Origin: Streptomyces bobili
GTDB taxonomy: Bacteria > Actinomycetota > Actinomycetes > Streptomycetales > Streptomycetaceae
Assembly (NCBI RefSeq): GCF_002154575.1
Contig: NZ_MUBA01000056.1
Coordinates: 1 to 64,000, forward strand
Direction: 5' to 3'
Length of the DNA: 64,000 bases
The notes below the pieces were generated by a model. The model was given only the letters and a program-made list of their open reading frames with translations, was not told the DNA's origin and did no database searches. The position numbers and the translations under genes are program-made. Positions 1-64,000 of this stretch are shown one piece after another; position 1 is the stretch's first letter; the number at the start of each line of letters is the position of its first letter.

Positions 1-37
1 GACCGTGCCACAGCAGCATCCGCGGCAAAGTCGCCCG

Positions 38-1224
38 TCACATCGCCTTGCTCGCGACGAGTCGGACGGGAACCTCGGCGTAGGTGTTCAGGATCGTGTT
101 CTGCGCGATCACCGGATCTCCGGTGAACTCGAAACGCTCCACGGACTCGAGCAGCGCGTGGATCAGGGCGTGCAACTCCATGCGGGCGACGCCCTGACCG
201 ACGCAGTTGTGCGCGCCATGTCCGAACCCGAGATGGTCGAGGGGATTGCGGCGGAGGTCGAACTCGTCCGCGCGTTCCCACTTCCGCTCGTCACGGTTGG
301 CGGAGGCGAACAGCGCCCACACCCGGGCTCCCTGCGGGATCGTCACCCCGCCCAGCTCCGTGTCGCGCGCCGCGACGCGGGTCAGGCCCCGCACGGGAGT
401 CTCGAGCCGGAGCAGCTCGTTGATCGTCGAGGCCACCAGAGCGGGTTCGGCGCGCAGCGCGGTCCACTGGTCCGGGCGCTCGGCGAACAGGACGAGCAGA
501 TGGCCGATGGCCGCGGCGGTGGTCTCCAGCGACGGCCCGATGAAGTCGACGAGGAGGAGCGGGCACTTCTCCTTGGCGATGACTCCCTGATCGGCCGCCT
601 CCAGCATGGCGGCACCGGGGCTGTGGGGCGCGAGTTCCCTGTTCGCCGCGAGCTCGTGGGCGAAGGCGAACAGACGTTGTGTCATCTCCATGTTGTGCGG
701 TGTGCGTTCGGAGACCGGGCCCAGCAGGTCGTTGCCCACCTGTCCCCATGCGTAGAGATGTTCGCGATTGCGTTCGGGTAGTCCGAGGTAGTCGGGGATG
801 ACCAGCATCGGCATCGCCTGCGCCAACTCGGTCACGCCGTCGATCTCGCCGCGCGCGACGACTTCGGCGACGAGGTCGTGCGCCTTGCCCGCGATCTCCT
901 CGGCGCGCGCCCGCAGCGGTCCGGGCCGTAGCCCCGCCCCGACGACGGAGCGCAGTACGTCGTGCTCCGGAGGGTCGCTGACGAGGGTGACGCCCCGCAT
1001 GATCTGGTTGACATCGGGATCAAATCCCACGCCCTCGCCGAGAGGAAGGCGTCGTGGTTGGCGAGCACGGCCTTCACGTCGTCGTACCGTGTGATCGCGT
1101 ACACGTCCGGTTCGCGCAGCCGGACGACGCCGCCCAGCTCGCGCAGGTGCCGATACTGCTCGTAGCGAACGGACCGGTCCGAGGTCGCGAACATGTCGAT
1201 CTCTGTCGTGGGTATGACGGCCAC
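38..1224 (-). pseudogene. Cytochrome P450, frameshifted
   Basis: Reads as a bacterial class I P450 that would oxidise a small organic substrate. The I-helix (GPSLETT), the ExxR helix (ELLR) and the heme loop FGHGAHNCVGQG with its cysteine are all present. The first ~60 residues lie in a different frame from the rest. The frames join near 1038, where a run that should read CCC on the plus strand has only CC, so one base is missing. The likely start is GTG at 1224 behind GAGGAGG. It lies upstream of, and divergent from, an FAD monooxygenase. It is either a recent pseudogene or a single-base sequencing error; everything after the shift is well conserved, which favours a very recent event. Confidence 0.85.
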
Positions 1225-1649
1225 GGGTTCCTCCTCGAGCGTCGCCGAGGGAACCGGCGCGCTCCTGTCCGTGACCGGGGGCAACACGCCTCCCCCCTTG
1301 CTTCGCTTCCTCGTTCGAGCCGAACGCATGATCCTGATCTTGCTCGGCGGACGCGGCCGCCAAACCGCCTCACGCTGAGGCAGGTCCCTTCGGTCGGTCA
1401 CGGCTGCGGGAGGAGAACCGCCAACCCGGCCGAGGCAGCGACGGGTTGGTGGCCGCAGCTTTCCGCCGCCTGCGGGTAGCGGGCCGCACGGCGGCCAACC
1501 GTCCCCGAGGTGACTTCAACATCTTCATCAATGTCTGCCGTGACCGATGAGTTTTGTGCGGATCCATGGTCGATACGGCTGGATACACCGACAGCGGTGG
1601 ACCTGTGCTGGGGACGTTCCAGCGTGTGAGGAAGCACATGGAGGCTGTG
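1225..1649. other. Intergenic region between divergent P450 and monooxygenase
   Basis: About 425 bases without a convincing gene. It must hold the promoters of the divergent P450 and FAD monooxygenase. I could not fix an operator or a -35/-10 pair in it. Confidence 0.4.
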
Positions 1650-2951
1650 ATGAGCGTCGACGACTCCGACCCGGGGCACGCGATCCGGACGGGCGGGCAG
1701 GGGACGCGGGAGAGCGGCCCCAAGGTGCTGGTGGCGGGGGCAAGCATCGCGGGACCCGCGCTGGCCCACTGGCTGCGCCGACGCGGGGCTGAGGTGACCG
1801 TGGTCGAACGCGCTCCCGAGCTGCGTTCCGGCGGGCAGGCGGTGGACGCGCGCGGGGTCGCCAAGGAGGTCATCGGGCGCATGGGGCTGGACGCGGCGGT
1901 GCGCGCGGCGTGCACCGACACCGCCGGCGCGCACACCGTGGACGCGGACGGGCAGGTACTGGAGACCTTCCGTGCCGACGACGAGGGTGGCGACGGGTTC
2001 ATCGCGGACATCGAGATCCTGCGCGGGGACCTGTCCAAGGTGCTCTACGACGACACCCGCGACAGCGTCGAGTACGTCTTCGGCGATCGAATCGCCGGAC
2101 TCGCCCAGGACGCGGACGGGGTCGACGTGGTCTTCGCGGGCGGCGACCGGCGGCGCTTCGATCTGGTGGTCGGGGCGGACGGGCTGCACTCGGAGCTGCG
2201 AGCGATGGCCTTCGGGCCGCATGAGCGGTTCCTCCGCCACCTCGGGCACATGCTGGCCTTCTACAGTGTGCCCAACGAGTTCGGGCTGGACCGCTGGCTG
2301 CTGGAGTACCAGGATCAGGCGACCGGGCGCTCCGCCCTCCTACGGCCCATCCAGGACGCCAACCGGGCGATGGCCGTGTTCTACCTCGCCTCGGCTGACT
2401 TCGACGTCGACCACCGCGACGTCGCGGCCCAGAAGGTCCTGCTGCGGGAGCGGATGGCGGGCCTGGGCTGGGTGGCCCCGGACATCCTCGCGCACCTGGA
2501 CGACACTCCGGACTTCTACCTCGACCAGGTCGCCCAGGTGGTGATGGACCGCTGGTCGAGTGGACGGGTGGGGCTGCTCGGGGACGCGGCGTTCAGCTCG
2601 TCGCCGATGTCCGGGCAGGGCACCGGGCTGGCCCTGGTCGGTGCCTACCTGCTGGCCGGAGAGCTGGCCGCTGCCGGATGGGATCCGGAGACCGGGTTCA
2701 CCCGCTACGAGGCACGGATGCGCTCGTTCGTCGAGGCCAACCAGGAGATCGGCCGGTTGAACGCCCGCAGCCGCGACGTCCCCGGGCCGGACTCCGAGCC
2801 GGCCCCCGAGCCGCGCCCTGATTTCGCCGGCGAATGGTTCACCGAGCTGGTCGGGCGCGCGATCAACGGCGTCGAGCTGCCCGACTACGCAGGGGTGCCG
2901 GACTCCGCGACCCCGGCCGGATCGCCGATCACCTCGTCGGCCAGGCCGTAG
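1650..2951 (+). CDS. FAD-dependent monooxygenase (TetX/PHBH-like)
   Basis: A 433-residue flavoprotein of the group A aromatic hydroxylase fold, which uses NAD(P)H and O2 to hydroxylate a soluble substrate. The N-terminal FAD-binding loop is VLVAGASIAGPALAHWL, followed by a Glu at the end of strand 2. The second FAD motif, GRVGLLGDAAFSSSPMSGQG, lies about residue 310. ATG 1650 was chosen because GGAGG sits five bases upstream; a longer open frame from 1554 has no ribosome binding site. The divergent neighbour is a P450 and the convergent one a methyltransferase, so the three may form a small tailoring or degradation set, although no pathway is visible. Substrate unknown. Confidence 0.85.
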   Translation: MSVDDSDPGHAIRTGGQGTRESGPKVLVAGASIAGPALAHWLRRRGAEVTVVERAPELRSGGQAVDARGVAKEVIGRMGLDAAVRAACTDTAGAHTVDADGQVLETFRADDEGGDGFIADIEILRGDLSKVLYDDTRDSVEYVFGDRIAGLAQDADGVDVVFAGGDRRRFDLVVGADGLHSELRAMAFGPHERFLRHLGHMLAFYSVPNEFGLDRWLLEYQDQATGRSALLRPIQDANRAMAVFYLASADFDVDHRDVAAQKVLLRERMAGLGWVAPDILAHLDDTPDFYLDQVAQVVMDRWSSGRVGLLGDAAFSSSPMSGQGTGLALVGAYLLAGELAAAGWDPETGFTRYEARMRSFVEANQEIGRLNARSRDVPGPDSEPAPEPRPDFAGEWFTELVGRAINGVELPDYAGVPDSATPAGSPITSSARP

Positions 2952-3014
2952 GTGTCACACAGCGTGTCGAGGTCGAGAGGGACGACGCTTCGATAGGGCA
3001 CCGCCGGCCGGGCG

Positions 3015-3860
3015 TCAGCCGGCCCGGCGGGCGGTGACCAGCAGGTACTCCCACTCCATGACCGTCCCGTCCTGCCCCGCCGCCAGGTTCCCGTCGCGGG
3101 CCAGGGCCGCCAGGTCCCGGTCCAGGGCGGCGGCCCGGTCGGGCTCGCCCGCGATGTTCTTGTAGACGGAGATGGTCGGGCCGTAGCGCTCCTTGAAGTA
3201 GTCGCGGAACGCCTCGGGCGTGGGGAAGAGGCCGATCCGGACGGTCCGGCGCTCGGCGCGCACGTCCGTGACCCGGTCGCCGAGGAGGCCGCGCACATGG
3301 TCCTCGTCCCCCCACAGCGGGGGCGGCTGCGCACCCGGCGGGGGCGGCGGCGCGTAGGGCTTCATCGCGGCGAACATCCGGCCGATGAACCCCTGAGGCG
3401 TCCAGCTCAGGAGCCCGATGGTGCCGCCGGGGCGGCAGACCCGCACCATTTCGCCGGCGGCCTGCCGGTGGTGCGGGGCGAACATCACGCCGACGCAGGA
3501 CAGCACGGTGTCGAACTCCGCATCGCCGAACGGCAGGGCCTCGGCGTCGGCCTCCTGCCAGGTGAGCTGCGCACCCTGCTCGGCGGCCACACGTCGGCCG
3601 GCCTCGAACAGTTCGGGGGTCAGGTCGCAGGCGACGACGTCCGCGCCCGCGAGGGCCGCCGGGATCGCTGCGTTCCCGGAGCCGGCCCCGACGTCCAGGA
3701 CCCGCTGGCCGGGGCGCACGTCGCACGCCTCGACCAGGACCGCCCCCAGTTCGGGGATGACCTCGGAGGCCACGGACGGGTAGTCCCCCTGGGCCCACAT
3801 CGCGCGGTGCTTGGCCTTCAGCGCACGGTCGGCGTCGGCCGTGCTGTTCTGCGTCGTCAT
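3015..3860 (-). CDS. Class I SAM-dependent methyltransferase
   Basis: A 281-residue UbiE/Methyltransf_11-type enzyme. Motif I is VLDVGAGSGNAAIPAALAG, the acidic end of strand 2 is VVACDLTPE, and motif II/III contains DAEALPFGDAEFD. A proline-rich insert (PPPPPGAQPPP) follows the core. The ATG at 3860 lies seven bases after GAGGAG; upstream in-frame codons lack a binding site. It converges with the FAD monooxygenase, whose stop is only about 60 bases away. Methyl acceptor unknown; a small molecule is likely for this family. Confidence 0.85.
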   Translation of the reverse strand: MTTQNSTADADRALKAKHRAMWAQGDYPSVASEVIPELGAVLVEACDVRPGQRVLDVGAGSGNAAIPAALAGADVVACDLTPELFEAGRRVAAEQGAQLTWQEADAEALPFGDAEFDTVLSCVGVMFAPHHRQAAGEMVRVCRPGGTIGLLSWTPQGFIGRMFAAMKPYAPPPPPGAQPPPLWGDEDHVRGLLGDRVTDVRAERRTVRIGLFPTPEAFRDYFKERYGPTISVYKNIAGEPDRAAALDRDLAALARDGNLAAGQDGTVMEWEYLLVTARRAG

Positions 3861-4299
3861 GGCTGCGCTCCTCACCGGTCGGACGGCGGTTTCGCGCCGA
3901 CGGTCTCGAGCGAGCTCCGCCGCCTCCATACGAGCGTAGTGACGAGCCAGGAGAGTGTCTCGCCGTCTGCCGCCGGGATCCGGCGTGCAGGGCGGGGCGA
4001 GCGCGGTGGGGGCCTCACCGATCAGAGTAAGTACCGCACGAACTACTCACCGGGTCTCAGTCCGTCCAGGCGGCCAGGGACGCGTTCACGCCGAGAGCCG
4101 GGCGGGCTCGGCCTGCTGCAGCTACAGCTGCCCAGCGGTGTCCCATGCCTGGCTGGGCCGCAGGCCAGGGCCTCAGGCAGCGAACGGGTTGGTGTGGCGG
4201 GGCAACTGCTGCCCCGGGCGCGCGAACCGCTGGGCGCCCTGTTCGTCGCGTACGGCGAGGAACCCGGCGTCCGTCAGGCGCTGTGCGATCTTCCCGCGG

Positions 4300-4654
4300 C
4301 GGATCGCGGTCATGGGTGTTGCCGGCCGAGACGCCGACGAGGAGGGGCAGTCCCTTCGCGTCCGACAGGACGTGCATCTCGGAACCCGGCTCACTCCGGT
4401 CCACAGGGCTCGGACCTGTGTGTTCGCCCCCTTTCTTCAGCGCGGACGTGGGCGGTGTCCAGGACGACGCGGGTGACGTCGAGGAGGCCTGCGTCGTGGA
4501 GCCGGTGCAGCACGGCTTCGTGTAGCCGTCCCCGGACGCCGGCTCGAGGCGGAAGTTGGCGCCAGGCAACCGGTGGCGGCGGGCAGGCCGGCCGACTCAC
4601 CGAAACCCGCCGGACCCAGATCCTGGTCCCCGTCGGCGAACTCCAGGTCGTCAA
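4300..4654 (-). pseudogene. IS5-family transposase remnant
   Basis: Read on the minus strand, one frame gives GRLHEAVLHRLHDAGLLDVTRVVLDTAHVRA. After a frame change near 4443 it continues as KKGGEHTGPSPVDRSEPGSE and a stretch ending LVGVSAGNTHD. This is the first catalytic-Asp region of IS5-type DDE transposases (DxxHVRAxKGG.TGPSPVDR). The N-terminal part and the second and third catalytic residues are not recognisable, and no terminal inverted repeats were found. It is a dead fragment. The sequence down to about 4050 may be further decayed element or unrelated DNA. Confidence 0.7.
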
Positions 4655-5013
4655 CTGACGCCGAAAACCGAGACAGCCTCATCCAGGAAGACCGAAACAA
4701 TCGCCGAGAAGCCGTCTCAGCCTTCACATCGAAGACGCCACCGCGCCCAGACGCCTACGAATCCAAGCCGAACACCGACCCGGCCAGCACGAAGAGAACG
4801 AGAGTGTCATCCTCCCGCGGGTAAATGAGCCCGGCGCCGAGTCGGTGACGAGGCGCCAGCGCTTCTGCTCGCCGAGCGCCTCACGCAGCCAGTCCAACGA
4901 CCGGTCTTCAGCACGGCGACGGCGAGCGCCCTGCCCCGACCCGGTGACGATCCTGGCGCGGCTGTCGTCGATCCACCGCTGCGCGTGGACGTAGCCCGGA
5001 GGGGAGGCTGCTG
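4655..5013. other. Decayed sequence, no intact gene
   Basis: No complete gene is visible. On the minus strand, 4820-4985 encodes a protein-like stretch (containing SLDWLREALGEQKRW) that may be the tail of an unrecognised, disrupted gene. Confidence 0.3.
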
Positions 5014-5142
5014 GTGGACCAGCAATGGTCGGAAGGCCCGAACACCGATCCCGATGCGGCAAGAGAGCGCTCCGACGCGGACCTACGGGCGTCGCGGGTT
5101 GCCGTACGAGCGGTGTTGCGGTGGAACAGGCCGACTTCGTAG
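5014..5142 (+). pseudogene. Truncated copy of small membrane protein gene (cf. 39637-39969)
   Basis: Starting at GTG 5014, the first ~38 codons closely match the start of the intact gene at 39637. Both begin VDQQW(S/P)EGPN and share DPDAARER and RASR blocks. The similarity stops about where the first membrane helix should begin, and the frame ends at TAG after 42 codons. At the DNA level the match covers roughly 5008-5130, with scattered substitutions. This is a truncated paralogue, evidently inactive, lying among insertion-sequence debris. Confidence 0.65.
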
Positions 5143-5273
5143 GAGCCGGGGGCGATGTGCAGGCAGCCATACTCGGCGATGGCGTCGGTGAGGGGGGAGC
5201 CAGGCCGATACCGACGCTGCGGGCTCGACGAGTCACCCCGAGAGGTCGCAACACCGGGTGGCACTAATCTGCG

Positions 5274-5888
5274 GTGGTGACCGGAACCGAGCTGGATGAG
5301 TTGATCGTTGCTGACGGCGTGGCGCTGCGCGCGTGGCTGCTGGACAACCACACCGCCTCTCCTGGCGTGTGGCTCGCCCTCACCAGGAAGGGCGGCTCCG
5401 TTACCACGCTGACCTGGCAGCAGGCGGTCGACGAGGCACTGTGCTTCGGCTGGATAGACGGGCAGGCCCGCAAGCGCGACGAGGGGAGTTCCTGGAGGCG
5501 GCTCACCCCGCGCCGGCCCCGCAGCATCTGGTCCCAGCGCAACGTCGCCAACGTGGCCCGGCTGGAGGCGGCCGGCCTGATGCTGCCCGCCGGCCGCGCC
5601 GCGGTGGACGCCGCGAAGGCCGACGGGCGGTGGACGGCCGCCTATGCGCCGTCATCGGAAGCGGAGGTGCCGGCCGACCTGCGAGCCGCGATCGCCGCCG
5701 ACCCAGCGGCGCAGGCGATGTTCGAGGTACTCACCAAGACCAACCGCTTCGCCCTCATCAGCCGGGTCAATGCCGTCAAGCGGGCCGAGACGCGCACCCG
5801 GAAGATCGCCGAGTGCGTGGCGATGCTGGTCCGGCACGAGACGGTCCACCCACAGCGGGCCAAGCCGGCGGACCCGCCGACGCCGTGA
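5274..5888 (+). CDS. YdeI/OmpD-associated (OmdA) family protein
   Basis: A 204-residue protein. Its N-terminal half matches the bacterial YdeI/OmdA family: a DELIVADGV start, the helical LTWQQAVDEALCFGWIDGQ core and the RRPRSIWSQRN segment. The helical C-terminal domain (about 130-190) contains NRFALISRVNAVKRAETR and is rich in basic residues. Members are cytoplasmic proteins linked to stress tolerance and have no established enzyme activity. Two adjacent GTG codons are possible starts and neither has a strong ribosome binding site. It stands alone between decayed DNA and a convergent symporter gene. Confidence 0.8.
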   Translation: MVTGTELDELIVADGVALRAWLLDNHTASPGVWLALTRKGGSVTTLTWQQAVDEALCFGWIDGQARKRDEGSSWRRLTPRRPRSIWSQRNVANVARLEAAGLMLPAGRAAVDAAKADGRWTAAYAPSSEAEVPADLRAAIAADPAAQAMFEVLTKTNRFALISRVNAVKRAETRTRKIAECVAMLVRHETVHPQRAKPADPPTP

Positions 5889-5961
5889 CCGGGCATCTGC
5901 CGGAACGGACCAACCCACGCTATTGAGCTGCAGCCGTCCTCACCGTGGATGTGACCAGCCG

Positions 5962-7545
5962 TCAAGGCGTTGACCAGACGGCGTGCTCCGCGCCGCGTAC
6001 CTCGCCGGCCGCCCGGCGTCGATCCGTGACGCTGCCCAGCCAGCCCAGCAGGAATCCGGCCGGCACCGTCACCAGGCCCGGGATCGTCACGTTCCAGATC
6101 CTGAAGTCCTGGTCGGGGAAGATCGACGCGGGTGTGCCGGACGTGTACGGCGACAGCACCAGCGCCGCGATGCTCAGCACCGTGGCTCCCCACAGGCACC
6201 ACAGGGCACCGCGGGCGGTGAAGCCGGGCCAGTACAGGGCGTACAGCAGAACGGGCGCGAGGGCGGCGCCGCAGACGGCGAGCCAGAGCGTCGAGACGAC
6301 CACCAGGTTCCAGTCGGCGACGACGACCGCCACGAGCGCGGCGACAGTGCCCGTCAGCGCCGCCGACCACCGCGACGCGGTTCCATCCGCCTTGTCCGCC
6401 GGGCGGCTCCCGGCGGTCTTGCCGTACGCGCCCAGCACGTCCCGTCCCAGGGCGATGCCGGCGGCGAGGGTCACATCCACGACGGCCGCGAGCGCGGTCA
6501 GGAAGAGGACGCAGGCCAGGGCCGCGACCAGGAGGCCGCCGCCGTCGAGCGCCCGCCCCAGCATCAGCGGCGTGAAGACCTGCGCCGACGGGCCGGCCTG
6601 GCGCAGCGCCTCGCCGACGAGGGCCGCGGCGCCGACGCCGACGACGGTGAGCGCGCCGTACAGCAGGGTGAGTTCGGTGAGCATCCAGCGCCCGACGGTG
6701 CGGGCGCCGCGCGGGCTCTTCGTCGAGATCGCCCGCATGAGTACGGCGGGCATGGCCAGCGTCGCCATCGACATGCCGAAGGTCTGCCCGATCCGGTTCA
6801 CGGCGCCCACCCATCCGTCACCGGTGTAGCCGCCCGGACGCAGATACGCCTCGCCCATCCGCGAGCCGTGCGCGGCGGCGTCGAGCAGCCGCCCGGGGTC
6901 CCCGCCGAAGCGGTCGAGCACCAGGACGGCAGCGACCACCAGCACGGGCAGGGCGATCGCCGACTTCGCGATCATCACCACGCCGGTGCCCCGGATCCCG
7001 CCGCTGACGGCGAGCGCCGTCATCACGCAGCCGATGACCACGATGCAGCCGGCCCGCGTACCGGGCTGCCCGATCAGCGCTGCTGCGACGTTGCCGACCA
7101 CCACCAACTGCACGACCAGCAGCGGGAAGCAGACGAGCAGGGTCACCACACCCCACGAGACGCGCACGGCGGGCCCGCCGCTGCCGCGCGCGTCCAGCAT
7201 GTCCGCGGCCGTCAACGAGGCGTGCCTGCGCAGCGGCTCGATGATCAGCACGAGGAGCAGCATGACCCCGATCAGGCTGCCCAGCATCACGCCGAGGCCG
7301 TCGAAGCCGGACGTGGCGACCATGCCCACCAGTACGGTGACCGTCGCGACCGTGGTGGTGTCGCCGCCCATCGCGATGCCCTGCTGCCAGGAGCGCAGCC
7401 TGCGGTTCTCGGACCGTACGAGAGCCCGGTCGTCCTCGTCGGCGCCGGTGACGATGCACAGCAGCAGGCAGATCACGACGAACACCGAGAACACGGCGAA
7501 GACGAGGGACCGGGACGAGGGATCGAGCAGCGTGGTCACGACCAC
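5962..7545 (-). CDS. Solute:sodium symporter (SSS family, ActP-like)
   Basis: A 527-residue integral membrane protein with about 13 hydrophobic helices. It belongs to the SSSF/SLC5 family, which drives uptake of organic acids or similar solutes with sodium. The order of features (an early SWQQGIAMGGD segment, then helices with GIALGRD) and the DUF485 partner upstream resemble the acetate/cation symporter ActP arrangement. Its start overlaps the last codons of the DUF485 gene by ten bases, so the two are translationally coupled. The substrate cannot be fixed from sequence; monocarboxylate is the best guess. Confidence 0.8.
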   Translation of the reverse strand: MVVTTLLDPSSRSLVFAVFSVFVVICLLLCIVTGADEDDRALVRSENRRLRSWQQGIAMGGDTTTVATVTVLVGMVATSGFDGLGVMLGSLIGVMLLLVLIIEPLRRHASLTAADMLDARGSGGPAVRVSWGVVTLLVCFPLLVVQLVVVGNVAAALIGQPGTRAGCIVVIGCVMTALAVSGGIRGTGVVMIAKSAIALPVLVVAAVLVLDRFGGDPGRLLDAAAHGSRMGEAYLRPGGYTGDGWVGAVNRIGQTFGMSMATLAMPAVLMRAISTKSPRGARTVGRWMLTELTLLYGALTVVGVGAAALVGEALRQAGPSAQVFTPLMLGRALDGGGLLVAALACVLFLTALAAVVDVTLAAGIALGRDVLGAYGKTAGSRPADKADGTASRWSAALTGTVAALVAVVVADWNLVVVSTLWLAVCGAALAPVLLYALYWPGFTARGALWCLWGATVLSIAALVLSPYTSGTPASIFPDQDFRIWNVTIPGLVTVPAGFLLGWLGSVTDRRRAAGEVRGAEHAVWSTP

Positions 7546-7874
7546 CTCCGGGCACCCGGCTGCGGCTCGATCCGGTCGACCCGTCGCCCGTACAGCACGA
7601 GCGCGTGCACACCGACGCCGAACGGCACCACGGCGAGGAGCACACCGAGGCTCACCGGCCCGGCGATCCTCGTACCGTACAAGGCCGGTACGAGGGAGGC
7701 GGGCAGCACATAGAGCAGCCAGGCCACGGCGATCCGGACGCCGAGCCGCAGCCCGACGGCCAGGCGCGCCGCCTCCTCGGCGTCGGGTCGCTCGTGCTCC
7801 GCGGGAGGTCGCCCGGCGGCGGCGAATGCGTCATGGTGGGGCGGCCCGTGCCAGGGCTGCGGTGCGAAGGACAT
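7536..7874 (-). CDS. DUF485-type small membrane protein, symporter partner
   Basis: A 112-residue protein with a polar N-terminus and two hydrophobic helices (about 55-75 and 85-103), typical of DUF485/YjcH proteins that precede acetate-type symporters. The ATG at 7874 was chosen because longer in-frame starts lack a binding site, while a GGAG lies about nine bases upstream of it. Its 3' end overlaps the start of the symporter gene, which supports one operon and probably one transporter complex. Its exact role in the transporter is unknown in the family. Confidence 0.65.
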   Translation of the reverse strand: MSFAPQPWHGPPHHDAFAAAGRPPAEHERPDAEEAARLAVGLRLGVRIAVAWLLYVLPASLVPALYGTRIAGPVSLGVLLAVVPFGVGVHALVLYGRRVDRIEPQPGARRWS

Positions 7875-8357
7875 GTGGGCGGCTCCGCTCACGTCGGTGC
7901 GACACCCCGGAAGGGGTGCGAGTACGGGTGTGGGGGTGAGCGCGGAGTCAATCAGACACATGCACGTACCCGCGCGCCCCGGACGCAGGACTGTTCGTCC
8001 GCCCAATACGGAGCCGTGTGGACGGTGAGCGGGCACTGCGCGATCGGGAGCGGCAGCGGCAGCAGCGGTCGGGACGGTCCTGGTACTCCGCGACCTCGCC
8101 GGCCCTGACGCGGCTGCCAAAAATCCAACTCGAGTGTCTCCTCGGTCCAGCGGTCCACCGGTTTGCCGGTCGGCCTCTCGACGTTCAAGGCCACGCCGTC
8201 GCCAGCCCCTCGCCTTCGCCCTCGATACCGTCAGTGCCGCTCCGCCCACCTGATCGGCTGCAGCGTCATGGGTTTCCTCGCTACGCCACAGCGCGGCCGA
8301 TGAGTTTTGGGATCACGGCCGGTCCAAACTCGTGACACCCCAGGAAAGGACACCGCC
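7875..8357. other. Intergenic region between divergent operons
   Basis: About 480 bases with no convincing gene on either strand. It separates the DUF485/symporter operon from the divergent reductase gene and should hold both promoters. Confidence 0.4.
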
Positions 8358-8963
8358 ATGTCGGAGCTTCTCGTCGACTTCATCACCTCCCTCGACGGCC
8401 ACGCATCGGGAGAGGGATGGCCCGGGTTCTGGGGCCTCGAGGGCCCGGAGTACCTCGCATGGCTCGGCGAACAGCCCGAGGCCACCTACCTGATGGGAGC
8501 GAACACCTACCGACTGATGTCGGGCTTCGCCGCAGGTGAGGTCCCCGATGGCCAGGACGAGTTCAGGCCCGAGGAAGAAGCGTCCGTCGACGAGCTCACG
8601 CAAGCGTCCAAGGTGGTCTTCTCCTCCTCCCTCGATGAGCCACTGACGTGGGCCAACTCCACGCTCGTCCGCGACGACGCCGTCGAGGCGGTCCGCGCCA
8701 TGAAGTCGAGCGGCTCGGGGCTCCTCAGCACGATCGGCAGCCTCAGCCTGTGCCGGTCCCTGCTGCGAGCCGGACTCGTCGACCGCTTCCGGGTCGTGAT
8801 GTTCCCGGTGATCACCGGGGCCACCGGCCAGGAACGCATCTACGACGGCTATCCGGACGTTGCCCTCGAGATGATCGAGCACCACACCTTCGACGGCCGC
8901 ATCCAGCTGGTCGAGTACAAGCCCAGTGTGCTCGACCACCCGCCGCTCGGCGTCCCTGCGTGA
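8358..8963 (+). CDS. RibD C-terminal/dihydrofolate reductase-like protein
   Basis: A 201-residue protein of the RibD-C/DHFR fold, a cytoplasmic NADPH-dependent reductase family. Visible signatures are the start SELLVDFITSLDGHASG, the segment TYLMGANTYRLMSGF corresponding to the nucleotide-binding region, LLSTIGSLSLCRSLLRAGLVD, and VMFPVITGATG near the C-terminus. The ATG at 8358 follows AGGAAAGG by about eight bases. These stand-alone proteins are common in Streptomyces and their substrates are mostly unknown. It is not the folate DHFR, because the DHFR substrate residues are not apparent. Confidence 0.85.
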   Translation: MSELLVDFITSLDGHASGEGWPGFWGLEGPEYLAWLGEQPEATYLMGANTYRLMSGFAAGEVPDGQDEFRPEEEASVDELTQASKVVFSSSLDEPLTWANSTLVRDDAVEAVRAMKSSGSGLLSTIGSLSLCRSLLRAGLVDRFRVVMFPVITGATGQERIYDGYPDVALEMIEHHTFDGRIQLVEYKPSVLDHPPLGVPA

Positions 8964-9171
8964 CATCACCCCGGCCGCCGCTTTGAACGGCCGCCCAACC
9001 GGCGCCGGCGGGCGCGCAGCGAAACCGCGTCCTGACGTTGGCCACGGTGACCCGGGCGGCGAAGGACAGGGACGGGACTCCGAGGCATCTCTTCGACCTT
9101 GCTGGTGACCGTCTCGGCGTGTCGCCCGCCCTCTTGCCGCAGCCCGGATCGCTGTGCGTGGCTGGTATGGG

Positions 9172-9840
9172 TCAGTTCGCGATTCCGACGACCTGCTCGA
9201 TGGTGTCCGGCTGGTTCACCATGGCGAGCATGTGGTGGGCGACATCGGCGCGGGACACGGAGAACCCGCCCCGGATGTTGCGGTTCCACGCGGTCCTGTA
9301 CCTGCCGGTCAGTGGCTTGTCGGTGAGCTTGGGCGGGCGCGACACCGTCCACTGCAGTCCGCTGTCGCGCAGGGTCTGCTCGGTGACGGCGAGGTCGGCA
9401 TAGTGCCGGCCGAACATCGCCCGGGTAAACGGGACTCCCAGGTGGCGCATGAAGAAGCCGTCGCCGGGGTCGTGCCTGGGTGGCGTCGACTGTCCGGGCA
9501 CCGGCACCGGTCCGACGGGTGCGGCGCTGACGATGATGATCCGGCGGACGTGCTCGGCCCGCATCGCCTCGACGATCGCGCGGGTTCCACGCGAGGTGAT
9601 GCCCGCGTCCGCGCGCGGGTTTCGCGGGCCGAGCGCGGACAGTACGGCGTCGGCGCCGCGTACTGCCGCGGCGAGCGTCGGCATGTCGGGCCGGGTGAGG
9701 TCGACGGCGACCGTGCGGACGCCGCCCGGCAGCTCCCGCGGGCGGCGGGCCACGGCGGTGACATCATGCCCGTCGGCCACCGCCTGCTCGACCAGGTGCC
9801 GTCCGATGCCGCCGGTGGCGGCGACGATCGTGAGTTTCAT
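9172..9840 (-). CDS. NAD(P)-binding protein, atypical SDR (BVR-B/NmrA-like)
   Basis: A 222-residue Rossmann protein. The nucleotide loop AATGGIGRHL is at residues 7-16, followed by an Arg pair (ARRPRELPGG) that suggests NADPH, and by SALGPRNPRAD and VSAAPVGP segments. The classical YxxxK pair is replaced by the FGRHYADLAVTE region, as in biliverdin reductase B-like or NmrA-like atypical SDRs. It overlaps the upstream NmrA-like gene by four bases (ATGA), so both are translated together. They lie next to an ECF41 sigma factor, and oxidoreductase/epimerase genes are standard neighbours of that sigma group. Confidence 0.8.
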   Translation of the reverse strand: MKLTIVAATGGIGRHLVEQAVADGHDVTAVARRPRELPGGVRTVAVDLTRPDMPTLAAAVRGADAVLSALGPRNPRADAGITSRGTRAIVEAMRAEHVRRIIIVSAAPVGPVPVPGQSTPPRHDPGDGFFMRHLGVPFTRAMFGRHYADLAVTEQTLRDSGLQWTVSRPPKLTDKPLTGRYRTAWNRNIRGGFSVSRADVAHHMLAMVNQPDTIEQVVGIAN

Positions 9841-10670
9841 CGGGGTCCTCCTGCGGTGAAGGCGGCACGGTGGTCTCGCGCCCAGGTGCCGTACGTGCGT
9901 GCCGGGCGGCCCAGCAGCCGCCGCACGGTGTCGGTGGTGGGCCCGGCCTCGCGGGCGTAGTCGGCCAGCGAGCCGAGCAGCCGGTCGGGTACCTCGTCGG
10001 GCAGGCCGGCGGCGAGCATGCCGCGGCGTATCTCGTCCGGTGCGGCCTCGACGAACGACAGTGTCCGCTCGAGCGCCGCGCCGAGCGCGGCCACCTTCTC
10101 CGGCTGGCTCAGCGGCCGTTCTCCGGTGAGCAGGTATGTCTGACCGCGGTGCTGCGGGTGGGTCAGGGCGAGGGCGGCCACGGCGGCGATGTCACGCTCG
10201 TCGACGGTCGAGGTCCTGGCGTGCGGGTACGCCCCCCGCACGGTCCCGGTCGCCCGGATCTGCCCGGCCCAGGCCAGCGTGTTGGCGGCGAAATCGGCGC
10301 AGCGCAGGATCGTCCAGTCCAGGCCGCTGTCCTTGGCGATGTCCTCGACCGCCTGGAACTGCTGCCGGAAGCGTGCGTGCCCGGCCGGGTACTGGACGGT
10401 CACGGCGGACAGCACGACCACCCGTGCCGCACCCGTCTCGCGGGCGCGGGCCAACAGGTCGACAGCGGCTGATCCGGCGGCGCGTGGGCTGAGCAGGATG
10501 GCCTCCACCCCGTCGATGGCGGGAACCTTCGCGGGATGGACGAGCTGTGTACCGGCGGGGAATTCGGCGTGCGGATCGCGGGTGACAGCGGCGACTTCCG
10601 CTCCCCCCTCGGCCAGGAGGCGGACGGTTTCCCGGCCGACGACGCCGGTGGCCCCGGTGATCAGGATCAT
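9837..10670 (-). CDS. NmrA-family NAD(P)-binding protein
   Basis: A 277-residue NmrA-like protein. It starts MILITGATGVVGRETVRLLA with the GxxGxxG motif and continues with VTRDPHAEFPAGTQ and a DWTILRCADFAANTL segment typical of the family. The C-terminal part (DEVPDRLLGSLADYAREAG) resembles other Streptomyces NmrA proteins. ATG 10670 follows a GGGGG stretch; codons further upstream look non-coding. It is the first gene of a two-gene operon with the SDR-like gene. It probably binds NADP(H) and acts as a reductase or redox sensor; the actual substrate is unknown. No ECF41 promoter motif was found directly upstream. Confidence 0.8.
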   Translation of the reverse strand: MILITGATGVVGRETVRLLAEGGAEVAAVTRDPHAEFPAGTQLVHPAKVPAIDGVEAILLSPRAAGSAAVDLLARARETGAARVVVLSAVTVQYPAGHARFRQQFQAVEDIAKDSGLDWTILRCADFAANTLAWAGQIRATGTVRGAYPHARTSTVDERDIAAVAALALTHPQHRGQTYLLTGERPLSQPEKVAALGAALERTLSFVEAAPDEIRRGMLAAGLPDEVPDRLLGSLADYAREAGPTTDTVRRLLGRPARTYGTWARDHRAAFTAGGPR

Positions 10671-10820
10671 GACTGAACCCCCAGTGGGTGTGTCGATAGT
10701 CGATCTCGCTCGGTGGATGTTCACGGTTCGTAGCGCGGTTCACATCGTGGGAGAACGTCACGGACGAGCCGTGCGTCAGGACCATCGGAATGCGGCACTG
10801 AAGCCTTAAGTCCTGCCCTG

Positions 10821-10852
10821 TCGGGCTGGTCGGGCTGGTCGGGCTGGTCGGG
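10821..10852. repeat. Short tandem repeat TCGGGCTGG
   Basis: About 3.5 direct copies of the nonamer TCGGGCTGG lie between the ECF41 sigma gene stop and the NmrA promoter region. The repeat is short and GC-rich and has no apparent coding role. Confidence 0.7.
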
Positions 10853-10855
10853 AGA

Positions 10856-11776
10856 TCACTGGGTTCTGCGGGTCCGCTTCACTTCCTGGTCGACGGCCCA
10901 GGCGTCAGCGACCGGGCCGAGGTGGCTGAGCTTGTCGGGGTTGATGACCGCGCGGATCGTCTGGATCTGCCCGTCGAGTGTGTCGAGGGCGAGGATGTGG
11001 AGGATCTTGCCGTCGCGGTCACGGAAGAGCGCGCCCGGCTGGCCGTTGACCTCGTGCGGTTCGAACGTGATGTCGATCCGGGCCATGAGCGGGTAGACGG
11101 CGGCGAGCAGCCTGGCCACGTTCTCGGCGCCGGTGACGGCCCTGGCCAGCTGCGGTGCCTTGCCACCGCCGTCCCCGACGAGCTGGACGTCGGCCGACAG
11201 CAGACTCTGCAGTCCGTCCACGTCACCCTGCGTCAATGCCTCGAAAAACCGCCTCGCCAGCTCCTGCCGATCCTGGCGGTCCGCTTCGAACCGGGGCCGT
11301 CCCTCGTGCATGTGGCGGCGTGCCCGTACGAGCAGCTGCCGGCACGCCGCCTCCGAGCGCCCCACCGCGGCAGCGATCTCGTCGAAGTCGAAGGCGAAGA
11401 CCTCCCGCAGCACGAACACCGACCGCTCCAGCGGACTGAGCCGCTCCAGGAGCAGCAGCGCCGCCATCGACACCGAGTCGGCAAGCTCCGCCGCGCGGGC
11501 CGGGTCCTGGTACGGATCGTCCAGCAGCGGCTCGGGCAACCACGGTCCGACGTACTCCTCCCGCCGCACCCGGGCGGAGCGCAGCACGTCGATCGCGATC
11601 CGGGTGACCGTGGCTGACAAGAACGCCTTGGCCGACACGGGCCGGGTTCTCGAGGCGTCATAACGGAGCCAGGTCTCCTGCACCGCGTCCTCCGCCTCAC
11701 CCACGCTGCCCAGGATCCGGTACGCGATCGAGAACAGCAGCGGCCGCAGCTCCTCGAACTCCTCGACCTTGCCCAC
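10856..11776 (-). CDS. ECF41-type RNA polymerase sigma factor with SnoaL-like C-terminus
   Basis: A 306-residue sigma factor. Sigma-2 (about 5-75) holds SIAYRILGSVGEAEDAVQET. The linker contains the ECF41 hallmark WLPEPL. Sigma-4 (about 115-170) holds LSPLERSVFVLREVF and SEAACRQLLVRARRH. A SnoaL/NTF2-like domain follows and ends with the second ECF41 hallmark, INPDKL. In this group the C-terminal domain replaces an anti-sigma factor as the regulator. Start GTG 11776 is preceded by AGGGGA. The gene lies next to a CMD (AhpD-like) gene and NAD(P)-binding genes, the classical ECF41 neighbourhood. Promoters matching its known consensus occur at 12468-12494 and 12538-12564. Confidence 0.92.
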   Translation of the reverse strand: MGKVEEFEELRPLLFSIAYRILGSVGEAEDAVQETWLRYDASRTRPVSAKAFLSATVTRIAIDVLRSARVRREEYVGPWLPEPLLDDPYQDPARAAELADSVSMAALLLLERLSPLERSVFVLREVFAFDFDEIAAAVGRSEAACRQLLVRARRHMHEGRPRFEADRQDRQELARRFFEALTQGDVDGLQSLLSADVQLVGDGGGKAPQLARAVTGAENVARLLAAVYPLMARIDITFEPHEVNGQPGALFRDRDGKILHILALDTLDGQIQTIRAVINPDKLSHLGPVADAWAVDQEVKRTRRTQ

Positions 11777-11953
11777 GCCGATTTCCCCTTGCGGTCTGAG
11801 TGCCCGGCCGGACTCGCGCCGACGAGACATCTTTCGAAGATCATCCGATGTGTGGGCGGAGCAGACAACGCTCGTACCGCGACCGCCCTGCCCGCCTTGG
11901 CCACGGCGTCCTGGCCCCGGCGGGCCTGACCTGGGCCAGGATGCGGTGGCGGT

Positions 11954-12426
11954 TCAGTGGAACTGGCCGACCTGGTAGTCGCCGGCCGGCTGCTGGGTGA
12001 TGATGTTCAGCCGGTTCACCGTGTTCATGAACGAGACCAGCAGCACGAGGGCCGTGAGCTGCTCCTCGTCGTAGTGCTGGGCGGCACGCGCCCACACCTC
12101 GTCGCTGACCCCGGTGGCCGCGTCCGCGACCCGGGTCCCCTGCTCCGCCAGCTCCAGCGCGGCGCGCTCGGCCGCCGTGAAGACCGTTGCCTCCCGCCAG
12201 GCCGCGATCAGGTTCAGCCGCACCGGGCTCTCGCCGGCTGCGGCGGCTTCCTTGGTGTGCATGTCGATGCACACCGCGCAGCCGTTGATCTGGCTCACGC
12301 GCAACGCCACCAGTTCCTGCGTCGTGGCCGGCAGCGGCGATTCCTTCAGCTCCCGGCCGACCGACATGAAGTACTTGAGCGCCTTGCCGGCGGTCGGGCT
12401 GGCGAAGTAGTTCAGTCGCGCATCCA
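11954..12426 (-). CDS. Carboxymuconolactone decarboxylase/AhpD-like protein
   Basis: A 157-residue member of the CMD/AhpD family. The peroxidase-type motif GCAVCIDMHTKEA (CxxC plus His) lies about residue 50. Such proteins reduce peroxides or act as thiol-disulfide partners in the cytoplasm. ATG 12426 follows a strong GGAGGAG. It is transcribed from a near-perfect ECF41 promoter ending about 42 bases upstream, and CMD proteins are the best documented ECF41 targets. The DoxX-like gene is divergent and has its own copy of the promoter. Confidence 0.9.
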
Positions 12427-12467
12427 TCGTGTGCTCCTCCACGTTCGTCGATGCCTTCACCCACCGA

Positions 12468-12494
12468 GACGAGACAGCCCTCACGTCTGTGACA
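12468..12494 (-). promoter_or_regulatory. ECF41-type promoter of the CMD gene
   Basis: On the minus strand TGTCACA (12494-12488) is followed by exactly 16 bases and CGTC (12471-12468). This is the published ECF41 consensus TGTCACA-N16-CGTC. The leader to the ATG at 12426 is about 35 bases and includes GGAGGAG. Confidence 0.85.
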
Positions 12495-12537
12495 CGAAGC
12501 GGTGTGAGCCACGTCTCTCCGCTGACGGGGCTCGGGA

Positions 12538-12564
12538 TGTCACAGGCCAACTCGCTGCCTCGTC
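12538..12564 (+). promoter_or_regulatory. ECF41-type promoter of the DoxX-like gene
   Basis: TGTCACA at 12538-12544, a 16-base spacer, then CGTC at 12561-12564, identical in key elements and spacing to the promoter on the other strand. The DoxX-like ATG follows about 35 bases downstream. Confidence 0.85.
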
Positions 12565-12598
12565 TCGGGTGCGGAAGTCCTCGATCAGGGAGTTGATG

Positions 12599-12982
12599 AT
12601 GAACCTCGCACTGTGGATCACTGCCGGAGTGCTCGCCGCTGTCTGCCTGGTGGGCAGCTCCAAGATGTTCGTGCCGCGGGAGAAGCTGGCCGCTATGGGC
12701 TCCTCTGCGCAGTGGGTCCTGGAGTTCAGCCCCGGTGCCCTCAAAGCCATCGGTGCCGTCGAGCTGCTGGCTGCGGCCGGCCTGATCCTGCCCGCGGTGC
12801 TCGACGTCGCGCCGGCACTGGTGCCGTTGGCCGCCACCGGACTCGTTGTGCTGTTCGCCTGCGCGCTCACCATGCGTCTGCACCGTGGCGAGAAGGCCAC
12901 GATCTCAGGCGACCTCCTCTACCTCGCCCTCGCCGCCTTCGTCGCATGGGGCCGTTTCGGCCCCGAGTCCTTCACCGGCTGA
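12599..12982 (+). CDS. DoxX-like small membrane protein
   Basis: A 127-residue protein with four predicted membrane helices (about 3-22, 46-66, 72-90 and 100-115), matching the DoxX/DoxX_2-like family. Conserved-looking parts are the first helix followed by GSSKMFVPREKLAAMG, and GAVELLAAAGLILPAV. DoxX proteins are linked to thiol and oxidative stress handling at the membrane. GGGAG lies six bases before ATG 12599; an ATG three bases earlier is an alternative. Control by the ECF41 sigma factor through the promoter at 12538-12564 is inferred from sequence. Confidence 0.8.
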   Translation: MNLALWITAGVLAAVCLVGSSKMFVPREKLAAMGSSAQWVLEFSPGALKAIGAVELLAAAGLILPAVLDVAPALVPLAATGLVVLFACALTMRLHRGEKATISGDLLYLALAAFVAWGRFGPESFTG

Positions 12983-13422
12983 CCACCGGCGTACAAAGCC
13001 GAGCGCCGAAGTGCCAGGCACATTCCAGGCCGTACCAATACACCTGGCAGCCGACGGAGTTGGCTACGACGTCACTCGCCTCAGCAATGACCACCCCGCC
13101 TACTGCAACAGCTTCGCCTACAGAAGGGAGCACAGCCGTGTCCCTGGGTGCTCTGCGGCGTCCAGCGCCTGGCCCAGAGTCGGCTTCGGCGTCCCGGCGG
13201 GTGCTTCCTCGCAGTCAACGGCGTGGATGACGCCCCGGCCGGGTCCTCGGCCGCCGTCCGGGATTCTGCAAGACCCGGCCCGACGGCCGCCACTCGCCGA
13301 GGAGCTGCTGCTCCGTCGTTTCCGCGTCGTGGCGGGGGTTCAGCCGATGCCGTGGAGAGCGAGCGAGTGTTGAGGGGTAAACCAGGTCGACGTAGATCCG
13401 TGCGGTACCCGATCATGCGTTC
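12983..13422. other. Intergenic region, no gene seen
   Basis: About 440 bases between the DoxX-like gene and the DUF6584-like gene. Both strands carry only short open stretches without family resemblance or ribosome binding sites. Confidence 0.4.
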
Positions 13423-13953
13423 ATGCCCCTGAGAGAGACCCTTTCCCGAGTCGACGCAGACCTGGCCGCCGGCCGGGTTCCCCTCGCCCGCCAGCGTCTG
13501 CGCGGTCTCGTCTCGTCCTTCCCGTACGACCTGAGGCTCCGCCGGCGTCTGGCGGAGGTGTACCGGCTCTACGGCGACGCCGCCGAGGCAGGACGCTGGA
13601 TGTACCTCGAAGAGGACCGCGATGCTGACGAGACCGGTGCCTTCGAGACGCGGTACGGGTCTGCCGGGTGGCGGATGAAGGCTCTCGCCTGGCGCGGTCC
13701 CGAGGCGATGGCTGAGACCCCCTTCGCTCAGGGGCAGCTGGTCGCGGTGCGGACCGCCTGCGCCGAGGAACTGGGCCACCCCGTCGACTGGGACGACCCC
13801 GCCTCCTACCAGGACGGCCTTGCGGCGAAGTACGAGGAGGCGCCCTCCGAGCCGTGGACGGTCGGGGGCGTCCTGGCGGGCGTCGGCTGCCTGGCGGGGA
13901 CCCTTGCGTTCCTCGCGATCTGGGTAAATGGAGTCATTGCCCTCTTCAACTGA
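13423..13953 (+). CDS. DUF6584-like protein with C-terminal membrane anchor
   Basis: A 176-residue protein. The N-terminal two thirds are helical, with a tetratricopeptide-like rhythm (RVPLARQRLRGLVSSFPYDL, then LRRRLAEVYRLYGDAAEAGR). A single hydrophobic helix near residues 150-172 (VGGVLAGVGCLAGTLAFLAI) would anchor it in the membrane. It resembles a common Streptomyces hypothetical family (DUF6584) of unknown function. It is monocistronic as far as can be seen, and the start codon lacks a strong binding site. Confidence 0.7.
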   Translation: MPLRETLSRVDADLAAGRVPLARQRLRGLVSSFPYDLRLRRRLAEVYRLYGDAAEAGRWMYLEEDRDADETGAFETRYGSAGWRMKALAWRGPEAMAETPFAQGQLVAVRTACAEELGHPVDWDDPASYQDGLAAKYEEAPSEPWTVGGVLAGVGCLAGTLAFLAIWVNGVIALFN

Positions 13954-14215
13954 ACTCAGGTCACCGCCGGTGAGGGGTGTTCGTCCGCTCCAGACCGACG
14001 ATCCGGCGCTGGTAGTTCCTCCAGCCCGCGCGCTGCTGGACGAGTACACCGGGGTACGCGGGCCCGGGACGGGCTGGGGTCTGCACGAGCACCGGCAGGA
14101 GCGGCAGCCCCCGGCGAAACGCCCCCAGAGGTCGTTTTCGCCCTCAAGTGAATACGCGTCTTACACCTGTCTCATCCCAGGACGTCCGCCGCAGGGTCGG
14201 TTCAGTGACGAGGGG

Positions 14216-14650
14216 TCACCACCGGCGCCGGCACCGGCACCGGCGGACCGGAGCCGTTGCATGTCCACTGCCTTCGCGCTGGGACTTGTGCCAGCGAAGG
14301 CGTTCTCGGCGAAGACGGCGCCGTAATCGGTATCTGCTGATCCGCCTGCCGCATTCGGCTCCTGCAGCCAGGGTGAGCAGCAACGTGAGAAGTGCCGCCA
14401 CGACCGCCTGAGACGCGCAGGCCACCGGCAGATCAGCCCAAGTGAAGCCGTAGCTGATCAGCGCCGAGGATGTCGACCCCCCGCTCAGGGCCAGAAGGAG
14501 CCGCCTCGTCTCACCGGGAACCGGCCGTCCCTTGGCAGCCCACTTCTTCAGGCCTTCGACGAACCAGAAAGCAACCAGCGCCGCCGCCTCGATCCCTGGC
14601 AACAGGACCGCCAGGCCAAGGTCCAGGACCCACTTCGACATGTCCACCAT
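14216..14650 (-). CDS. Putative small membrane protein
   Basis: A 144-residue open frame starting MVDMSKWVLDLGLAVLLPG, with three likely hydrophobic segments and a strongly basic tail rich in Arg. I do not recognise a family. The last ~15 residues (RRCRCRRRW) come from a short GC-rich repetitive stretch (CCGGCACCGG-like units), which suggests the original 3' end was altered. No good ribosome binding site precedes either possible ATG. Coding status is moderately supported by composition only. Confidence 0.45.
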   Translation of the reverse strand: MVDMSKWVLDLGLAVLLPGIEAAALVAFWFVEGLKKWAAKGRPVPGETRRLLLALSGGSTSSALISYGFTWADLPVACASQAVVAALLTLLLTLAAGAECGRRISRYRLRRRLRRERLRWHKSQREGSGHATAPVRRCRCRRRW

Positions 14651-14772
14651 GCTGAAGCGGGCGGACAGCCACGCGCCTGAGTACGGCTACTCAGTGCTCC
14701 ATGGCCGGCGCCCGGACACGTTCCACCGGCCGCCGTCCCACCCGGATCCGGTCACACGGACCGCCCCACGCA

Positions 14773-15567
14773 TCAGGTCCGAGAAGCTGTTGTCCGGACC
14801 GCGCGTGACCGGAAGCCGTCGCCGAGGTCGTGCCTTCCCATTCCTGCGCCGTCTCGTACAGCCTCCCGCGCGACAGGGTCGGCCTCCGCGTCCCGGCCGT
14901 GAAAGGCCCCCATGACCCGGCAGTTGCGCCACACCACGAACAGCACGCACCCGGGAAGCACCGCGAGCCCCAGCAGTGGCGCCTGGTTGACGAGGACGAG
15001 GGCCACGGTCCCGAGGGCCAGGTTCATCAGGGCCAGTACTCCATGCCGGACCACCGCGTAGGGAGCCAGCAGGATCAGTTGCCGCTCCACGGCCCCTCCC
15101 CCGGCCACATGGGCGAGCGCGACAGGCCATGCCGACGCGGCCACCAGCGCGACCACCACCGCCACGGGAGCGACCGCCGCGCCCAGCGCGGCGGTTCGCA
15201 TGGTCACGACGTCCGCGACCGCCGCGATGACGAGCAGCACGGGCGGTGCCGAGACCAGCACCGCCCGCCGGAATAGCTGCCGGTAGGCCCGGAAGTACAG
15301 CCGGACGGGAGCCTGCTCGTCCCCCGTCGTCGCATCGAGATAGGCGAACGCCGCGGCGAGCGAGGGTCCCGGCAGCACCAGCAGCAGCAGTCCGAAGAAC
15401 ACGGGGTGGTGCCAGGGCTGATGGCTCACTTGCAGCGCGAGCAGCAACGGGAGATGCGTCACGGCGATCCCGAGGTTGACGACCAGGACACGGTGGACGT
15501 GCGCCCAGATCAACTCCCATGAGCCGTAGGCGACGTTGAGCCGTGGCCGTCGGTCGGCTTCCTTCAT
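14773..15567 (-). CDS. YesL-like (DUF624) membrane protein
   Basis: A 264-residue membrane protein with about five or six hydrophobic helices. The second helix region ends in VLPGPSLAAAFAYLDATTGD, followed by a basic loop (RAYRQLFRRAV), as in YesL/DUF624 proteins that accompany sugar ABC transporters. ATG 15567 is preceded by GAGGGAGG at good spacing; an ATG two codons earlier would overlap that site. It starts about 13 bases after the stop of the second permease, so it is the last gene of the sugar-transport operon. Its role in transport is unproven in the family. Confidence 0.65.
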   Translation of the reverse strand: MKEADRRPRLNVAYGSWELIWAHVHRVLVVNLGIAVTHLPLLLALQVSHQPWHHPVFFGLLLLVLPGPSLAAAFAYLDATTGDEQAPVRLYFRAYRQLFRRAVLVSAPPVLLVIAAVADVVTMRTAALGAAVAPVAVVVALVAASAWPVALAHVAGGGAVERQLILLAPYAVVRHGVLALMNLALGTVALVLVNQAPLLGLAVLPGCVLFVVWRNCRVMGAFHGRDAEADPVAREAVRDGAGMGRHDLGDGFRSRAVRTTASRT

Positions 15568-15579
15568 GGCCATCCTCCC

Positions 15580-16491
15580 TCAGCCCTTCACGCCCGTGGT
15601 CGCGATGCCCTGGACGAAGTAGCGCTGGCCGAGCAGGAACACGGCCAGGACGGGCACCACGGAGAGCACCGAACCCGTCATGATCATCGCGGACTCGGCG
15701 TCGTACTGGCCGATGAAGGCGCGCAGGCCCAACTGCACCGTCCACAGGCGGTTGTCCGTCAGGTAGATGAAAGGGCCCATGTAGTCGTTCCAGGTGTTCA
15801 CGAACGTCAGCAGCGCGAGGCTCGCCAGGGCCGGCTTGGACAGCGGGAGCACGATGCGGGCCCAGATCCCGTACTCGGTGAGGCCGTCGAGGCGGGCCGC
15901 CTCGCTGACCTCGTCCGGGATGGTCAGATAGAACTGCCGCATCAGGAAGACGCCGAACGCGCCGAACGCCTGCAGCAGGATCAGTGACGTGTAGGAGTTC
16001 ACCAGGCCGAACTTCTGCATCATCACGTACTGCGGCACCATGTACGCCTGCCACGGCACGGCGATCGTCGCGATGTACCCGGTGAAGAGGAGGTCCCGGC
16101 CGGGGAAACGCATCTTGGCGAATCCGTAGGCCGCGAAGCTGCCGGTGAACACCTGCAAGAACGTGATCACGACGCTCAGGAAGAACGAGTTGCCGAGGTA
16201 GGCGCCGAACGGCACCCGCGTCCAGATGGTGGAGAAGTTCTCCCACTTGAAATCTTCGGGGATCCACTGGATCGGCACCGTGAACACGTCACGGTCGTCC
16301 TTGACCGACGAGATCAGCATCCAGATGAACGGCAGCAGGACCGCCAGCGCCACCACGGCGAGCAGCAGGTACAGGGCGATCTGCCCGGTCACCGCCACCG
16401 CGCCGCCGCGGGCGCGGTGCTCCACCGCGGGCCCGCCGGGAGCCGGCTCCGCGGGCGCGCTGCTGTCCTTGCGCAGCACGGTGGTGTTCAT
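15580..16491 (-). CDS. Carbohydrate ABC transporter permease (MalG-type)
   Basis: A 303-residue inner-membrane permease with six helices. The cytoplasmic EAA loop reads EVSEAARLDGLTEYGIWARIVLPLSKP and would contact the ATPase. The C-terminus (YFVQGIATTGVKG) is the standard MalG-type ending. The ATG at 16491 overlaps the stop of the first permease by four bases. No ATP-binding subunit is encoded here; in Streptomyces the shared MsiK ATPase normally serves such importers, which is assumed rather than seen. Confidence 0.92.
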   Translation of the reverse strand: MNTTVLRKDSSAPAEPAPGGPAVEHRARGGAVAVTGQIALYLLLAVVALAVLLPFIWMLISSVKDDRDVFTVPIQWIPEDFKWENFSTIWTRVPFGAYLGNSFFLSVVITFLQVFTGSFAAYGFAKMRFPGRDLLFTGYIATIAVPWQAYMVPQYVMMQKFGLVNSYTSLILLQAFGAFGVFLMRQFYLTIPDEVSEAARLDGLTEYGIWARIVLPLSKPALASLALLTFVNTWNDYMGPFIYLTDNRLWTVQLGLRAFIGQYDAESAMIMTGSVLSVVPVLAVFLLGQRYFVQGIATTGVKG

Positions 16492-17432
16492 CGCTCGCTC
16501 CTTCGCTGCATCTGGAACTGGATCACCGTGATCACCAGGCAGATCAGGAAGAGCGCGAGCGACACCGCCGAGGCGTAGCCGAAGCGGCCCTGCGTGATGC
16601 CCTCGCGGAAGATCAGCTGGGACAGGACGAGGGTGGAACGCCCTGGACCGCCCTCGGTCATCACCTGCACCAGGTCGAAGACCTTGAAGCTGGAGACCGT
16701 GATCATGACGGTGACGAAGAAGGTCGTGGGCCGCAGCCCCGGCAGGGTGACGTGCCAGAACCGCTGCCAGGGGCCGGCGCCGTCCACGCGGGCCGCCTCG
16801 TACAGCTCGGCCGGGACGGTCTGGAGTCCGGCGAGGAACAGCACCATGTAGTAGCCCATGTCGCGCCACACGCTCGCGATGATCAGTGCGGGCATCGCCC
16901 AGTCCTGGGAGCTGGTCCAGCCCGGCGGGTGGTCGACGCCGAGGAAGGTCAGGAACTGGTTGACGGGCCCCGACTCGGGGCTCAGCAGCATGTTCCACAC
17001 CACGGCGACGGCGACGAGCGAGGTGATGTACGGGAAGAAGAAGGCGGTGCGCAGGACGTGCACGCCGCGCAGCTTCTGGTTGAGCAGCACGGCGAGGCCG
17101 AGGGAGGCGACGAGGGTGAGTGGGATGTGTCCGGCCGCGTAGTAGAAGGTGTTCTGGAGCGCGGCCCAGAAGTTGGAGTCGTTCCACAGCCGCTGGAAGT
17201 TGTCCAGGCCCACCCACTTGGGGGTGGTGTAGGAGTTCCAGTCGGTGAAGGAGATCGCGAGCGCGCCGATCACCGGGACGAGGGTGAGGGTGGCGAACCC
17301 GAGGAAGTTGGGCAGGATGAACGACCAGCCGACCAGGAGGTTGCGGCGCCGCCGGCGCTTCGCGGCGGCCTGGTGGGCCGCGGAAGCGCCGGAGGACGTG
17401 GTCTTGGGGGCGGGAGGAGCGGCGACACTCAC
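16488..17432 (-). CDS. Carbohydrate ABC transporter permease (MalF/UgpA-type)
   Basis: A 314-residue permease with a polar N-terminus and six helices. The EAA loop (ELYEAARVDGAGPWQRFWHVTLPGLRP) lies about residue 205. It overlaps the solute-binding protein gene by four bases at its start and the second permease by four bases at its end, so all three are translationally coupled. It forms the membrane channel of the importer together with the MalG-type partner. Confidence 0.92.
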   Translation of the reverse strand: MSVAAPPAPKTTSSGASAAHQAAAKRRRRRNLLVGWSFILPNFLGFATLTLVPVIGALAISFTDWNSYTTPKWVGLDNFQRLWNDSNFWAALQNTFYYAAGHIPLTLVASLGLAVLLNQKLRGVHVLRTAFFFPYITSLVAVAVVWNMLLSPESGPVNQFLTFLGVDHPPGWTSSQDWAMPALIIASVWRDMGYYMVLFLAGLQTVPAELYEAARVDGAGPWQRFWHVTLPGLRPTTFFVTVMITVSSFKVFDLVQVMTEGGPGRSTLVLSQLIFREGITQGRFGYASAVSLALFLICLVITVIQFQMQRRSER

Positions 17433-18697
17433 TGGACTTCGTTCCTCACGCGGTCGTCCATCTCCTTGATGCCCTCGTCGACGGACTTCTCGCCGCTCAT
17501 GATCAACTCGTGCTCCTCCTTGAGGATCTGGTCGATGTCGGAGGTCTTGTCGCTGACCGGCATCTCCAGCTGCACCGTGGTCGGCTGCATCGCCTTACGG
17601 GACAGTTCGTCGGTCGGCATGCCCTCGACGGAGAAGAAGGTGTCGAGGATCTCGCCGCTGGTGTACGCGGGCGTGACGCCGATCTTCGCGACGGCGGCGG
17701 CGCCCTCGGGGCCCGAGGCCCAGGTGACGAACTTCTTGGCGGCGTCGGCGTTCTTGGCCTTCTTGTTGACGGCGAACGCGGTCGGCGAACCGAAGGTGAC
17801 GGTCTTGCCGTCGTTCTTGATCTGCGGTATCGGCGCCATGCCCCAGTTGATATCGTTCTTGCCCTGCTTCTTCTCGGCAAGCAGCGCGGCGGCCCACCAG
17901 GAGCCCATCGGCACCATGGCGGCCTTGCCGGTGGTCAGCTGGGAGTCGTAGGTGACCTGGTTGCTGGAGGCCGCGGAGAACGACAGGGTCGCCTTCGCCT
18001 TCTGCAGGCCGAGGGCCATCTCGTACTGGTCCTTGAAGAACGCGTAGTCGCCGCCGAGCTGGTCGCCGCCGGTCTGTGCGGAGGACATCGCCTGGACGAC
18101 GGAGCGCCAGATGTGGTGGTAGGCGCCGTAGACCTTGTCGGATCCCGAGCCCTTGGTGAACTTCTTCGCGAGCTGGGCGTAGTCGTCCCAGGTCAGCTTG
18201 GACATGTTTGTCGTGCCGGCCATGTCCTTGTTGTAGAAGAGGACCCAGAAGTCGGAGCGGTAGGGCAGCGCGTAGTACTTGCCGTCGAGGTCGTAGTCGT
18301 CGAGTCCTGAGTACGACGCCTTGTCGAGCTTGGTCGCCTCGTCGGTCAGCGGCAGGAGCTGGCCGCGGGTGGCGTAGCGGGCGTAGTCGGTGACGTTCTT
18401 CATGGTGAGGACGTCGGTGGTGTCACCGCCCGCCAGCATCGTGGTGACCTTGTCCGGGTAGTTGTCGGCGAGGATGTCGACCGGCTGAACGTCGATGTCG
18501 GGGTTCTTGGCCTCGAAGCCGTCTATCAGGGCCTTGAACTCGGGGGTCGTCTTGTAGTTCCACAGGGCGATCTTCACGACGGTCTTGCCGTCGGCCGAGG
18601 AACTGCTGTCCGTACCGCTGGCGTTGCAGGCGGTGGCGGTGAGGGCCGTGGCGACGATCAGTGGCGCGATGTGTGCGAGCTTCTTCTTCAACTTCAT
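17429..18697 (-). CDS. Sugar ABC transporter substrate-binding lipoprotein
   Basis: A 422-residue family 1 extracellular solute-binding protein. The N-terminus has three lysines, a hydrophobic stretch and a lipobox-like TALTATAC, so it should be a membrane-anchored lipoprotein. The mature part starts with a Ser-rich linker and continues with VVKIALWNYKTTPEFKALID, typical of the UgpB/MalE-like fold. Only about 50 bases separate it from the dehydrogenase gene upstream, so the operon probably starts at that gene. The ligand is unknown. Given the adjacent GH59-like and GH115 enzymes, an oligosaccharide from a plant glycan is the best inference. Confidence 0.9.
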   Translation of the reverse strand: MKLKKKLAHIAPLIVATALTATACNASGTDSSSSADGKTVVKIALWNYKTTPEFKALIDGFEAKNPDIDVQPVDILADNYPDKVTTMLAGGDTTDVLTMKNVTDYARYATRGQLLPLTDEATKLDKASYSGLDDYDLDGKYYALPYRSDFWVLFYNKDMAGTTNMSKLTWDDYAQLAKKFTKGSGSDKVYGAYHHIWRSVVQAMSSAQTGGDQLGGDYAFFKDQYEMALGLQKAKATLSFSAASSNQVTYDSQLTTGKAAMVPMGSWWAAALLAEKKQGKNDINWGMAPIPQIKNDGKTVTFGSPTAFAVNKKAKNADAAKKFVTWASGPEGAAAVAKIGVTPAYTSGEILDTFFSVEGMPTDELSRKAMQPTTVQLEMPVSDKTSDIDQILKEEHELIMSGEKSVDEGIKEMDDRVRNEVQ

Positions 18698-18749
18698 GGC
18701 GGCGGCTCTCCTTTGAGCTCACGGATGGAGCGATTGACAACAGGGGGGA

Positions 18750-19769
18750 TCAGGCGCTCAGACCCAGCGCCCAGCTCTCCGCGGTGACTTCGGCCCGCAG
18801 GGGCTGGCGGTCGACCCAGCGGGCGAGTTCGTCGAGGACGTGGTCGGTGAGCCGGCGGGTCTCGGTGCCCAGGGACCCGGCGATGTGCGGGGTGATCATC
18901 ACGCGGCCGAGGTGGCGCAACGGCGAGTCGGCGGGCAGCGGTTCGGGGTCGGTGACGTCGAGGATCGCGAACAGCCGTCGTGCCGCGCACTCGGCGGCCA
19001 GCGCTTCGGGGTCCACGAGCGAGCCGCGGGCGGTGTTGATGACCGTCGCGAAGTCGGGCAGCCTGCGCAGCTGTTCGGCGCCGATGAGGTGGCGGGTCTC
19101 GGCCGTCTCGGGGGCGTGCACGGACAGCACGTGGATCCGCGGCAGCATCTCCTCCAGCGGCACGAGGGTCGCGCCGGCGCGGGCCACCTCGTCCGGGTCC
19201 GCGTACGGGTCGGCGACCAGGACGGTGGTGCCGCGCAGCACCTTCAGGAGCTCGACGACCTGCCGGCCGATCCGCGAGAAGCCGACGATGCCGACGGTCC
19301 GCCGGAAGTTGGACAGGTCGCCGTACCCGGTGACCGAGCCCCAGCCCCCGTACGCGCGCTGTTCGTCGGCGGCGAGGAACGGGGCCTTCTTGCCGGCGAA
19401 GATGATCGAGGCGAGGGTGTATTCGGCGACCGGCACGGCATTGGCGTCCGCGGCGCTGGTCACCCGGATCCCGCGCCGCCACACCTCCTGGCCGACCAGG
19501 TCGCGCACGCTGCCCGCGCCGTGCAGCACGGCCCGCAGGCGGGGTGCCGCCGCGAGCCGCTGCGGGGTGAGGGCGGGCGCGCCCCAGGAGGTGAGGAGCA
19601 CCTCGGCGCGGGCCAGGCGTTCGCGTGACCGGGTGCTGTCGAGGTCGTCGGTCCAGCAGGGCTCGTCCAGGGTCACGAGGCCGGCGAGGCGGCGCAGCCG
19701 GTCCTGGTCGAAATGCGCCTCGAAGCTGGACCTGCTCATCACGACCAGAGCGCGGGCCTTGGTCTGCAT
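18750..19769 (-). CDS. D-isomer-specific 2-hydroxyacid dehydrogenase
   Basis: A 339-residue NAD(P)-dependent dehydrogenase. The nucleotide loop is VGIVGFSRIGRQVVELL. The catalytic triad is visible as Arg in NTARGSLVDPEAL, Glu in VTDPEPLPADSPL and His in ITPHIAGSLG. The ATG at 19769 follows GAGGAG by ten bases. It is the promoter-proximal gene of the sugar-uptake operon and divergent from the DeoR/LacI-type regulator. A dehydrogenase of this type in such a setting could reduce or oxidise a 2-keto/2-hydroxy acid formed during uronic acid catabolism; that link to the GH115 substrate is inference. Confidence 0.88.
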   Translation of the reverse strand: MQTKARALVVMSRSSFEAHFDQDRLRRLAGLVTLDEPCWTDDLDSTRSRERLARAEVLLTSWGAPALTPQRLAAAPRLRAVLHGAGSVRDLVGQEVWRRGIRVTSAADANAVPVAEYTLASIIFAGKKAPFLAADEQRAYGGWGSVTGYGDLSNFRRTVGIVGFSRIGRQVVELLKVLRGTTVLVADPYADPDEVARAGATLVPLEEMLPRIHVLSVHAPETAETRHLIGAEQLRRLPDFATVINTARGSLVDPEALAAECAARRLFAILDVTDPEPLPADSPLRHLGRVMITPHIAGSLGTETRRLTDHVLDELARWVDRQPLRAEVTAESWALGLSA

Positions 19770-19972
19770 GCGGTGCGGGCTCCTCTGCGTTGTGGGCTCC
19801 CGCTCGAACAGCGGGTGCCATCTGTGTTTCCGGCGAGTTCCGGCCAGAAGACGCTGAGTCAGAGATAATGGGCGACCACACAAACCCGCCAGAGCTCGAC
19901 CACAGACGAAACGATCTGAACAGACTCGAACATCGCGCCCGGGGCCCGGCACCGGACGGGAGGGGATGCGCC

Positions 19973-21154
19973 ATGACGTCGCCACGGCACGAGGACCAGG
20001 AACGACCCGCGGGGGCCGACCGGCTGTTCGCGCTGCAACGCCGCGAACGCCTGATGGGCCACCTGCGACTGCACGGTTCCGTACGTGTGCGTGATCTCGC
20101 CCTCGACCTGTCGGTCAGCGAACTGACCATCCGCCGCGACATCGCGGCGCTGGCCGGTCGCGGTCTGCTGACCAGGGTGCACGGCGGGGCCACGCTGCCC
20201 TCGGCCCTCGAGCAGGAGCCGGTGCGCAGGCGCCGGCTCGCGACGCCCACGTTCACGATCGGGATGGTCGTTCCCTCGCTGGACTTCTACTGGCCGCACA
20301 TCGTCAGTGGCGTTCGCAACGCCGCGGCGGCACGCGGCGTCAACGTCCAGCTCAGGGGCTCCAGTTACGACCAGGCGGAAGACCGCAGACAGATCGTCCG
20401 GCTGACCGAATCCGGGCAGGTGCAAGGGTTGCTGCTCGCCCCGAACCTGGAGGGTCCCGGCAGGGACGAGATGATCGACTGGATCGGCAAGCTGCCGGTT
20501 CCGGTCGTCTTCGTGGAGCGCAAGACACCCGAGTGGACGCCGACGCCCCACCAGCTCGAATGGGTGTGCACGGACCACGCGACCGGCCTGGAGATGGCGG
20601 TCCGGCATCTGCACACGCTCGGCCACCGTGACATCGGGCTCGTCCTGTCCAAGGGCAGCCCCACCTCGGCACACCTCGCCGTGGGCTGGCACCGTGCCTG
20701 CGCCGAACTCGGCCTGTCCGACGCCTTCCTGATACGCGAGAGCGTCGCCCTCGGCGTGCGGGGACACCGCCGGATCATCGGCGACATCCTGGAGGGCTGT
20801 CGCCGCTCACGCATCACCGCGCTCATCGTGCACAGCGACCCCGACGCCCTCTCGGTGGTCCAGTACCTGACCGAGCAGGGCATCCGCGTCCCCGACGACA
20901 TGGCACTCGTCAGCTACGACGACGAGGTCGCCCATCTCGCCGACCCGGCCTTCACCGCGGTGCGGCCACCCAAGGCGCTCGTGGGCCGCACGGCCGTCGA
21001 GATGATGCTGGCACGCCTCCTCGAAGGCAGTGGCAGACCCGCACAACGAACCCTGATCCTCCCGGAGTTGATGATCCGCTCGTCCTCGCTCCCGGCCACG
21101 CCCCACTCCCTGCCCGTGCCCCCGCCCCGGCGCCAACGCCGTGAAACAGCGTGA
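19973..21154 (+). CDS. Hybrid regulator: DeoR-type HTH plus LacI-type sugar-binding domain
   Basis: A 393-residue repressor-like protein. Residues ~20-75 form a DeoR HTH with VRVRDLALDLSVSELTIRRD and the trailing VHGGA signature. Residues ~95-370 form a LacI/periplasmic-binding domain (FTIGMVVPSLDFYWPHIVSG, GLLLAPNLEGPG, GHRDIGLVLSKG). A Pro-rich tail follows. ATG 19973 is preceded by GGGAGGGG. It is divergent from the dehydrogenase/ABC transporter operon and is its likely local regulator, responding to a sugar ligand. The operator is not identified; the palindrome at 27350-27368 is one candidate. Confidence 0.88.
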   Translation: MTSPRHEDQERPAGADRLFALQRRERLMGHLRLHGSVRVRDLALDLSVSELTIRRDIAALAGRGLLTRVHGGATLPSALEQEPVRRRRLATPTFTIGMVVPSLDFYWPHIVSGVRNAAAARGVNVQLRGSSYDQAEDRRQIVRLTESGQVQGLLLAPNLEGPGRDEMIDWIGKLPVPVVFVERKTPEWTPTPHQLEWVCTDHATGLEMAVRHLHTLGHRDIGLVLSKGSPTSAHLAVGWHRACAELGLSDAFLIRESVALGVRGHRRIIGDILEGCRRSRITALIVHSDPDALSVVQYLTEQGIRVPDDMALVSYDDEVAHLADPAFTAVRPPKALVGRTAVEMMLARLLEGSGRPAQRTLILPELMIRSSSLPATPHSLPVPPPRRQRRETA

Positions 21155-21206
21155 GCGGCCCCGACGCCACCGGCACCAGGACCACTCACCCTGAGACGAG
21201 GACCGT

Positions 21207-24200
21207 CTACTGCGCGGTGTCCTCCCTACGCACCAGCTGGTCGTATGCCGCCCCCAGCCGGGCCGTGATCTGCTCGACGCCGACCGTGTCGAGGCCCCTC
21301 TGCCCGTCCTCGGCGGCCTTCGCGGCGGCGAGGGCACGGGCGAACACCGGCCACGAGGTGTCGGTGTAGTCGCCCGGCTCCGGCGACCCCACGTCCGTCA
21401 GCGCGCGCCGGATCGGTGCCGTGTCGACGGCGCCGTCCACATCGTGGCCGGAGACGGTGGTGAGGGCGTCCAGGACGAGCTTCCCGGACTTCAGGACGAA
21501 CCGCACCTCATGCCTGCCGTCCGCCAGACCGCGGAGCGCGTACGTCGCCAGGCGCTTGTCCGTGGCGGCGGTCTTCGCGTTCGGGACGATCAACTCGCCG
21601 TCGACATACACGTCGAGGACGGCACTGCCGTCGTTGCCGCCGATGACATCGACGCCCGTGCCGCGGAACGGGACGGTGAAGGACGCTCCGGCCGTCGTGC
21701 TCGTCGACGTCGACCGGTACCAGTCCATCGCGTCACCGAGAGCCGCCTTCCGGCTCCATGCGCCCTCGTACGACACCGCACTGTCCATGTTGTCCAACTG
21801 CGCGGCGGCGTACGGCGTGTAGCCGCCGATCGTCTCGACCTTCAGGTTGTCGAAGCCGGTCCTGTGGAATCCGCTGCCGAGCTTGACGCGGCCCTCGGTC
21901 TGCGGGGTCGGGTCGTGGTACGCCGCGACCGCCCGGCCGTCGACGAAGGCGGTGACCTTCGCCCCCTTCGCCTCGACGGCGAGGTGGTAGCCGTCGGCAG
22001 CCGCGACCGTGCCCTGCGCGATCACCGTGCCGTACTCGTGGAACGTCCAGGCGCCGTCGGGTCCGATGCGCAGGTTGTAGGCGGCGTCACTGATCGCCAT
22101 GCCCTTCTGCTGACGCACGCCGAGGGCGGCGAGCCCGCCGTCCCGGTCCGGGAACGAGACGTCGACGGACGCCTTGTAGTTCTCCCAACGGAAGTCACCG
22201 ACGGTCGTGTTGGGGGTGTTCCTGTTCCAGGCGGCGGTGTCCTTCATGGACTGGTCCATGTACTGGTACAGCACCCCGTCACCGCCCACCTCCCACGCGC
22301 CGGTCTGGTCGACCAGATAGCGGGGCTGGTTGCCGCGCGAGGCGAGGTACGGCTGGAACGTCCTGCCGACCCGGACCTTGCCCTCTTCCTCGTACCCGAA
22401 GTCGTCCGCGTAGAGGTAGCCGTCGCGGGTATTGGACCGCTTCCCGTTCGCGTCGGTGTCGAGGACGGCACGCTTGCCGGACTTCGGCAGGCGCTGGTGC
22501 GTGGCCGCGTCGACGCTCTTGTCGAGGGTCGTCAGGGTGGTGATGGACCGCGGCTTCACGGTGTACGTGTAGAAGCCGTCGGCGCCGGGGCGCATCTCCT
22601 CGACCAGGTGCTTGAAATTGGCGTCGTAGCGCTGCCCGGGGTCGGCCGCCCGCGTCTCCCACACCTCCATCGTCGGATCACTGCCGAGGCGCAGGTTCTC
22701 CGCCTTGATGCGATAGGTCCTGCTCCGGTCGCTGTCGTTGACGACGACGGTGGAGAAGTCCTTCTTCGCCGGGTCGGCCAGCGTCATGTAGCTCGGGGCG
22801 CCGTTGGACCCGTCGACGTTCTCGGTGCCGCTCACGCCGCTGCGGCTGGCCTCGGGAACCGTACGCCAGATACCCGCCGTGTTCGTCTCGTTCTCCCAGC
22901 CCGTCCTCGCGAACTGGGTGAACTGCTGCATGACGTACAGCGCCGCGTCGTAGTGCAGATACCCGGACCACGGGTCGCGCGCGCTCACCAGTTCCTTGTG
23001 GCTGTACTGGGCGCCCTCGTAGAAGGAACCGATCGCCGGCTGGAAGATGTAGTGGGTGCGTTTGGAGTTCGCGTAGCTCTTGACCAGGCGATTGGCGACG
23101 TCGAGTGCGCTCTGTACGCCACCGATTCCGGTGCTGGCCCCGTTCGGGCCTTCTGTGTTGTTGACCCGGTAGTCGGTGTATCCGAACGAGGCGGTGCCCT
23201 CGCTGTACCAGACCTCCTTGTCCTGGCCGTACTTGTTGTCGCCGGTCGCCAGCTTCGTGTAGGGAAGGTACGTGTCGCTGTCGGCGGCACCCTCGCGCCG
23301 ATCCTCGGTCGTGTAGTGATACCCGGCCGCGTCGACGATCCCGAAGAGGTCGGCGTCGCTGAGCATGGCCGGCCCCATGTTCAGGGTGTTGTTCTCGTCA
23401 GAGGCGACGATCTTGATGCGGTGGTACGCATCCGCCACCGCGCCCCGCTCGGCGGCGGGGATGCCGTAACGCTCGTCGGCGAATTCCGTGTCGTTCACAA
23501 CAGTGTTCTTGTACCACTTGACGAAGGACACGTCCGGCGATCGTGTCTCGTTCTTGTCCGGGTTCACGTAGTCGACCATGTACCCGTACTTCTGGTACAC
23601 GTCGAGAAGGGTCTCCTTGTACCAGCGGTACATGTCGTCCTTGCCGGTCCCCTTGTTCCACTCCAGCTGGACCCATCGCGGCATCTCCCAGCGCAGGATC
23701 GACACCTTGAGTTTCGGGTTGACCGTCTTGGCGTCGGCGGCCAGTTGGAAGCCCGGGGAACGGGCGGCGTCGGCGAGTTCGTCCGCCGTGCGCATGGTCG
23801 CGGGATCGGCGCCGGTCGAGGTGTTCGTGTCCGACCCCATCTCCACCTTGACGTGGTTGACGAGCGGGTTGTCACCGCCGAACAGCACCCGGATCAACTG
23901 CCAATAGCGACTCGGCTGTTCGGCCTTGTAGTCCATCAGCAGATTGCTCGTGCTGTTGCAGCTGAGCACGCCGAGACCCTTGTACGTCAGGCCGTTCACG
24001 TTGTCGGCACGCACGTCGTTCCCGTCGACCACGACGTCCACCGGGTCGTCCGCGGCGTGGCCGGCCGGCGCGGCGATCAGCCCCGTCGCCAGCGTCAACG
24101 CGGCGGTCGCGGCGAGCGACACCCATTTCGATCCTCTGTGTGCACGCGTCTTCTGCGAGCGCGTCCTCTGTGTACGCGTCCTCTGTGTACGCGTCTTCTT

Positions 24201-24209
24201 CATACGCAT
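21207..24209 (-). CDS. Secreted glycoside hydrolase, GH59 galactosidase-like, with FIVAR tail
   Basis: A ~1000-residue exported enzyme. After a very basic N-terminus and a hydrophobic signal core ending AAPAGHA comes a GH59 (galactocerebrosidase-like) start: YKGLGVLSCNSTSNLLMDY and VNHVKVEMGSDTNTSTGADP. Likely catalytic glutamates are in VASDENNT (acid/base region) and EVWYSEGTASFGY (nucleophile). The later part (about 590-800) is a lectin-like jelly roll, and the end holds a FIVAR-type helical domain. It faces the hybrid regulator convergently and is preceded in the same direction by GH115. The N-region carries four 5-residue repeats (TRTQR-like). Substrate inferred: terminal beta-galactosyl residues of a plant glycan. 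Confidence 0.8.
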   Translation of the reverse strand: MRMKKTRTQRTRTQRTRSQKTRAHRGSKWVSLAATAALTLATGLIAAPAGHAADDPVDVVVDGNDVRADNVNGLTYKGLGVLSCNSTSNLLMDYKAEQPSRYWQLIRVLFGGDNPLVNHVKVEMGSDTNTSTGADPATMRTADELADAARSPGFQLAADAKTVNPKLKVSILRWEMPRWVQLEWNKGTGKDDMYRWYKETLLDVYQKYGYMVDYVNPDKNETRSPDVSFVKWYKNTVVNDTEFADERYGIPAAERGAVADAYHRIKIVASDENNTLNMGPAMLSDADLFGIVDAAGYHYTTEDRREGAADSDTYLPYTKLATGDNKYGQDKEVWYSEGTASFGYTDYRVNNTEGPNGASTGIGGVQSALDVANRLVKSYANSKRTHYIFQPAIGSFYEGAQYSHKELVSARDPWSGYLHYDAALYVMQQFTQFARTGWENETNTAGIWRTVPEASRSGVSGTENVDGSNGAPSYMTLADPAKKDFSTVVVNDSDRSRTYRIKAENLRLGSDPTMEVWETRAADPGQRYDANFKHLVEEMRPGADGFYTYTVKPRSITTLTTLDKSVDAATHQRLPKSGKRAVLDTDANGKRSNTRDGYLYADDFGYEEEGKVRVGRTFQPYLASRGNQPRYLVDQTGAWEVGGDGVLYQYMDQSMKDTAAWNRNTPNTTVGDFRWENYKASVDVSFPDRDGGLAALGVRQQKGMAISDAAYNLRIGPDGAWTFHEYGTVIAQGTVAAADGYHLAVEAKGAKVTAFVDGRAVAAYHDPTPQTEGRVKLGSGFHRTGFDNLKVETIGGYTPYAAAQLDNMDSAVSYEGAWSRKAALGDAMDWYRSTSTSTTAGASFTVPFRGTGVDVIGGNDGSAVLDVYVDGELIVPNAKTAATDKRLATYALRGLADGRHEVRFVLKSGKLVLDALTTVSGHDVDGAVDTAPIRRALTDVGSPEPGDYTDTSWPVFARALAAAKAAEDGQRGLDTVGVEQITARLGAAYDQLVRREDTAQ
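24131..24205. repeat. Five 15-bp tandem units inside the GH59 signal region
   Basis: Units related to GCGTCCTCTGTGTAC recur every 15 bases, two of them identical (24161-24175 and 24176-24190). On the coding strand they encode the repeated basic pentapeptide TRTQR/TRSQK/TRAHR ahead of the signal peptide core. Length variation here would keep the reading frame. Confidence 0.8.
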
Positions 24210-24353
24210 TCGGCTTCGTTTCCTTTGCCTCGTCTGCCTCGTCCTGGCTCGGGCGCGGGAACATGACACAACGACGCCGTTCAGGCCCTCTACGGATCAC
24301 CCGCATCCGAACACATGCATTCGCACTCGAACATCGAGGGCCCGCACGCCGTG

Positions 24354-27344
24354 TCACTCACCGTCGGGCAGCCACCTCACCTGTGCCGAATGCCGGTTGA
24401 AGACGGGGTGATAGCTCTCCGGTGGCGCGAGGTAGCTCGCCTGGAGGCCTCCCGTATCGACGACGATCTGGTCGACGGCGATGGCCGGGTCGACCATGAA
24501 CACCCGCAGTACGTGCTCACCGGGGGCATCGACCGTCAACGCGGCGACGAGCTTCTCGACACCCTCCTCGACGTTGCGCGCCCAGGCGTCACCCCGGTTG
24601 CCGGTGGCGATCGCCTGCCCGGTGAGCGTCACCGGCTCCTGCCCGTCGAGCGCGACGGCCACCCGGCGGGCGCCTCGCTCGTCGAGGGACGGCAGCCGGA
24701 AGACCGTCACCGGGAAGGTCCCGGCCGTCACGAACCGGACGCGATACCACAACTGCGGCGCCCGCACCGCCAGTTGTCGCGTAAAGGGGTCGGCGGTGGA
24801 GGGCGAGGCAAGCATGGCGCCCGCCCTGCGCCCGAGCCCTCGCACCCGCTGCCACTCCGCGCCGCCGCCCCCGCGTCGTCCGTCGTAGTGTGCGGCGTCG
24901 AGGCAGACGTAGCCGTTCGCCTCGACGTATCCCCTGGCGCGCCGGCGCCCCCGCTCACCGTCGTTGACCACCTTCACCGGTACGGAGACCTCTCCCCCGG
25001 CACCCGCGAAGGCGACGGTCGCTTCCTGCACGCCCTCCGGCACGCTGTCCCAGTCGATCTCCACCCGCACCCGTGTCTGGTCGGTGAACGCTCCGGCGTC
25101 CGCGCTCAGCCGCACCCACGGCACGCTCACTGCCGCTCGCCAAGCCACCGTGGAGAAGCCGGTGTTGAAGAGGTCGACGAAACGCACATCACGCGTGTAC
25201 GACGAGAACCTCAGCGGCTTCTCGGCCCCGTTCGCGTTGCCCTCGGCCGCGACGCCGAACCCGGCGGTGTCGGCGGCCGGTACGGTGACGACACTCGGGC
25301 GGCCCGGCGCCTTGGGGATCTGCGACGGGTAGGGATTGACGATCCCGCTCCATTTGCCGCCCGCCACCTGGGAGTTGTAGCGCGTCGTGAGTGCCACCTC
25401 CTTGGCGTGCGCGGCGTTCGCCAGCTTCGCGTACGTGTTGACGCCCGCGCCGCGTCCCTGGGCGACCGCCAGGGCGTTCCGCTCGGCCCAGTAGAACTTG
25501 AGGTTCATCCGGAAGGCGCCGTGCACCGGATACTCGACCAGCTCGAAGAAGGCGTCCTGATAGGCCGCGGGCAGCGTGGCGCCCAGTGCCTGCGTACGGT
25601 CGAGGAGTGCCTGATACGCGGCCATGCGGCGGCCCATCTCGTCGCCGTGCGCGGTCAGCGAGAACTGGCCGCGGGCCACGAACTCGGGCCGCAGCTCGGC
25701 CGCGAGCCGGTAGTACTCGGTGCGGATCTCGGCGATCTCCCTGCCGTGCCGCCGCCCGAACTGCCGGCCGGCCCACTCCTCGACGAAGTCCACGACCGAG
25801 TCCGCATCCCACCGGTCGACGTCCCAGGCCATGTCCATACAGAAGGACAGACCGTTCTCCTGCGACTTGAGGTCACCCACGTTGAAGATCCACACGCGGT
25901 CGACCCGATGCTCGTACGCGCGCCGCAACTCCTGCCAGATTTTCGCGACTTGAGTGGTGTCCAGCCACAGATAGCTCTTGGGCCGCCCCCAGTAGGAGAT
26001 GTGGTAGTACAGGCCGTTGCCGCCGCTGCGGGCGCGTTCCTGCGCCGTGGGCAGCTGACGCAGGTTGCCGTGGTTGTCGTCGGGCCATACGAGCGTCACG
26101 TCGTCGGGCACCCGCACGCCCGCGTTGTAGAGGTCGAGGACCTCCTTGTACGGGATGAAGATCTGAGAGGTGGCCCTGTCCCCGACCTCCTCCACGAGGA
26201 TCTGCCGCTGGGCGGCGACGATGTCGTTCATCACCGCGACCTTCTCCTCGACCGTGGTGGCGTGCTTCGTCTCCAGGGCCGAGTCGTGCAGCCCGCGCAT
26301 GCCGATCGTCCAGCTGCTCTCGTACACGGCGTTCTCCCGGGCTCGGGCGCGCCAGTAGTCGGAGATCGTGTCGGGGTTGACCGTGTAGTCGTAGACGGGG
26401 AGGGTGCCGTCCGCGTTCGGGTGGTCGGCGGCCCAGGGATCCCATTCGTGCACACCGTTGCGCAGGAGCGCCTCTGGGTGGCTGGATCCGACCACGATGC
26501 CGTAGGAGTCGGCGAGTCGAGGGTTCTCCCGGTGCTTGTTGAAGAAGTCGGAATACGGGTGCATGGCGGGCCACAGGTAGTTGGCCTTCAGCCGCAGGAT
26601 CAGTTCGAAGACGCGCCTGTACGTCTCCGGGCCGATGTTCTTGTCCGTCTCCTGGGTGCGGTGGGACCACGTGGTCAGGTTCTGCTCGTCGTTGATGAAG
26701 ATGCCTCGGTAACGGACCGACGGTTCATGGCGCTTGACCGTGGCGGCCTTGACCGTCACGGTGTCGCGGCGTTCGACCGGTACGTCGGCCCACCAATACC
26801 AGGGCGAGACGCCGATGCGTTCTGACAGGTCGTAGATCCCGTACACGGTGCCGCGCCGGTCACTGCCCGCGATCACCAGGGCCCGCTCGACGCCCTCCAC
26901 GGGACGCTCCACCACCTGGGTCACCGACGCCTCCCAGCGTCCCGCCACGCGCGAGACGTCCAGCCTCCCCTCGGCGACGAGCCGGTCGACGACCGGGCTC
27001 GCCCCGAGGGTGCCCACGACGACGGCGAGCCCCGGCAGCTCCGCACCGTCCCGGACGAGCCGGGGTCGTACGCCGGAGACCCGCTCGACGTCGGCGCACA
27101 GGTCCCCCGCCGCGCGGGCCACGGCGGGATCGTCGGCCTCGGCCACGAGGACAGCGGTGGCCGCGCCGTTCACGACGAGCGGGAAGTCCGCGGCGCCGGC
27201 ACCGGCCTCCTTCGTGGCCGCGTGCGCGGCACCCGTCACCAGTGCGGGCACCAGCGGCGCGGCACCGGTCGCGGCCATGCCACGCAGAAAGGCCTTGCGG
27301 CTCAGGGGGTGGGAATCGGGTCTGCGCTCGGATCCGTCTGTCAT
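24354..27344 (-). CDS. GH115 alpha-glucuronidase, exported
   Basis: A 996-residue enzyme. The N-terminus (SRKAFLRGMAATGAAP) resembles a Tat-type signal with RK instead of RR, ending near TGAAHA. The body shows GH115 features: an N-terminal Rossmann-like domain, GTVYGIYDLSERIGVSPWYW, RYRGIFINDEQNLTTW, and LKANYLWPAMHPYSDFF. The C-terminal part is beta-rich. GH115 enzymes remove (4-O-methyl-)glucuronic acid from xylan or arabinogalactan side chains. No ribosome binding site precedes the ATG. A promoter with its -10 at 27353-27358 would start transcription at or just before the start codon, so translation may be leaderless. Confidence 0.88.
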   Translation of the reverse strand: MTDGSERRPDSHPLSRKAFLRGMAATGAAPLVPALVTGAAHAATKEAGAGAADFPLVVNGAATAVLVAEADDPAVARAAGDLCADVERVSGVRPRLVRDGAELPGLAVVVGTLGASPVVDRLVAEGRLDVSRVAGRWEASVTQVVERPVEGVERALVIAGSDRRGTVYGIYDLSERIGVSPWYWWADVPVERRDTVTVKAATVKRHEPSVRYRGIFINDEQNLTTWSHRTQETDKNIGPETYRRVFELILRLKANYLWPAMHPYSDFFNKHRENPRLADSYGIVVGSSHPEALLRNGVHEWDPWAADHPNADGTLPVYDYTVNPDTISDYWRARARENAVYESSWTIGMRGLHDSALETKHATTVEEKVAVMNDIVAAQRQILVEEVGDRATSQIFIPYKEVLDLYNAGVRVPDDVTLVWPDDNHGNLRQLPTAQERARSGGNGLYYHISYWGRPKSYLWLDTTQVAKIWQELRRAYEHRVDRVWIFNVGDLKSQENGLSFCMDMAWDVDRWDADSVVDFVEEWAGRQFGRRHGREIAEIRTEYYRLAAELRPEFVARGQFSLTAHGDEMGRRMAAYQALLDRTQALGATLPAAYQDAFFELVEYPVHGAFRMNLKFYWAERNALAVAQGRGAGVNTYAKLANAAHAKEVALTTRYNSQVAGGKWSGIVNPYPSQIPKAPGRPSVVTVPAADTAGFGVAAEGNANGAEKPLRFSSYTRDVRFVDLFNTGFSTVAWRAAVSVPWVRLSADAGAFTDQTRVRVEIDWDSVPEGVQEATVAFAGAGGEVSVPVKVVNDGERGRRRARGYVEANGYVCLDAAHYDGRRGGGGAEWQRVRGLGRRAGAMLASPSTADPFTRQLAVRAPQLWYRVRFVTAGTFPVTVFRLPSLDERGARRVAVALDGQEPVTLTGQAIATGNRGDAWARNVEEGVEKLVAALTVDAPGEHVLRVFMVDPAIAVDQIVVDTGGLQASYLAPPESYHPVFNRHSAQVRWLPDGE

Positions 27345-27349
27345 GGGGC

Positions 27350-27382
27350 TGGAACCTAAAACGTTCCAATGAACGCGGTCAA
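27350..27382 (-). promoter_or_regulatory. GH115 promoter with overlapping palindromic operator
   Basis: On the minus strand TTGACC (27382-27377), 18 bases, TAGGTT (27358-27353) fit a vegetative Streptomyces promoter. The palindrome TGGAAC-N7-GTTCCA (27350-27368) covers the -10 and part of the spacer, as a repressor site would. The predicted start lies 0-3 bases from the ATG at 27344. Confidence 0.55.
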
Positions 27383-27523
27383 CACTCCTGACAACACCGG
27401 CCGTTCGCCCTGCTGGACGTGGCGATGCACTGCCTACGTCTGGCTGAAATCGATTCAGAAGACGTTAAGGCCTGAGCGTTCCGCACCGTCGCCGCGCGAC
27501 CGTTCGCCCACCGGCGTGGAGCT

Positions 27524-27690
27524 TTGGGGGAAGTGGACGTGCGGCCGGGCCAGTGGGGCGACAGCGCGCAGCTGGTCCCCGTCCTGGAACGCAGCCGGGT
27601 CAAGTGCACCAGCGGTGGCCATCCGCGCACGCGGCCCGACCACCTCGGGGGCGATAGGGCCTACAACTCCCGTCGGGCGGCGTCCCGCTG
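27524..27690 (+). pseudogene. IS5-type transposase fragment
   Basis: The plus strand encodes GQWGDSAQLVPVLERSRVK followed by RTRPDHLGGDRAYNSRR. This matches the internal part of Streptomyces IS5-family transposases (GQxGDSPQ..PVLE..RTRPD...DKAY.SR), including the second catalytic Asp (GGDRAY). Both ends are missing. It sits just upstream of the PEP mutase-like gene and makes up most of this intergenic region. Confidence 0.65.
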
Positions 27691-27729
27691 GTCCGTTGTC
27701 CGTCCTCGTTCAGGTGTAGCGTCCTTGAC

Positions 27730-28491
27730 ATGGACTCTCGTACCACCGTTGAGCGCGCTCAACGCCTCAAGCAACTGCACGCCGAATACAGGCCGCTCGT
27801 ACTGCCGACCGTCTGGGACGTCTGGTCCGCGCGGACGGCAGCCGCCGCCGGGTTCCCCGCGCTGACGATCGGCAGTCATCCGCTGGCCGACTCCCGGGGG
27901 GCCGACGACCACGAGGGGCAGACCTTCGAGGAGGTGCTCTCCGCCGTCAGGCCGATCATCGCGGCGGTCGACGTCCCGGTGTCCGTGGACCTGGAGTCCG
28001 GGTACGGGCAGAAGCCCGCGGATCTCGTCGCCGGGCTCATCGAGGTCGGCGGCGTCGGTCTCAACGTCGAGGACACCGTCCACTCGGACGGCGGCCGCGT
28101 GCGCAGCACGCAGGAGCACGCGAGCTACGTCGCCGGCCTGCGCGCGGCGGCTGACGACGCGGGGGTCCCGGTCTGGGTGAACGGGCGGACCGACCTCTTC
28201 CTGCACACGAAGGACGCTTCCGGCGTCCTCGACCAGGCGATCGAACGACTGCGGGCGCTGGAGCAGGCCGGCGCCGACAGCGTCTACCCGGTGGGTATCC
28301 AGGACGACGACGACCTGCTCGCGGCGGTGACCGGCGCCGTCGCCATTCCCGTGAACTCCACGGCCCATCCCCTCAGGCACGATCTTGAGCGCTTCCGCCG
28401 CCTGGGCGTCGGCCGGATCACCTACGGCCCACTGCTGCAGTTCGCGATGGCCGACACGATGAAGGACATGCTCGGGCCGTGGGCACCCTGA
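27730..28491 (+). CDS. Isocitrate lyase/PEP mutase superfamily protein
   Basis: A 253-residue (beta/alpha)8 enzyme of the PEP mutase/isocitrate lyase superfamily. It shows the start segment LVLPTVWDVWSARTAAAAGF, the metal-site strand VPVSVDLESGYG, the GGVGLNVEDT strand (Glu/Asp metal ligand) and VPVWVNGRTDLF. The family cleaves or forms C-C or P-C bonds of 2-hydroxy/oxo acids such as oxaloacetate, methylisocitrate or phosphonopyruvate; the substrate here is not assignable. The catalytic KKCGH motif of true isocitrate lyases is absent. It is monocistronic and ends in a strong terminator. Confidence 0.85.
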   Translation: MDSRTTVERAQRLKQLHAEYRPLVLPTVWDVWSARTAAAAGFPALTIGSHPLADSRGADDHEGQTFEEVLSAVRPIIAAVDVPVSVDLESGYGQKPADLVAGLIEVGGVGLNVEDTVHSDGGRVRSTQEHASYVAGLRAAADDAGVPVWVNGRTDLFLHTKDASGVLDQAIERLRALEQAGADSVYPVGIQDDDDLLAAVTGAVAIPVNSTAHPLRHDLERFRRLGVGRITYGPLLQFAMADTMKDMLGPWAP

Positions 28492-28501
28492 GGAGCTGAT
28501 C

Positions 28502-28527
28502 GACCCGACGGGGCCGCCCGTCGGGTC
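28502..28527 (+). terminator. Hairpin terminator after PEP mutase-like gene
   Basis: GACCCGACGG and its complement CCGTCGGGTC flank a short GC loop about ten bases after the stop codon and are followed by CTTCG. This is typical of Streptomyces hairpin terminators without a long T run. Confidence 0.7.
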
Positions 28528-28530
28528 CTT

Positions 28531-28970
28531 CGCCTCACGGCAGCAGTGACACGTAGTGCTGGTCGAACTCGGCTACGCCGCACGGGACTTCCTCGGTAAA
28601 GCGCCCTCGGGGGCGCTCCCTGCTCGACCTCCCCGTCGACCGCTGGTCCGTCAGCAGCAGCCGCAGCAACGATACGACCGGTGCGGGCCCCGTGGGCGTG
28701 TTGCGCCCCGTCGTCGTACGCGGTCTGGAACGCCCCACCGACCTGACGCGACGAGGGCGACGCCGACGGTCATGTGGAGTCCGGGGGGGGGCTACACGCA
28801 GCGACCAGACCACTGATCTCCGGCCGGTCCCGCCCGACTCCCCGAACGCATAAGGCCGGTTCGGGAAGCCGCCCCCGCGTTGATCACCATCGGCCGCATG
28901 ATCGCCGGCCACGACCTCGCCATCGGCGTGCTCGTCCGTTCGGTCACCGCCATATGTCCCGTCCACAGGG
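28531..28970. other. Gene-poor stretch with possible gene relic
   Basis: No intact gene is visible. On the minus strand, 28537-28610 encodes GRFTEEVPCGVAEFDQHYVS, which looks like a true protein C-terminus, but nothing upstream continues it. A run of nine G lies near 28781-28791. Confidence 0.3.
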
Positions 28971-29005
28971 AAAGGCCCGGCCCTCCAGGAGAGAAGCCGG
29001 ACCTT
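28971..29005 (-). terminator. Terminator of the cold-shock gene
   Basis: Read on the minus strand, AAGGTCCGGC and GCCGGGCCTT form a ten-base stem with one mismatch around a ~13-base loop, followed by TTCCC. It begins about 16 bases after the cold-shock stop codon. Confidence 0.65.
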
Positions 29006-29020
29006 ACCGAGGCTGCGGGA

Positions 29021-29224
29021 TCAGACGGGGCGGATGTTCTCCGCCTGCGGGCCCTTCTGGCCCTGGGTGACATCGAACTCCACCTTCTGGCCTTCCTGCA
29101 GCTCGCGGTAACCCTGGGCGGCGATGTTGGAGTAGTGGGCGAAGACGTCGGGGCCGCCGCCCTCCTGCTCGATGAAGCCGAACCCCTTCTCGCTGTTGAA
29201 CCACTTGACTGTGCCCTTGGCCAT
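29021..29224 (-). CDS. Cold-shock domain protein (CspA family)
   Basis: A 67-residue single cold-shock domain. RNP1 (KGFGFIEQ) and RNP2 (VFAHYS, normally VFVHFS/VFAHYS) are present, and the order [15 protein letters not shown] is that of Streptomyces Csp proteins. It binds single-stranded RNA/DNA and acts as an RNA chaperone. The ATG at 29224 is preceded by a GAAGGAGA-like site. The region upstream holds a perfect ten-base inverted repeat (29314-29337) that may be in the 5' leader or be an operator. Confidence 0.95.
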
Positions 29225-29313
29225 GGCCGTCTCCTTCGAGAGAAAACCGGGCTCGCACCCTGCGGGCCCGGGAGGTGATCGCCTTGGTCCGGAGAGGCGC
29301 TGAACAGCAAGAA

Positions 29314-29337
29314 CGCCCGTGATTGCGATCACGGGCG
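29314..29337. promoter_or_regulatory. Perfect inverted repeat upstream of the cold-shock gene
   Basis: CGCCCGTGAT, loop TGCG, ATCACGGGCG: a perfect 10-bp stem about 90-113 bases upstream of the start codon. It could be a structured leader element, an operator, or a terminator for transcription arriving from the TetR side. Confidence 0.6.
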
Positions 29338-29546
29338 AACGGACTTCGGAACCACGACTGCTGAACCACCACGCTATACCGGCGCGGCGACAGCCGCTAG
29401 CGATAACACGGCGCGTCAACGCCCCTCCTGTCGACACACGCGTGGCATCGACCTCCGCTGGGGACCCGCCGGAGTCGCACGCGTCGGTCCGCATCCGTCT
29501 CCATGCACGGTCCTTCGGGTCCGCTGAGCACCGGCGTGGTAGTTTG

Positions 29547-29560
29547 TGAGCGATCGTTCA
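29547..29560. promoter_or_regulatory. Putative TetR operator
   Basis: TGAGCGATCGTTCA is a 14-base palindrome with one mismatched pair. It lies 17 bases before the TetR start codon, overlapping the likely promoter, and is typical of autoregulatory TetR sites. Confidence 0.6.
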
Positions 29561-29576
29561 ACTACAAGGGGCGTCG

Positions 29577-30203
29577 ATGGGCCGCAAACAGGTTTGGGAG
29601 CAGGGCGAGGTGCTGGCCTCCGCTATGCGTCTGTTTCGTCGTCGTGGCTACCTGGGCGCCTCGCTGCGCGACCTCGAAGAGGCGACCGGAATGCACCCGG
29701 GCAGCCTGTACCGGGCGTTCAGCAGCAAGGAGGGCCTGTTCAGCGCCGCGCTGGATGACTACAACGAGCGCGTGGTGGAGGGAAGGGTTCGCGCCCACCT
29801 GCGGGACGCGGAGGACCCCGTGGCCGGCATCCGCTCGTTCTTCACCTCGGCGTTCGACACCGGTGGCGGTCCCGAACCCGATCCGGGGTGCCTGCTCACC
29901 AACACCGCGGTGGAGTCGTTCTCCGTTCCGCACGTGGCGCCAGGCGTACGCCGGGGGCTGGAGACGATCGAGTCCGGCTTCGCCGACGCGTTGACGCGCG
30001 CCCAGGCCCAGCGGCTACTGCCCGAGGAACTCGACGTCGAGAAGTCAGCCGCCCAGCTCCTGGCCCTCTATCAGGGCCTCCTGGTCCTCGTCCGGTCCGG
30101 TACTGACGCCGCCAAACTGCACACCATCACCGACGGAGCCCTGGCATTGATCCGTGCCAGGAATGCCACAGCCAAGCAAGCCGACGAAGAGGAACAGCGA
30201 TGA
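29577..30203 (+). CDS. TetR-family regulator
   Basis: A 208-residue regulator. The HTH (about 9-55) contains AMRLFRRRGYLGASLRDLEEATGMHPGSLYRAF followed by SSKEGLF. The C-terminal ligand domain contains GCLLTNTAVE, a segment typical of the AcrR/YxaF-like subgroup. It overlaps the SnoaL-like gene by four bases (ATGA), so both are translated together. The palindrome at 29547-29560 suggests autorepression. The ligand is unknown. Confidence 0.9.
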   Translation: MGRKQVWEQGEVLASAMRLFRRRGYLGASLRDLEEATGMHPGSLYRAFSSKEGLFSAALDDYNERVVEGRVRAHLRDAEDPVAGIRSFFTSAFDTGGGPEPDPGCLLTNTAVESFSVPHVAPGVRRGLETIESGFADALTRAQAQRLLPEELDVEKSAAQLLALYQGLLVLVRSGTDAAKLHTITDGALALIRARNATAKQADEEEQR

Positions 30204-30547
30204 GTGACCAACAGCAGCTCTGGGACAAATACGCCGCGTGCTGGTCGGCCGACCCCTCGAGGCGACTCACCGCGCTCGGCGCGGTCGCGGTCGACGACGT
30301 CACCTACCGGGACCCGGGAACCGAGGTCGGCGGCCTGGCCGAACTCGACGCGTACATGGGCGGGTTCGCCGGGGCGTTTCCCGGACATCGCTTCCGCATC
30401 GACGAAGTCCTTGACCACCACGACCGGTCACTCGCCCGCTGGACCCAGGTCGGGCCGGACGGCGAGGCCTTCATGACGGGCGTGAGCAGCGCGGTGCACC
30501 GGGACGGCCTTCTCGCCGATGTGACCGGATTCTTCCTCCCCGCCTGA
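30200..30547 (+). CDS. SnoaL/NTF2-like small protein
   Basis: A 115-residue alpha+beta cone protein of the SnoaL-like/NTF2 superfamily. It shows the early WDKYAACWSA helix, DDVTYRDPGTEVGGLAELDAY and FPGHRFRIDEVLDHHDRSLARW. Such proteins bind small hydrophobic molecules or catalyse simple isomerisations. It is co-translated with the TetR gene and is its likely target through the shared promoter. Function unknown. Confidence 0.8.
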   Translation: MSDQQQLWDKYAACWSADPSRRLTALGAVAVDDVTYRDPGTEVGGLAELDAYMGGFAGAFPGHRFRIDEVLDHHDRSLARWTQVGPDGEAFMTGVSSAVHRDGLLADVTGFFLPA

Positions 30548-30676
30548 CGACTTCGGCCGACCCCGCCAGACCGCCACCTATGGGCACTGCTCGGCGACTT
30601 CGGCCGCCGGGCATGCCGACAGGCGGGGTACGCCTTCAACTGGCCCCTGTTTCGAGGTGGTTACTGCGCAGGTAGG

Positions 30677-31600
30677 TCAACGCGCCGTCGTCGTCCGGTC
30701 GCAGTTGTCACGGCCTGTCATGGGCTCGGACGCTGCCATGAAGGCTTGCAGGAGGGGACGGTCGTCTCCTCGGCGGGTGGCCATGAAGATCCGGCTCACT
30801 GTAGGAGGCCCGTCGAGTTCGACCCTTCGGGCACCTGCGGGGAGCAGTGTCGTGACGCTGTAGGGGGCGATGCTGACGCCGAGCCCGGCCGCGACGAACA
30901 TCATGATGGTGTGCCAGTTCGAGCACTCCTGCGCGACCTGGACGTCGATACCGGCGTTCCGCAGCGGCTGCGTGTTCATGTCGAACGCGTGAGTTCCCGC
31001 CGAGCGCGGAAACAGGATCAGCGGGTCTTCAGCCAGCGCCCTCGCCTCCACAAGGCCACCTCCTGCGGCGGGGTGCTCGCTGGGGACGACGGCGACGAAC
31101 CGTTCGGATGTCAGTAGGGAAAGGCCGATGTCGTCTCGCTCCTCGGCGTCCCTCACGATCCCGACGTCGGCGGTGCCCCGCTTCAGGGCCGCCAGAACGT
31201 CGGTGGTGAAGCCGTCGTGCAGTTTGACCTGGACATCCGGTCGACGGCGGGAGAACTCACGGAGGATCTCGCTGACGATCGCGGTGGCGGAGGTGATGAA
31301 GGCGACGTCCAGGCGGCCGGCCTCGCCGCGGCCGACACGGCCGGCCTCGTCGAGGTCGGCCGCCAGGCGGTCCAGAAGGTTCCGGGCCCTCGGCCCGAAC
31401 GCCGCTCCCGCCTCTGTGAGGTGGACACTGCGTGAGGTCCGCCGGAACAACTCGACGCCGACGATCTTCTCAAGCTGCCTGATCTGCTGGGACAGAGCGG
31501 GCTGAGCGATGTGCAGACGCTGGGCGGCGTGGCCGAAGTGCAGTTCCTCGGCCAGAGCCAGGAAGTACCGGAGATGACGGAGCTCGATTCGCTGATCCAT
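30677..31600 (-). CDS. LysR-family regulator
   Basis: A 307-residue LysR protein. The winged HTH (about 5-64) reads LRHLRYFLALAEELHFGHAA and LSQQIRQLEKIVGVELFRRT. The LysR substrate domain follows (RLDVAFITSATAIVSEILRE, VGIVRDAEERDD). It is divergent from the GNAT gene, and a T-N11-A site with CTCAA-N9-TTGAG arms (31603-31621) lies directly before its start codon. The last residues are rich in Arg/Thr. The effector is unknown. Confidence 0.92.
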   Translation of the reverse strand: MDQRIELRHLRYFLALAEELHFGHAAQRLHIAQPALSQQIRQLEKIVGVELFRRTSRSVHLTEAGAAFGPRARNLLDRLAADLDEAGRVGRGEAGRLDVAFITSATAIVSEILREFSRRRPDVQVKLHDGFTTDVLAALKRGTADVGIVRDAEERDDIGLSLLTSERFVAVVPSEHPAAGGGLVEARALAEDPLILFPRSAGTHAFDMNTQPLRNAGIDVQVAQECSNWHTIMMFVAAGLGVSIAPYSVTTLLPAGARRVELDGPPTVSRIFMATRRGDDRPLLQAFMAASEPMTGRDNCDRTTTAR

Positions 31601-31602
31601 AA

Positions 31603-31621
31603 CTCAAGCTTATTGATTGAG
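31603..31621. promoter_or_regulatory. Putative LysR binding site
   Basis: CTCAA-N9-TTGAG, containing the T-N11-A core, lies in the LysR/GNAT intergenic region and abuts the LysR start. It is typical of LysR autoregulatory sites. Confidence 0.55.
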
Positions 31622-31713
31622 CCTGAGCCGTGTATTGGACATATGGGTGAGCGGGCCGGAGGCTACGAGCAGTCACATCAGAGAAGAGCCAGATCAGAAA
31701 GCGAACCCGTCTC

Positions 31714-32205
31714 ATGCCGCACGCCTCCGCCCCGGCCATGGTCTCCTCGATCCGCTCACCGAGTGACGCCGACGCTTTCTACGCGCTGAACGAGGAGTGG
31801 ATCTCGCGCCTGTTCACTCTGCAGGAGGAGGACCGGGCTGTTCTCGGGGATCCGTTCGGCCGCATCGTGGACGCGGGCGGCGACGTGCTGATGGCCCGCG
31901 AGCCGGGCAGCGACACCGCAGTGGGGTGCATCGCACTTCTGGCGTATCCGGACGCCGTCTTCGAGCTGGCGAAGATGGCCGTGGCCCCCGCCGCGCAAGG
32001 ACGCGGCATCGGCCGCCACCTCATAGCCGCAGCGATCGACCGCGCCCGGACACTCGGTGGAACCCGGCTGTTCCTCGGGACGAACACCAAGCTGGCCCCC
32101 GCCATTCACCTCTACGAGGACGCGGGGTTCGTCAGGATCACCCGCGACCGTCTCCCAGTGCCCGACTATTACGCACGCGCTGACATCCTCATGGAACTGA
32201 AGTGA
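31714..32205 (+). CDS. GNAT-family N-acetyltransferase
   Basis: A 163-residue GNAT fold. The acetyl-CoA loop is APAAQGRGIGRHLIAAAID (about 92-110), followed by GTRLFLGTNTKLAPAIHLYEDAGF and a substrate-side VPDYYARAD segment. It lies divergent from the LysR gene, which probably controls it. An aspartate/glutamate racemase-like gene follows about 115 bases downstream in the same direction. The acceptor is unknown. No strong ribosome binding site precedes ATG 31714; the ATG eight codons later is an alternative. Confidence 0.88.
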   Translation: MPHASAPAMVSSIRSPSDADAFYALNEEWISRLFTLQEEDRAVLGDPFGRIVDAGGDVLMAREPGSDTAVGCIALLAYPDAVFELAKMAVAPAAQGRGIGRHLIAAAIDRARTLGGTRLFLGTNTKLAPAIHLYEDAGFVRITRDRLPVPDYYARADILMELK

Positions 32206-32321
32206 TCCTCGCGGCGGCAATTCCTCGCGCCCGGAACAGCTTAACCGTATCGCTCATTTCGCTTATGGAAGGAGACTGGGTGGTGAGCAGAATGCCATTC
32301 GAAGTTGATACGAGGAGCACG

Positions 32322-33050
32322 ATGAAGACGATCGGGCTGATCGGCGGAATGAGCTGGGAGTCGACAGCGGAGTACTATCGGTTCTTGAACGAGTTCACGC
32401 GCGACCGACTCGGCGGACTCCATTCAGCCCGATGTGTGATCTATTCGGTGGATTTCGCAGAGATTGAGCAATTGCAGGTCCAGGGACGCTGGGCAGATGC
32501 AGGCGAGACCCTGGCTGCGGCCGCTCAGTCTCTGGAAGCGGCCGGCGCTGATCTGGTGCTCATCTGTACCAACACCATGCACAAGGTCGCCGACGTCGTC
32601 GAGGCGGCGGTGTCCGTTCCGCTCCTGCACCTGGCCGACGCCACCGCAGCCGCCGTACGGACATCGGGCCTGCGCCGGGTTGGCCTGCTGGGCACGGCGT
32701 TCACCATGGAACAGGACTTCTATCGAGGCCGTCTCGAAGCGGCCGGGCTCGATGTCCGCATCCCGGATAGTGACGGGCGCGCGCTCGTGCACAAAGTGAT
32801 CTATGAGGAGCTGTGCCTCGGAATTGTGCGGGACGAATCGCGTACTGCTTACCAGAAGGTCATCAAAGACCTCGTCGCCGCCGGCGCGGAAGGCATCATC
32901 CTGGGCTGCACCGAAATCGAGCTTCTCATCACCCCTGAGCACTGCCCCGTGCCGGTCTTCCCCACTGCACGAATTCACGCTCAGGCAGCCGTAGACGCCG
33001 CTCTTCCGGATACCCAGAACCACACTGCCACGATGCCCGTATCCCGCTGA
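32322..33050 (+). CDS. Aspartate/glutamate racemase family protein
   Basis: A 242-residue amino acid racemase. It begins MKTIGLIGGMSWESTAEYYR, as in YgeA-like broad-specificity racemases. The two catalytic cysteines are visible in LICTNTMHKV and LGCTEIELLI. It interconverts L- and D-amino acids without a cofactor in the cytoplasm. ATG 32322 follows GAGGAG closely. The run from the GNAT gene suggests a two-gene unit, and the pair could act on the same amino acid; that is inference. It converges on the DUF6243 gene across a bidirectional terminator. Confidence 0.9.
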   Translation: MKTIGLIGGMSWESTAEYYRFLNEFTRDRLGGLHSARCVIYSVDFAEIEQLQVQGRWADAGETLAAAAQSLEAAGADLVLICTNTMHKVADVVEAAVSVPLLHLADATAAAVRTSGLRRVGLLGTAFTMEQDFYRGRLEAAGLDVRIPDSDGRALVHKVIYEELCLGIVRDESRTAYQKVIKDLVAAGAEGIILGCTEIELLITPEHCPVPVFPTARIHAQAAVDAALPDTQNHTATMPVSR

Positions 33051-33112
33051 CTGGAGTGCGGCATCACTCCCCGCCCGTAAAAGCCACGACCCATACGTCG
33101 CAGACGGTTCCG

Positions 33113-33134
33113 CTCCCCGCGCACGCGGGGATGG
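33113..33134. repeat. Solitary type I-E CRISPR-like repeat
   Basis: CTCCCCGCGCACGCGGGGATGG matches the core of actinobacterial type I-E CRISPR repeats (CCCCGCG hairpin followed by GATGG). No second copy occurs at ~60-base spacing, so it is not an array. It may be a relic or a chance hairpin. Confidence 0.35.
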
Positions 33135-33185
33135 CGGTTGGTCGGCCGGGAGCGGAGCGGGGCAGGCCCGCGTCTGGTACGGCAG

Positions 33186-33220
33186 CAGGGCCCGGACCAC
33201 GCGTCGTGGTCCGGGCCCTG
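33186..33220. terminator. Bidirectional terminator hairpin
   Basis: CAGGGCCCGGACCACG, loop CGT, then the exact complement: a perfect 16-bp stem. It lies between the convergent racemase and DUF6243 genes and can terminate both. Confidence 0.8.
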
Positions 33221-33254
33221 CCCCATGCGGTGCCCACCCTGCGGTGGCGGTGCG

Positions 33255-33464
33255 TCAGCTGTGTGCGGTGTCGTCGCCGGTCTGCCCGGCGCCCTCAGCG
33301 GTGCCTGCCTTCTCGCGCATCTTGCGCAGCAGCTCCGCCTTCTGGTCGGCGGCACTCTGGCGGTCGAGGTTGCGGTGCGGACCGTTGTTCTGCCGTTCGG
33401 CGCGGGACAGCTTCTTGCGCTGGCCGCCGCCCATGCCCACGGGGTTGTTGATGTTCTTGCTCAC
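33255..33464 (-). CDS. DUF6243-like small basic protein
   Basis: A 69-residue hydrophilic protein starting MSKNINNPVGMGGGQRKKLS, followed by RAERQNNGPHRNL and a helical QKAELLRKMREKAG. It matches a short Streptomyces family (DUF6243) of unknown function; the high charge suggests nucleic acid or ribosome association, which is only a guess. It is monocistronic, with the terminator at 33186-33220 downstream. Confidence 0.75.
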   Translation of the reverse strand: MSKNINNPVGMGGGQRKKLSRAERQNNGPHRNLDRQSAADQKAELLRKMREKAGTAEGAGQTGDDTAHS

Positions 33465-33737
33465 GGGTTCTCCCGGAATGATGTGGAAGTGATCTACGGA
33501 TTCATCGGTGGGGGACGGGCGCGGCTACGTCGAAGGACATCAGCAGGGGCCCATCACGCTCTCACTCGTGAATCGGCGTCTGGAAGAACATGACCAAGAC
33601 GGTACCCGGTCCCGTCAGCTCCGTACACCAGGTTCTTCGCCGTCCCGGCGTCGGCGGAGTACGCCTGCTTGTCCAGTGCTGTCGCAAGCCTGTCGGTGAT
33701 TGCCCGATGAGCCGTCGCCGGTCCAGCGCTCCCCGGA

Positions 33738-34076
33738 TCAGCTGGCCGGCCCGTAGGGTTCTCGCACGCCGACTACCTGGAGCCGGTCGTCCGCCGGTAC
33801 ACACGGTAGGTATTGCCGGGGCACGACGCGTGACTCACCTGCCGGGAAGAAAGCCGCGGGCGCGTTCGTCGAGTTCGGCCGCGTGTAGGCCGCGGGCCGG
33901 GAGGGGCGAGGCCGCGGGCCCGAAGGGGCGAGGTCGCCCCTCATGCCGGTGCCGGCCTTGCGGGTGCGGACGGAGCGGACGCCGTCCATGCGGGCAACGG
34001 TGGCAGGACTGTACTGCTCGGTCACGGCCCGGTGATCACCCAGGGTTTCGTGGACCTTGGCCGTGCGGGAGTACAC
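33738..34076 (-). pseudogene. Possible gene relic, unrecognised
   Basis: The minus strand from 34076 encodes SRTAKVHETLGDHRAVTEQY and then RMDGVRSVRTRKAG, which reads like real protein. It then runs into Arg/Pro-rich non-coding-like sequence. No start with a binding site and no family were recognised. It is probably a disrupted gene within a ~1 kb decayed stretch (33465-34502). Confidence 0.3.
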
Positions 34077-34395
34077 CGAGGCTGCCGACGGGCCCCAGCT
34101 ATGGGCCTGGAACGGGACCTCGGAGCAAGCCCGCGCTTCCGCCGCCGTACGCCTCAGACGTCCTCCTGTGCGGACGCCGCATGGGCTCGCGCGAGGAGGG
34201 CGTCCATGCCGCGGAGGAAGACATCGACGTCATCTCGAGTTGCCGCCTGTCGTAGGCGTCGAAGCTCGCTTCGACCACCGCATGAAACGACGCGCCGACC
34301 CGAGCAGGCCGCACGCCCTATGGACTGGCAGCACGTCGGCGCCACAGACCCATAGAGCCCCATGGATACGCGCAGACACACACCGTTCAGACCCG

Positions 34396-34509
34396 CGCCT
34401 TGCACGCCCACCTCCGGTGGCGCAACGCCAACGCCCGCCGCCAGGACGTCCTGGTCGCCGAGCGCAAGGAACGCGGCCGCCTGCACAGCGAATCTGTCTG
34501 GGCTACTTG
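34396..34509 (+). pseudogene. Possible transposase C-terminal fragment
   Basis: The plus strand reads ALHAHLRWRNANARRQDV, then LVAERKERGRLHSE, to a stop at 34509. RYLRWRNANARHPDVL-like strings end several Streptomyces transposase or helicase-like mobile proteins. Only about 38 codons remain, touching the end of the convergent DUF6368-like gene. Confidence 0.35.
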
Positions 34510-35135
34510 ACCAGCCGGAAGGCGGGGTGCCCAACCCAGGCCCGCAGGAACGCCGCCGATCCCAGCGCCATCCAGTCGTCGCCCGCGATCCCCAACACCC
34601 CCGGAAGGCCAGCGACGACCGACGCCTGGCCGTCCAACAGCTCGACATTGGCCACGCCCCCGATGACGTCCATGACAGCGGCGGTCAGCAGGGCCGTGGT
34701 CACGTGGTCGATCTCGCGATTGCAGCCCGCACTGACATTGACGGCATGGGTCGGTCTGAAGCCGAGGATGGCCTCCACCTCGGGCTCGTCCGCGTGCTCA
34801 GCCTCGAAGGTGCTCTCGTCGCCGACGCCCGACCCCATCAAGTAGACCAGGAAGGGCCGACGCCAGTCCTCGCGCTGCGGATTGAATCCCACCAGGGCTG
34901 TGAGTTCCTCGTCCGCGGAGGTGTTGCCGAGGAGTGGCAGCGGGTACGGCTTTCGCCAGTCCTTCTCTCGCCTGTCCTCGACGCCCAGTCGCTCTGCGGG
35001 CACGTTGACGTCGAAGAACCCGGGCCGCTTCTCGTCGAAGTGGGAGGAGAGCCCCACCATCAACGCGCGGAACTCCCGCAGCACAGCCGGGGAGAGCGGC
35101 TCCGCCAACTCGATCACCAAGGTCGGACCAGACAT
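34503..35135 (-). CDS. DUF6368-like protein
   Basis: A 210-residue acidic protein starting SGPTLVIELAEPLSPAVLRE. It resembles a Streptomyces hypothetical family (DUF6368): an N-terminal beta-rich half, then GFRPTHAVNVSAGCNREID and a C-terminal segment VVAGLPGVLGIAGDDW that resembles SitI6-type immunity proteins. An immunity role is possible but not shown. The ATG lies in a short intergenic region shared with the end of the endonuclease VII-like gene. Confidence 0.65.
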   Translation of the reverse strand: MSGPTLVIELAEPLSPAVLREFRALMVGLSSHFDEKRPGFFDVNVPAERLGVEDRREKDWRKPYPLPLLGNTSADEELTALVGFNPQREDWRRPFLVYLMGSGVGDESTFEAEHADEPEVEAILGFRPTHAVNVSAGCNREIDHVTTALLTAAVMDVIGGVANVELLDGQASVVAGLPGVLGIAGDDWMALGSAAFLRAWVGHPAFRLVK

Positions 35136-35246
35136 GCTGGAAGCCTAGTTTGATCGGCTCCGCGACCGCTCGCATTGTTCCCACACCGAGTCCAGCCGGT
35201 CCGAGCACCGACGCCGCCAACCCGGCGAACCTGTGCGGTCAGAGCA

Positions 35247-36416
35247 CTAGGCGTCCTGCGCGAGTGCTTCTTCAACGGTGCGGGACAGGACGTGTGTGGC
35301 TTCCTCGTGCGAAAGCCGCACACTGCGCACGGCACGGATGCCGTACTCCGAAACGGAGCAGTGGACGGTGCAGTCGTAGCCGCCGTCGGTTTCCTCGACA
35401 GTCACGTGCATGTGCAAGAGCCAGTCACAGTCCTGGGCACCCCAGACCAGGTGCAGGTGGCGGCGTAGTGCGGCGAGCCTGTGGTGGGGCGGCAGACTGC
35501 GCTCGGTACGGCAGTCGTCGCATTGCAGCAGGTGCTGCAGGCTGCCGGGCCGGGCCAGGAACTCCTTGCCCTGCCCTTCCATCGTGTTGCAACTGCCGCA
35601 CAGAGGGCCGCGGATCAGGCCGTGGGCGTGGCAGTGGTCCCAGTCGGTGGCGGGGCGGGCCGTCTCGCAGACCACACACAGGAAGTTGGCTGCGCTAGGG
35701 CCGTGTTCACGGACACGGACGTAGGCGGCCCCCTGCAGTTCCCGGCGGTAGCGGCGCAGCCTCGAGACCGCACAGGCAGGACAGATGATCCTCCAGCCAA
35801 TGGCGGTCGGGGTGCGCCAGCTGCCATCGGGGCTGAGGGCTCCGCAGCCGTCACAATGCTGCTCGGCGGCCTGGAGTCCGCTCTCGCGCTCATCTCGCTG
35901 ATCGAGGATGCAGGCGAGGGTGCGGGGGATCATCCAAGCCGCGTCGGCCCACACGAGTGCACGCACGGGCAGCGTGCACGCGATGGTGTAGTGCTGGTAT
36001 CGCCGGAGCAGGCAATCGGGGTGGGTGTGACGGGGCTGCTGTGCGGCTGCCTGCGGAGGGTGGCACCGGCAGCCGTAGCTCGCTCCCGCGCGGTCGACGA
36101 CACGCTGCGTCTCGGTACGCCAGCCGGTGTGTGTGAAGTCCTCCGTCCTCCGCGCGTCTTGCTGAGCGCGCTCCAGGCACACGAGGTCTTCGGGGTCCCA
36201 GGGCAGTTCCGCCACCGTGCGCCCCGCGCGCAGCACGGCCTCTGGTACGAACCGCCACTGGCGGGCGGATTTGTAGGCGCGCACCGGTACGTGCCCGAAG
36301 AAGACGAAGTCATGCGGAGCCCGGTCCTTACGCCGGAACCGCTCGCAAGCCAGCGGGATCGGGCAGGCGCGTGTCGCGTCGGCCAAATACCACGCCGCTG
36401 CCTTTTGAGTGAGCAC
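35247..36416 (-). CDS. Endonuclease VII domain protein with long N-terminal extension
   Basis: A 389-residue protein. The recombination endonuclease VII/HNH-type core is at about 255-300: CVVCETARPATDWDHCHAHG, then RGPLCGSCNTMEG. A second zinc ribbon precedes it (CDGCG ... CPAC) and a third CDDC follows. The N-terminal ~200 residues contain conserved-looking Trp/Arg-rich sequence of no family I recognise. The C-terminal 80 residues (LLHMHVTVEETDGGYD) form a beta-rich unit. GTG 36416 is the chosen start, but the ribosome binding site is weak. Its upstream region is shared with the divergent persulfide operon. Possible roles are a mobile-element nuclease, a defence nuclease or a toxin. Confidence 0.75.
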   Translation of the reverse strand: MLTQKAAAWYLADATRACPIPLACERFRRKDRAPHDFVFFGHVPVRAYKSARQWRFVPEAVLRAGRTVAELPWDPEDLVCLERAQQDARRTEDFTHTGWRTETQRVVDRAGASYGCRCHPPQAAAQQPRHTHPDCLLRRYQHYTIACTLPVRALVWADAAWMIPRTLACILDQRDERESGLQAAEQHCDGCGALSPDGSWRTPTAIGWRIICPACAVSRLRRYRRELQGAAYVRVREHGPSAANFLCVVCETARPATDWDHCHAHGLIRGPLCGSCNTMEGQGKEFLARPGSLQHLLQCDDCRTERSLPPHHRLAALRRHLHLVWGAQDCDWLLHMHVTVEETDGGYDCTVHCSVSEYGIRAVRSVRLSHEEATHVLSRTVEEALAQDA

Positions 36417-36600
36417 CCGGCCAGCATGGCACCCACCACTGACAACGAGGGAAGCGTGGGTTGAAGAGGGGCGACGAACCCGGCGGGCGTGTCGAGTTGG
36501 CGATATGCCCGCCACTGCGCCTCCACCCTCTCTCGCTCGGCCGCGGCGCTCGGGCGGTACAAGCTGCCGTATCCCCCGCCGACTGAACCTGGCGTTCGGA

Positions 36601-36616
36601 ATACCCCCTGGGGTAT
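36601..36616. promoter_or_regulatory. CsoR/CstR-type operator 1
   Basis: ATACCCC-CT-GGGGTAT, a perfect 7-bp inverted repeat. It matches the G-tract type of site bound by CsoR-family repressors (copper CsoR, persulfide-sensing CstR). It lies upstream of the persulfide operon. Confidence 0.75.
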
Positions 36617-36637
36617 ACCTGTTAAGGTGAGTGTCCG

Positions 36638-36653
36638 ATACCCCAGGGGGTAT
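36638..36653. promoter_or_regulatory. CsoR/CstR-type operator 2
   Basis: ATACCCC-AG-GGGGTAT, the exact reverse complement of operator 1, 21 bases downstream of it. It ends eight bases before the ribosome binding site of the MBL-rhodanese gene. Confidence 0.75.
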
Positions 36654-36678
36654 CCCTGTCAAAGAGGAGTCGTCAGCC

Positions 36679-38052
36679 GTGTTCTTCGTCGACACCCTGG
36701 AATTCGAGGGCCTGGGCAACCGGAGCTACCTGACCGGCGGAACCCATGCCGCTGTGGTCGTAGACCCGCCGCGCGACATCGACCAGGTCATTGCCGCAGC
36801 GGCCCGCCGCGGGGTCCGCATCGCTTTCGTGGCCGAGACCCATGTCCACAACGACTACGTCACCGGCGGTCTGGAGCTGGCCCGCGTCACCGGTGCCCAG
36901 TACCTGGTGCCGGCCGGGGCGTGCGTGTCGTTCACCCGCACCCCCGTCGCCGACGGCGACGCGGTGACGGTGGACGAGGGTCTGGTGCTGCGCGCGATCG
37001 CCACCCCGGGGCACACCCCGCACCACACCTCCTACGCCCTGACCGAGGACGGGCGCAATGTGGCGGCGTTCACCGGCGGCTCGCTGCTGATCGGCACCGT
37101 GGGCCGCCCGGACTTGGTCGAGCCGCGGCTCACCGAGCAGCTGGCACGCGCCCAGCACGCCTCCGCCCACCGGCTCGCCGGCGAGCTGGATGACGAGGTG
37201 CCGGTGCTGCCCACCCATGGGTTCGGCAGCTTCTGTTCCACGTCCCAGGCCGAGGGGGACGCGACGACGATCGGCAAGGAGCGCGAGACCAACGACGCGC
37301 TGACCTTGGACGTGGACACCTTCGTCACCCAGATGCTCGCTGGGCTGGACGACGTGCCCGCGTACTACGTGCACATGGGCCCGGCCAACGCCGCAGGTCC
37401 CGCGCCGGTCGACCTCACCCCGCCGCGGCATGCGGACGCCGAGGAGATCGCCTCCCGGCTGGCCGCGGGCGAGTGGGTGGTGGACCTGCGCAGCCGCACG
37501 GCCTTCGCCGAGGGACACGTGGCCGGGTCGTACAACTTCGAGGGCGAGGGCAAGCTCGCCACCTACCTGGCCTGGCTGATCCCTTGGGGCAAGCCCGTCA
37601 CGCTGCTGGCCGAGACCCCGGAGCGGATCAGCGCCGCGCAGCGGGAACTGGTGCGGGTGGGCATCGACCGCCCGGCCGCCGCCGCCACCGGTGACCCGGC
37701 CGCCTGGGCCCGCGGGAGCGAGCACCTCGCCTCCTTCCCACGTGCCCGCTTCGCCGACCTCGCGGATGTCCGTGAGCATGGCGACGTGGTCGTTCTGGAC
37801 GTGCGCCGGGACTTGGAGCGTGCGGGCGGTTACCTCGACGGCTCGGTCCACATCCCGATCCACGAGCTGCACGGCCGCATCGGCGAGGTGCCGGACGGGG
37901 AGGTGTGGGTGCACTGCGCCGGCGGCATGCGCGCGGCGATCGCCGCCTCCCTGCTGGATGCCGCCGGCCGCGCCGTGGTCGCCGTCGACGACGGCTTCGA
38001 CGCCGCCACCGATGCGGGACTGGCCCTCACCCACCCCGACGGCACCCACTGA
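36679..38052 (+). CDS. Persulfide dioxygenase-rhodanese fusion (CstB-like)
   Basis: A 457-residue fusion. The N-terminal metallo-beta-lactamase domain (1-250) shows the ETHE1-type iron site ETHVHNDYVTGG, PGHTPHHTSY, FTGGSLLIGTVGRPDL and PTHGFGSFC. The first rhodanese domain (about 265-350) lacks a catalytic cysteine. The second (about 365-450) has HCAGGMRA with the active Cys. Such CstB-like enzymes oxidise persulfides and transfer sulfane sulfur, giving thiosulfate. GTG 36679 follows AAAGAGGAG by nine bases. It is the first gene of an operon with a rhodanese and a TauE exporter, controlled by the two operators upstream. Confidence 0.92.
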   Translation: MFFVDTLEFEGLGNRSYLTGGTHAAVVVDPPRDIDQVIAAAARRGVRIAFVAETHVHNDYVTGGLELARVTGAQYLVPAGACVSFTRTPVADGDAVTVDEGLVLRAIATPGHTPHHTSYALTEDGRNVAAFTGGSLLIGTVGRPDLVEPRLTEQLARAQHASAHRLAGELDDEVPVLPTHGFGSFCSTSQAEGDATTIGKERETNDALTLDVDTFVTQMLAGLDDVPAYYVHMGPANAAGPAPVDLTPPRHADAEEIASRLAAGEWVVDLRSRTAFAEGHVAGSYNFEGEGKLATYLAWLIPWGKPVTLLAETPERISAAQRELVRVGIDRPAAAATGDPAAWARGSEHLASFPRARFADLADVREHGDVVVLDVRRDLERAGGYLDGSVHIPIHELHGRIGEVPDGEVWVHCAGGMRAAIAASLLDAAGRAVVAVDDGFDAATDAGLALTHPDGTH

Positions 38053-38091
38053 CACGCGCCTCCGCGCCATCCCCACGAAAGTGATCAAACG

Positions 38092-38454
38092 ATGTTCTCG
38101 CTTCTCCGCCGCGGCCCCGGCCGCCTCACCCCCCAGCAGGCCCGTCAGCGGACCGGCGAAGGCACCGCTGTCCTGCTGGACGTCCGCGAAGCACCGGAGT
38201 GGAACGCCGGGCACGCGCCCGACGCCCAGCACCTGCCGCTTTCCCGCCTGGCAGCAGGGGCACCGCTCCCGGCAGCCGCGCAGGGCAGGCCGGTGGTCAC
38301 GATCTGCCGCTCCGGTCACCGCTCCCAGCAGGCAGCCAAACTGCTCGCCGGACGCGGCGTCCAAGCCTCGGACGTCACCGGCGGCATGACCGCCTGGGCA
38401 CGTGCGGGCCTGCCGGTCACCGCTCAGGACGGCAGCGGCGGTGTCATAGCGTGA
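38092..38454 (+). CDS. Single-domain rhodanese
   Basis: A 120-residue sulfurtransferase with an intact active loop (VVTICRSGHRSQQAA) and an N-terminal LLDVREAPEWNAGHAPDA. It moves sulfane sulfur between thiols in the cytoplasm. It follows the persulfide dioxygenase gene by about 40 bases, and its stop overlaps the GTG of the TauE gene (GTGA), so all three form one operon. Confidence 0.92.
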   Translation: MFSLLRRGPGRLTPQQARQRTGEGTAVLLDVREAPEWNAGHAPDAQHLPLSRLAAGAPLPAAAQGRPVVTICRSGHRSQQAAKLLAGRGVQASDVTGGMTAWARAGLPVTAQDGSGGVIA

Positions 38455-39203
38455 GTGCGCTGGTCCTGGCCCTGATCGCGGGGGCCTTGGTCGGACTCGC
38501 GCTCGGCGCGCTCGGCGGGGGCGGCAGCGTCCTGGCCGTCCCGGCACTGATCTACCTGCTCGGCTTCACCCCCGCCGCCGCCACCACCGCCAGCCTGATC
38601 ATCGTCACCGCCACCTCGCTCACCGCCCTGTACGCCCACGCCCGCACCGGCAACGTCCGCTGGAAAGCCGGCGCCCTGTTCGCCGCGGCCGGACCCCTGC
38701 CCGCCGCCGCGGCCGGAGCCGCCGCCTCCCGTCTGCCCCAGCCCGTGCTGACCGCGGCGTTCGCGGCCGTCGCCGCACTCGCCGCCGTCACGATGCTCCG
38801 CCCCAGCCGCGCCACCGCCGCCCCGGCGGCCGACGGGGCAAAGCCCGTCAAGGCAGCCGGCACCGGCGCGGGACTGGGCGCGCTGACCGGTCTGCTCGGC
38901 GTCGGGGGAGGCTTCCTCGCCGTCCCGGCCCTGGTCACCGTGCTGGCATTCGAGATGCAGGCCGCCGTCGGCACCAGCCTGCTGGTCATCTCAGCGAACT
39001 CGCTGGCATCCCTGGCCGCACGCGGCGCCGGCACAGCGGGTATCGACTGGACGGTGATCGGCCCCTTCACCGGGGCGGCGATCCTCGGCGCGTGGGACGG
39101 CAAACGCCTGGCGGCCAAGGTCACCGGCACCCTGCTGCAGCAAACCTTCGCCGTCGTACTGCTGGCCGTGGCGGCCTTCATGCTCATCGACGCTCTCACC
39201 TGA
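38451..39203 (+). CDS. TauE/SafE family sulfite exporter
   Basis: A 250-residue membrane protein with eight or so helices arranged as two repeats. Each repeat carries a Gly-rich loop: ALGALGGGGSVLAVPALIYL in the first and LTGLLGVGGGFLAVPALVTV in the second, the TauE/SafE signature. It probably exports sulfite or thiosulfate made by the upstream enzymes. GTG 38451 overlaps the rhodanese stop. It is the last intact gene of the operon. Confidence 0.9.
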   Translation: MSALVLALIAGALVGLALGALGGGGSVLAVPALIYLLGFTPAAATTASLIIVTATSLTALYAHARTGNVRWKAGALFAAAGPLPAAAAGAAASRLPQPVLTAAFAAVAALAAVTMLRPSRATAAPAADGAKPVKAAGTGAGLGALTGLLGVGGGFLAVPALVTVLAFEMQAAVGTSLLVISANSLASLAARGAGTAGIDWTVIGPFTGAAILGAWDGKRLAAKVTGTLLQQTFAVVLLAVAAFMLIDALT

Positions 39204-39329
39204 CCGGCCGGACGAGCGACCGGGTGGCACTGCCCACATGGGTCGGGCCGGTGGAAGAAGCAGCTGCACCGACCAGGTGCGCATCTGCTCCCCCTCACCG
39301 GAAGCGGCCATGTCCACAGCGGTCAGACA

Positions 39330-39480
39330 GTGCCGCAGGCCGGCCGCGATGATCGCGAAACCCGCCTGTCCAGAGAACCGACCGTTATCGACGTACGCAC
39401 CACCGGCGAATACGCCCCGGCCACCTGCCCGGCGCCCACAACATCCCCGTCGACCAGCTCGACACCACCCTGCCGCCGCG
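39330..39480 (+). pseudogene. Frameshifted rhodanese remnant
   Basis: RETRLSREPTVIDVRTTGEYAP is followed, after a one-base deletion near 39417, by GHLPGAHNIPVDQLDTTLP in the next frame. These are the first strands of a rhodanese domain. The active-site cysteine half is gone. It follows the persulfide operon and is a decayed further rhodanese. Confidence 0.7.
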
Positions 39481-39636
39481 AAGGCCGCCACAGCCGCGGC
39501 GAACTCCTCATGGGGGACGCGGCTGGGAACTGGCCGGGCAACTCCCGCGGCTTGTGCGCGTTGTGTGCTTCGCGTCCCTGAGAGGGAGGTTCCCGGTCTA
39601 GGCTTTCCCAGCAAGGGTGTGGATAGGGGGCTGCTG

Positions 39637-39969
39637 GTGGACCAGCAATGGCCGGAAGGTCCGAACGCCGATCCCGATGCGGCGAGAGAGCGCTACAACG
39701 CGGACATGCGGGCGTCGCGGGGTGCGATACGAGAGCTGTTCCGGGTGGAACTGCCCGTCGCGCACCTGGGCCTGATGCTCGTTGCCATAGCGACTGTGTA
39801 TGTCAGCGTGGTCTGGTCCCCCAAGACGGGAGTGATCATCGCAGGAGGCTTCGCGGCGCTGTTCGCCGTCGCTCTGGCTGTGGCACTCCTGTCGGGCAGG
39901 CGAGGGTGGGGTGCAGCGCGCGCCGCATACAAGTTCACCTTCGGCTGGGCCAACTGGATCACGCCCTAG
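39637..39969 (+). CDS. Small two-helix membrane protein
   Basis: A 110-residue protein from GTG 39637 behind AGGGGG. A charged N-terminal part (DPDAARERYNADMRASRGAI) is followed by two hydrophobic helices (about 44-60 and 67-87) and a tail GAARAAYKFTFGWANW. I do not recognise a named family, but the sequence has the look of a conserved Streptomyces hypothetical. A truncated near-copy lies at 5014-5142, so the gene has been duplicated. Function unknown. Confidence 0.65.
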   Translation: MDQQWPEGPNADPDAARERYNADMRASRGAIRELFRVELPVAHLGLMLVAIATVYVSVVWSPKTGVIIAGGFAALFAVALAVALLSGRRGWGAARAAYKFTFGWANWITP

Positions 39970-40033
39970 GCATCCTGACGGCCCGTACGACTCTGGGGAT
40001 GATAGAGGCCGGGATTCAGAGCAGCGCGCCGCA

Positions 40034-40411
40034 CTACATCGGTTCGACGAGGGCGGCCCGCCATTCAGGCTGCGGGTCCGCTCCCAGGCTCGTCCAGTAC
40101 TCCGTTCCACGGACGATCTGCCCGTCACGGACGGTCCAGAACGATGCTGCGCGGAAGACGCCAAGACTGTCGTGTGGCACCTCGACTTCGGAGACGACTT
40201 CGTCGCCCTCGGCCACCACCTTGAGCACTCGAATCGACCAGCCCTGCGGGTATTCACGGTTCACCGTGACGAAGTTTTCCCGGCCGACGATGCGTTCGAG
40301 GCTGATCGGCCACTCGACTATGACATCCTCCGCGATCAACTCGGCGACGCCTGCCCAGTCACGAGCCTGGATCCGGTCCCACAGGGTCTCAATCACCTTC
40401 GAAGATTCCAT
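40034..40411 (-). CDS. SnoaL/NTF2-like protein
   Basis: A 125-residue SnoaL-like protein: an N-terminal helix MESSKVIETLWDRIQARDW, LIAEDVIVEWPISLERIVGR, and SFWTVRDGQIVRGTEYW near the end. Polyketide cyclase-like or ligand-binding roles are known for the family. ATG 40411 is the natural domain start. The reading frame stays open upstream into a SUKH-like fragment, so a longer fused protein starting at 40666 is possible. Confidence 0.75.
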   Translation of the reverse strand: MESSKVIETLWDRIQARDWAGVAELIAEDVIVEWPISLERIVGRENFVTVNREYPQGWSIRVLKVVAEGDEVVSEVEVPHDSLGVFRAASFWTVRDGQIVRGTEYWTSLGADPQPEWRAALVEPM

Positions 40412-40666
40412 CGACGGAGCGTCCCACAGCGGTCTGACAGAAGCCACGGCGGCCGTGCGCTGTATCCGACGGCGTCTGGTGACGAACTGCCGATAGGCGT
40501 CGGGCACGGCGATGTCGTGCTTGGCCGCAAACGCAGCGACGCGTGCTTCCGCAAGCTTCGGACCGAGGCGAAACTCGTGTTTCTCTTCCCCGAAGGAGTG
40601 GCTGCGCAGGGGTTGGAATGGGATCTCGGCCAGCTTGCGACGCAGTCGGGGTATGCGGGCATCCAT
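40412..40666 (-). pseudogene. Truncated SMI1/KNR4 (SUKH)-like fragment, in frame with SnoaL gene
   Basis: From ATG 40666 the frame gives MDARIPRLRRKLAEIPFQP, then FGEEKHEFRLGPKL and FAAKHDIAVPDAYRQFVT. This is the first third of a SUKH immunity-type domain (helix plus AxxHxIxLPxxYRxFVT). The rest of the SUKH domain is missing, and the frame runs directly into the SnoaL-like gene. It looks like a deletion fusion. GAGAAG lies upstream of ATG 40666, so the fusion could be translated. Confidence 0.6.
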
Positions 40667-40877
40667 GATGCGTCTTCTCTCATTCCCCTCACCCTGTTCG
40701 TAGCTGTGAGCGTCCACGTCTTCGGTTCTGCCGCTGATCTTGTGACTGGTTGCCAGCTCATCGTGAGCGGCTGCGAAACTGGGCAACTGCCGTGCCGATG
40801 ACTGATGGGACCCGGTAGGGTTGTGATCTTCGGTTGGCGGAAGCCACCCGGAGTCCCCCTGAGGCTGTGCCGACACG

Positions 40878-41636
40878 ATGAACCCCGACGACACTCCCGC
40901 ACGGCTCCGACTCGACCGTGCTCTGGACTGCTTGGACGTCACCTTTCGCGGAATGACCGCCCGCAGTGATGAGACCCAGTGTGACTGCCACTGGGGCAGC
41001 GAAGAAGAGCTTGCACAGTTGAAGGTCCCGGACGTGGTGCTCGACCCGGACCTTCTGCGTCGCACTTGGGATGCCCCCGACTGGGACGACCACGGCGCGG
41101 TGCTGCGCCGTATCCTGCCTCAATTCGCCAGGGCGCTGGTCAGTGGCCTCGTGGAGCCCATGTTCGGCATGGACGAGGTCGGACGTTCGTTCATTCGCGG
41201 CCGCTGGCGGCAATGGCCTGCGCACCAGAGCGCTGCGGTGTGGGAGTTCCTGCGTGCCTGGTGGGCTCACACCCTCGCCGAATCGGATCCGGCCGTCCCT
41301 GCGCATGAGGTCCTCGCGCTGTGCGCCGAGGCATCTGGCACGCTCAGCCCTTGGCTCAACACCTGGGAGGCATTCGAAGACGGCGTTGCCGACCGGCACC
41401 TGACCGAAGCGGCTACCCACTGGGAGTACGACCTTCTGGGCGATCAACTTCCTTGGAACGCGTGGGACAACGCAGACGACCTGCGCACCGAACTCGGGGC
41501 CTGGTTGGTCCGTCACGCCCCTGCGCGGCTTCAAGCCCAGGACGCTCCCGAGGAACTGCTGCACCGCATACGGCTCATCGGACTCACAGGCCCCGCCCGC
41601 TGGGATGACCCGCACTGGCCCAACCACCGCTATTGA
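40878..41636 (+). CDS. Hypothetical protein, 252 aa
   Basis: A soluble 252-residue protein rich in Trp, Asp and Ala (DAPDWDDHGAVLRRILPQFA, RGRWRQWPAHQSAAVWEFLR). Amino acid usage and codon bias look genuinely coding, but I do not recognise a family. ATG 40878 lacks a clear binding site. It lies divergent from the SUKH/SnoaL region and next to an IS21 remnant, so it may belong to an accessory polymorphic-toxin neighbourhood; this is speculative. Confidence 0.65.
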   Translation: MNPDDTPARLRLDRALDCLDVTFRGMTARSDETQCDCHWGSEEELAQLKVPDVVLDPDLLRRTWDAPDWDDHGAVLRRILPQFARALVSGLVEPMFGMDEVGRSFIRGRWRQWPAHQSAAVWEFLRAWWAHTLAESDPAVPAHEVLALCAEASGTLSPWLNTWEAFEDGVADRHLTEAATHWEYDLLGDQLPWNAWDNADDLRTELGAWLVRHAPARLQAQDAPEELLHRIRLIGLTGPARWDDPHWPNHRY

Positions 41637-41973
41637 TTCGGCTTCAGCCCGCAGCCTTCCCTTCCCTGGTATCAAGACCGTCTTGAGCAGCCTCAGGGCG
41701 TGAGGAGTACGCGCTTGCGGAGGAAGTAGAGGTTCACTGGCCCACATTCTTGCCTTCTGAGTAGCTTCTTCCTTGTGGCCTGCCCTTCAACCTGGCCGGA
41801 GCTCCAGGGGGTGGAGAGTCCGGCGGCGACGGCGTCGACATCGCGGCTCAGTCCGTCCGCCGAGCCGCTCGCGCAGCCAGTCCAGACGCGGTCCGCAAGT
41901 GGGCGGCCGTTGGGTGTCCAGCTGGTGTCCATAGAAATCCAGGTGCGGCGAGTGGTGTTCCCGGGGATGGGGG

Positions 41974-42430
41974 TCAGTTCAGGGGGACTGCTCCCTTCCC
42001 TGCGAGGGCCTCGGCGAGGCGGTGCGAGTCGCCGGTGGTGGTCACGAGGTGAGCGTGGTGCATGAGGCGGTCAGTGCTTGCGCCCACGAGAGTCTTCGGC
42101 ATGATCGTGTCGAAGTGTCGAAGCTGGGGGGTGGATGTTGCTGGTCCCAGCGATGGACCGGAGTTCGTAGGCGGCGTCGATGATGCGGTAGAACGCCTCG
42201 GCGGCGTCTTCCCCGACGGGCAGCAGGCCGATGTCGTCGATGACGATGAGGTCCGCGCGGCAGATCCGGGCGACGGTCCCGTGCGGTGGACCCGTCGACC
42301 TTCGGCTTCCCGATCGCGGCGCTGAGCGTTTCCAGGGTGAACCAGAACACCCGCAGGTCGTTCTCGATCGCGGCCTGGGCCAGGCCGTCGGTGAAGTGGC
42401 TCTTGCCTGTCCCGTCGGTTATCTGGGGTC
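41974..42430 (-). pseudogene. IS21-family IstB ATPase, frameshifted
   Basis: In pieces of different frames the minus strand encodes TDGTGKSHFTDGLAQAAIEN (Walker A), then VFWFTLETLSAAIGKPKVDG, a Walker B-like LIVIDDIGLLPVGEDAAEAF, and the family C-terminus FDTIMPKTLVGASTDRLMHHAH. At least two frameshifts break it, and the N-terminal part before the P-loop is missing. It is the helper ATPase of an IS21-type element, now inactive. Confidence 0.75.
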
Positions 42431-42541
42431 AAGCAATCGGTCCGGGCGATCGCCCTGGTGGCGACGTCGAAGACATAGATGCAAGGGTTGGCCAGCATAA
42501 AGCTTCTGTCCTGTGGTGGGTCCTGTCCGTAGGATCTCGGC

Positions 42542-43030
42542 ATGCCAGCTGACGAACGCGTGACCCGATCCTCGTTTCGCAAACCGCTCCAGTCGATCAT
42601 GGTCCCCACGGCAATCGGTGTCCTGCCGGACCGGATCTGGTCGGATGAGGAGTGGGAGCGCATCCAACTCGGTTACCGGTCCAGGGGTATGGATGAGAAG
42701 TGGAACGTTGTCGTTGAGGGCGATGTCGTATTCCTGCACCGGAGCTGGACCGGCTTTGGCGTCTTTGAAGCGACGTTCGCACCTGTCGAGGGCGGTGGCC
42801 GGCGGATCGCCTCAGCCGTCGTGGAAGCTGGCCGCGGGGGCCTGCACGGGAACTCGACCGACCATGACCGTCTGATGCTGGACCTGGTGCTCAGCGCGAT
42901 AGTTCTCGGCGAGCCAGCGAGAGAACTCCGGGAGAAGTTGGTGGAGTTGGCCCGCGAGAGGTCCGGGAATGCGGATGTTCCCGCTGGGGCTGTGCAGCAC
43001 AGTGCCCTCGGCCTGCGTTCGGATGCGTAG
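42542..43030 (+). CDS. Hypothetical protein between IS21 remnants
   Basis: A 162-residue open frame with good coding composition and AGGAT eight bases before ATG 42542. It contains SDEEWERIQLGYRSRGMDEK, WNVVVEGDVVFLHRSWTGFG and a beta-rich FAPVEGG segment, which I recall as a recurring actinobacterial hypothetical theme but cannot name. It runs opposite to the flanking istA/istB remnants and appears to be an insertion or a later neighbour. Function unknown. Confidence 0.7.
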   Translation: MPADERVTRSSFRKPLQSIMVPTAIGVLPDRIWSDEEWERIQLGYRSRGMDEKWNVVVEGDVVFLHRSWTGFGVFEATFAPVEGGGRRIASAVVEAGRGGLHGNSTDHDRLMLDLVLSAIVLGEPARELREKLVELARERSGNADVPAGAVQHSALGLRSDA

Positions 43031-43046
43031 GTTCGCTGCCCGCAGG

Positions 43047-44200
43047 TCAGCGGGGCTGGACCTGTCCAGGCAAGCCGCGGCGGTTGAGCTCGCGGCGGAG
43101 GCCAAGGTTCTCGCAGTGGGCCTGTTCCAGTGCGTCCCGCAGGGCCTGGATCTCCTGGCGGTGCTGCTTCTTCAGCCCCAGCTCGACCGCGCGGGCCATC
43201 TTGGCGCGGATGCGGGTGGCGCCGGCGGGTCCGGCTTCCTTGAACCAGCGCCCGGCCCCGGGGCCGATGCCCACGAACGCGATCTCCGCCTCCGAGCGGG
43301 ACCGCAGCCACGGCTGGTGGATGCTGCGGCCGTCGGGCTGGTCGGAGTGGTGGGCGTCGATGATCTGTGGAACACCCGGGTGGAGAGATCGTGGGCGCCA
43401 AACCTCCGACGGGTCCCCGGAGTTGGTGCGGGCGGTGATGGATAGTTTCTCGCCGGCCGCCCGGCACCACACCTTGTCGCCGGTATAGCCCGGCGGGGTC
43501 GAGTAGCGCACCGCGTTGAAGTTGATGGTGCGCTCCGAGCCGACCATTCTCTCCTCGCCCAGTGCAAGCGCGAGCGGCTCGATGGGCAGGACATGCAGCG
43601 TGGTGCGTTCGACGTCCAGACGGTCGCCGGGTATCTGCCCCGTCGCCCTGTCACGGCGCGAGTTCACCGCATCAACCAGGTCAGGCACGTATTGGTGAGC
43701 TCTGCGAAGGTGTCGTAGGCGGCCAGAAAATTCGCGTTGGTGGGCACCAGGTCGGCCTTCGCGATCCGGACCGTGGCCTCCGCACCACCCTTCGATTCCG
43801 GGTCGTAGGCACGCAACTGACCACCTGGCAGCCGTAGTGCCGGCCCGCGGCGACCATCTGCGGATGCCGCACCGGGATCCCGGCGATGTGCTCGACGGCG
43901 ACCGTCTTCGCATTGTCGGTCAGCACATACGTAGGCGCCCCGCCGATCCGCCGCAGCGTGGTGTCCAGGCAGGCGCCAGCGTGCCCACCGTGCAGTCCCA
44001 GACCGGGATCACCACCCGAAACGGCGACCAGGACAGCCATGCGCAGAACAGCCAGGTCCGACCGCCCTGCGATGCACGGCCCCTCGCCCCAGTCGAACTG
44101 CAGCCACCGGCCCGGCTCGTGAATCCACGGCCGGTACGCCGGCTCGTGGGCACCCCGTGCCCGGACGGTGCGCAGGGACGGTCCAGTCCCGTACACAACG
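43047..44200 (-). pseudogene. IS21-family IstA transposase, frameshifted, chimeric 3' end
   Basis: Starting near 44200 the minus strand gives WIHEPGRWLQFDWGEGP, LRRIGGAPTYVLTDNAKTVA (catalytic Asp region), then RTINFNAVRYSTPPGYTGDKVW and AEIAFVGIGPGAGRWFKEAG, the IstA core and C-terminal domain. A frameshift lies near 43780. The N-terminal HTH is missing. The last ~35 codons (QEIQALRDALEQAHCENL) look like a coiled coil from another transposon protein rather than IstA, so the 3' end has been replaced. Confidence 0.7.
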
Positions 44201-44443
44201 CCTCAAGCGGGGCGGCGGCAGTCGCCGGCCCTCGGCATGAAGCGGCCCGCCAGGTGGAGAAGGCGCCAGCCAGGAAGCAGCCGGCCGAGAAGGCTCCGTT
44301 CACTGGTGGGGCGCGCCCGGCCCAAGACGGTGGCGGCATCGGCTGCGACTGGAGACTTCGTCCAGCGGCCGCCGCGCACAGCTCGCGCGCCGCTGCAAGG
44401 AAGCGTCCGGCGGCCGTCGTAATGCCCCCTGGAAGACGGGATG

Positions 44444-44890
44444 TCAGGGCATGGAGCTGTCCGAGTTCCAAGCGATCATGAGGAAGACAGCGAAGCCGAT
44501 GAAGACGGCGAGGAAGAGCATCGCGGCACCCGTGCTGGCGGCGAGCCTTCCTCGAGCCGGGGCCTTGGCGGTGGCCTGCTGGGGGCGCTCCGGCAGATAG
44601 TGCACGGTGACGAGGTCGCCCTCGATCGTGGTCGACGGCCCGCCCTCCTCGTCGAACCGGATGACGTGCCCGTCACGGGCGGTGAACTCGTAGACGTGGT
44701 GCAGTGTCGTGCGCACCGTGCTGTCACCACCGCCGCTGGTCGTCGTGTACGACCTGACACACCGCGCCTGCGCGGTGTCTCCCCTGGACCAGGCGGCACT
44801 GACCTGGCGGGACCGGCGCAGCAGGACGACGGCCGCGTATACCGCAAGGGCGATGAGGAGGACGGGTACGACGTTGAACAGGGCTTCCAC
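44444..44890 (-). CDS. DUF3592-type membrane protein
   Basis: A 148-residue protein with an N-terminal hydrophobic helix (ALFNVVPVLLIALAVYAAVV), an extracytoplasmic beta domain containing HHVYEFTARDGHVIRFDEEGG and GDLVTVHYLPERPQQA (the DUF3592 signature), and a C-terminal hydrophobic helix. GTG 44890 follows GGAGG by five bases; in-frame codons upstream look non-coding. Function unknown in the family. Confidence 0.75.
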   Translation of the reverse strand: MEALFNVVPVLLIALAVYAAVVLLRRSRQVSAAWSRGDTAQARCVRSYTTTSGGGDSTVRTTLHHVYEFTARDGHVIRFDEEGGPSTTIEGDLVTVHYLPERPQQATAKAPARGRLAASTGAAMLFLAVFIGFAVFLMIAWNSDSSMP

Positions 44891-45028
44891 GGGATCCTCC
44901 AGGAGACGTCCGTCGACCCGGACCAGCCAGACCCGCGGACCGTCGGCGATGCGTCCTTGCGGCACGGCTGTGGTCCGGTCGCCGGGATTTTTGGTCGTGT
45001 GTTCCGGTCGGCACGCAAGGCACACCCG

Positions 45029-45934
45029 CTACCAGGGCCCGCAGCAGTCAGATGACGCAGCGTAACCAGAACCATTCACGGCGACGAGCAGGCGCGCACG
45101 GCCGGTTCGCCGCCGGCCGGCCGGCCGGTCATGGACCGCCGCCACGTACGTTTCAAGGACTGGAGGAAGGTTCGCGGCCGTGTGCGCTTCCGCAATGCTG
45201 AACACAGTGCCGCAAGCCGGACACTCCGCACAGCCGAAGACGTGTCTGATCCCCTCGGCGAGCCTGTGCTGCCCGTCCCGGCCGGCTGTGGCGTGCATCC
45301 ATCGGCCCGGGTCACGAAGCTCCTCGGCCGGGGCGGGCCGTAGCGTCCGCCGCTCGACGTCGCCCCGATCCCAGTCCCGCATGGCCGAGTAGCAGCCGTA
45401 GTCGCCTACCGCGATGGTGACCTCCGCTTCGCAGCGGGGGCATGACACGGCATAGAAGTCGTCGTCGAAGTCCCCCAGGGAGGCACTCCAGTGGTGGTGT
45501 CCCGCAAGGGCGAGCAGATCACCGAAGAGCCGGTTGTAGTCGGCCGGACGGGTCCGCAGCCTCTGGTCGACAAGTTGCCGCAGCCGGGCGACCTCGTTGG
45601 AACAGCTCGCGAGCAGCGCTTCAGCGTCAGGGTGCCGCAACGTGCCACGCACGATGGCGCCGGCCAGTTCGAGCGCCTGGGCGGACGTGGGAGCCAGGGC
45701 TGCCAAGCGCGGGAGAGCAGCGAAGCTCGCCGCGGAGACCGTCTCACCGTGAAGGCAGAGACGGTCCCACAGCTCTTCCCACGCCTCAGGAGCTTCCTCT
45801 CGCTCCACCCGGTCCAGGAGCAGTGGCACCCGCCCAACCGCCCCGTGAGCATCAACCACCCGCGTCCAGTCCGTCACCAGAGCATTCAACTGTTCCTCCC
45901 GTCCCGCCGCCGGCCTGAAGGGTGACAAGACCAC
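45029..45934 (-). CDS. Hypothetical protein with zinc-ribbon cysteines
   Basis: A 301-residue protein. The N-terminal two thirds are helical and HEAT-like (AWEELWDRLCLHGETVSAAS, ALPRLAALAPTSAQALELA). The C-terminal part has two cysteine pairs, SCPRCEAEVTIAVGD and GCAECPACGTVFS, forming a likely zinc site. Many Streptomyces and polymorphic-toxin loci carry similar HEAT-like hypotheticals, but I cannot name a family. It runs in the same direction as the DUF3592 gene, which follows about 140 bases downstream. Confidence 0.7.
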   Translation of the reverse strand: MVLSPFRPAAGREEQLNALVTDWTRVVDAHGAVGRVPLLLDRVEREEAPEAWEELWDRLCLHGETVSAASFAALPRLAALAPTSAQALELAGAIVRGTLRHPDAEALLASCSNEVARLRQLVDQRLRTRPADYNRLFGDLLALAGHHHWSASLGDFDDDFYAVSCPRCEAEVTIAVGDYGCYSAMRDWDRGDVERRTLRPAPAEELRDPGRWMHATAGRDGQHRLAEGIRHVFGCAECPACGTVFSIAEAHTAANLPPVLETYVAAVHDRPAGRRRTGRARLLVAVNGSGYAASSDCCGPW

Positions 45935-45964
45935 AAGGATTCCCAGCCATCGCAGGACAGCCCC

Positions 45965-46618
45965 TCAGCCCGCAGACCGGTGTGGGTTCGGCGTGCCGTC
46001 ATCGCTCATGTGCGCCCGCTGCCAGATCTCGTTCCAGCCGTAGGTGACCTGCGGCACGAGCCGGTGCCGGTGCCCGCACGGACACGGCACCGGCGCCCAC
46101 GCGCACCCACGGCACAGCCCGACCCAGCTGTGCCCGGTCGAGATCGGTTCCAGCGGTCTGGCGTCCCCGCAGGCTGGGCAGCCAGGGAGATCGGCGCCGT
46201 CCAGAATCGCGTTCTGTCGCCGGACGTACTCGGGCAGCCGCAGCGGCGGATGGCGAAACGGGTCTTCGTACCAGGCGCGGTCCTGGCCCTCCCACCAGCT
46301 CCGCAGCCACCACGGTCGCGGGTTCGCCACAGCCCGCCGCCCAGCCCGCTTCTCGGCCCGGCGCCGCGCGGCGTACTCCTGCGTCCGCGCGAGCCACAGC
46401 ACCCTCGCCTCATGGAGTTCCTCCACCGCCCGCACCAGCGCGTCCGGATCGGCCTCCAGCCGCCGTGGGATCGCGGCGCTGAGGGTGAGGTGGTGGTACG
46501 TCGCCCGGAAACCATATGGCGCGAAGAGGGTGATGCAGGTCCGCAGCGCGTTGTGCCGTCGGCGGAGAGGGAGGCGGGCGTCGTGCACGCGCGCTCGGTG
46601 GGTCAGGAAACTGGTCAT
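45965..46618 (-). CDS. Hypothetical protein with paired CxxC motifs
   Basis: A 217-residue basic protein. The first half is helical (AVEELHEARVLWLARTQEYA). The second half has CPACGDARPLEPISTGHSW and CRGCAWAPVPCPCGHRH, two CxxC/CxC sets suggesting zinc ribbons. No family recognised; plasmid- and mobile-element-associated Streptomyces proteins often look like this. The ATG at 46618 overlaps the end of a short upstream frame (stop at 46615-46617), hinting at translational coupling. Confidence 0.65.
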   Translation of the reverse strand: MTSFLTHRARVHDARLPLRRRHNALRTCITLFAPYGFRATYHHLTLSAAIPRRLEADPDALVRAVEELHEARVLWLARTQEYAARRRAEKRAGRRAVANPRPWWLRSWWEGQDRAWYEDPFRHPPLRLPEYVRRQNAILDGADLPGCPACGDARPLEPISTGHSWVGLCRGCAWAPVPCPCGHRHRLVPQVTYGWNEIWQRAHMSDDGTPNPHRSAG

Positions 46619-46992
46619 CGTGCAGGCCTCAGGTCCAGCGCCCGTGCCAGGGCGACGGTGACGACGGCGGCGTGTGTCGACAGGTGATGTTCGGCCCAGG
46701 TTCCCACGCCACAGCACAGGGCCGGCCCGCTTGAGTCCTCTGGCGGTCCATCAGGGTCTCCCGCACAAGGGCCCGTTGCTGCGCGGGACGACTCCGCGAC
46801 GGACACCTCCCCGAGGCGGCACAGGCTCGGCGTTCTGCTGGGCTCGGGCAGGCTGTCGTCCTGGCAGCGGTTCGCGATGGTCCTGACGGTCTTCGAGTTC
46901 GGATGGTTGAAAACGACCTGGTCAAACGCTGTATCAAGCAGCGTACGAGTCGCGTCGGAGTCACACCGGCGGGATGATTGCAGTTGTGGCAC
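46615..46992 (-). CDS. Possible small upstream gene (uncertain)
   Basis: An open frame whose end, STHAAVVTVALARALDLRPA, reads like protein and whose stop overlaps the next ATG. The N-terminal half has no recognisable features and no clear start; a shorter start within the frame is likely. Listed with low confidence as a possible coupled gene. Confidence 0.3.
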   Translation of the reverse strand: MPQLQSSRRCDSDATRTLLDTAFDQVVFNHPNSKTVRTIANRCQDDSLPEPSRTPSLCRLGEVSVAESSRAATGPCAGDPDGPPEDSSGPALCCGVGTWAEHHLSTHAAVVTVALARALDLRPAR

Positions 46993-47034
46993 GACGTACC
47001 GAACACACCGCTCAGGTGAGGGAGGACGGTATAC

Positions 47035-47541
47035 ATGAAGAACCTTTCAGCCACCAGACTGCGCACCACCATGACGGTCACGGCAGCCGGCGGGCTTCTC
47101 GTAGCAGGCCTCACGGCCGCCCCCGGTGCTGGTGCGAGTGAGGCGACCGCACAGGTTCGGAGCAGCGTCAAGGGGCCGTATACGCCGTGCTACACGGACG
47201 GCGAGACCTACAACAAAGGCACCCCCGTAGGGAGCGCTCCACTGAAGTGGAAGTACTCCACGACCCCCTACGCCGGCGCGCGATACGACCGCTGCAAGAA
47301 CACGGTCACCCTCTACTACGGTGGTTACAAGGCGCCCTCCTGGTACAAGGTCAAGTGGACGCTCTCACCTGCGGGCGAGACCCATAGGTACAACGACTAC
47401 GCGGCCGGCTCGCGCAAGCTCGTGCTGACCGCCACGCATGCCCAGGGCCAATACACCACCTACACAATTCAGGTGCGAGCGTGCAGCGGGACTCTGTGCA
47501 CTGCGTGGTCCCCCATCGTCTACCTCTCGTACCACCCCTGA
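47035..47541 (+). CDS. Small secreted protein, unknown family
   Basis: A 168-residue exported protein. The signal peptide has a basic start, a hydrophobic core (TAAGGLLVAGLTAAPG) and a likely cleavage after GAGAS. The mature part is rich in Tyr, Lys and Thr, with four cysteines (TPCYTDG, YDRCKNTV, VRACSGTLCTAW) that could form two disulfides, and looks like a beta-sandwich. GAGG lies about nine bases before ATG 47035. No family recognised; monocistronic. Confidence 0.7.
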   Translation: MKNLSATRLRTTMTVTAAGGLLVAGLTAAPGAGASEATAQVRSSVKGPYTPCYTDGETYNKGTPVGSAPLKWKYSTTPYAGARYDRCKNTVTLYYGGYKAPSWYKVKWTLSPAGETHRYNDYAAGSRKLVLTATHAQGQYTTYTIQVRACSGTLCTAWSPIVYLSYHP

Positions 47542-47737
47542 CAGGTCATTCGGCCCTACGCCCTCGCGGGCGCCCTGGGCCGACGACGGCGCCCGCCCGC
47601 TCTTCGCCCCGAGGCAGTGCTGTCCGTGAGCGTGGTGTGAGCAACGGCGGCCATGGCCAGGCCCTCGGCTCTGCCAGCCGTCGCTGACCATGTACGGGAT
47701 TTGAGACCGCGATCAGCCCGTGGCAGGCTCATGGCGC

Positions 47738-48322
47738 ATGATCGATGAATTCGCGAAAGACAACCTGCACCGGAGACTGCGGCGGGACCGCGAGGCGCTG
47801 CTCTGGAAACTCGACGGCTTGTCCGAATACGACGTCCGCCGACCTTTGACAGCGACCGGGACCAACCTCCTCGGCCTGGTCAAACACGTCGCCACCGTCG
47901 AGGCCAGGTACTTCGGCGAGGTCTTCGACCGCCCTTCTCCGGAACCGCTGCCCCGGTGGCAGGACTCCAACGGCAGCGATCAATGGGCGGCCGAGGGCGA
48001 GACCCGCGGTCAGATCATCGCCTTCTACCGGCGCACGTGGGAACACTCGGACGCGACGATCAACGAGCTTCCCCTCGACGCCCCCGGTCACGTGCCGTGG
48101 TGGCCGGAGCCTTCTCCCAACACGAACCTGTTCGCCGTCATGGTCCATGTCCTCGGCGAGTCCATCCGGCATGCCGGGCACGCCGACATCCTGCGCGAGG
48201 GCCTCGACGGCCGGACCGGGGTGCGCGCCGAACACGAGCAGCAGATCGACGAGGAAGCCCGCGCCGCCTACCGCGCGAAGATCGAGCAGGCCGCCAGGTC
48301 GGCCGCACCGATCACGGCTTAG
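47738..48322 (+). CDS. DinB/DUF664 family protein
   Basis: A 194-residue four-helix DinB-like protein. The putative metal-binding histidines are in LGLVKHVATVEARYFG and in VLGESIRHAGHADILREG, matching the DUF664/DinB_2 family. Members are thiol-dependent (mycothiol or bacillithiol) transferases or hydrolases, so a mycothiol-dependent detoxification role is plausible in an actinomycete. ATG 47738 is the natural domain start; the ribosome binding site is weak. Confidence 0.85.
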   Translation: MIDEFAKDNLHRRLRRDREALLWKLDGLSEYDVRRPLTATGTNLLGLVKHVATVEARYFGEVFDRPSPEPLPRWQDSNGSDQWAAEGETRGQIIAFYRRTWEHSDATINELPLDAPGHVPWWPEPSPNTNLFAVMVHVLGESIRHAGHADILREGLDGRTGVRAEHEQQIDEEARAAYRAKIEQAARSAAPITA

Positions 48323-48820
48323 TTGGGTGCACCAGGCAGCCTGACATCAGCTTTCCCTGCCGGCGCTTGCCTACCGTCTTGCCAGTGAAGGCGCAGCGTT
48401 GCTGTGGCAGGGCGTTGCTGTGACCGGGCGGCTTCCTCAACGCACGGCAGCGACTGCGCGCGATGAGCCGCCGTACCGACCGGAAACCTCTCCGCGCCGG
48501 CGACAGCCCCGCCGAGTCGTTCCCTCTGCACCGCTTGGCTCGCAGCCGTCGGGCTCGCGTGCTGAATTGGCTCCTTGTGCTGCGGGGATTCCCTCCCGGC
48601 CGACCTCTGCTGTCGAGCAAGGCGTCTACGCGCCCGACCAGCGCCGTGCTTCACGGCTTCCTGAACGCGGCCGGCTTCCCCTCTCGAACCCGGCGGTGAA
48701 AGGTGGCTCATCTGGCGGCGCGGGCCTTGCCGGGTCGATCAGCAGGGAGCCTCGCACGGGTCGTCGTACGGGGCCTCCAACGCGAACGCGTAGTCGGTAG
48801 GGGCCTGTTCGGCCTCCTCT
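48323..48820. other. Intergenic region, no gene seen
   Basis: About 500 bases with only short or Arg-rich open frames. Nothing was recognised. It separates two convergent genes, DinB and the DMT transporter. Confidence 0.4.
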
Positions 48821-49726
48821 TCAGCCGGTGGGAGTCAGTTCCGGCGCCTGCTGCGGCTGCTCCTCCATGTGCGCCGCAGGCCCGCCGAACCATGCCACCG
48901 CGACTGCGCCTGCCACCGCCAGGACGAAGCCGAGCACCGCCATCCAGGCGAGGCCAGCCCGTGAGGCGTCGCCGAGCCACAGCACGCCGATCGCGCCGGG
49001 CAATACGGTCTCGCCGACGACCAGGGCCGCCGTGGCCCCGTTGACCGAACCGATCTGCAAGGCGACGGTGTGCAGGTACATCCCACCTACACCGGCCGTC
49101 ACGATCGCGTACAAGGCGGGATCCGTCAGCATGGCGGCCGGATCGAAGGGGGTGACGCCGTTCAGGACGCGGACGCCCACGCCGAGCGCACCGAAACCGA
49201 GTCCGGACAGCAGTCCGGCAAGAATCGCGGCGCGGGGACCGAGGAGACGTACCGCGAGCGTGCCGCCCGCCATCAGAGCAAGCGAGATCGCCAGGAGCCA
49301 CCAGTGCGTGGCGATCGGGACGCCGTGTCCACTGCCCTCCTCCCCCGCCGCCGTCGCGAGCAGAACGAGCGCCCCGCAGACCACGCCGATGGACGTCCAC
49401 TCGGCGCGAGTCAGCCGGATACGCAGGAGCCTCACGCTCAGCACCGCGGTGACGACCAGATTGGCGCTGATCACGGCTTGAGAAAGGAACAGGGGCAGTA
49501 GCCGAGCAGCCAGTGCGCCCAGTGCGAAGCCCACGAAGTCCAGGATCGTACCGACGATGAATTCCCAGGTCATCGCGGCCTTCGCGGTGGAGGAGAGGCT
49601 GGGTCCCCCGAACTCGGTGGTGGCCGCACCACTGCGCGCGGACCTGCGGGACCCGACGGCTTGCAGGACCGAGCCTGTGCCGTAACAGACGGATGCCGCA
49701 ACGGCGGTCAGCAAGCCGATCAACAC
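48821..49726 (-). CDS. EamA-like DMT family transporter
   Basis: A 301-residue membrane protein with about nine to ten helices. It belongs to the drug/metabolite transporter superfamily in the actinobacterial EamA-like group: the start GLLTAVAASVCYGTGSVLQA, the mid SQAVISANLVVTAVLSV, and GATAALVVGETVLPGAIGVL late in the chain. GTG 49726 follows GGAG by seven bases, and codons upstream lack a site. The short C-terminal tail is Gln/Pro-rich. Substrate unknown. Confidence 0.85.
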   Translation of the reverse strand: MLIGLLTAVAASVCYGTGSVLQAVGSRRSARSGAATTEFGGPSLSSTAKAAMTWEFIVGTILDFVGFALGALAARLLPLFLSQAVISANLVVTAVLSVRLLRIRLTRAEWTSIGVVCGALVLLATAAGEEGSGHGVPIATHWWLLAISLALMAGGTLAVRLLGPRAAILAGLLSGLGFGALGVGVRVLNGVTPFDPAAMLTDPALYAIVTAGVGGMYLHTVALQIGSVNGATAALVVGETVLPGAIGVLWLGDASRAGLAWMAVLGFVLAVAGAVAVAWFGGPAAHMEEQPQQAPELTPTG

Positions 49727-50105
49727 TTTTCGCTCCGTTCCTGATGGGCACCGACTCAGCGCCATCTCGGTTGACGAGACGGGTTATGGCCATGGAGCGT
49801 TGCCTCGCCGTCACCTTCGCCGCCCGCTCGTTCCGTGACCGGGGCGGCGGCGCGACGGAGGACGTCATGCAGGTCGGCACGGTCAGCGTCTGATCAAGGC
49901 AACGTGGCCGTCGCCGACCGAATCGTGGTCCGGGACGAGGGCCGGGTCGAGCTGGACGGCACAGGAAGGAATGGGCAGGCAAGGGCAGGCGCATTCGCCC
50001 AGCTCACCCCGAAGTCAGGGCGCTGAGGTGCCGCGTGCTTCCGCCGCAGCTCGGCCCTACAGTGATCACCGGTTCAGTGACCCGAACGTCTTGAAGGAGT
50101 GCGGC

Positions 50106-51083
50106 ATGGGGGATGCCAGGGTGGCCGGTACGGCGGCGGAAGGGCTTGAGGGGTACCGGAGAGAGCTGACCGGGTACTGCTACCGGATGTTGGGGTCGTA
50201 CGCCGAGGCCGAGGACGCCGTGCAGGAGACGCTGGTCCGGGCCTGGCGGAGCATCGACCGCTTCGAGGGCCGGTCGGCGCTGCGGTCGTGGGTGTACCGC
50301 ATCGCGACCAATGTCTGTCTGGACGCGCTGGCCTCGGCCAAGCGGCGGGCGCTGCCGATGGACCTGTCCGGCCCGAGCGAGGGCGCCGCAGTGCCGGCAC
50401 CCCCGCAGGATGCCGCCGCGTGGGTGGGGCCCTGCCCTGGCGGCGATCCGGAGGCAGCCGCGGCGACGGGCGATTCGGTGCGGCTGGCGTTCATCGCCGC
50501 CCTTCAGCACCTGCCGCCCAGACAGCGGGCCACGCTGATCCTGCGGGACGTCCTGGGCTTCTCGGCACGCGAGGTCGCCGACCTTCACGGCTCCACCGTC
50601 GCCTCGGCCAACAGTGCCCTGCAGCGGGCCCGGACGACGCTGGCCGCCCGCCGCCAGGTGACGGGCGGGCCGGGCGACGACAGCCTCCGCCGGGTGCTGG
50701 CCGAGCGGTACGCCGCGGCCTTCTCCCGTTACGACATGGAGGAACTGAACATGCTCCTCCACGTCGATGCCACGCTGTGCCTGCCCCCGTACGCGAAATG
50801 GATGCGCGGCGTACCCGACATCCAGGCGTGGCTCACCGGCCCCGCGATCGGCTGCCTCGGCTCACGCCTGATCCCGACCACGGCGAACGGCTCCCCCGCC
50901 TTCGGCCAGTACCGTCCCCTCCCCGACGGCACCGGCTACGTGCCGTGGGCCCTACAGGTCGTCGAATTCTCCGGCGACCGGATCACCGGCATCACGGCAT
51001 TCCGTGACACCGAACGCCTCTTCCCGCTGTTCAGCCTGCCGGACCGCCTGGCCGCGGACGCCCCCACCGGCGCTCGTGCCTGA
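50106..51083 (+). CDS. ECF sigma factor, SigX5/SigG-type with SnoaL-like C-terminus
   Basis: A 325-residue sigma factor. Sigma-2 (about 15-80) includes LTGYCYRMLGSYAEAEDAVQ and SALRSWVYRIATNVCLDAL. Sigma-4 (about 135-190) includes LPPRQRATLILRDVLGFSAREVA. A SnoaL-like domain fills the C-terminus (MEELNMLLHVDATLCLPPYA, YVPWALQVVEFSGDRITG). This is the SigX5/SigG architecture, where the C-terminal domain tunes activity and no anti-sigma gene is needed. AAGGAG precedes ATG 50106 by six bases. No target promoter is recognised. Confidence 0.9.
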   Translation: MGDARVAGTAAEGLEGYRRELTGYCYRMLGSYAEAEDAVQETLVRAWRSIDRFEGRSALRSWVYRIATNVCLDALASAKRRALPMDLSGPSEGAAVPAPPQDAAAWVGPCPGGDPEAAAATGDSVRLAFIAALQHLPPRQRATLILRDVLGFSAREVADLHGSTVASANSALQRARTTLAARRQVTGGPGDDSLRRVLAERYAAAFSRYDMEELNMLLHVDATLCLPPYAKWMRGVPDIQAWLTGPAIGCLGSRLIPTTANGSPAFGQYRPLPDGTGYVPWALQVVEFSGDRITGITAFRDTERLFPLFSLPDRLAADAPTGARA

Positions 51084-51203
51084 CCACGTGCTGCCGGTGC
51101 CCTCGACTCGGGTATGGGCGACGGGAGCGGGCGCGGCCAGCTCCTGGCGATGACGGTGGAGCGCGGCGGGCAGCAGTCCGAAGGACTCAGTGATCCGCTA
51201 GTG

Positions 51204-51251
51204 ATTGATACGTCAACAGTCAACTTTCGGCGCAGTTGTTGATGCATCAAC
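51204..51251. promoter_or_regulatory. Two MarR-like operator sites at the end of the LLM gene
   Basis: ATTGATACGTCAAC (51204-51217, imperfect) and GTTGATGCATCAAC (51238-51251, a perfect 14-base palindrome). Both resemble the site before the LLM start (52382-52395). The second spans the LLM stop codon. Confidence 0.6.
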
Positions 51252-52362
51252 CTGGGCTGGCCGCCTGCTCCTGCGCGAGGCCTGTGCCGGTGCCGCGAGC
51301 GGAAAGCAGCGAGACATGGGTGGGGGCGTTGGGCACCTGGGCCGGCCTGTTCTTGGCGAACTCCTTCCGCAGGACGGGCACGACCTCCTCTCCGAGCATG
51401 TCGATCTGCTCCAGCACCACGGTGAGCGGGACTCCGCCGCCGTCCACCAGGAACAGCTGGCGCTGGTAGTCACCGGCGTACTCGCGGAAGGACAGCGTCT
51501 TCTCGATGACTTGCTCCGGGGTACCGACGGCCAGCGGGGTCTGCTCCATGTACTCCTCCATGGACATCCCGCCGCCCATCACCGGTGAGCTGTCGAAGAC
51601 GGGGCGGAACTCACGGAGGGCGTCCTGGGAGTTGCGGCGCATGTAGACATGGCCGCCCAGGCCGACGATCGCCTGCTCGGCGCTGCCGTGACCGTAGTGT
51701 GCGTACCTCTCCCGGTACAGGTCGATCATCTTCCTGGTGTGCTCCTTCGGCCAGAAGATGTTGTTGTGGAAGAAGCCGTCGCCGTAGAACGCGGCCTGCT
51801 CGGCGATCTCCGGGGAGCGTATGGAGCCGTGCCAGACGAACGGCGGTACGCCGTCCAGCGGACGCGGGGTGGAGGTGAACCCCTGCAACGGCGTGCGGAA
51901 CTTCCCCTCCCAGTTCACGACGTCCTCGCGCCACAGCCGGTGCAGCAGGGCGTAGTTCTCGACGGCGAGGCCGATCCCGTCACGGATGTCCTGGCCGAAC
52001 CACGGATAGACCGGACCGGTGTTGCCGCGGCCCATCATCAGGTCCACGCGGCCGTCGGCCAGGTGCTGGAGCATCGCGTAGTCCTCGGCGATCTTCACCG
52101 GGTCGTTGGTGGTGATCAGCGTGGTCGAGGTGGACAGGATGATGCGCTCGGTGCGGGCCGCGATCCAGCCCAGCATCGTGGTCGGGGACGACGGCACGAA
52201 CGGCCGGTTGTGGTGCTCGCCGGTGGCGAAGACGTCCAGGCCGACCTCCTCGGCCTTCTGCGCGATGGCGACCATCGCCTTGATCCGCTCGTGCTCGGTC
52301 GGCGTACGGCCCGTGGCCGGGTCCATGGCGACATCACCGACGGTGAAGATGCCGAACTGCAT
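51247..52362 (-). CDS. LLM-class flavin-dependent monooxygenase
   Basis: A 371-residue (beta/alpha)8 enzyme of the bacterial luciferase-like family, which uses reduced FMN and O2. It shows the opening QFGIFTVGD, GLDVFATGEHHNRPFVPSSP, the GRVDLMMGRGNTGPVYPWFG loop and a C-terminal helix EEYMEQTPLAVGTPEQVIE. ATG 52362 follows AAAGG. The site at 52382-52395 lies just before it, and a MarR gene follows upstream in the same orientation, so repression by that MarR protein is likely. Substrate unknown. Confidence 0.9.
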   Translation of the reverse strand: MQFGIFTVGDVAMDPATGRTPTEHERIKAMVAIAQKAEEVGLDVFATGEHHNRPFVPSSPTTMLGWIAARTERIILSTSTTLITTNDPVKIAEDYAMLQHLADGRVDLMMGRGNTGPVYPWFGQDIRDGIGLAVENYALLHRLWREDVVNWEGKFRTPLQGFTSTPRPLDGVPPFVWHGSIRSPEIAEQAAFYGDGFFHNNIFWPKEHTRKMIDLYRERYAHYGHGSAEQAIVGLGGHVYMRRNSQDALREFRPVFDSSPVMGGGMSMEEYMEQTPLAVGTPEQVIEKTLSFREYAGDYQRQLFLVDGGGVPLTVVLEQIDMLGEEVVPVLRKEFAKNRPAQVPNAPTHVSLLSARGTGTGLAQEQAASPG

Positions 52363-52381
52363 CGTGATCAGCCTTTCTGGA

Positions 52382-52395
52382 GTTGATACATCAAC
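52382..52395. promoter_or_regulatory. MarR-like operator upstream of LLM monooxygenase
   Basis: GTTGAT-AC-ATCAAC, perfect 6-bp arms, 20 bases before the LLM start codon. Confidence 0.7.
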
Positions 52396-52659
52396 CATCA
52401 TTCCGTAACTCTCCCCGTCACATCCGTATTCCGCCCGTACGCGCCACCACCCCAGACGCCGACACGGGCAAGAGGCAGGGACACGAGACACGGACACGGG
52501 ACAGGGACACGGGACACGGGACACGGACATGGGCCAGTAGGCACGCCCATCGACGATCGGACCCACTCCCCCGCCCGTCCGTCCGGAACGGCATCCGGCT
52601 CGCAGGCCCGTGGCGATCTCAGGGCGCCCCGGCTGCCGGGCAGTACTGCGGTCGGCCGA

Positions 52660-53127
52660 TCAGGCGACGTCCTCGTCCAGCTTCGCCACCACCCGCTCGG
52701 AGATGTCGGCCAACATCCGCAGCTCCGCCGGGGTCACATGGTCCAGGAACAGCTCCCGCACCGCTTCCACATGTCGCGGAGCCGCCGCCTCGACCGCCGC
52801 CCGTCCGGCATCTGTGATCACCACGAACGCTCCCCGCGCGTCATCGGGGCACTCCTCACGCACCACCAGTCCCCGTCCGGCCATGCGCGCGATGTGGTGC
52901 GACATCCGGCTCTTCTCCCACTCGAGCACCCGGCCCAGATCCTGGTAACGCTGCCGCCCGTCCGGCACATCGGTCAGATTGACCAGCACCGCGAAATCCG
53001 CGGCCGACATTTTCGACTCACTCTGCAACAGGCGCGCAAGGCGCCCGCCAAGCCGCTCGTGCAACCGGACAAAGCCCCGCCAGGCGCGCTGCTCCTCTGC
53101 CGTCAACCACCGCGCTTCTTCATCCAT
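52660..53127 (-). CDS. MarR-family regulator
   Basis: A 155-residue winged-helix regulator. It shows LLQSESKMSAADFAVLVNLT, RQRYQDLGRVLEWEKSRMSHHI and the wing region RGLVVREECPDDARGAFVVI. ATG 53127 is preceded by GTATGGATG-like sequence without a strong binding site. A related half site (GGTTGATGAGTCACC) sits just upstream, near 53145, so autoregulation is possible. It probably controls the LLM monooxygenase through the GTTGAT-N2-ATCAAC sites and senses a phenolic or oxidant ligand. Confidence 0.88.
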   Translation of the reverse strand: MDEEARWLTAEEQRAWRGFVRLHERLGGRLARLLQSESKMSAADFAVLVNLTDVPDGRQRYQDLGRVLEWEKSRMSHHIARMAGRGLVVREECPDDARGAFVVITDAGRAAVEAAAPRHVEAVRELFLDHVTPAELRMLADISERVVAKLDEDVA

Positions 53128-53277
53128 ACAAGCGAGTGTAGAGGGGTTGATGAGTCACCGAGTCGGACGAGGCCAACCCCGGTCCGGGAGGCAAGCAGCG
53201 CCCTGGCCGCGGGCAGGGCGGCCTTCGCTGCGGCCATGCCCGGCAGCGCGGGCCGCGAGCGCCGCGGCGGCGCCTGT

Positions 53278-53673
53278 TCAGGCAGAGACGAAAGCCCCCG
53301 CGGGGACTTCGTCGAGGACGAATCCATTGTCGAGCCGGACCCGCACCGTGACGCGGAGCGTCCGTCGCTGGTAGGCGGCCCACTGCTCTTCCAACACTCC
53401 TACCTGCTCCTCCAGCTGCCTTCTGCTCCCGGGCGGCATCTGGTGGCCGAAGTCGTCGAGGAGCGACTTGAGGCGCAGGTACTCACGGACCTCGTGGCTC
53501 TGCTGCCGGTGATGTTCGTCCACACGCTCGACCGTGCCCTCGATGCCTGCTGCCAGGGCCACGGAAGCAGCGCACGCAGCCCACTCCTCCGCAGGCTCCT
53601 CGGCTGGGGTCACCGACCCGGCCAACCGGAGGTCCGCCGCCAGCCGCACCCGTTGGCCCACGTTCAGCGTCAT
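53278..53673 (-). CDS. Hypothetical protein, 131 aa
   Basis: A 131-residue protein from ATG 53673 (AAGGAT just upstream). The N-terminus resembles a small beta-barrel (MTLNVGQRVRLAADLRLAGS), a helical middle follows (LRLKSLLDDFGHQMPPGSRRQLEEQVGVLEE), and the end is beta (TVRVRLDNGFVLDEVPAGAF). No family recognised. It lies between the MarR gene and the bglC-like gene, in the same direction as both. Confidence 0.55.
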   Translation of the reverse strand: MTLNVGQRVRLAADLRLAGSVTPAEEPAEEWAACAASVALAAGIEGTVERVDEHHRQQSHEVREYLRLKSLLDDFGHQMPPGSRRQLEEQVGVLEEQWAAYQRRTLRVTVRVRLDNGFVLDEVPAGAFVSA

Positions 53674-53844
53674 CGATCCTTCGTCTTCCTCGTCGGTCAC
53701 CGGCCATCCGGCAGACATGACGTCGCCGGGCGTACAGGAGAGGAGGAGATCATCCCACCCTCCTCTCCCGACACGACCGGAGCCCACCGGCCATCGCCGG
53801 CGCACCGGGCGACGGGCGACGGGCGAGTGCTCTACCCCGACCGG

Positions 53845-55287
53845 TCAGGCACTGGGCAGGATTCCGGTGCGCGCGACGTCGGAGTACCAGCGGGCGCTGG
53901 CCTTGGGAGTACGGTTCCCGGTCGGGTAGTCGACGTAGACGGCGCCGAAGCGCTTGCTGTAGCCGTGCGCCCACTCGAAGTTGTCCAGCAGCGACCACAG
54001 GAAGTAGCCGCGCACGTCGGTGCCGTCCGCGATGGCCTGCTGGACGGCGGCCAGGTGGCCGCGCAGGTAGGCGATGCGGGCGGGGTCGTTGACATGGCCC
54101 GAGGGGTCGGCGTAGTCGTCGAAGGCGGCGCCGTTCTCGGTGATGACCAGCGGCAGTTCGGGGAAATCGGACGCCAGGCGGCGCAGGAGGTCGTACAGGC
54201 CGCTGGGGTCCACGGCCCAGCCCATGGCGGTGGTGTCGCCCGGGGGCTGGTGGAAGGCGACCTCGTCGGCGGCCGGCCACGGACTGTGGGCGCTCCCTCC
54301 GTGCCCGTCCGATGTGTGGGTGCCGCTGCCGTCGGCACGGGAGACGAGGGTGGGGGTGTAGTAGTTGACGCCGAGGAAGTCGAGCGGCTGACGAATCTGG
54401 TCGAGGTCGCCGTCGCGGACGAAGGACCAGTCGGTCAGCGACGCGGTGTCCTTGAGCAGGTCCTCCGGGTAGGCGCCGCGCAGCATCGGTCCGGTGAAGA
54501 CACGGTTGGCCAGCGCGTCGATCCGGCGGACCGCGTCGGCGTCGGCGTCGTTGCCCGTGAGTGGGCGGACGTGGTGGATGTTGAGGGTGACCGAGCACTG
54601 GGCCTGTGCGGGGATGCGGTCGCGCAGTGCCTGGACGGCCAGACCGTGGGCGAGGTTGAGGTGGTGGGCGGCACGCAGGGCTGCGACCGGGTCGGTGCGG
54701 CCGGGGGCGTGCACGCCGGAACCGTAGCCGAGGAAGGCGCTGCACCAGGGCTCGTTGAGGGTGGTCCAGGTCTTCACCCGGTCACCCAGTGCGTCGGCGG
54801 CCAGGGCGGCGTACTCGGCGAACCGCTCGGCGGTGGCCCGCTGCGGCCAGCCGCCGGCGTCCTCCAGCTCCTGCGGCAGGTCCCAGTGGTAGAGGGTGGC
54901 GACGGGCTGGATGCCCTTGTCGAGCAGCTCGTCCACGAGCCGCCGGTAGAAGTCGAGACCCTTCTGCACCGCGGGGCCGCGGCCGGTGGGCTGGATCCGG
55001 GGCCAGGCGAGGGAGAAACGGTAGGCGCCGATATCGAGGCCGGCCATGAGGGCGACGTCCTCGCGCCAGCGATGGTAGTGATCGGTGGCGATGTCACCGG
55101 TGTCGCCGTTGCGGACCCGGCCCGGCGTGCGGGCGTAGGTGTCCCAGATGGACGGCGTGCGCCCGTCCTCCGCGGCGGCCCCCTCGATCTGGTATGAGGC
55201 GGTCGCGGAGCCCCAGAGGAAGCCCTTCGGGAAGCTGCGGGAGGCGTCCGGGGCGGAAGGGGTCTGCTGCTGTGCTGCGGTGACCAC
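53845..55287 (-). CDS. bglC: GH1 beta-glucosidase (BglC-like)
   Basis: A 480-residue cytoplasmic GH1 beta-glucosidase without a signal peptide. The start [19 protein letters not shown] is diagnostic. The acid/base Glu is in [12 protein letters not shown] and the nucleophile in [12 protein letters not shown]; the aglycone-side [18 protein letters not shown] is present. It hydrolyses imported cellobiose and cello-oligosaccharides to glucose. It follows the transporter permease genes by about 80 bases, the cebEFG-bglC order known from Streptomyces, so the symbol is given by synteny and family. Confidence 0.93.
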
Positions 55288-55365
55288 GAAAGTCCTTTCA
55301 CAATGGGGCTGTTCGCTGATGTGGCGGTGTGCGGGCGCCAGCTTGCGGTGGGGCAGGTGCGGCGG

Positions 55366-56289
55366 TCAGCCCTTGACGGCGCCCGCCATGATGCCGCTGA
55401 CGATCTGGCGGCCGAAGACGATGAACATGGCCAGCAGCGGCAGCGTGCCGAGGAGTGCGCCCGCCATGATCAGGGACTGGTCCCTGACGTATCCGGCGCT
55501 GAGCTGTGTGAGGGCGACGGGGACCGTCGGGTTCGTCATGTCGAGCACCACGAAGGGCCAGAAGAAGTCGTTCCAGGCGTGCACGAACGTGATCATGAAG
55601 AGGACGGCCATCGCGGGGCGCGCCACGGGCAGCACGATGCTCCAGAAGATCCGCAGCGAGTGCGCGCCGTCCACGCGTGCCGCCTCGACCAGTTCGTCCG
55701 GCAGCGCCTCCGACAGGTACTGCCGCATGAAGAAGACGCCGACCGCGCTCACCAGGGTGGGGAAGATGACGGCGGGCAACTCCTGTGACCAGCCCAGCTC
55801 GGACATCATCATGAACAGCGGTACGACACCGAGCTGTGGCGGCACCATCATGGTGCCGATCACCAGCATGAGCAGCACGTTGCGGCCCTTGAAGCGCAGC
55901 TTGGCGAAGGCGAACCCGGCCAGCGTCGCGAACATGACCGTGGACAGGGCGATGACACCGGCCACGATCAGGCTGTTGATCATGGCCTTGCCCATCGCCG
56001 CCTCGTCCCAGGCGCGGGCGAGGTTGCTGAAGAGATTGGGGCCGGGCAGGAACGGCGGCGGCGTCTGACTGACGCGGGTGTTGTCGGTCGAGGCGGCCAC
56101 CATCGTCCAGTACAGCGGGAAGATCGACAGGATGGCGGTGACGGTCAGCAGGACGTAGGCGAGCGGACCGGCGTGGTGCTGGCGGCCGGCGCGCTGGCCC
56201 AGCAGCCGACGGCCGCCGCGCGCGGCGGGCTTCTTCGTGGCGGTCCGGGCGGGCGCGTCCGTCCGGACCGGGAGGCTCTCTGTGGTCAT
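55366..56289 (-). CDS. cebG: Cello-oligosaccharide-type ABC permease (CebG-like)
   Basis: A 307-residue MalG-type permease with six helices. The EAA loop is ELVEAARVDGAHSLRIFWSI and the end (FGRQIVSGIMAGAVKG) is typical. It lies 13 bases downstream of the cebF-like gene. The partner ATPase is not encoded here; MsiK is the usual shared ATPase in Streptomyces. Named by gene order with cebR, cebE, cebF and bglC. Confidence 0.88.
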   Translation of the reverse strand: MTTESLPVRTDAPARTATKKPAARGGRRLLGQRAGRQHHAGPLAYVLLTVTAILSIFPLYWTMVAASTDNTRVSQTPPPFLPGPNLFSNLARAWDEAAMGKAMINSLIVAGVIALSTVMFATLAGFAFAKLRFKGRNVLLMLVIGTMMVPPQLGVVPLFMMMSELGWSQELPAVIFPTLVSAVGVFFMRQYLSEALPDELVEAARVDGAHSLRIFWSIVLPVARPAMAVLFMITFVHAWNDFFWPFVVLDMTNPTVPVALTQLSAGYVRDQSLIMAGALLGTLPLLAMFIVFGRQIVSGIMAGAVKG

Positions 56290-56301
56290 GACGACTCCTG
56301 G

Positions 56302-57288
56302 TCAGGACGTGCGGGAGCGCAGGCGCTTGATGAGGCGCTGCGCCACGAAGACGAGGACGAGCAGCAGGAACATCGCCCAGGCGACGGTCGCCGAACGGCC
56401 CATCTGGTAGTTCTTCCAGCCCTCCTCGTAGAGCAGCAGCCCCAGCGTCTGGTACTGGTTGTCCGCTCCCCCGGTCACTCCGTTGGGTCCCTGCCCGAAG
56501 ATCAGCGGCTCGCCGAACAGCTGCGTCGCGCCGATGGTGGAGAGCACGATGGTGAAGACGATGGTGGAGCGGATCCCCGGCACGGTGACGTGGGTGAACT
56601 GCTTCCAGCGCGAAGCGCCGTCGATGGCGGCGGCCTCGTAGCGATCGGCGGGGATGGCCTGCATCGCGGCCAGGTACAGCAGCGCGTTGTAGCCGGTCCA
56701 GCGCCAGATGACGATGGTGGAGATCGCGACCTGGGCGGGCCACTTGTCGGCCTCCCAGTTGACCGGGTCCATGCCGACCAGACCGAGCATCCAGTTGATC
56801 ATGCCGAAGTCGCGTTCGAACAGCATGGTGAACACCAGGGCGGCGGCACCGACCGAGGTGGCGTAGGGGACGAGCGAGGCGATGCGGAAGAAGAGTGAGC
56901 CGCGCATCTTGTAGTTGAGCAGGTGGGCCAGACCGAGCGCCATCAGCAGTTGCGGCACGGTGGAGATGACGCCGATGGTGATGGTGTTCGCCGTGGCGTT
57001 CCAGAAGCGGGCGTCGTTCCAGAGTTCGACGTAGTTGTCGAACGCCACCCACTCCATGACGTCGAGGGTGGCCAGTTCCACCCGGTGCAGGGAGATCCAG
57101 GAGGTGTAGAGGAGGGGGTAGAAGCTGAACGCGGCGAACACGACGAAGAACGGGGCGACGAACGCGTACGGCGCGCCCTTGACGTCGAGCCGGTGGAGCA
57201 GCGCGCCGAGCCGCGGACCGGCGCCTTGCCGGTCCGGCTGGGGGGACGGCCCCTCGCCGGCCTGGGCGTTAGTGGTGGAGGTGGCCAC
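56302..57288 (-). CDS. cebF: Cello-oligosaccharide-type ABC permease (CebF-like)
   Basis: A 328-residue MalF-type permease. The polar N-terminus is followed by six helices, and the EAA loop (RYEAAAIDGASRWKQFTHVTVPGIRS) lies about residue 220. It begins about 90 bases after the solute-binding protein gene and is tightly followed by the MalG-type partner, so cebEFG are one operon. The transported sugar is inferred from the adjacent GH1 and CebR-like genes. Confidence 0.88.
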   Translation of the reverse strand: MATSTTNAQAGEGPSPQPDRQGAGPRLGALLHRLDVKGAPYAFVAPFFVVFAAFSFYPLLYTSWISLHRVELATLDVMEWVAFDNYVELWNDARFWNATANTITIGVISTVPQLLMALGLAHLLNYKMRGSLFFRIASLVPYATSVGAAALVFTMLFERDFGMINWMLGLVGMDPVNWEADKWPAQVAISTIVIWRWTGYNALLYLAAMQAIPADRYEAAAIDGASRWKQFTHVTVPGIRSTIVFTIVLSTIGATQLFGEPLIFGQGPNGVTGGADNQYQTLGLLLYEEGWKNYQMGRSATVAWAMFLLLVLVFVAQRLIKRLRSRTS

Positions 57289-57379
57289 CGGTATTCCTTC
57301 CTGAGGGCAGAGGTGTGACCGGCCCCCAGGGCCGCCGGCGATGTGCGGGCGGGCCCTGGGCGGCCGGAAGGGAGTCGGG

Positions 57380-58693
57380 TCAGCCGACCGCCTTCTCGAT
57401 GCGCTCCGCGGTGGTCTTCCATGCCTTGTCCCGCTTGGCGCCCTGCTGCTCGATCAGGGTCAGGCCCTGCGAGAAGGTGTCCTTGATCGTGCCGTCCTTG
57501 CGGCCGAGGACCTGCTTGTCCGGGATCTCCTGGGCCGCCGCGCCGAAGATCTTTCCTATCGGGGCGTTGTTGAAGTACTCGGAGGTGACGTTCTGGACCT
57601 CGGGGGTCTCCAGCGCCTTCTGCGAGGACGGGACGCTGCCCTGCTTCTCGAAGATGTGCGCCTGCTGCTCGGGCGCGGTCAGCCAGGCGACGAGCTTCTT
57701 GGCCTCCTCCTTCACCGGGCTCTGCTCGACCACGCCGAGGAAGGAACCACCCCAGTTGGCGCCCTTGGGTGCCTTGGCGACGTCCCACTTGCCCTTGTTC
57801 GCCGGGCCGGCCTTCTCGCCGATGTGGCCGAGCATCCAGGCCGGGCAGACGGCCGTGGCGAACGTACCGTTCGCCAGGCCCGGGTCCCAACCGGGCTGGA
57901 ACTGGCGGAGCTTGGCGGTCAGATCGGCCTCCGCCGCGTCAGCGGCGAGGTTCCAGGCTTCCTTGACGGCCGGGTTGGTGTCGTAGATCAGGTCGCCCTT
58001 GGCGTTGTAGTACTGCTCCGGGTAGCCGTAGACCATGGCGTTGAACAGGCCGCTGGCCGCGTCCATGTACGCCACCTTGTCGCCCTTGAAGTCCTTCTTG
58101 AAGGTGCGGCCGACCTCCACGTACTTCTTCCAGTCGCCCGCCCACAGCTTGGCGACCTCCTCGCGGTCGGTGGGCAGGCCGGCCTGCTCGAAGTAGTCCT
58201 TGCGATAACAGACGGCCATCGGGCCGATGTCGGTGCCCAGGCCGAGCACCTTGCCGTCCTCGGTGGTGATCTGGGACTGCTTCCACGGCAGGAAGTGGTC
58301 GGCGCCCGCCACGTCGGAGAAGTCCGCGAACTTGCCGGACTGGGTGTCGACGATCTCCTTCGCCCGGCCGATCTCGATGCCCTGGATGTCCTTCAGTCCC
58401 TTGCCCGCGGCGAGACGCGTCTGCAGGGCTGTGTAGTACGTCTGCTCGTCACCGGCCACCTCGGCCTTGATGTCGACGTTCGGGTTCTCCTTCTCGTACT
58501 GCTCGAGAAGGCCCGTCTCCTTGAAACCCATCACCCCGAACATGCCCATGGTGATGGTGATCTTGCCGTCCTTCTTGCCTCCGCCCGTCGCCGAGTCGTC
58601 GCTGCCCCCGCAGCCGACGACGAGTGCGAGCGCGCCGACGGCCGCGACGGCCCCAACCGCTCTGGTGCGCGCGGACCTGTGGACAGTGCTCAT
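57380..58693 (-). CDS. cebE: Cello-oligosaccharide-binding lipoprotein (CebE-like)
   Basis: A 437-residue solute-binding lipoprotein. The N-terminus has a basic start, a hydrophobic core and the lipobox LVVGCGGS, followed by a Gly/Asp-rich linker. The core begins KITITMGMFGVMGFKETGLL, as in CebE-like family 1 binding proteins. ATG 58693 follows a GGAGG-like site. A pair of inverted operator sites (58765-58804) lies about 70-110 bases upstream. It delivers cellobiose or cellotriose to the CebFG channel, by analogy. Confidence 0.88.
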   Translation of the reverse strand: MSTVHRSARTRAVGAVAAVGALALVVGCGGSDDSATGGGKKDGKITITMGMFGVMGFKETGLLEQYEKENPNVDIKAEVAGDEQTYYTALQTRLAAGKGLKDIQGIEIGRAKEIVDTQSGKFADFSDVAGADHFLPWKQSQITTEDGKVLGLGTDIGPMAVCYRKDYFEQAGLPTDREEVAKLWAGDWKKYVEVGRTFKKDFKGDKVAYMDAASGLFNAMVYGYPEQYYNAKGDLIYDTNPAVKEAWNLAADAAEADLTAKLRQFQPGWDPGLANGTFATAVCPAWMLGHIGEKAGPANKGKWDVAKAPKGANWGGSFLGVVEQSPVKEEAKKLVAWLTAPEQQAHIFEKQGSVPSSQKALETPEVQNVTSEYFNNAPIGKIFGAAAQEIPDKQVLGRKDGTIKDTFSQGLTLIEQQGAKRDKAWKTTAERIEKAVG

Positions 58694-58764
58694 GCGTTTC
58701 CTCCAAGCGACGGCGCTGACGCACCGGAGTGACGATCTGGGTGGGACTGAGACGGCACAGCAGT

Positions 58765-58804
58765 GGTGGGCACGTTCCCACCACTGGGTGGGAACGTGCC
58801 CACC
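58765..58804. promoter_or_regulatory. Twin inverted CebR-like operators
   Basis: GGTGGGCACGTTCCCACC and its exact reverse complement are separated by four bases. Each contains a TGGG(C/A)ACGT(T/G)CCCA site that resembles the CebR box TGGGAGCGCTCCCA. The two site centres lie 22 bp apart, about two helical turns. Confidence 0.75.
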
Positions 58805-58852
58805 GGCGGTTGAGAGACTCGTGGCAGCGCGCGCGTATGTCAATGACTTGAA

Positions 58853-58863
58853 AACGATTCGTT
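58853..58863. promoter_or_regulatory. AACGATTCGTT palindrome near cebR
   Basis: AACGA-T-TCGTT, a perfect LacI-type 5-bp palindrome about 130 bases before the cebR start and 50 bases from the twin operators. It may be an autoregulatory or global site. Confidence 0.45.
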
Positions 58864-58990
58864 CGGCGAACCGGGCTTCCGGCGTTCGCTTCGTGACCCC
58901 ACAGGGTGCAGTCGCCGCTGCGGCGTCTGCCACAATTGCCGCTGGTCACGTCCGCGGCGCTGCCGTCGCGGTAGCCGCTCGGAGGAGCAC

Positions 58991-60004
58991 ATGACAGGGA
59001 ATCGCCAGCCCACGATCAAAACGGTCGCCGCCCGCGCCGGGGTAGGGCGGACCACGGTGTCCCGCGTCATCAACGGCTCGGACCTCGTCAGCGCGGACGC
59101 CCGCGAGCGGGTCCTCGCGGCGATCAAAGAACTGAACTACGTACCCAACTCGGTGGCCCGAGGCCTCGTGACCAGCCGCACCGACTCGGTGGCCCTGGTG
59201 ATCCCGGAGTCCGAGAGCCGGCTCGGCGCCGAACCGTTCTTCGCCGCCCTGATCCGCGGTGTGAGCGCGGCACTGGCCGAGACCGGCACCCAGTTGCAGC
59301 TGACGCTCGTCCGTGACCAGCTGGAGCGCGACCAGCTGACCGCGTCGGTGGCGACCCGCCGGGTCGACGGCGTCCTGCTGGTCTCGGTCCACGCGAACGA
59401 CCGACTGCCCGGCATACTCGAGGAGATGGGGCTCCCCACCGTGCTGGCGGGCCGCCGGGACGAGCGGGAAGGACTCAGCTACGTCGACTCCGACAACGCC
59501 GGAGGCGCCGCCGCGGCCGTTCGGCATCTGCTCGGCCGGGGCCGGCGCCGCATCGCCACCATCACCGGGGCACTCGACATGGACGTCGGCCGGAGCCGGC
59601 TCGCCGGCTGGCGCGACGCCCACCGCGAGGCGGGACTGCGAGCCGACGAATCCCTGGCGGAGGCCGGCGACTTCAGCGAGGAGGGGGGCCGTCGAGCGAT
59701 GCGTTCGCTTCTTGAACGCGCGCCGGATCTGGACGCCGTCTTCGCCGCCTCGGACCTCATGGCCGTCGGAGCCCTGGCCGAACTGCGCCGCCAGAAGCGT
59801 CAGGTGCCGGGCGATGTCGCCGTGATCGGATTCGAGGACTCCGTCCTCGCCCGCCACACCGACCCGCCGCTGACCACGGTCCGTCAACCGGTCGAGGAAC
59901 TCGGCCGGACCATGGCCCGGATCCTGACCGACATCACCCAGCACGGCGCCGAACGGCAACAGGTGACGCTCCCGACCGAGTTGGTGGTGCGCGAGTCGTC
60001 GTGA
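58991..60004 (+). CDS. cebR: LacI-family repressor (CebR-like)
   Basis: A 337-residue LacI regulator. The HTH is PTIKTVAARAGVGRTTVSRVI, followed by the hinge NSVARGLVTSRTDSVALVIP and a periplasmic-binding-like ligand domain (VDGVLLVSVHANDRLPG, AVIGFEDSVLARHTDPPLTT). A strong GGAGGAG precedes ATG 58991. It is divergent from cebE and next to the TGGG-type operators, which fits repression of the cello-oligosaccharide operon with relief by cellobiose. The operator differs from the classical CebR box, so it may be a CebR paralogue. Confidence 0.88.
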   Translation: MTGNRQPTIKTVAARAGVGRTTVSRVINGSDLVSADARERVLAAIKELNYVPNSVARGLVTSRTDSVALVIPESESRLGAEPFFAALIRGVSAALAETGTQLQLTLVRDQLERDQLTASVATRRVDGVLLVSVHANDRLPGILEEMGLPTVLAGRRDEREGLSYVDSDNAGGAAAAVRHLLGRGRRRIATITGALDMDVGRSRLAGWRDAHREAGLRADESLAEAGDFSEEGGRRAMRSLLERAPDLDAVFAASDLMAVGALAELRRQKRQVPGDVAVIGFEDSVLARHTDPPLTTVRQPVEELGRTMARILTDITQHGAERQQVTLPTELVVRESS

Positions 60005-60403
60005 CGCCGCGATGACCGCCGGGGCCGCCGCCCGGCCCGACGCACCCCTGCACTCGCCCAGGAACCGCACGATCCTCGGCGGCCGGGAGGCCATCCGTTG
60101 AAACGCTTGTGCGTGGAAGGCTGCTCGCGACCTGGCGCCGTCCCGAGTCGCGACTCGGGGCGGTCAACGGCTCGGAAAGGATCGCGCGCACGCCGGCCTG
60201 CGGACGGGCGGTCGAGGTGAGAGCGACACCCGCCTGTCAGGAAGACGGGGACCGACGAATGACGCGTCGGCCGGCGGCACGGCCGAGGCGGGGTCCGGGT
60301 GCGGGTCCGGGTGCGGGTCCGGGTCCGGGTGCGGGTCCGGGTCCGGGTGCGGGTGCGGGTGCGGGTGCGGAACATTCGGCAGGGATGGGAAGTTGAGGAC
60401 GTC
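60005..60403. other. Intergenic region holding a hexanucleotide repeat
   Basis: About 400 bases after the CebR-like gene. The first half shows no gene; the second half is the GGGTSC repeat and the leader of the next gene. Confidence 0.5.
60290..60371. repeat. GGGTCC/GGGTGC hexanucleotide repeat
   Basis: About 13 units of GGGT(C/G)C in tandem (order roughly alternating GGGTCC and GGGTGC, ending with GGGTGC repeats). It is prone to slippage. The frame of the downstream gene stays open through it (poly Arg-Val), but that is unlikely to be translated. Confidence 0.9.
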
Positions 60404-60895
60404 GTGATCACCGGGATGGACCACGTTGTCCTCGCGCAAGGGCCGGCCGCCGCCGTGGTGGAGCGGTTTCTCGGGTCATGGCTCGGCCGCTGGCCCGCGC
60501 TCCGGTGTGCTTCCGGTGAGGACGACTCCGACGGGGTGTTCTCGCCCTGGGTTCCCGGTCAGGTCCCCGGGACATCCGCTGCCCGCGGCGATCTGCTCAT
60601 CGCGCGTGACGAGGTGATGGAGGCGAACTGGGACTTGTACGGCTACGCGCTCGACGAGCGTGACGAAGGCCCTCTGGCTCTCTCCTACGAACCGGCGGGC
60701 TGGCAGTCGCTCCCCATGGTCCCTCGGGAAGATCCGTACGGCCGTGCCGGCTTCCGGTACGAGCCGTACGACATCACGGTCGTGGGAGCGGGGCTGTATC
60801 TCTTCAGCCTGGTGACCCCCCATGACAGCGCCTTCACCCGCACGGCACTGGACACGCTGCTGCGATCCGCCGACCCGACCTCGCCTCGCCCATGA
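60404..60895 (+). CDS. Hypothetical protein, 163 aa
   Basis: A soluble 163-residue protein, from GTG 60404 with GAGGA four bases upstream, or ATG 60416. It contains VEDVVITGMDHVVLA at the start, SWLGRWPALRCASGEDDSD, a MEANWDLYGYALDERDEGPL segment, and a C-terminal VGAGLYLFSLVTPHDSAF. No family recognised. The reading frame remains open upstream into the hexanucleotide repeat, which I regard as leader. Confidence 0.6.
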   Translation: MITGMDHVVLAQGPAAAVVERFLGSWLGRWPALRCASGEDDSDGVFSPWVPGQVPGTSAARGDLLIARDEVMEANWDLYGYALDERDEGPLALSYEPAGWQSLPMVPREDPYGRAGFRYEPYDITVVGAGLYLFSLVTPHDSAFTRTALDTLLRSADPTSPRP

Positions 60896-60993
60896 CCTGG
60901 GAGTCGGACCGGCGGTCCTTGTCCAGCAGTAGGTGGCCGTTTGACGGTCAGGTGAAAGAACCAGCGAACCGGCCGCGGCCGTTGCACACGCGC

Positions 60994-61731
60994 TCACCGA
61001 ACTGAGCGTTCCAGTGCACCCCGGTGATCGGAGACCCACTGCCAGGCCGTCTGAACCTGACTCACCGCCCCTGCGTCACGGAGCCGGGCCATGGCGGCGT
61101 CACCAGCATCGGCCTGGGACTCGATGCCCCGCCAACACCGGTCCTGCCACCACAAGATCGTGGACACGAGGTCTTGCCGGTCGGACAACTCGTAGCTGTC
61201 GACGATCAGCCTCAACCGGCGGGCTGCCTCCTCGACGTCGGCGACCGAAGGGCCCAGATCGAGGTACTGCCAGCAGACATGAGCGATGTCATGGATCCGA
61301 GCGCCCGGCGCGGCAAGGTCCCAGTCGATGAACGCCGCTGGCCGAAGCTCGCCACGGGAGCGCCGATAGACCGTGTTCCTGGGCGACAGGTCGTTGTGAC
61401 ACACGACCTCCTGGTCACCGGCCAACGGAGTGCCGGACGTCAGATCGTGGAACTCACGCACGAGCCGGGCGACCGTCGCCAGACTCTCGTCGGATGAGAC
61501 AGCGGCAGGTTGTCGCGGCTCCCACGCCACATGCCCCCCGAGGTAGCTGAGGACTTCACGGCCCTCGTCGTCCACGCCGAGATACCGCGGAGCCCCGCCC
61601 CAGCCACCGGCTTCGAGCAACCTCAGCAGATCAGCCACGAACCTCGTGCCGGCCGAGGCCGGCCGGCGCACCGTGTTCCCGACACGAGTGACCGCATTGA
61701 CGAAACCTCCGGGCAAGGGCGACTCAGGCAT
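60994..61731 (-). CDS. Aminoglycoside phosphotransferase-like kinase
   Basis: A 245-residue APH/choline-kinase-fold protein. The catalytic loop VCHNDLSPRNTVY carries the conserved Asp and Asn, and the metal-binding FIDWDLAAPG corresponds to DxD/DFG. The N-terminal ATP-lobe motifs are short. ATG 61731 has no strong binding site. Members phosphorylate small molecules such as antibiotics or sugars; the actual substrate is unknown, so this should not be taken as a resistance gene. Confidence 0.85.
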   Translation of the reverse strand: MPESPLPGGFVNAVTRVGNTVRRPASAGTRFVADLLRLLEAGGWGGAPRYLGVDDEGREVLSYLGGHVAWEPRQPAAVSSDESLATVARLVREFHDLTSGTPLAGDQEVVCHNDLSPRNTVYRRSRGELRPAAFIDWDLAAPGARIHDIAHVCWQYLDLGPSVADVEEAARRLRLIVDSYELSDRQDLVSTILWWQDRCWRGIESQADAGDAAMARLRDAGAVSQVQTAWQWVSDHRGALERSVR

Positions 61732-61846
61732 CCGTCCACCTTGCGGTGCTCCGAGGGCGCGTGACAAGGGAGGCGAGAGGGCCGACGTGTCACGCCCGAT
61801 GCCCGAGCGGCGGACGGCCGTGACACGTTCCCGGATGCCGGCCGGC

Positions 61847-62416
61847 TCAGCCTTGCGGGACGGTGAGGCGGCCCATCCACCAGTTGCCGGTGGCTTCGGG
61901 GTCAGGGCTGGACCAGAACTCGATGACCGCGTTGGTGAACTCGGCCGGCGACAGCGTGCCGTCGCCGTCGGTGTCCAGGTGGCGGAACGCCTCGGCCGCA
62001 CGCTCCTCGGTGAGTTGAGGGAAGTGCCCGCGCTGGAACGCGAGGAACTCATCGGGACTGATCCGGCCGTCCTGGTTCGTGTCCGCGATGGCCAGATAGG
62101 TCTCGGCGAGCCTGCCCAGGGTGGCCGCGGCGGTCTCGGGATCGTCGGCCAGCGTGCGGGTCGAGGCAACGAACTGTTGCTTGGGGATTCCCTGGCTGCC
62201 GGCCGGGACGAACGGCAGGTGCACCTCCTGCCAGATGGCTGTGTAGGCGCCGATGATCCGTTCCGCCTCCTGGGAGTCCTCGGCATGACCGAGGGAGGAC
62301 GCCACCCGGCGGCCCATCTCCACATGGTCGTCCTCGGTGAGGACCCCGCTGCCGTTCACGTCCAGCTGATCGAAGCCGTGCTCGATCTTCGTCGTCAGAA
62401 AGTCCTGCTTTTCCAT
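61847..62416 (-). CDS. EF-hand calcium-binding protein (calerythrin-like)
   Basis: A 189-residue protein with canonical EF-hand loops DVNGSGVLTEDD (about 19-30), DTNQDGRISPDE (about 112-123) and DTDGDGTLSPAE (about 146-157). A fourth, degenerate loop lies between the first and second. This is the calerythrin/CabB-like pattern found in actinomycetes, cytoplasmic calcium buffers or sensors. ATG 62416 follows CGAGGAG-like sequence. Its direction matches the kinase gene, but spacing of ~115 bases gives no clear operon. Confidence 0.92.
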   Translation of the reverse strand: MEKQDFLTTKIEHGFDQLDVNGSGVLTEDDHVEMGRRVASSLGHAEDSQEAERIIGAYTAIWQEVHLPFVPAGSQGIPKQQFVASTRTLADDPETAAATLGRLAETYLAIADTNQDGRISPDEFLAFQRGHFPQLTEERAAEAFRHLDTDGDGTLSPAEFTNAVIEFWSSPDPEATGNWWMGRLTVPQG

Positions 62417-62570
62417 CACCACTCCTCGCGGGTACGGCAACACAGAGGACACGGCACGCCGACAGACGCACCCCGTCACAACAACCGTACGTACGGTGAC
62501 GAGTTGTGCAGCTGCTTTCGCGAACTCGTACACCTACGGCTGACCGGCACGGAAGAACCCTCGTCGGGTT

Positions 62571-63311
62571 CTACAGGTCGGCCACGAGCAACCGGTAGCC
62601 GACGTCGAGGGTTTCGCGGTCGAGCAGGTCGGCATGGCGTCGGTGCCACCGGCCGGAGGTCAGGTCGTCCGACAGCCGGGCCAAGCCCTGCTGGACGACC
62701 TCGTCGCCGGTCTGGGCGAACAGCGAGATACCGGCCCGCACGTCCGGGTCGAGGTATGCCTCGGGGCGACGCCAGAAGGCGGCGAGGAATCCGTCGGTGC
62801 AGTCGTGCGGGATGGGGACGGTTTCGATGCGGGCGCCTCCCAGCAGCATGGCCAAGCGATCGACCGCGACGGCTCGCGTGCTGTCGAAAGCGGCTGCTTC
62901 GGGGAGGTACTCCTCCAGCAGCCAGAACCTGTGGTTGATGCCGGGGTCGAAGGTGAGGACGACGACCCGCTGTCGGGCGATGCGGAGCAGTTCCCCGATG
63001 CCGGCTTCCAGGTCGCTCCAGTGGTGCACCGTCAGGAGGGCCATCGCCGCGTCGGCCGAGTCGTCGGCCAGAGGGATCGACTCCGCGGATGCTCGCAAGG
63101 CCGGTGCGGATCCGGCCGGGCGCTGGGCGATCATCACTGAGCTGGGTTCGACGGCCAGCACCGTGTATGACGGTTCGTACGAGCCGGTGCCGGCTCCTAC
63201 GTTGATGACGCTGGTGGCATTACCGAGGGCTCGACGAACCCTGGCGGCGATTCGGGGGTCCGGTCGCCGGGTGTCTGCGTAGGTCGCACCGATGCCGTCG
63301 TAAGTCGCCAT
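62571..63311 (-). CDS. Class I SAM-dependent methyltransferase
   Basis: A 246-residue Methyltransf_11-type enzyme. Motif I is VINVGAGTGSYEP, the acidic strand-2 end is VLAVEPSSVM, and motif II is ADDSADAAMALLTVHHW. The C-terminal half has a helical lid with YLDPDVRAGISLFAQ. It starts at ATG 63311 with a short MATYDGIGATYADTRRPDPR, as in many Streptomyces methyltransferases. Substrate unknown. Confidence 0.88.
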   Translation of the reverse strand: MATYDGIGATYADTRRPDPRIAARVRRALGNATSVINVGAGTGSYEPSYTVLAVEPSSVMIAQRPAGSAPALRASAESIPLADDSADAAMALLTVHHWSDLEAGIGELLRIARQRVVVLTFDPGINHRFWLLEEYLPEAAAFDSTRAVAVDRLAMLLGGARIETVPIPHDCTDGFLAAFWRRPEAYLDPDVRAGISLFAQTGDEVVQQGLARLSDDLTSGRWHRRHADLLDRETLDVGYRLLVADL

Positions 63312-63860
63312 ACCGAACCGTATGCGCTTCCCGCTGACACCGGGAAGAGCGCGCAGCGTTGGCAGTTCTCATCGACATCCTCGAGCTGTCCGACCGCCGA
63401 CTGCTGGGCCGTTCACCTGCGCTGCCCCCTCGGTCGGGCGGAGGCCCGCCGGAGCGGACCGTGGCTGGGCAACGCGATCAGAACCGCTCGGCGTCCCCGG
63501 CCCGCACTGGTCCAGCAGCGAGCCCACCACCCGCACCACGAAATCGGGTACGCGATCCGGGAAATCGTGACCGGTTCCCTCCGGAATGCACACTCTCCAC
63601 GCCGACCGGTGGAAGGACCATCGTCCCGTGGGAACCCGGTGGGCGCCATGCGCGGCGCCGGACCTCACCAGGCGCAACCGGGCGGGCCGACGCCGTGCGG
63701 ACCCTGCCAGGAACCGACGGCGGCGGCGCCGACGCGTCACCGTCGCCCGCGCGCTCGCCGTCGGCCCGGCAGGTGCTCAGCGCCGGCCTCGGCCGAGCTT
63801 GGAACTCAGCACCGACAGGAAGGTCGGGAGCCGGGCCACCATGGATTCGGGAACCGGGGT
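63312..63860. other. Gene-poor stretch with decayed sequence
   Basis: No intact gene. The minus strand at ~63500-63590 reads IPEGTGHDFPDRVPDFVVRV, which could be the end of an alpha/beta hydrolase, but its upstream part is missing. Confidence 0.3.
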
Positions 63861-64000
63861 GACCTGGACGGTGCCGACACCGGCGCCGATCCCACGAGGT
63901 CGGCCATCGCCCGCAAGCTCGACCAGCTCCGGGAGGCTCAGCAGGCCGGACAGCTGGCCCCCGCCTGGGACCCGGTCGATGTCCTCGCCCTGGTCAACCA
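63861..64000 (+). pseudogene. TetR C-terminal domain fragment, running off the window
   Basis: From 63861 the plus strand reads DLDGADTGADPTRSAIARKL and then REAQQAGQLAPAWDPVDVLA to the window end. This is the end of a TetR ligand domain (AxxxKLxxLRxAQxAGxL....DVLALV). No HTH is visible upstream, so the 5' part is missing or decayed. It may continue past the window. Confidence 0.5.

Follow-up and report, generated by a model that had tools for sequence, protein, structure and literature searches.

According to the parts of the ECF41 study that deal with target promoters (Wecke et al. 2012, PMC3426412), COE genes are the sole detected targets of ECF41 sigma factors, each of which generally controls one target gene or operon. 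Where the sigma factor and COE genes are divergent, both are often preceded by the promoter motif. A YVGPWLPEP linker motif and NPDKL in the C-terminal extension are given as hallmarks of the group (PMC7730460), and WLPEP is also given for ECF41 in PMC3426412. Here I describe a locus in a stretch of 64,000 nucleotides from Streptomyces bobili, hereafter the window. With a probability of roughly three in four, it is an autoregulated ECF41 locus with two divergent targets and a probable second input of the Crp/FNR type, as judged from gene order, promoter motifs and comparison with related genomes.

The sigma factor gene and the adjacent divergent promoters

The features of the locus are as follows.

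9172..9840, minus strand: second NAD_binding_10 SDR-type protein (domain match)
9837..10724, minus strand: NAD_binding_10/NmrA SDR-type protein, probable downstream gene of the CMD-sigma unit (domain match)
10856..11830, minus strand: ECF41 sigma factor with a C-terminal SnoaL_2 domain (family models, linker motifs)
11954..12427, minus strand: CMD (PF02627) protein with an AhpD core domain and CAVC (CxxC) (family models, motif search)
12468..12494, minus strand: ECF41-type promoter TGTCACA-N16-CGTC before the CMD gene (exact match; same arrangement in homologous loci)
12504..12517, no strand: Crp-type box GTGAGCCACGTCTC (one base off GTG-N6-GNCAC; 9 bp to the CMD -35, 20 bp to the DoxX -35)
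12538..12564, plus strand: ECF41-type promoter TGTCACA-N16-CGTC before the DoxX_2 gene (exact match; motif also in the closest DoxX matches)
12596..12982, plus strand: DoxX_2 (PF13564) small protein, candidate divergent target (domain match)

The CMD, sigma factor and two SDR genes run one way and the doxX gene runs the opposite way. It was found that the sigma factor matches Sigma70_r2, r4_2 and r4 as well as SnoaL_2 (PF12680, 30.9 bits against a cut-off of 27), with region 3 unmatched, as is the criterion for an ECF41 sigma factor. It scores over the cut-offs of TIGR02957 (371 against 323.25 bits) and of the SigJ subfamily model PRK09636.1 (328.6 against 271 bits), which I take to be ECF41 markers. 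It carries YVGPWLPEP at residue 93 and NPDKL at residue 297, and the motif TGTCACA-N16-CGTC stands before its COE gene, here the CMD gene. The adjacent sigma factor thus passes the ECF41 tests used, and the WLPEPL and NPDKL hallmarks that the sequence-only reading had assigned to it are borne out. No anti-sigma family was found among the six neighbouring proteins scanned. The window has a second sigma-like gene (50151-50780, plus strand), which scores 100 bits to TIGR02957, below the cut-off.

The CMD protein has the AhpD core (TIGR00778, 75.4 against 27.8 bits) with CAVC at residue 50, and it misses the cut-off of the full-length AhpD model TIGR00777 (23.8 against 191.95 bits). The DoxX_2 protein passes the PF13564 cut-off (57.6 against 26.3 bits), and its membrane location is predicted from the family.

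The window was scanned on both strands for exact TGTCACA-N(15-17)-CGTC, with 100 shuffles as the chance level. Two matches were found, one on each strand and both with 16-base spacers, where the shuffles gave a mean of 0.13 and none of the 100 reached two. The CMD start codon (12427, minus strand) lies 40 nt after CGTC and the DoxX ATG (12596, plus strand) lies 31 nt after it, so the leaders are similar, not equal, in length. The motif pair, its equal spacers, its placement before the CMD gene and the divergent DoxX-like gene, and the likeness of the leaders all agree with the sequence-only reading. In the whole-genome scan which that reading put forward, the own genome (8.06 Mb in 946 contigs) gave 10 exact matches, and the backward pattern gave 2. 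Of the other eight, two lie at a plausible distance before a likely gene start, as judged by eye from the downstream ORFs. The two genes, both named by eye, are a nadA-like gene at 57 nt (L191 / L004) and a flotillin-like gene at 113 nt. Since a similar sequence is listed for another genome (G248), the exact motif before the nadA-like gene may be an unrelated conserved element.

The sigma gene probably starts at GTG 11776, which has AAGGGG upstream (by eye), 177 bp after the CMD stop codon. In 9000-13500 a consensus scan found neither a terminator nor a sigma-70 promoter, and the interval from CMD to sigma contains no copy of the ECF41 motif, even with one mismatch allowed. Read-through from CMD into sigma, and with it autoregulation of the sigma factor via the CMD promoter, is therefore likely, while the 177-bp interval makes a separate sigma promoter possible. 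The two SDR ORFs overlap at their ends by 4 bases, and the order CMD, sigma, SDR, SDR recurs in two other loci (L043 and L089).

DoxX_2 genes and back-to-back promoters in other genomes

Is the DoxX_2 gene a recurrent target? By protein search, 75 of the 295 genomes of the genus contain DoxX_2 homologues. Among the 91 matches listed, two (G142, G261) were left out and one (G205) was present in duplicate, and the counts below refer to 89 distinct loci. In 27 of the 89, the motif with at most one mismatch lies within 170 bp upstream of the DoxX_2 gene, and in a further 6 the DoxX_2 gene is the second gene behind a motif-bearing CMD gene; the reversed motif was found in 0 of 90 upstream regions (one locus counted twice). 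The ten closest matches, at 76-100% identity and with the window's own among them, all stand divergent to CMD and sigma genes and all carry the motif with at most one mismatch. By arrangement, the motif precedes doxX in 10 of the 11 loci where it is divergent to CMD, in 8 of the 11 where it is the first gene before sigma, and in 3 of the 9 where it is divergent to sigma; of the 12 loci with doxX behind CMD, 6 have the motif before CMD. On the other hand, 38 of the 89 homologues have neither the motif nor a sigma neighbour in the stretch examined. Thus, DoxX_2 is not tied to ECF41 in general.

The motif before each gene, and the retention of the CMD-doxX pair in related genomes, argue that CMD is probably an ECF41 target and the divergent DoxX-like gene probably a second one, as had been proposed. 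A recurrent DoxX_2 target widens the view of one target gene or operon per ECF41 sigma factor. A link between DoxX_2 and ECF41 was not found in the literature searched; DoxX or Crp may be mentioned in the ECF re-classification (Casas-Pastor et al. 2021) or in Wu et al. (2019). The words 'DoxX' and 'Crp' are both absent from the main text of PMC3426412; a DoxX gene may be among the genes of its Figure 2, since unnamed hypothetical genes with the motif appear there. In the RIViT-seq paper (PMC9205884), the ECF41 passage found is a reference only.

The whole back-to-back pattern was found in at least 118 stretches among named genomes, and the 80 titles listed include Actinobacteria, Sphingomonas, Bradyrhizobium, Methylobacterium, and Paenibacillus. 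Within the genus, it occurs in 11 of 295 genomes (0 for the pattern read backwards), nine with DoxX opposite CMD-sigma, the own genome included, and two with sigma opposite CMD. From 129 loci, 120 distinct regions were obtained: 38 with sigma opposite CMD, 19 with DoxX opposite CMD and then sigma, 5 with sigma opposite DoxX, 36 with sigma opposite a gene unmatched by the window's proteins, and 22 others; as homologous loci are related by descent, such counts do not amount to independent trials. In 18 of the 19 distinct DoxX-CMD regions, CTCGTC stands at the end of both promoters (by eye). Unclassified partners, defined as ORFs of at least 70 aa opposite a sigma, CMD or DoxX gene, numbered 31. 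The 28 of these that were scanned (L054, L058, and L074 were left out) include five flavodoxin-fold reductases, five NAD_binding_10 proteins, and pairs of SDR, MFS, and Clp protease genes. Pairing ECF41 promoters back to back is thus a general design, which agrees with the published remark on divergent sigma and COE genes.

Several loci are worth recording in their own right. A Clp protease gene is divergent to an ECF41-type sigma gene across back-to-back motifs in L148 and in one further member of alignment A1. In a Devosia locus (L064), a bestrophin-type gene lies opposite SDR-, CMD- and sigma-like ORFs across such motifs. A record of Rhizohabitans arisaemae (L086) has DoxX opposite CMD-sigma with a promoter region very like the Streptomyces ones, possibly due to a transfer or a labelling problem. 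In five loci of one genus (L170, L171, L173-L175), only 6 bp lie between the motifs, which leaves hardly any room for two polymerases to bind simultaneously; the gap is 23 bp in a sixth genome of that genus (L172).

Gaps of 6, 20, 23 or 24 bp were found in 9 of 276 genomes of the class, gaps of 25-55 bp in 6, and gaps of 56-86 bp in none. The raw gap counts are two-peaked, at 31-36 and 42-47 bp with none at 39-41. Helical phasing of the gap was considered and rejected, as the signal is weak once similar loci are merged into 48 clusters (44 of them with gaps in 25-55 bp), with p about 0.07 under both a normal and a uniform null model. The gap differs by 11 bp between two similar Paenibacillus loci (L116 and L094), which is no more than suggestive.

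The Crp-type box between the promoters

In PMC10033298, GTG-N6-GNCAC is quoted as the Crp consensus of S. coelicolor. The window's box GTGAGCCACGTCTC has one mismatch to it (CTC for CAC) and misses the strict consensus, so that I do not claim it as a Crp site. It does stand where strict boxes stand in related loci. The strict form was found in 23 of 28 similar actinobacterial divergent loci, chosen as one similarity cluster (shuffles gave a mean of 0.12 and a maximum of 2), and in all 28 the best-scoring TGTGA-N6-TCACA position is no more than 1 bp off the centre of the gap. In the window's own cluster of 23 loci (25 minus L049 and L130; L054 and L066 are not classed as DoxX opposite CMD), the strict form occurs in one. 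The palindrome scores there are alike, at 7.87 of 10 against 5.17 for shuffled sequence, and the palindrome is off-centre, with 16 bp between its middle and the nearer -35 and 27-29 bp between its middle and the farther one. A third ECF41 promoter across the box (TGTGACA-N17-CGTC from 12488, plus strand, one mismatch) was rejected, as many boxes in the genus lack that CGTC (by eye).

A scan of the genus for GTG-N8-CAC located 0-30 bp upstream of ECF41 motifs gave matches in 127 of 295 genomes (at least 148 matches, against 49 for a control pattern counted by hand). The matches listed fill 150 rows, 148 of them distinct. Among these 148, the distance from box to -35 is 9-11 bp in 68 and 19-21 bp in 26; the preferred distances thus hold 94, and the other 25 distances hold 54. 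I examined 30 loci of the genus. In all 12 at 9-10 bp the gene led to is CMD or sigma, in one case with another gene in between. The nine at 19-21 bp lead to two CMD genes, an SDR-like gene (37 bits), nadA, and five genes for FAD-dependent oxidoreductases, one checked in Pfam and four alike by eye. Two further CMD genes have the box off the preferred distances, at 14 and 24 bp (L196 and L213). Five loci, from five genomes (L189, L190, L194, L202, and L208), share a common CACYGACAA stretch as well as a box 19-21 bp upstream of an ECF41-type motif, before FAD-dependent oxidoreductase-like genes.

Genomes outside the genus gave 31 matches, against 5 for the control by hand count; 12 of the 31, found in nine genomes, are at 9-10 bp and none is at 19-21 bp. 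Two divergent loci (G377 and G427) contribute both of their sides and so account for four of the 12; their regions (L183 and L182) are also among those with gaps of 25-55 bp in the class. The window's box is at both genus-preferred distances, with the CMD -35 at 9 bp and the DoxX -35 at 20 bp. Among the 27 DoxX promoters with the ECF41 motif, GTG-N8-CAC lies within 50 bp upstream in four, at 4, 10, 16, and 21 bp. Assuming that transcription starts 7-9 bases after CGTC, the box middle would be near -50 for CMD and near -61 for DoxX. The two positions differ by one turn of the helix, and activators classically bind at -61.5.

These placements make a second input of the Crp/FNR type at the locus probable, with the box as its candidate site. 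Does this apply more widely? I tentatively propose, at a little short of even odds, that many ECF41 promoters in Streptomyces and several other actinobacteria are two-input promoters, in which a Crp/FNR-type protein at a preferred helical position helps the ECF holoenzyme and a single box is shared by the two promoters of a divergent locus. If true, this would tie the ECF41 signal, of which the ECF41 paper speaks as some unknown signal (PMC3426412), to cAMP or carbon status. Placed as it is at preferred distances from the -35, the Crp-type box lends itself to a concrete and cheap experiment on the further control of these promoters.

Another protein than Crp may bind the box, such as another Crp/FNR member or sigma region 4, or the box may be a repressor site. 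This is a possible case but one I consider doubtful: the half-sites resemble the -35 element (TCACA is part of TGTCACA), and HTH_Crp_2 gives eight matches above its cut-off in the genome, of which two, at 68 and 54 bits, are clear, but the strict form equals the Crp consensus quoted for S. coelicolor (PMC10033298). A plain ECF41 locus, in which the sigma factor acts alone and the palindrome is a by-product of shared ancestry or a part of the promoter for some other reason, is unlikely. In its favour, adding the sigma factor alone was enough to switch on the B. licheniformis ECF41 promoter in B. subtilis (PMC3426412), and no such box was seen by eye in proteobacterial and Paenibacillus divergent loci. 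Against it, in 16 loci with a 34-bp gap oriented by the box, the fixed columns of the box have 1.5-2.0 bits and every other column has at most 0.9, and the preferred distances recur before CMD, sigma, and oxidoreductase genes, with 9-10 bp seen also outside the genus.

A proposed model and the closest known systems

In the proposed model, the sigma factor would drive two divergent promoters at its own locus. One would transcribe CMD and then, by read-through, the sigma gene and probably the two SDR genes, giving positive autoregulation; the opposite one would produce the DoxX_2 protein. The fused SnoaL_2 domain would gate sigma activity, in line with reports on other ECF41 proteins. The box between the promoters is probably bound by a Crp/FNR-type protein, which would modulate both promoters, with the box lying upstream of the CMD -35 by 9 bp and of the DoxX -35 by 20 bp. 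What is observed is the set of sequence elements, how they are conserved and how they are spaced. I infer from them the transcription by the adjacent sigma factor, the operon structure, the occupancy of the box and the sign of its effect. The box, the two SDR genes and the likely autoregulation were absent from the sequence-only reading, whose ECF41 identity and CMD and divergent DoxX targets are supported and whose two-part thiol/peroxide response has little support.

That response is improbable and weakly supported at best, the evidence for a peroxide link being mixed and weak. The CMD protein has an AhpD core with CxxC, and the ECF41 paper suggests an oxidative stress role for CxxC-bearing CMDs and refers to an M. 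tuberculosis sigJ mutant that was slightly sensitive to peroxide (PMC3426412); some ECF41 members are counted as protective against oxidative stress in a review (PMC8103513). Against this, the CMD protein misses the full-length AhpD cut-off, DoxX_2 lacks a conserved Cys (no alignment column exceeds 30% Cys in the 60 best matches), and the R. sphaeroides and B. licheniformis strains showed no significant difference with four oxidants (PMC3426412). It is equally hard to credit that one or both promoters are driven by a different ECF41 paralogue in the cell. The -35 heptamer is common to the ECF41 group (PMC3426412), and, the adjacent sigma factor aside, six proteins encoded in the genome exceed 250 bits against the ECF41-type model, but the six paralogue loci have no exact motif and one site with one mismatch, and the locus is kept together in relatives, both of which still leave room for cross-talk.

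The locus belongs soundly to a known system and adds two features to it, a DoxX target that recurs and what is probably a site for a second regulator. It resembles divergent Crp-dependent promoters in having one central site for two promoters; those, unlike the window's pair, use the housekeeping sigma factor. ECF promoters are not generally known to be activator-dependent. The likeness to M. tuberculosis SigJ is at the protein level, as the window's sigma factor passes PRK09636.1 and has the SnoaL_2 extension. The closest systems are the ECF41 loci of Wecke et al. (2012, PMC3426412), with which the window shares, as far as they are described there, a sigma factor with a fused C-terminal domain, a COE gene upstream in the same direction, TGTCACA-N16-CGTC before that gene, and a lack of anti-sigma genes, here among the six neighbours scanned. 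Unlike the loci described there, the window has a divergent DoxX_2 target and a Crp-type box between the two promoters.
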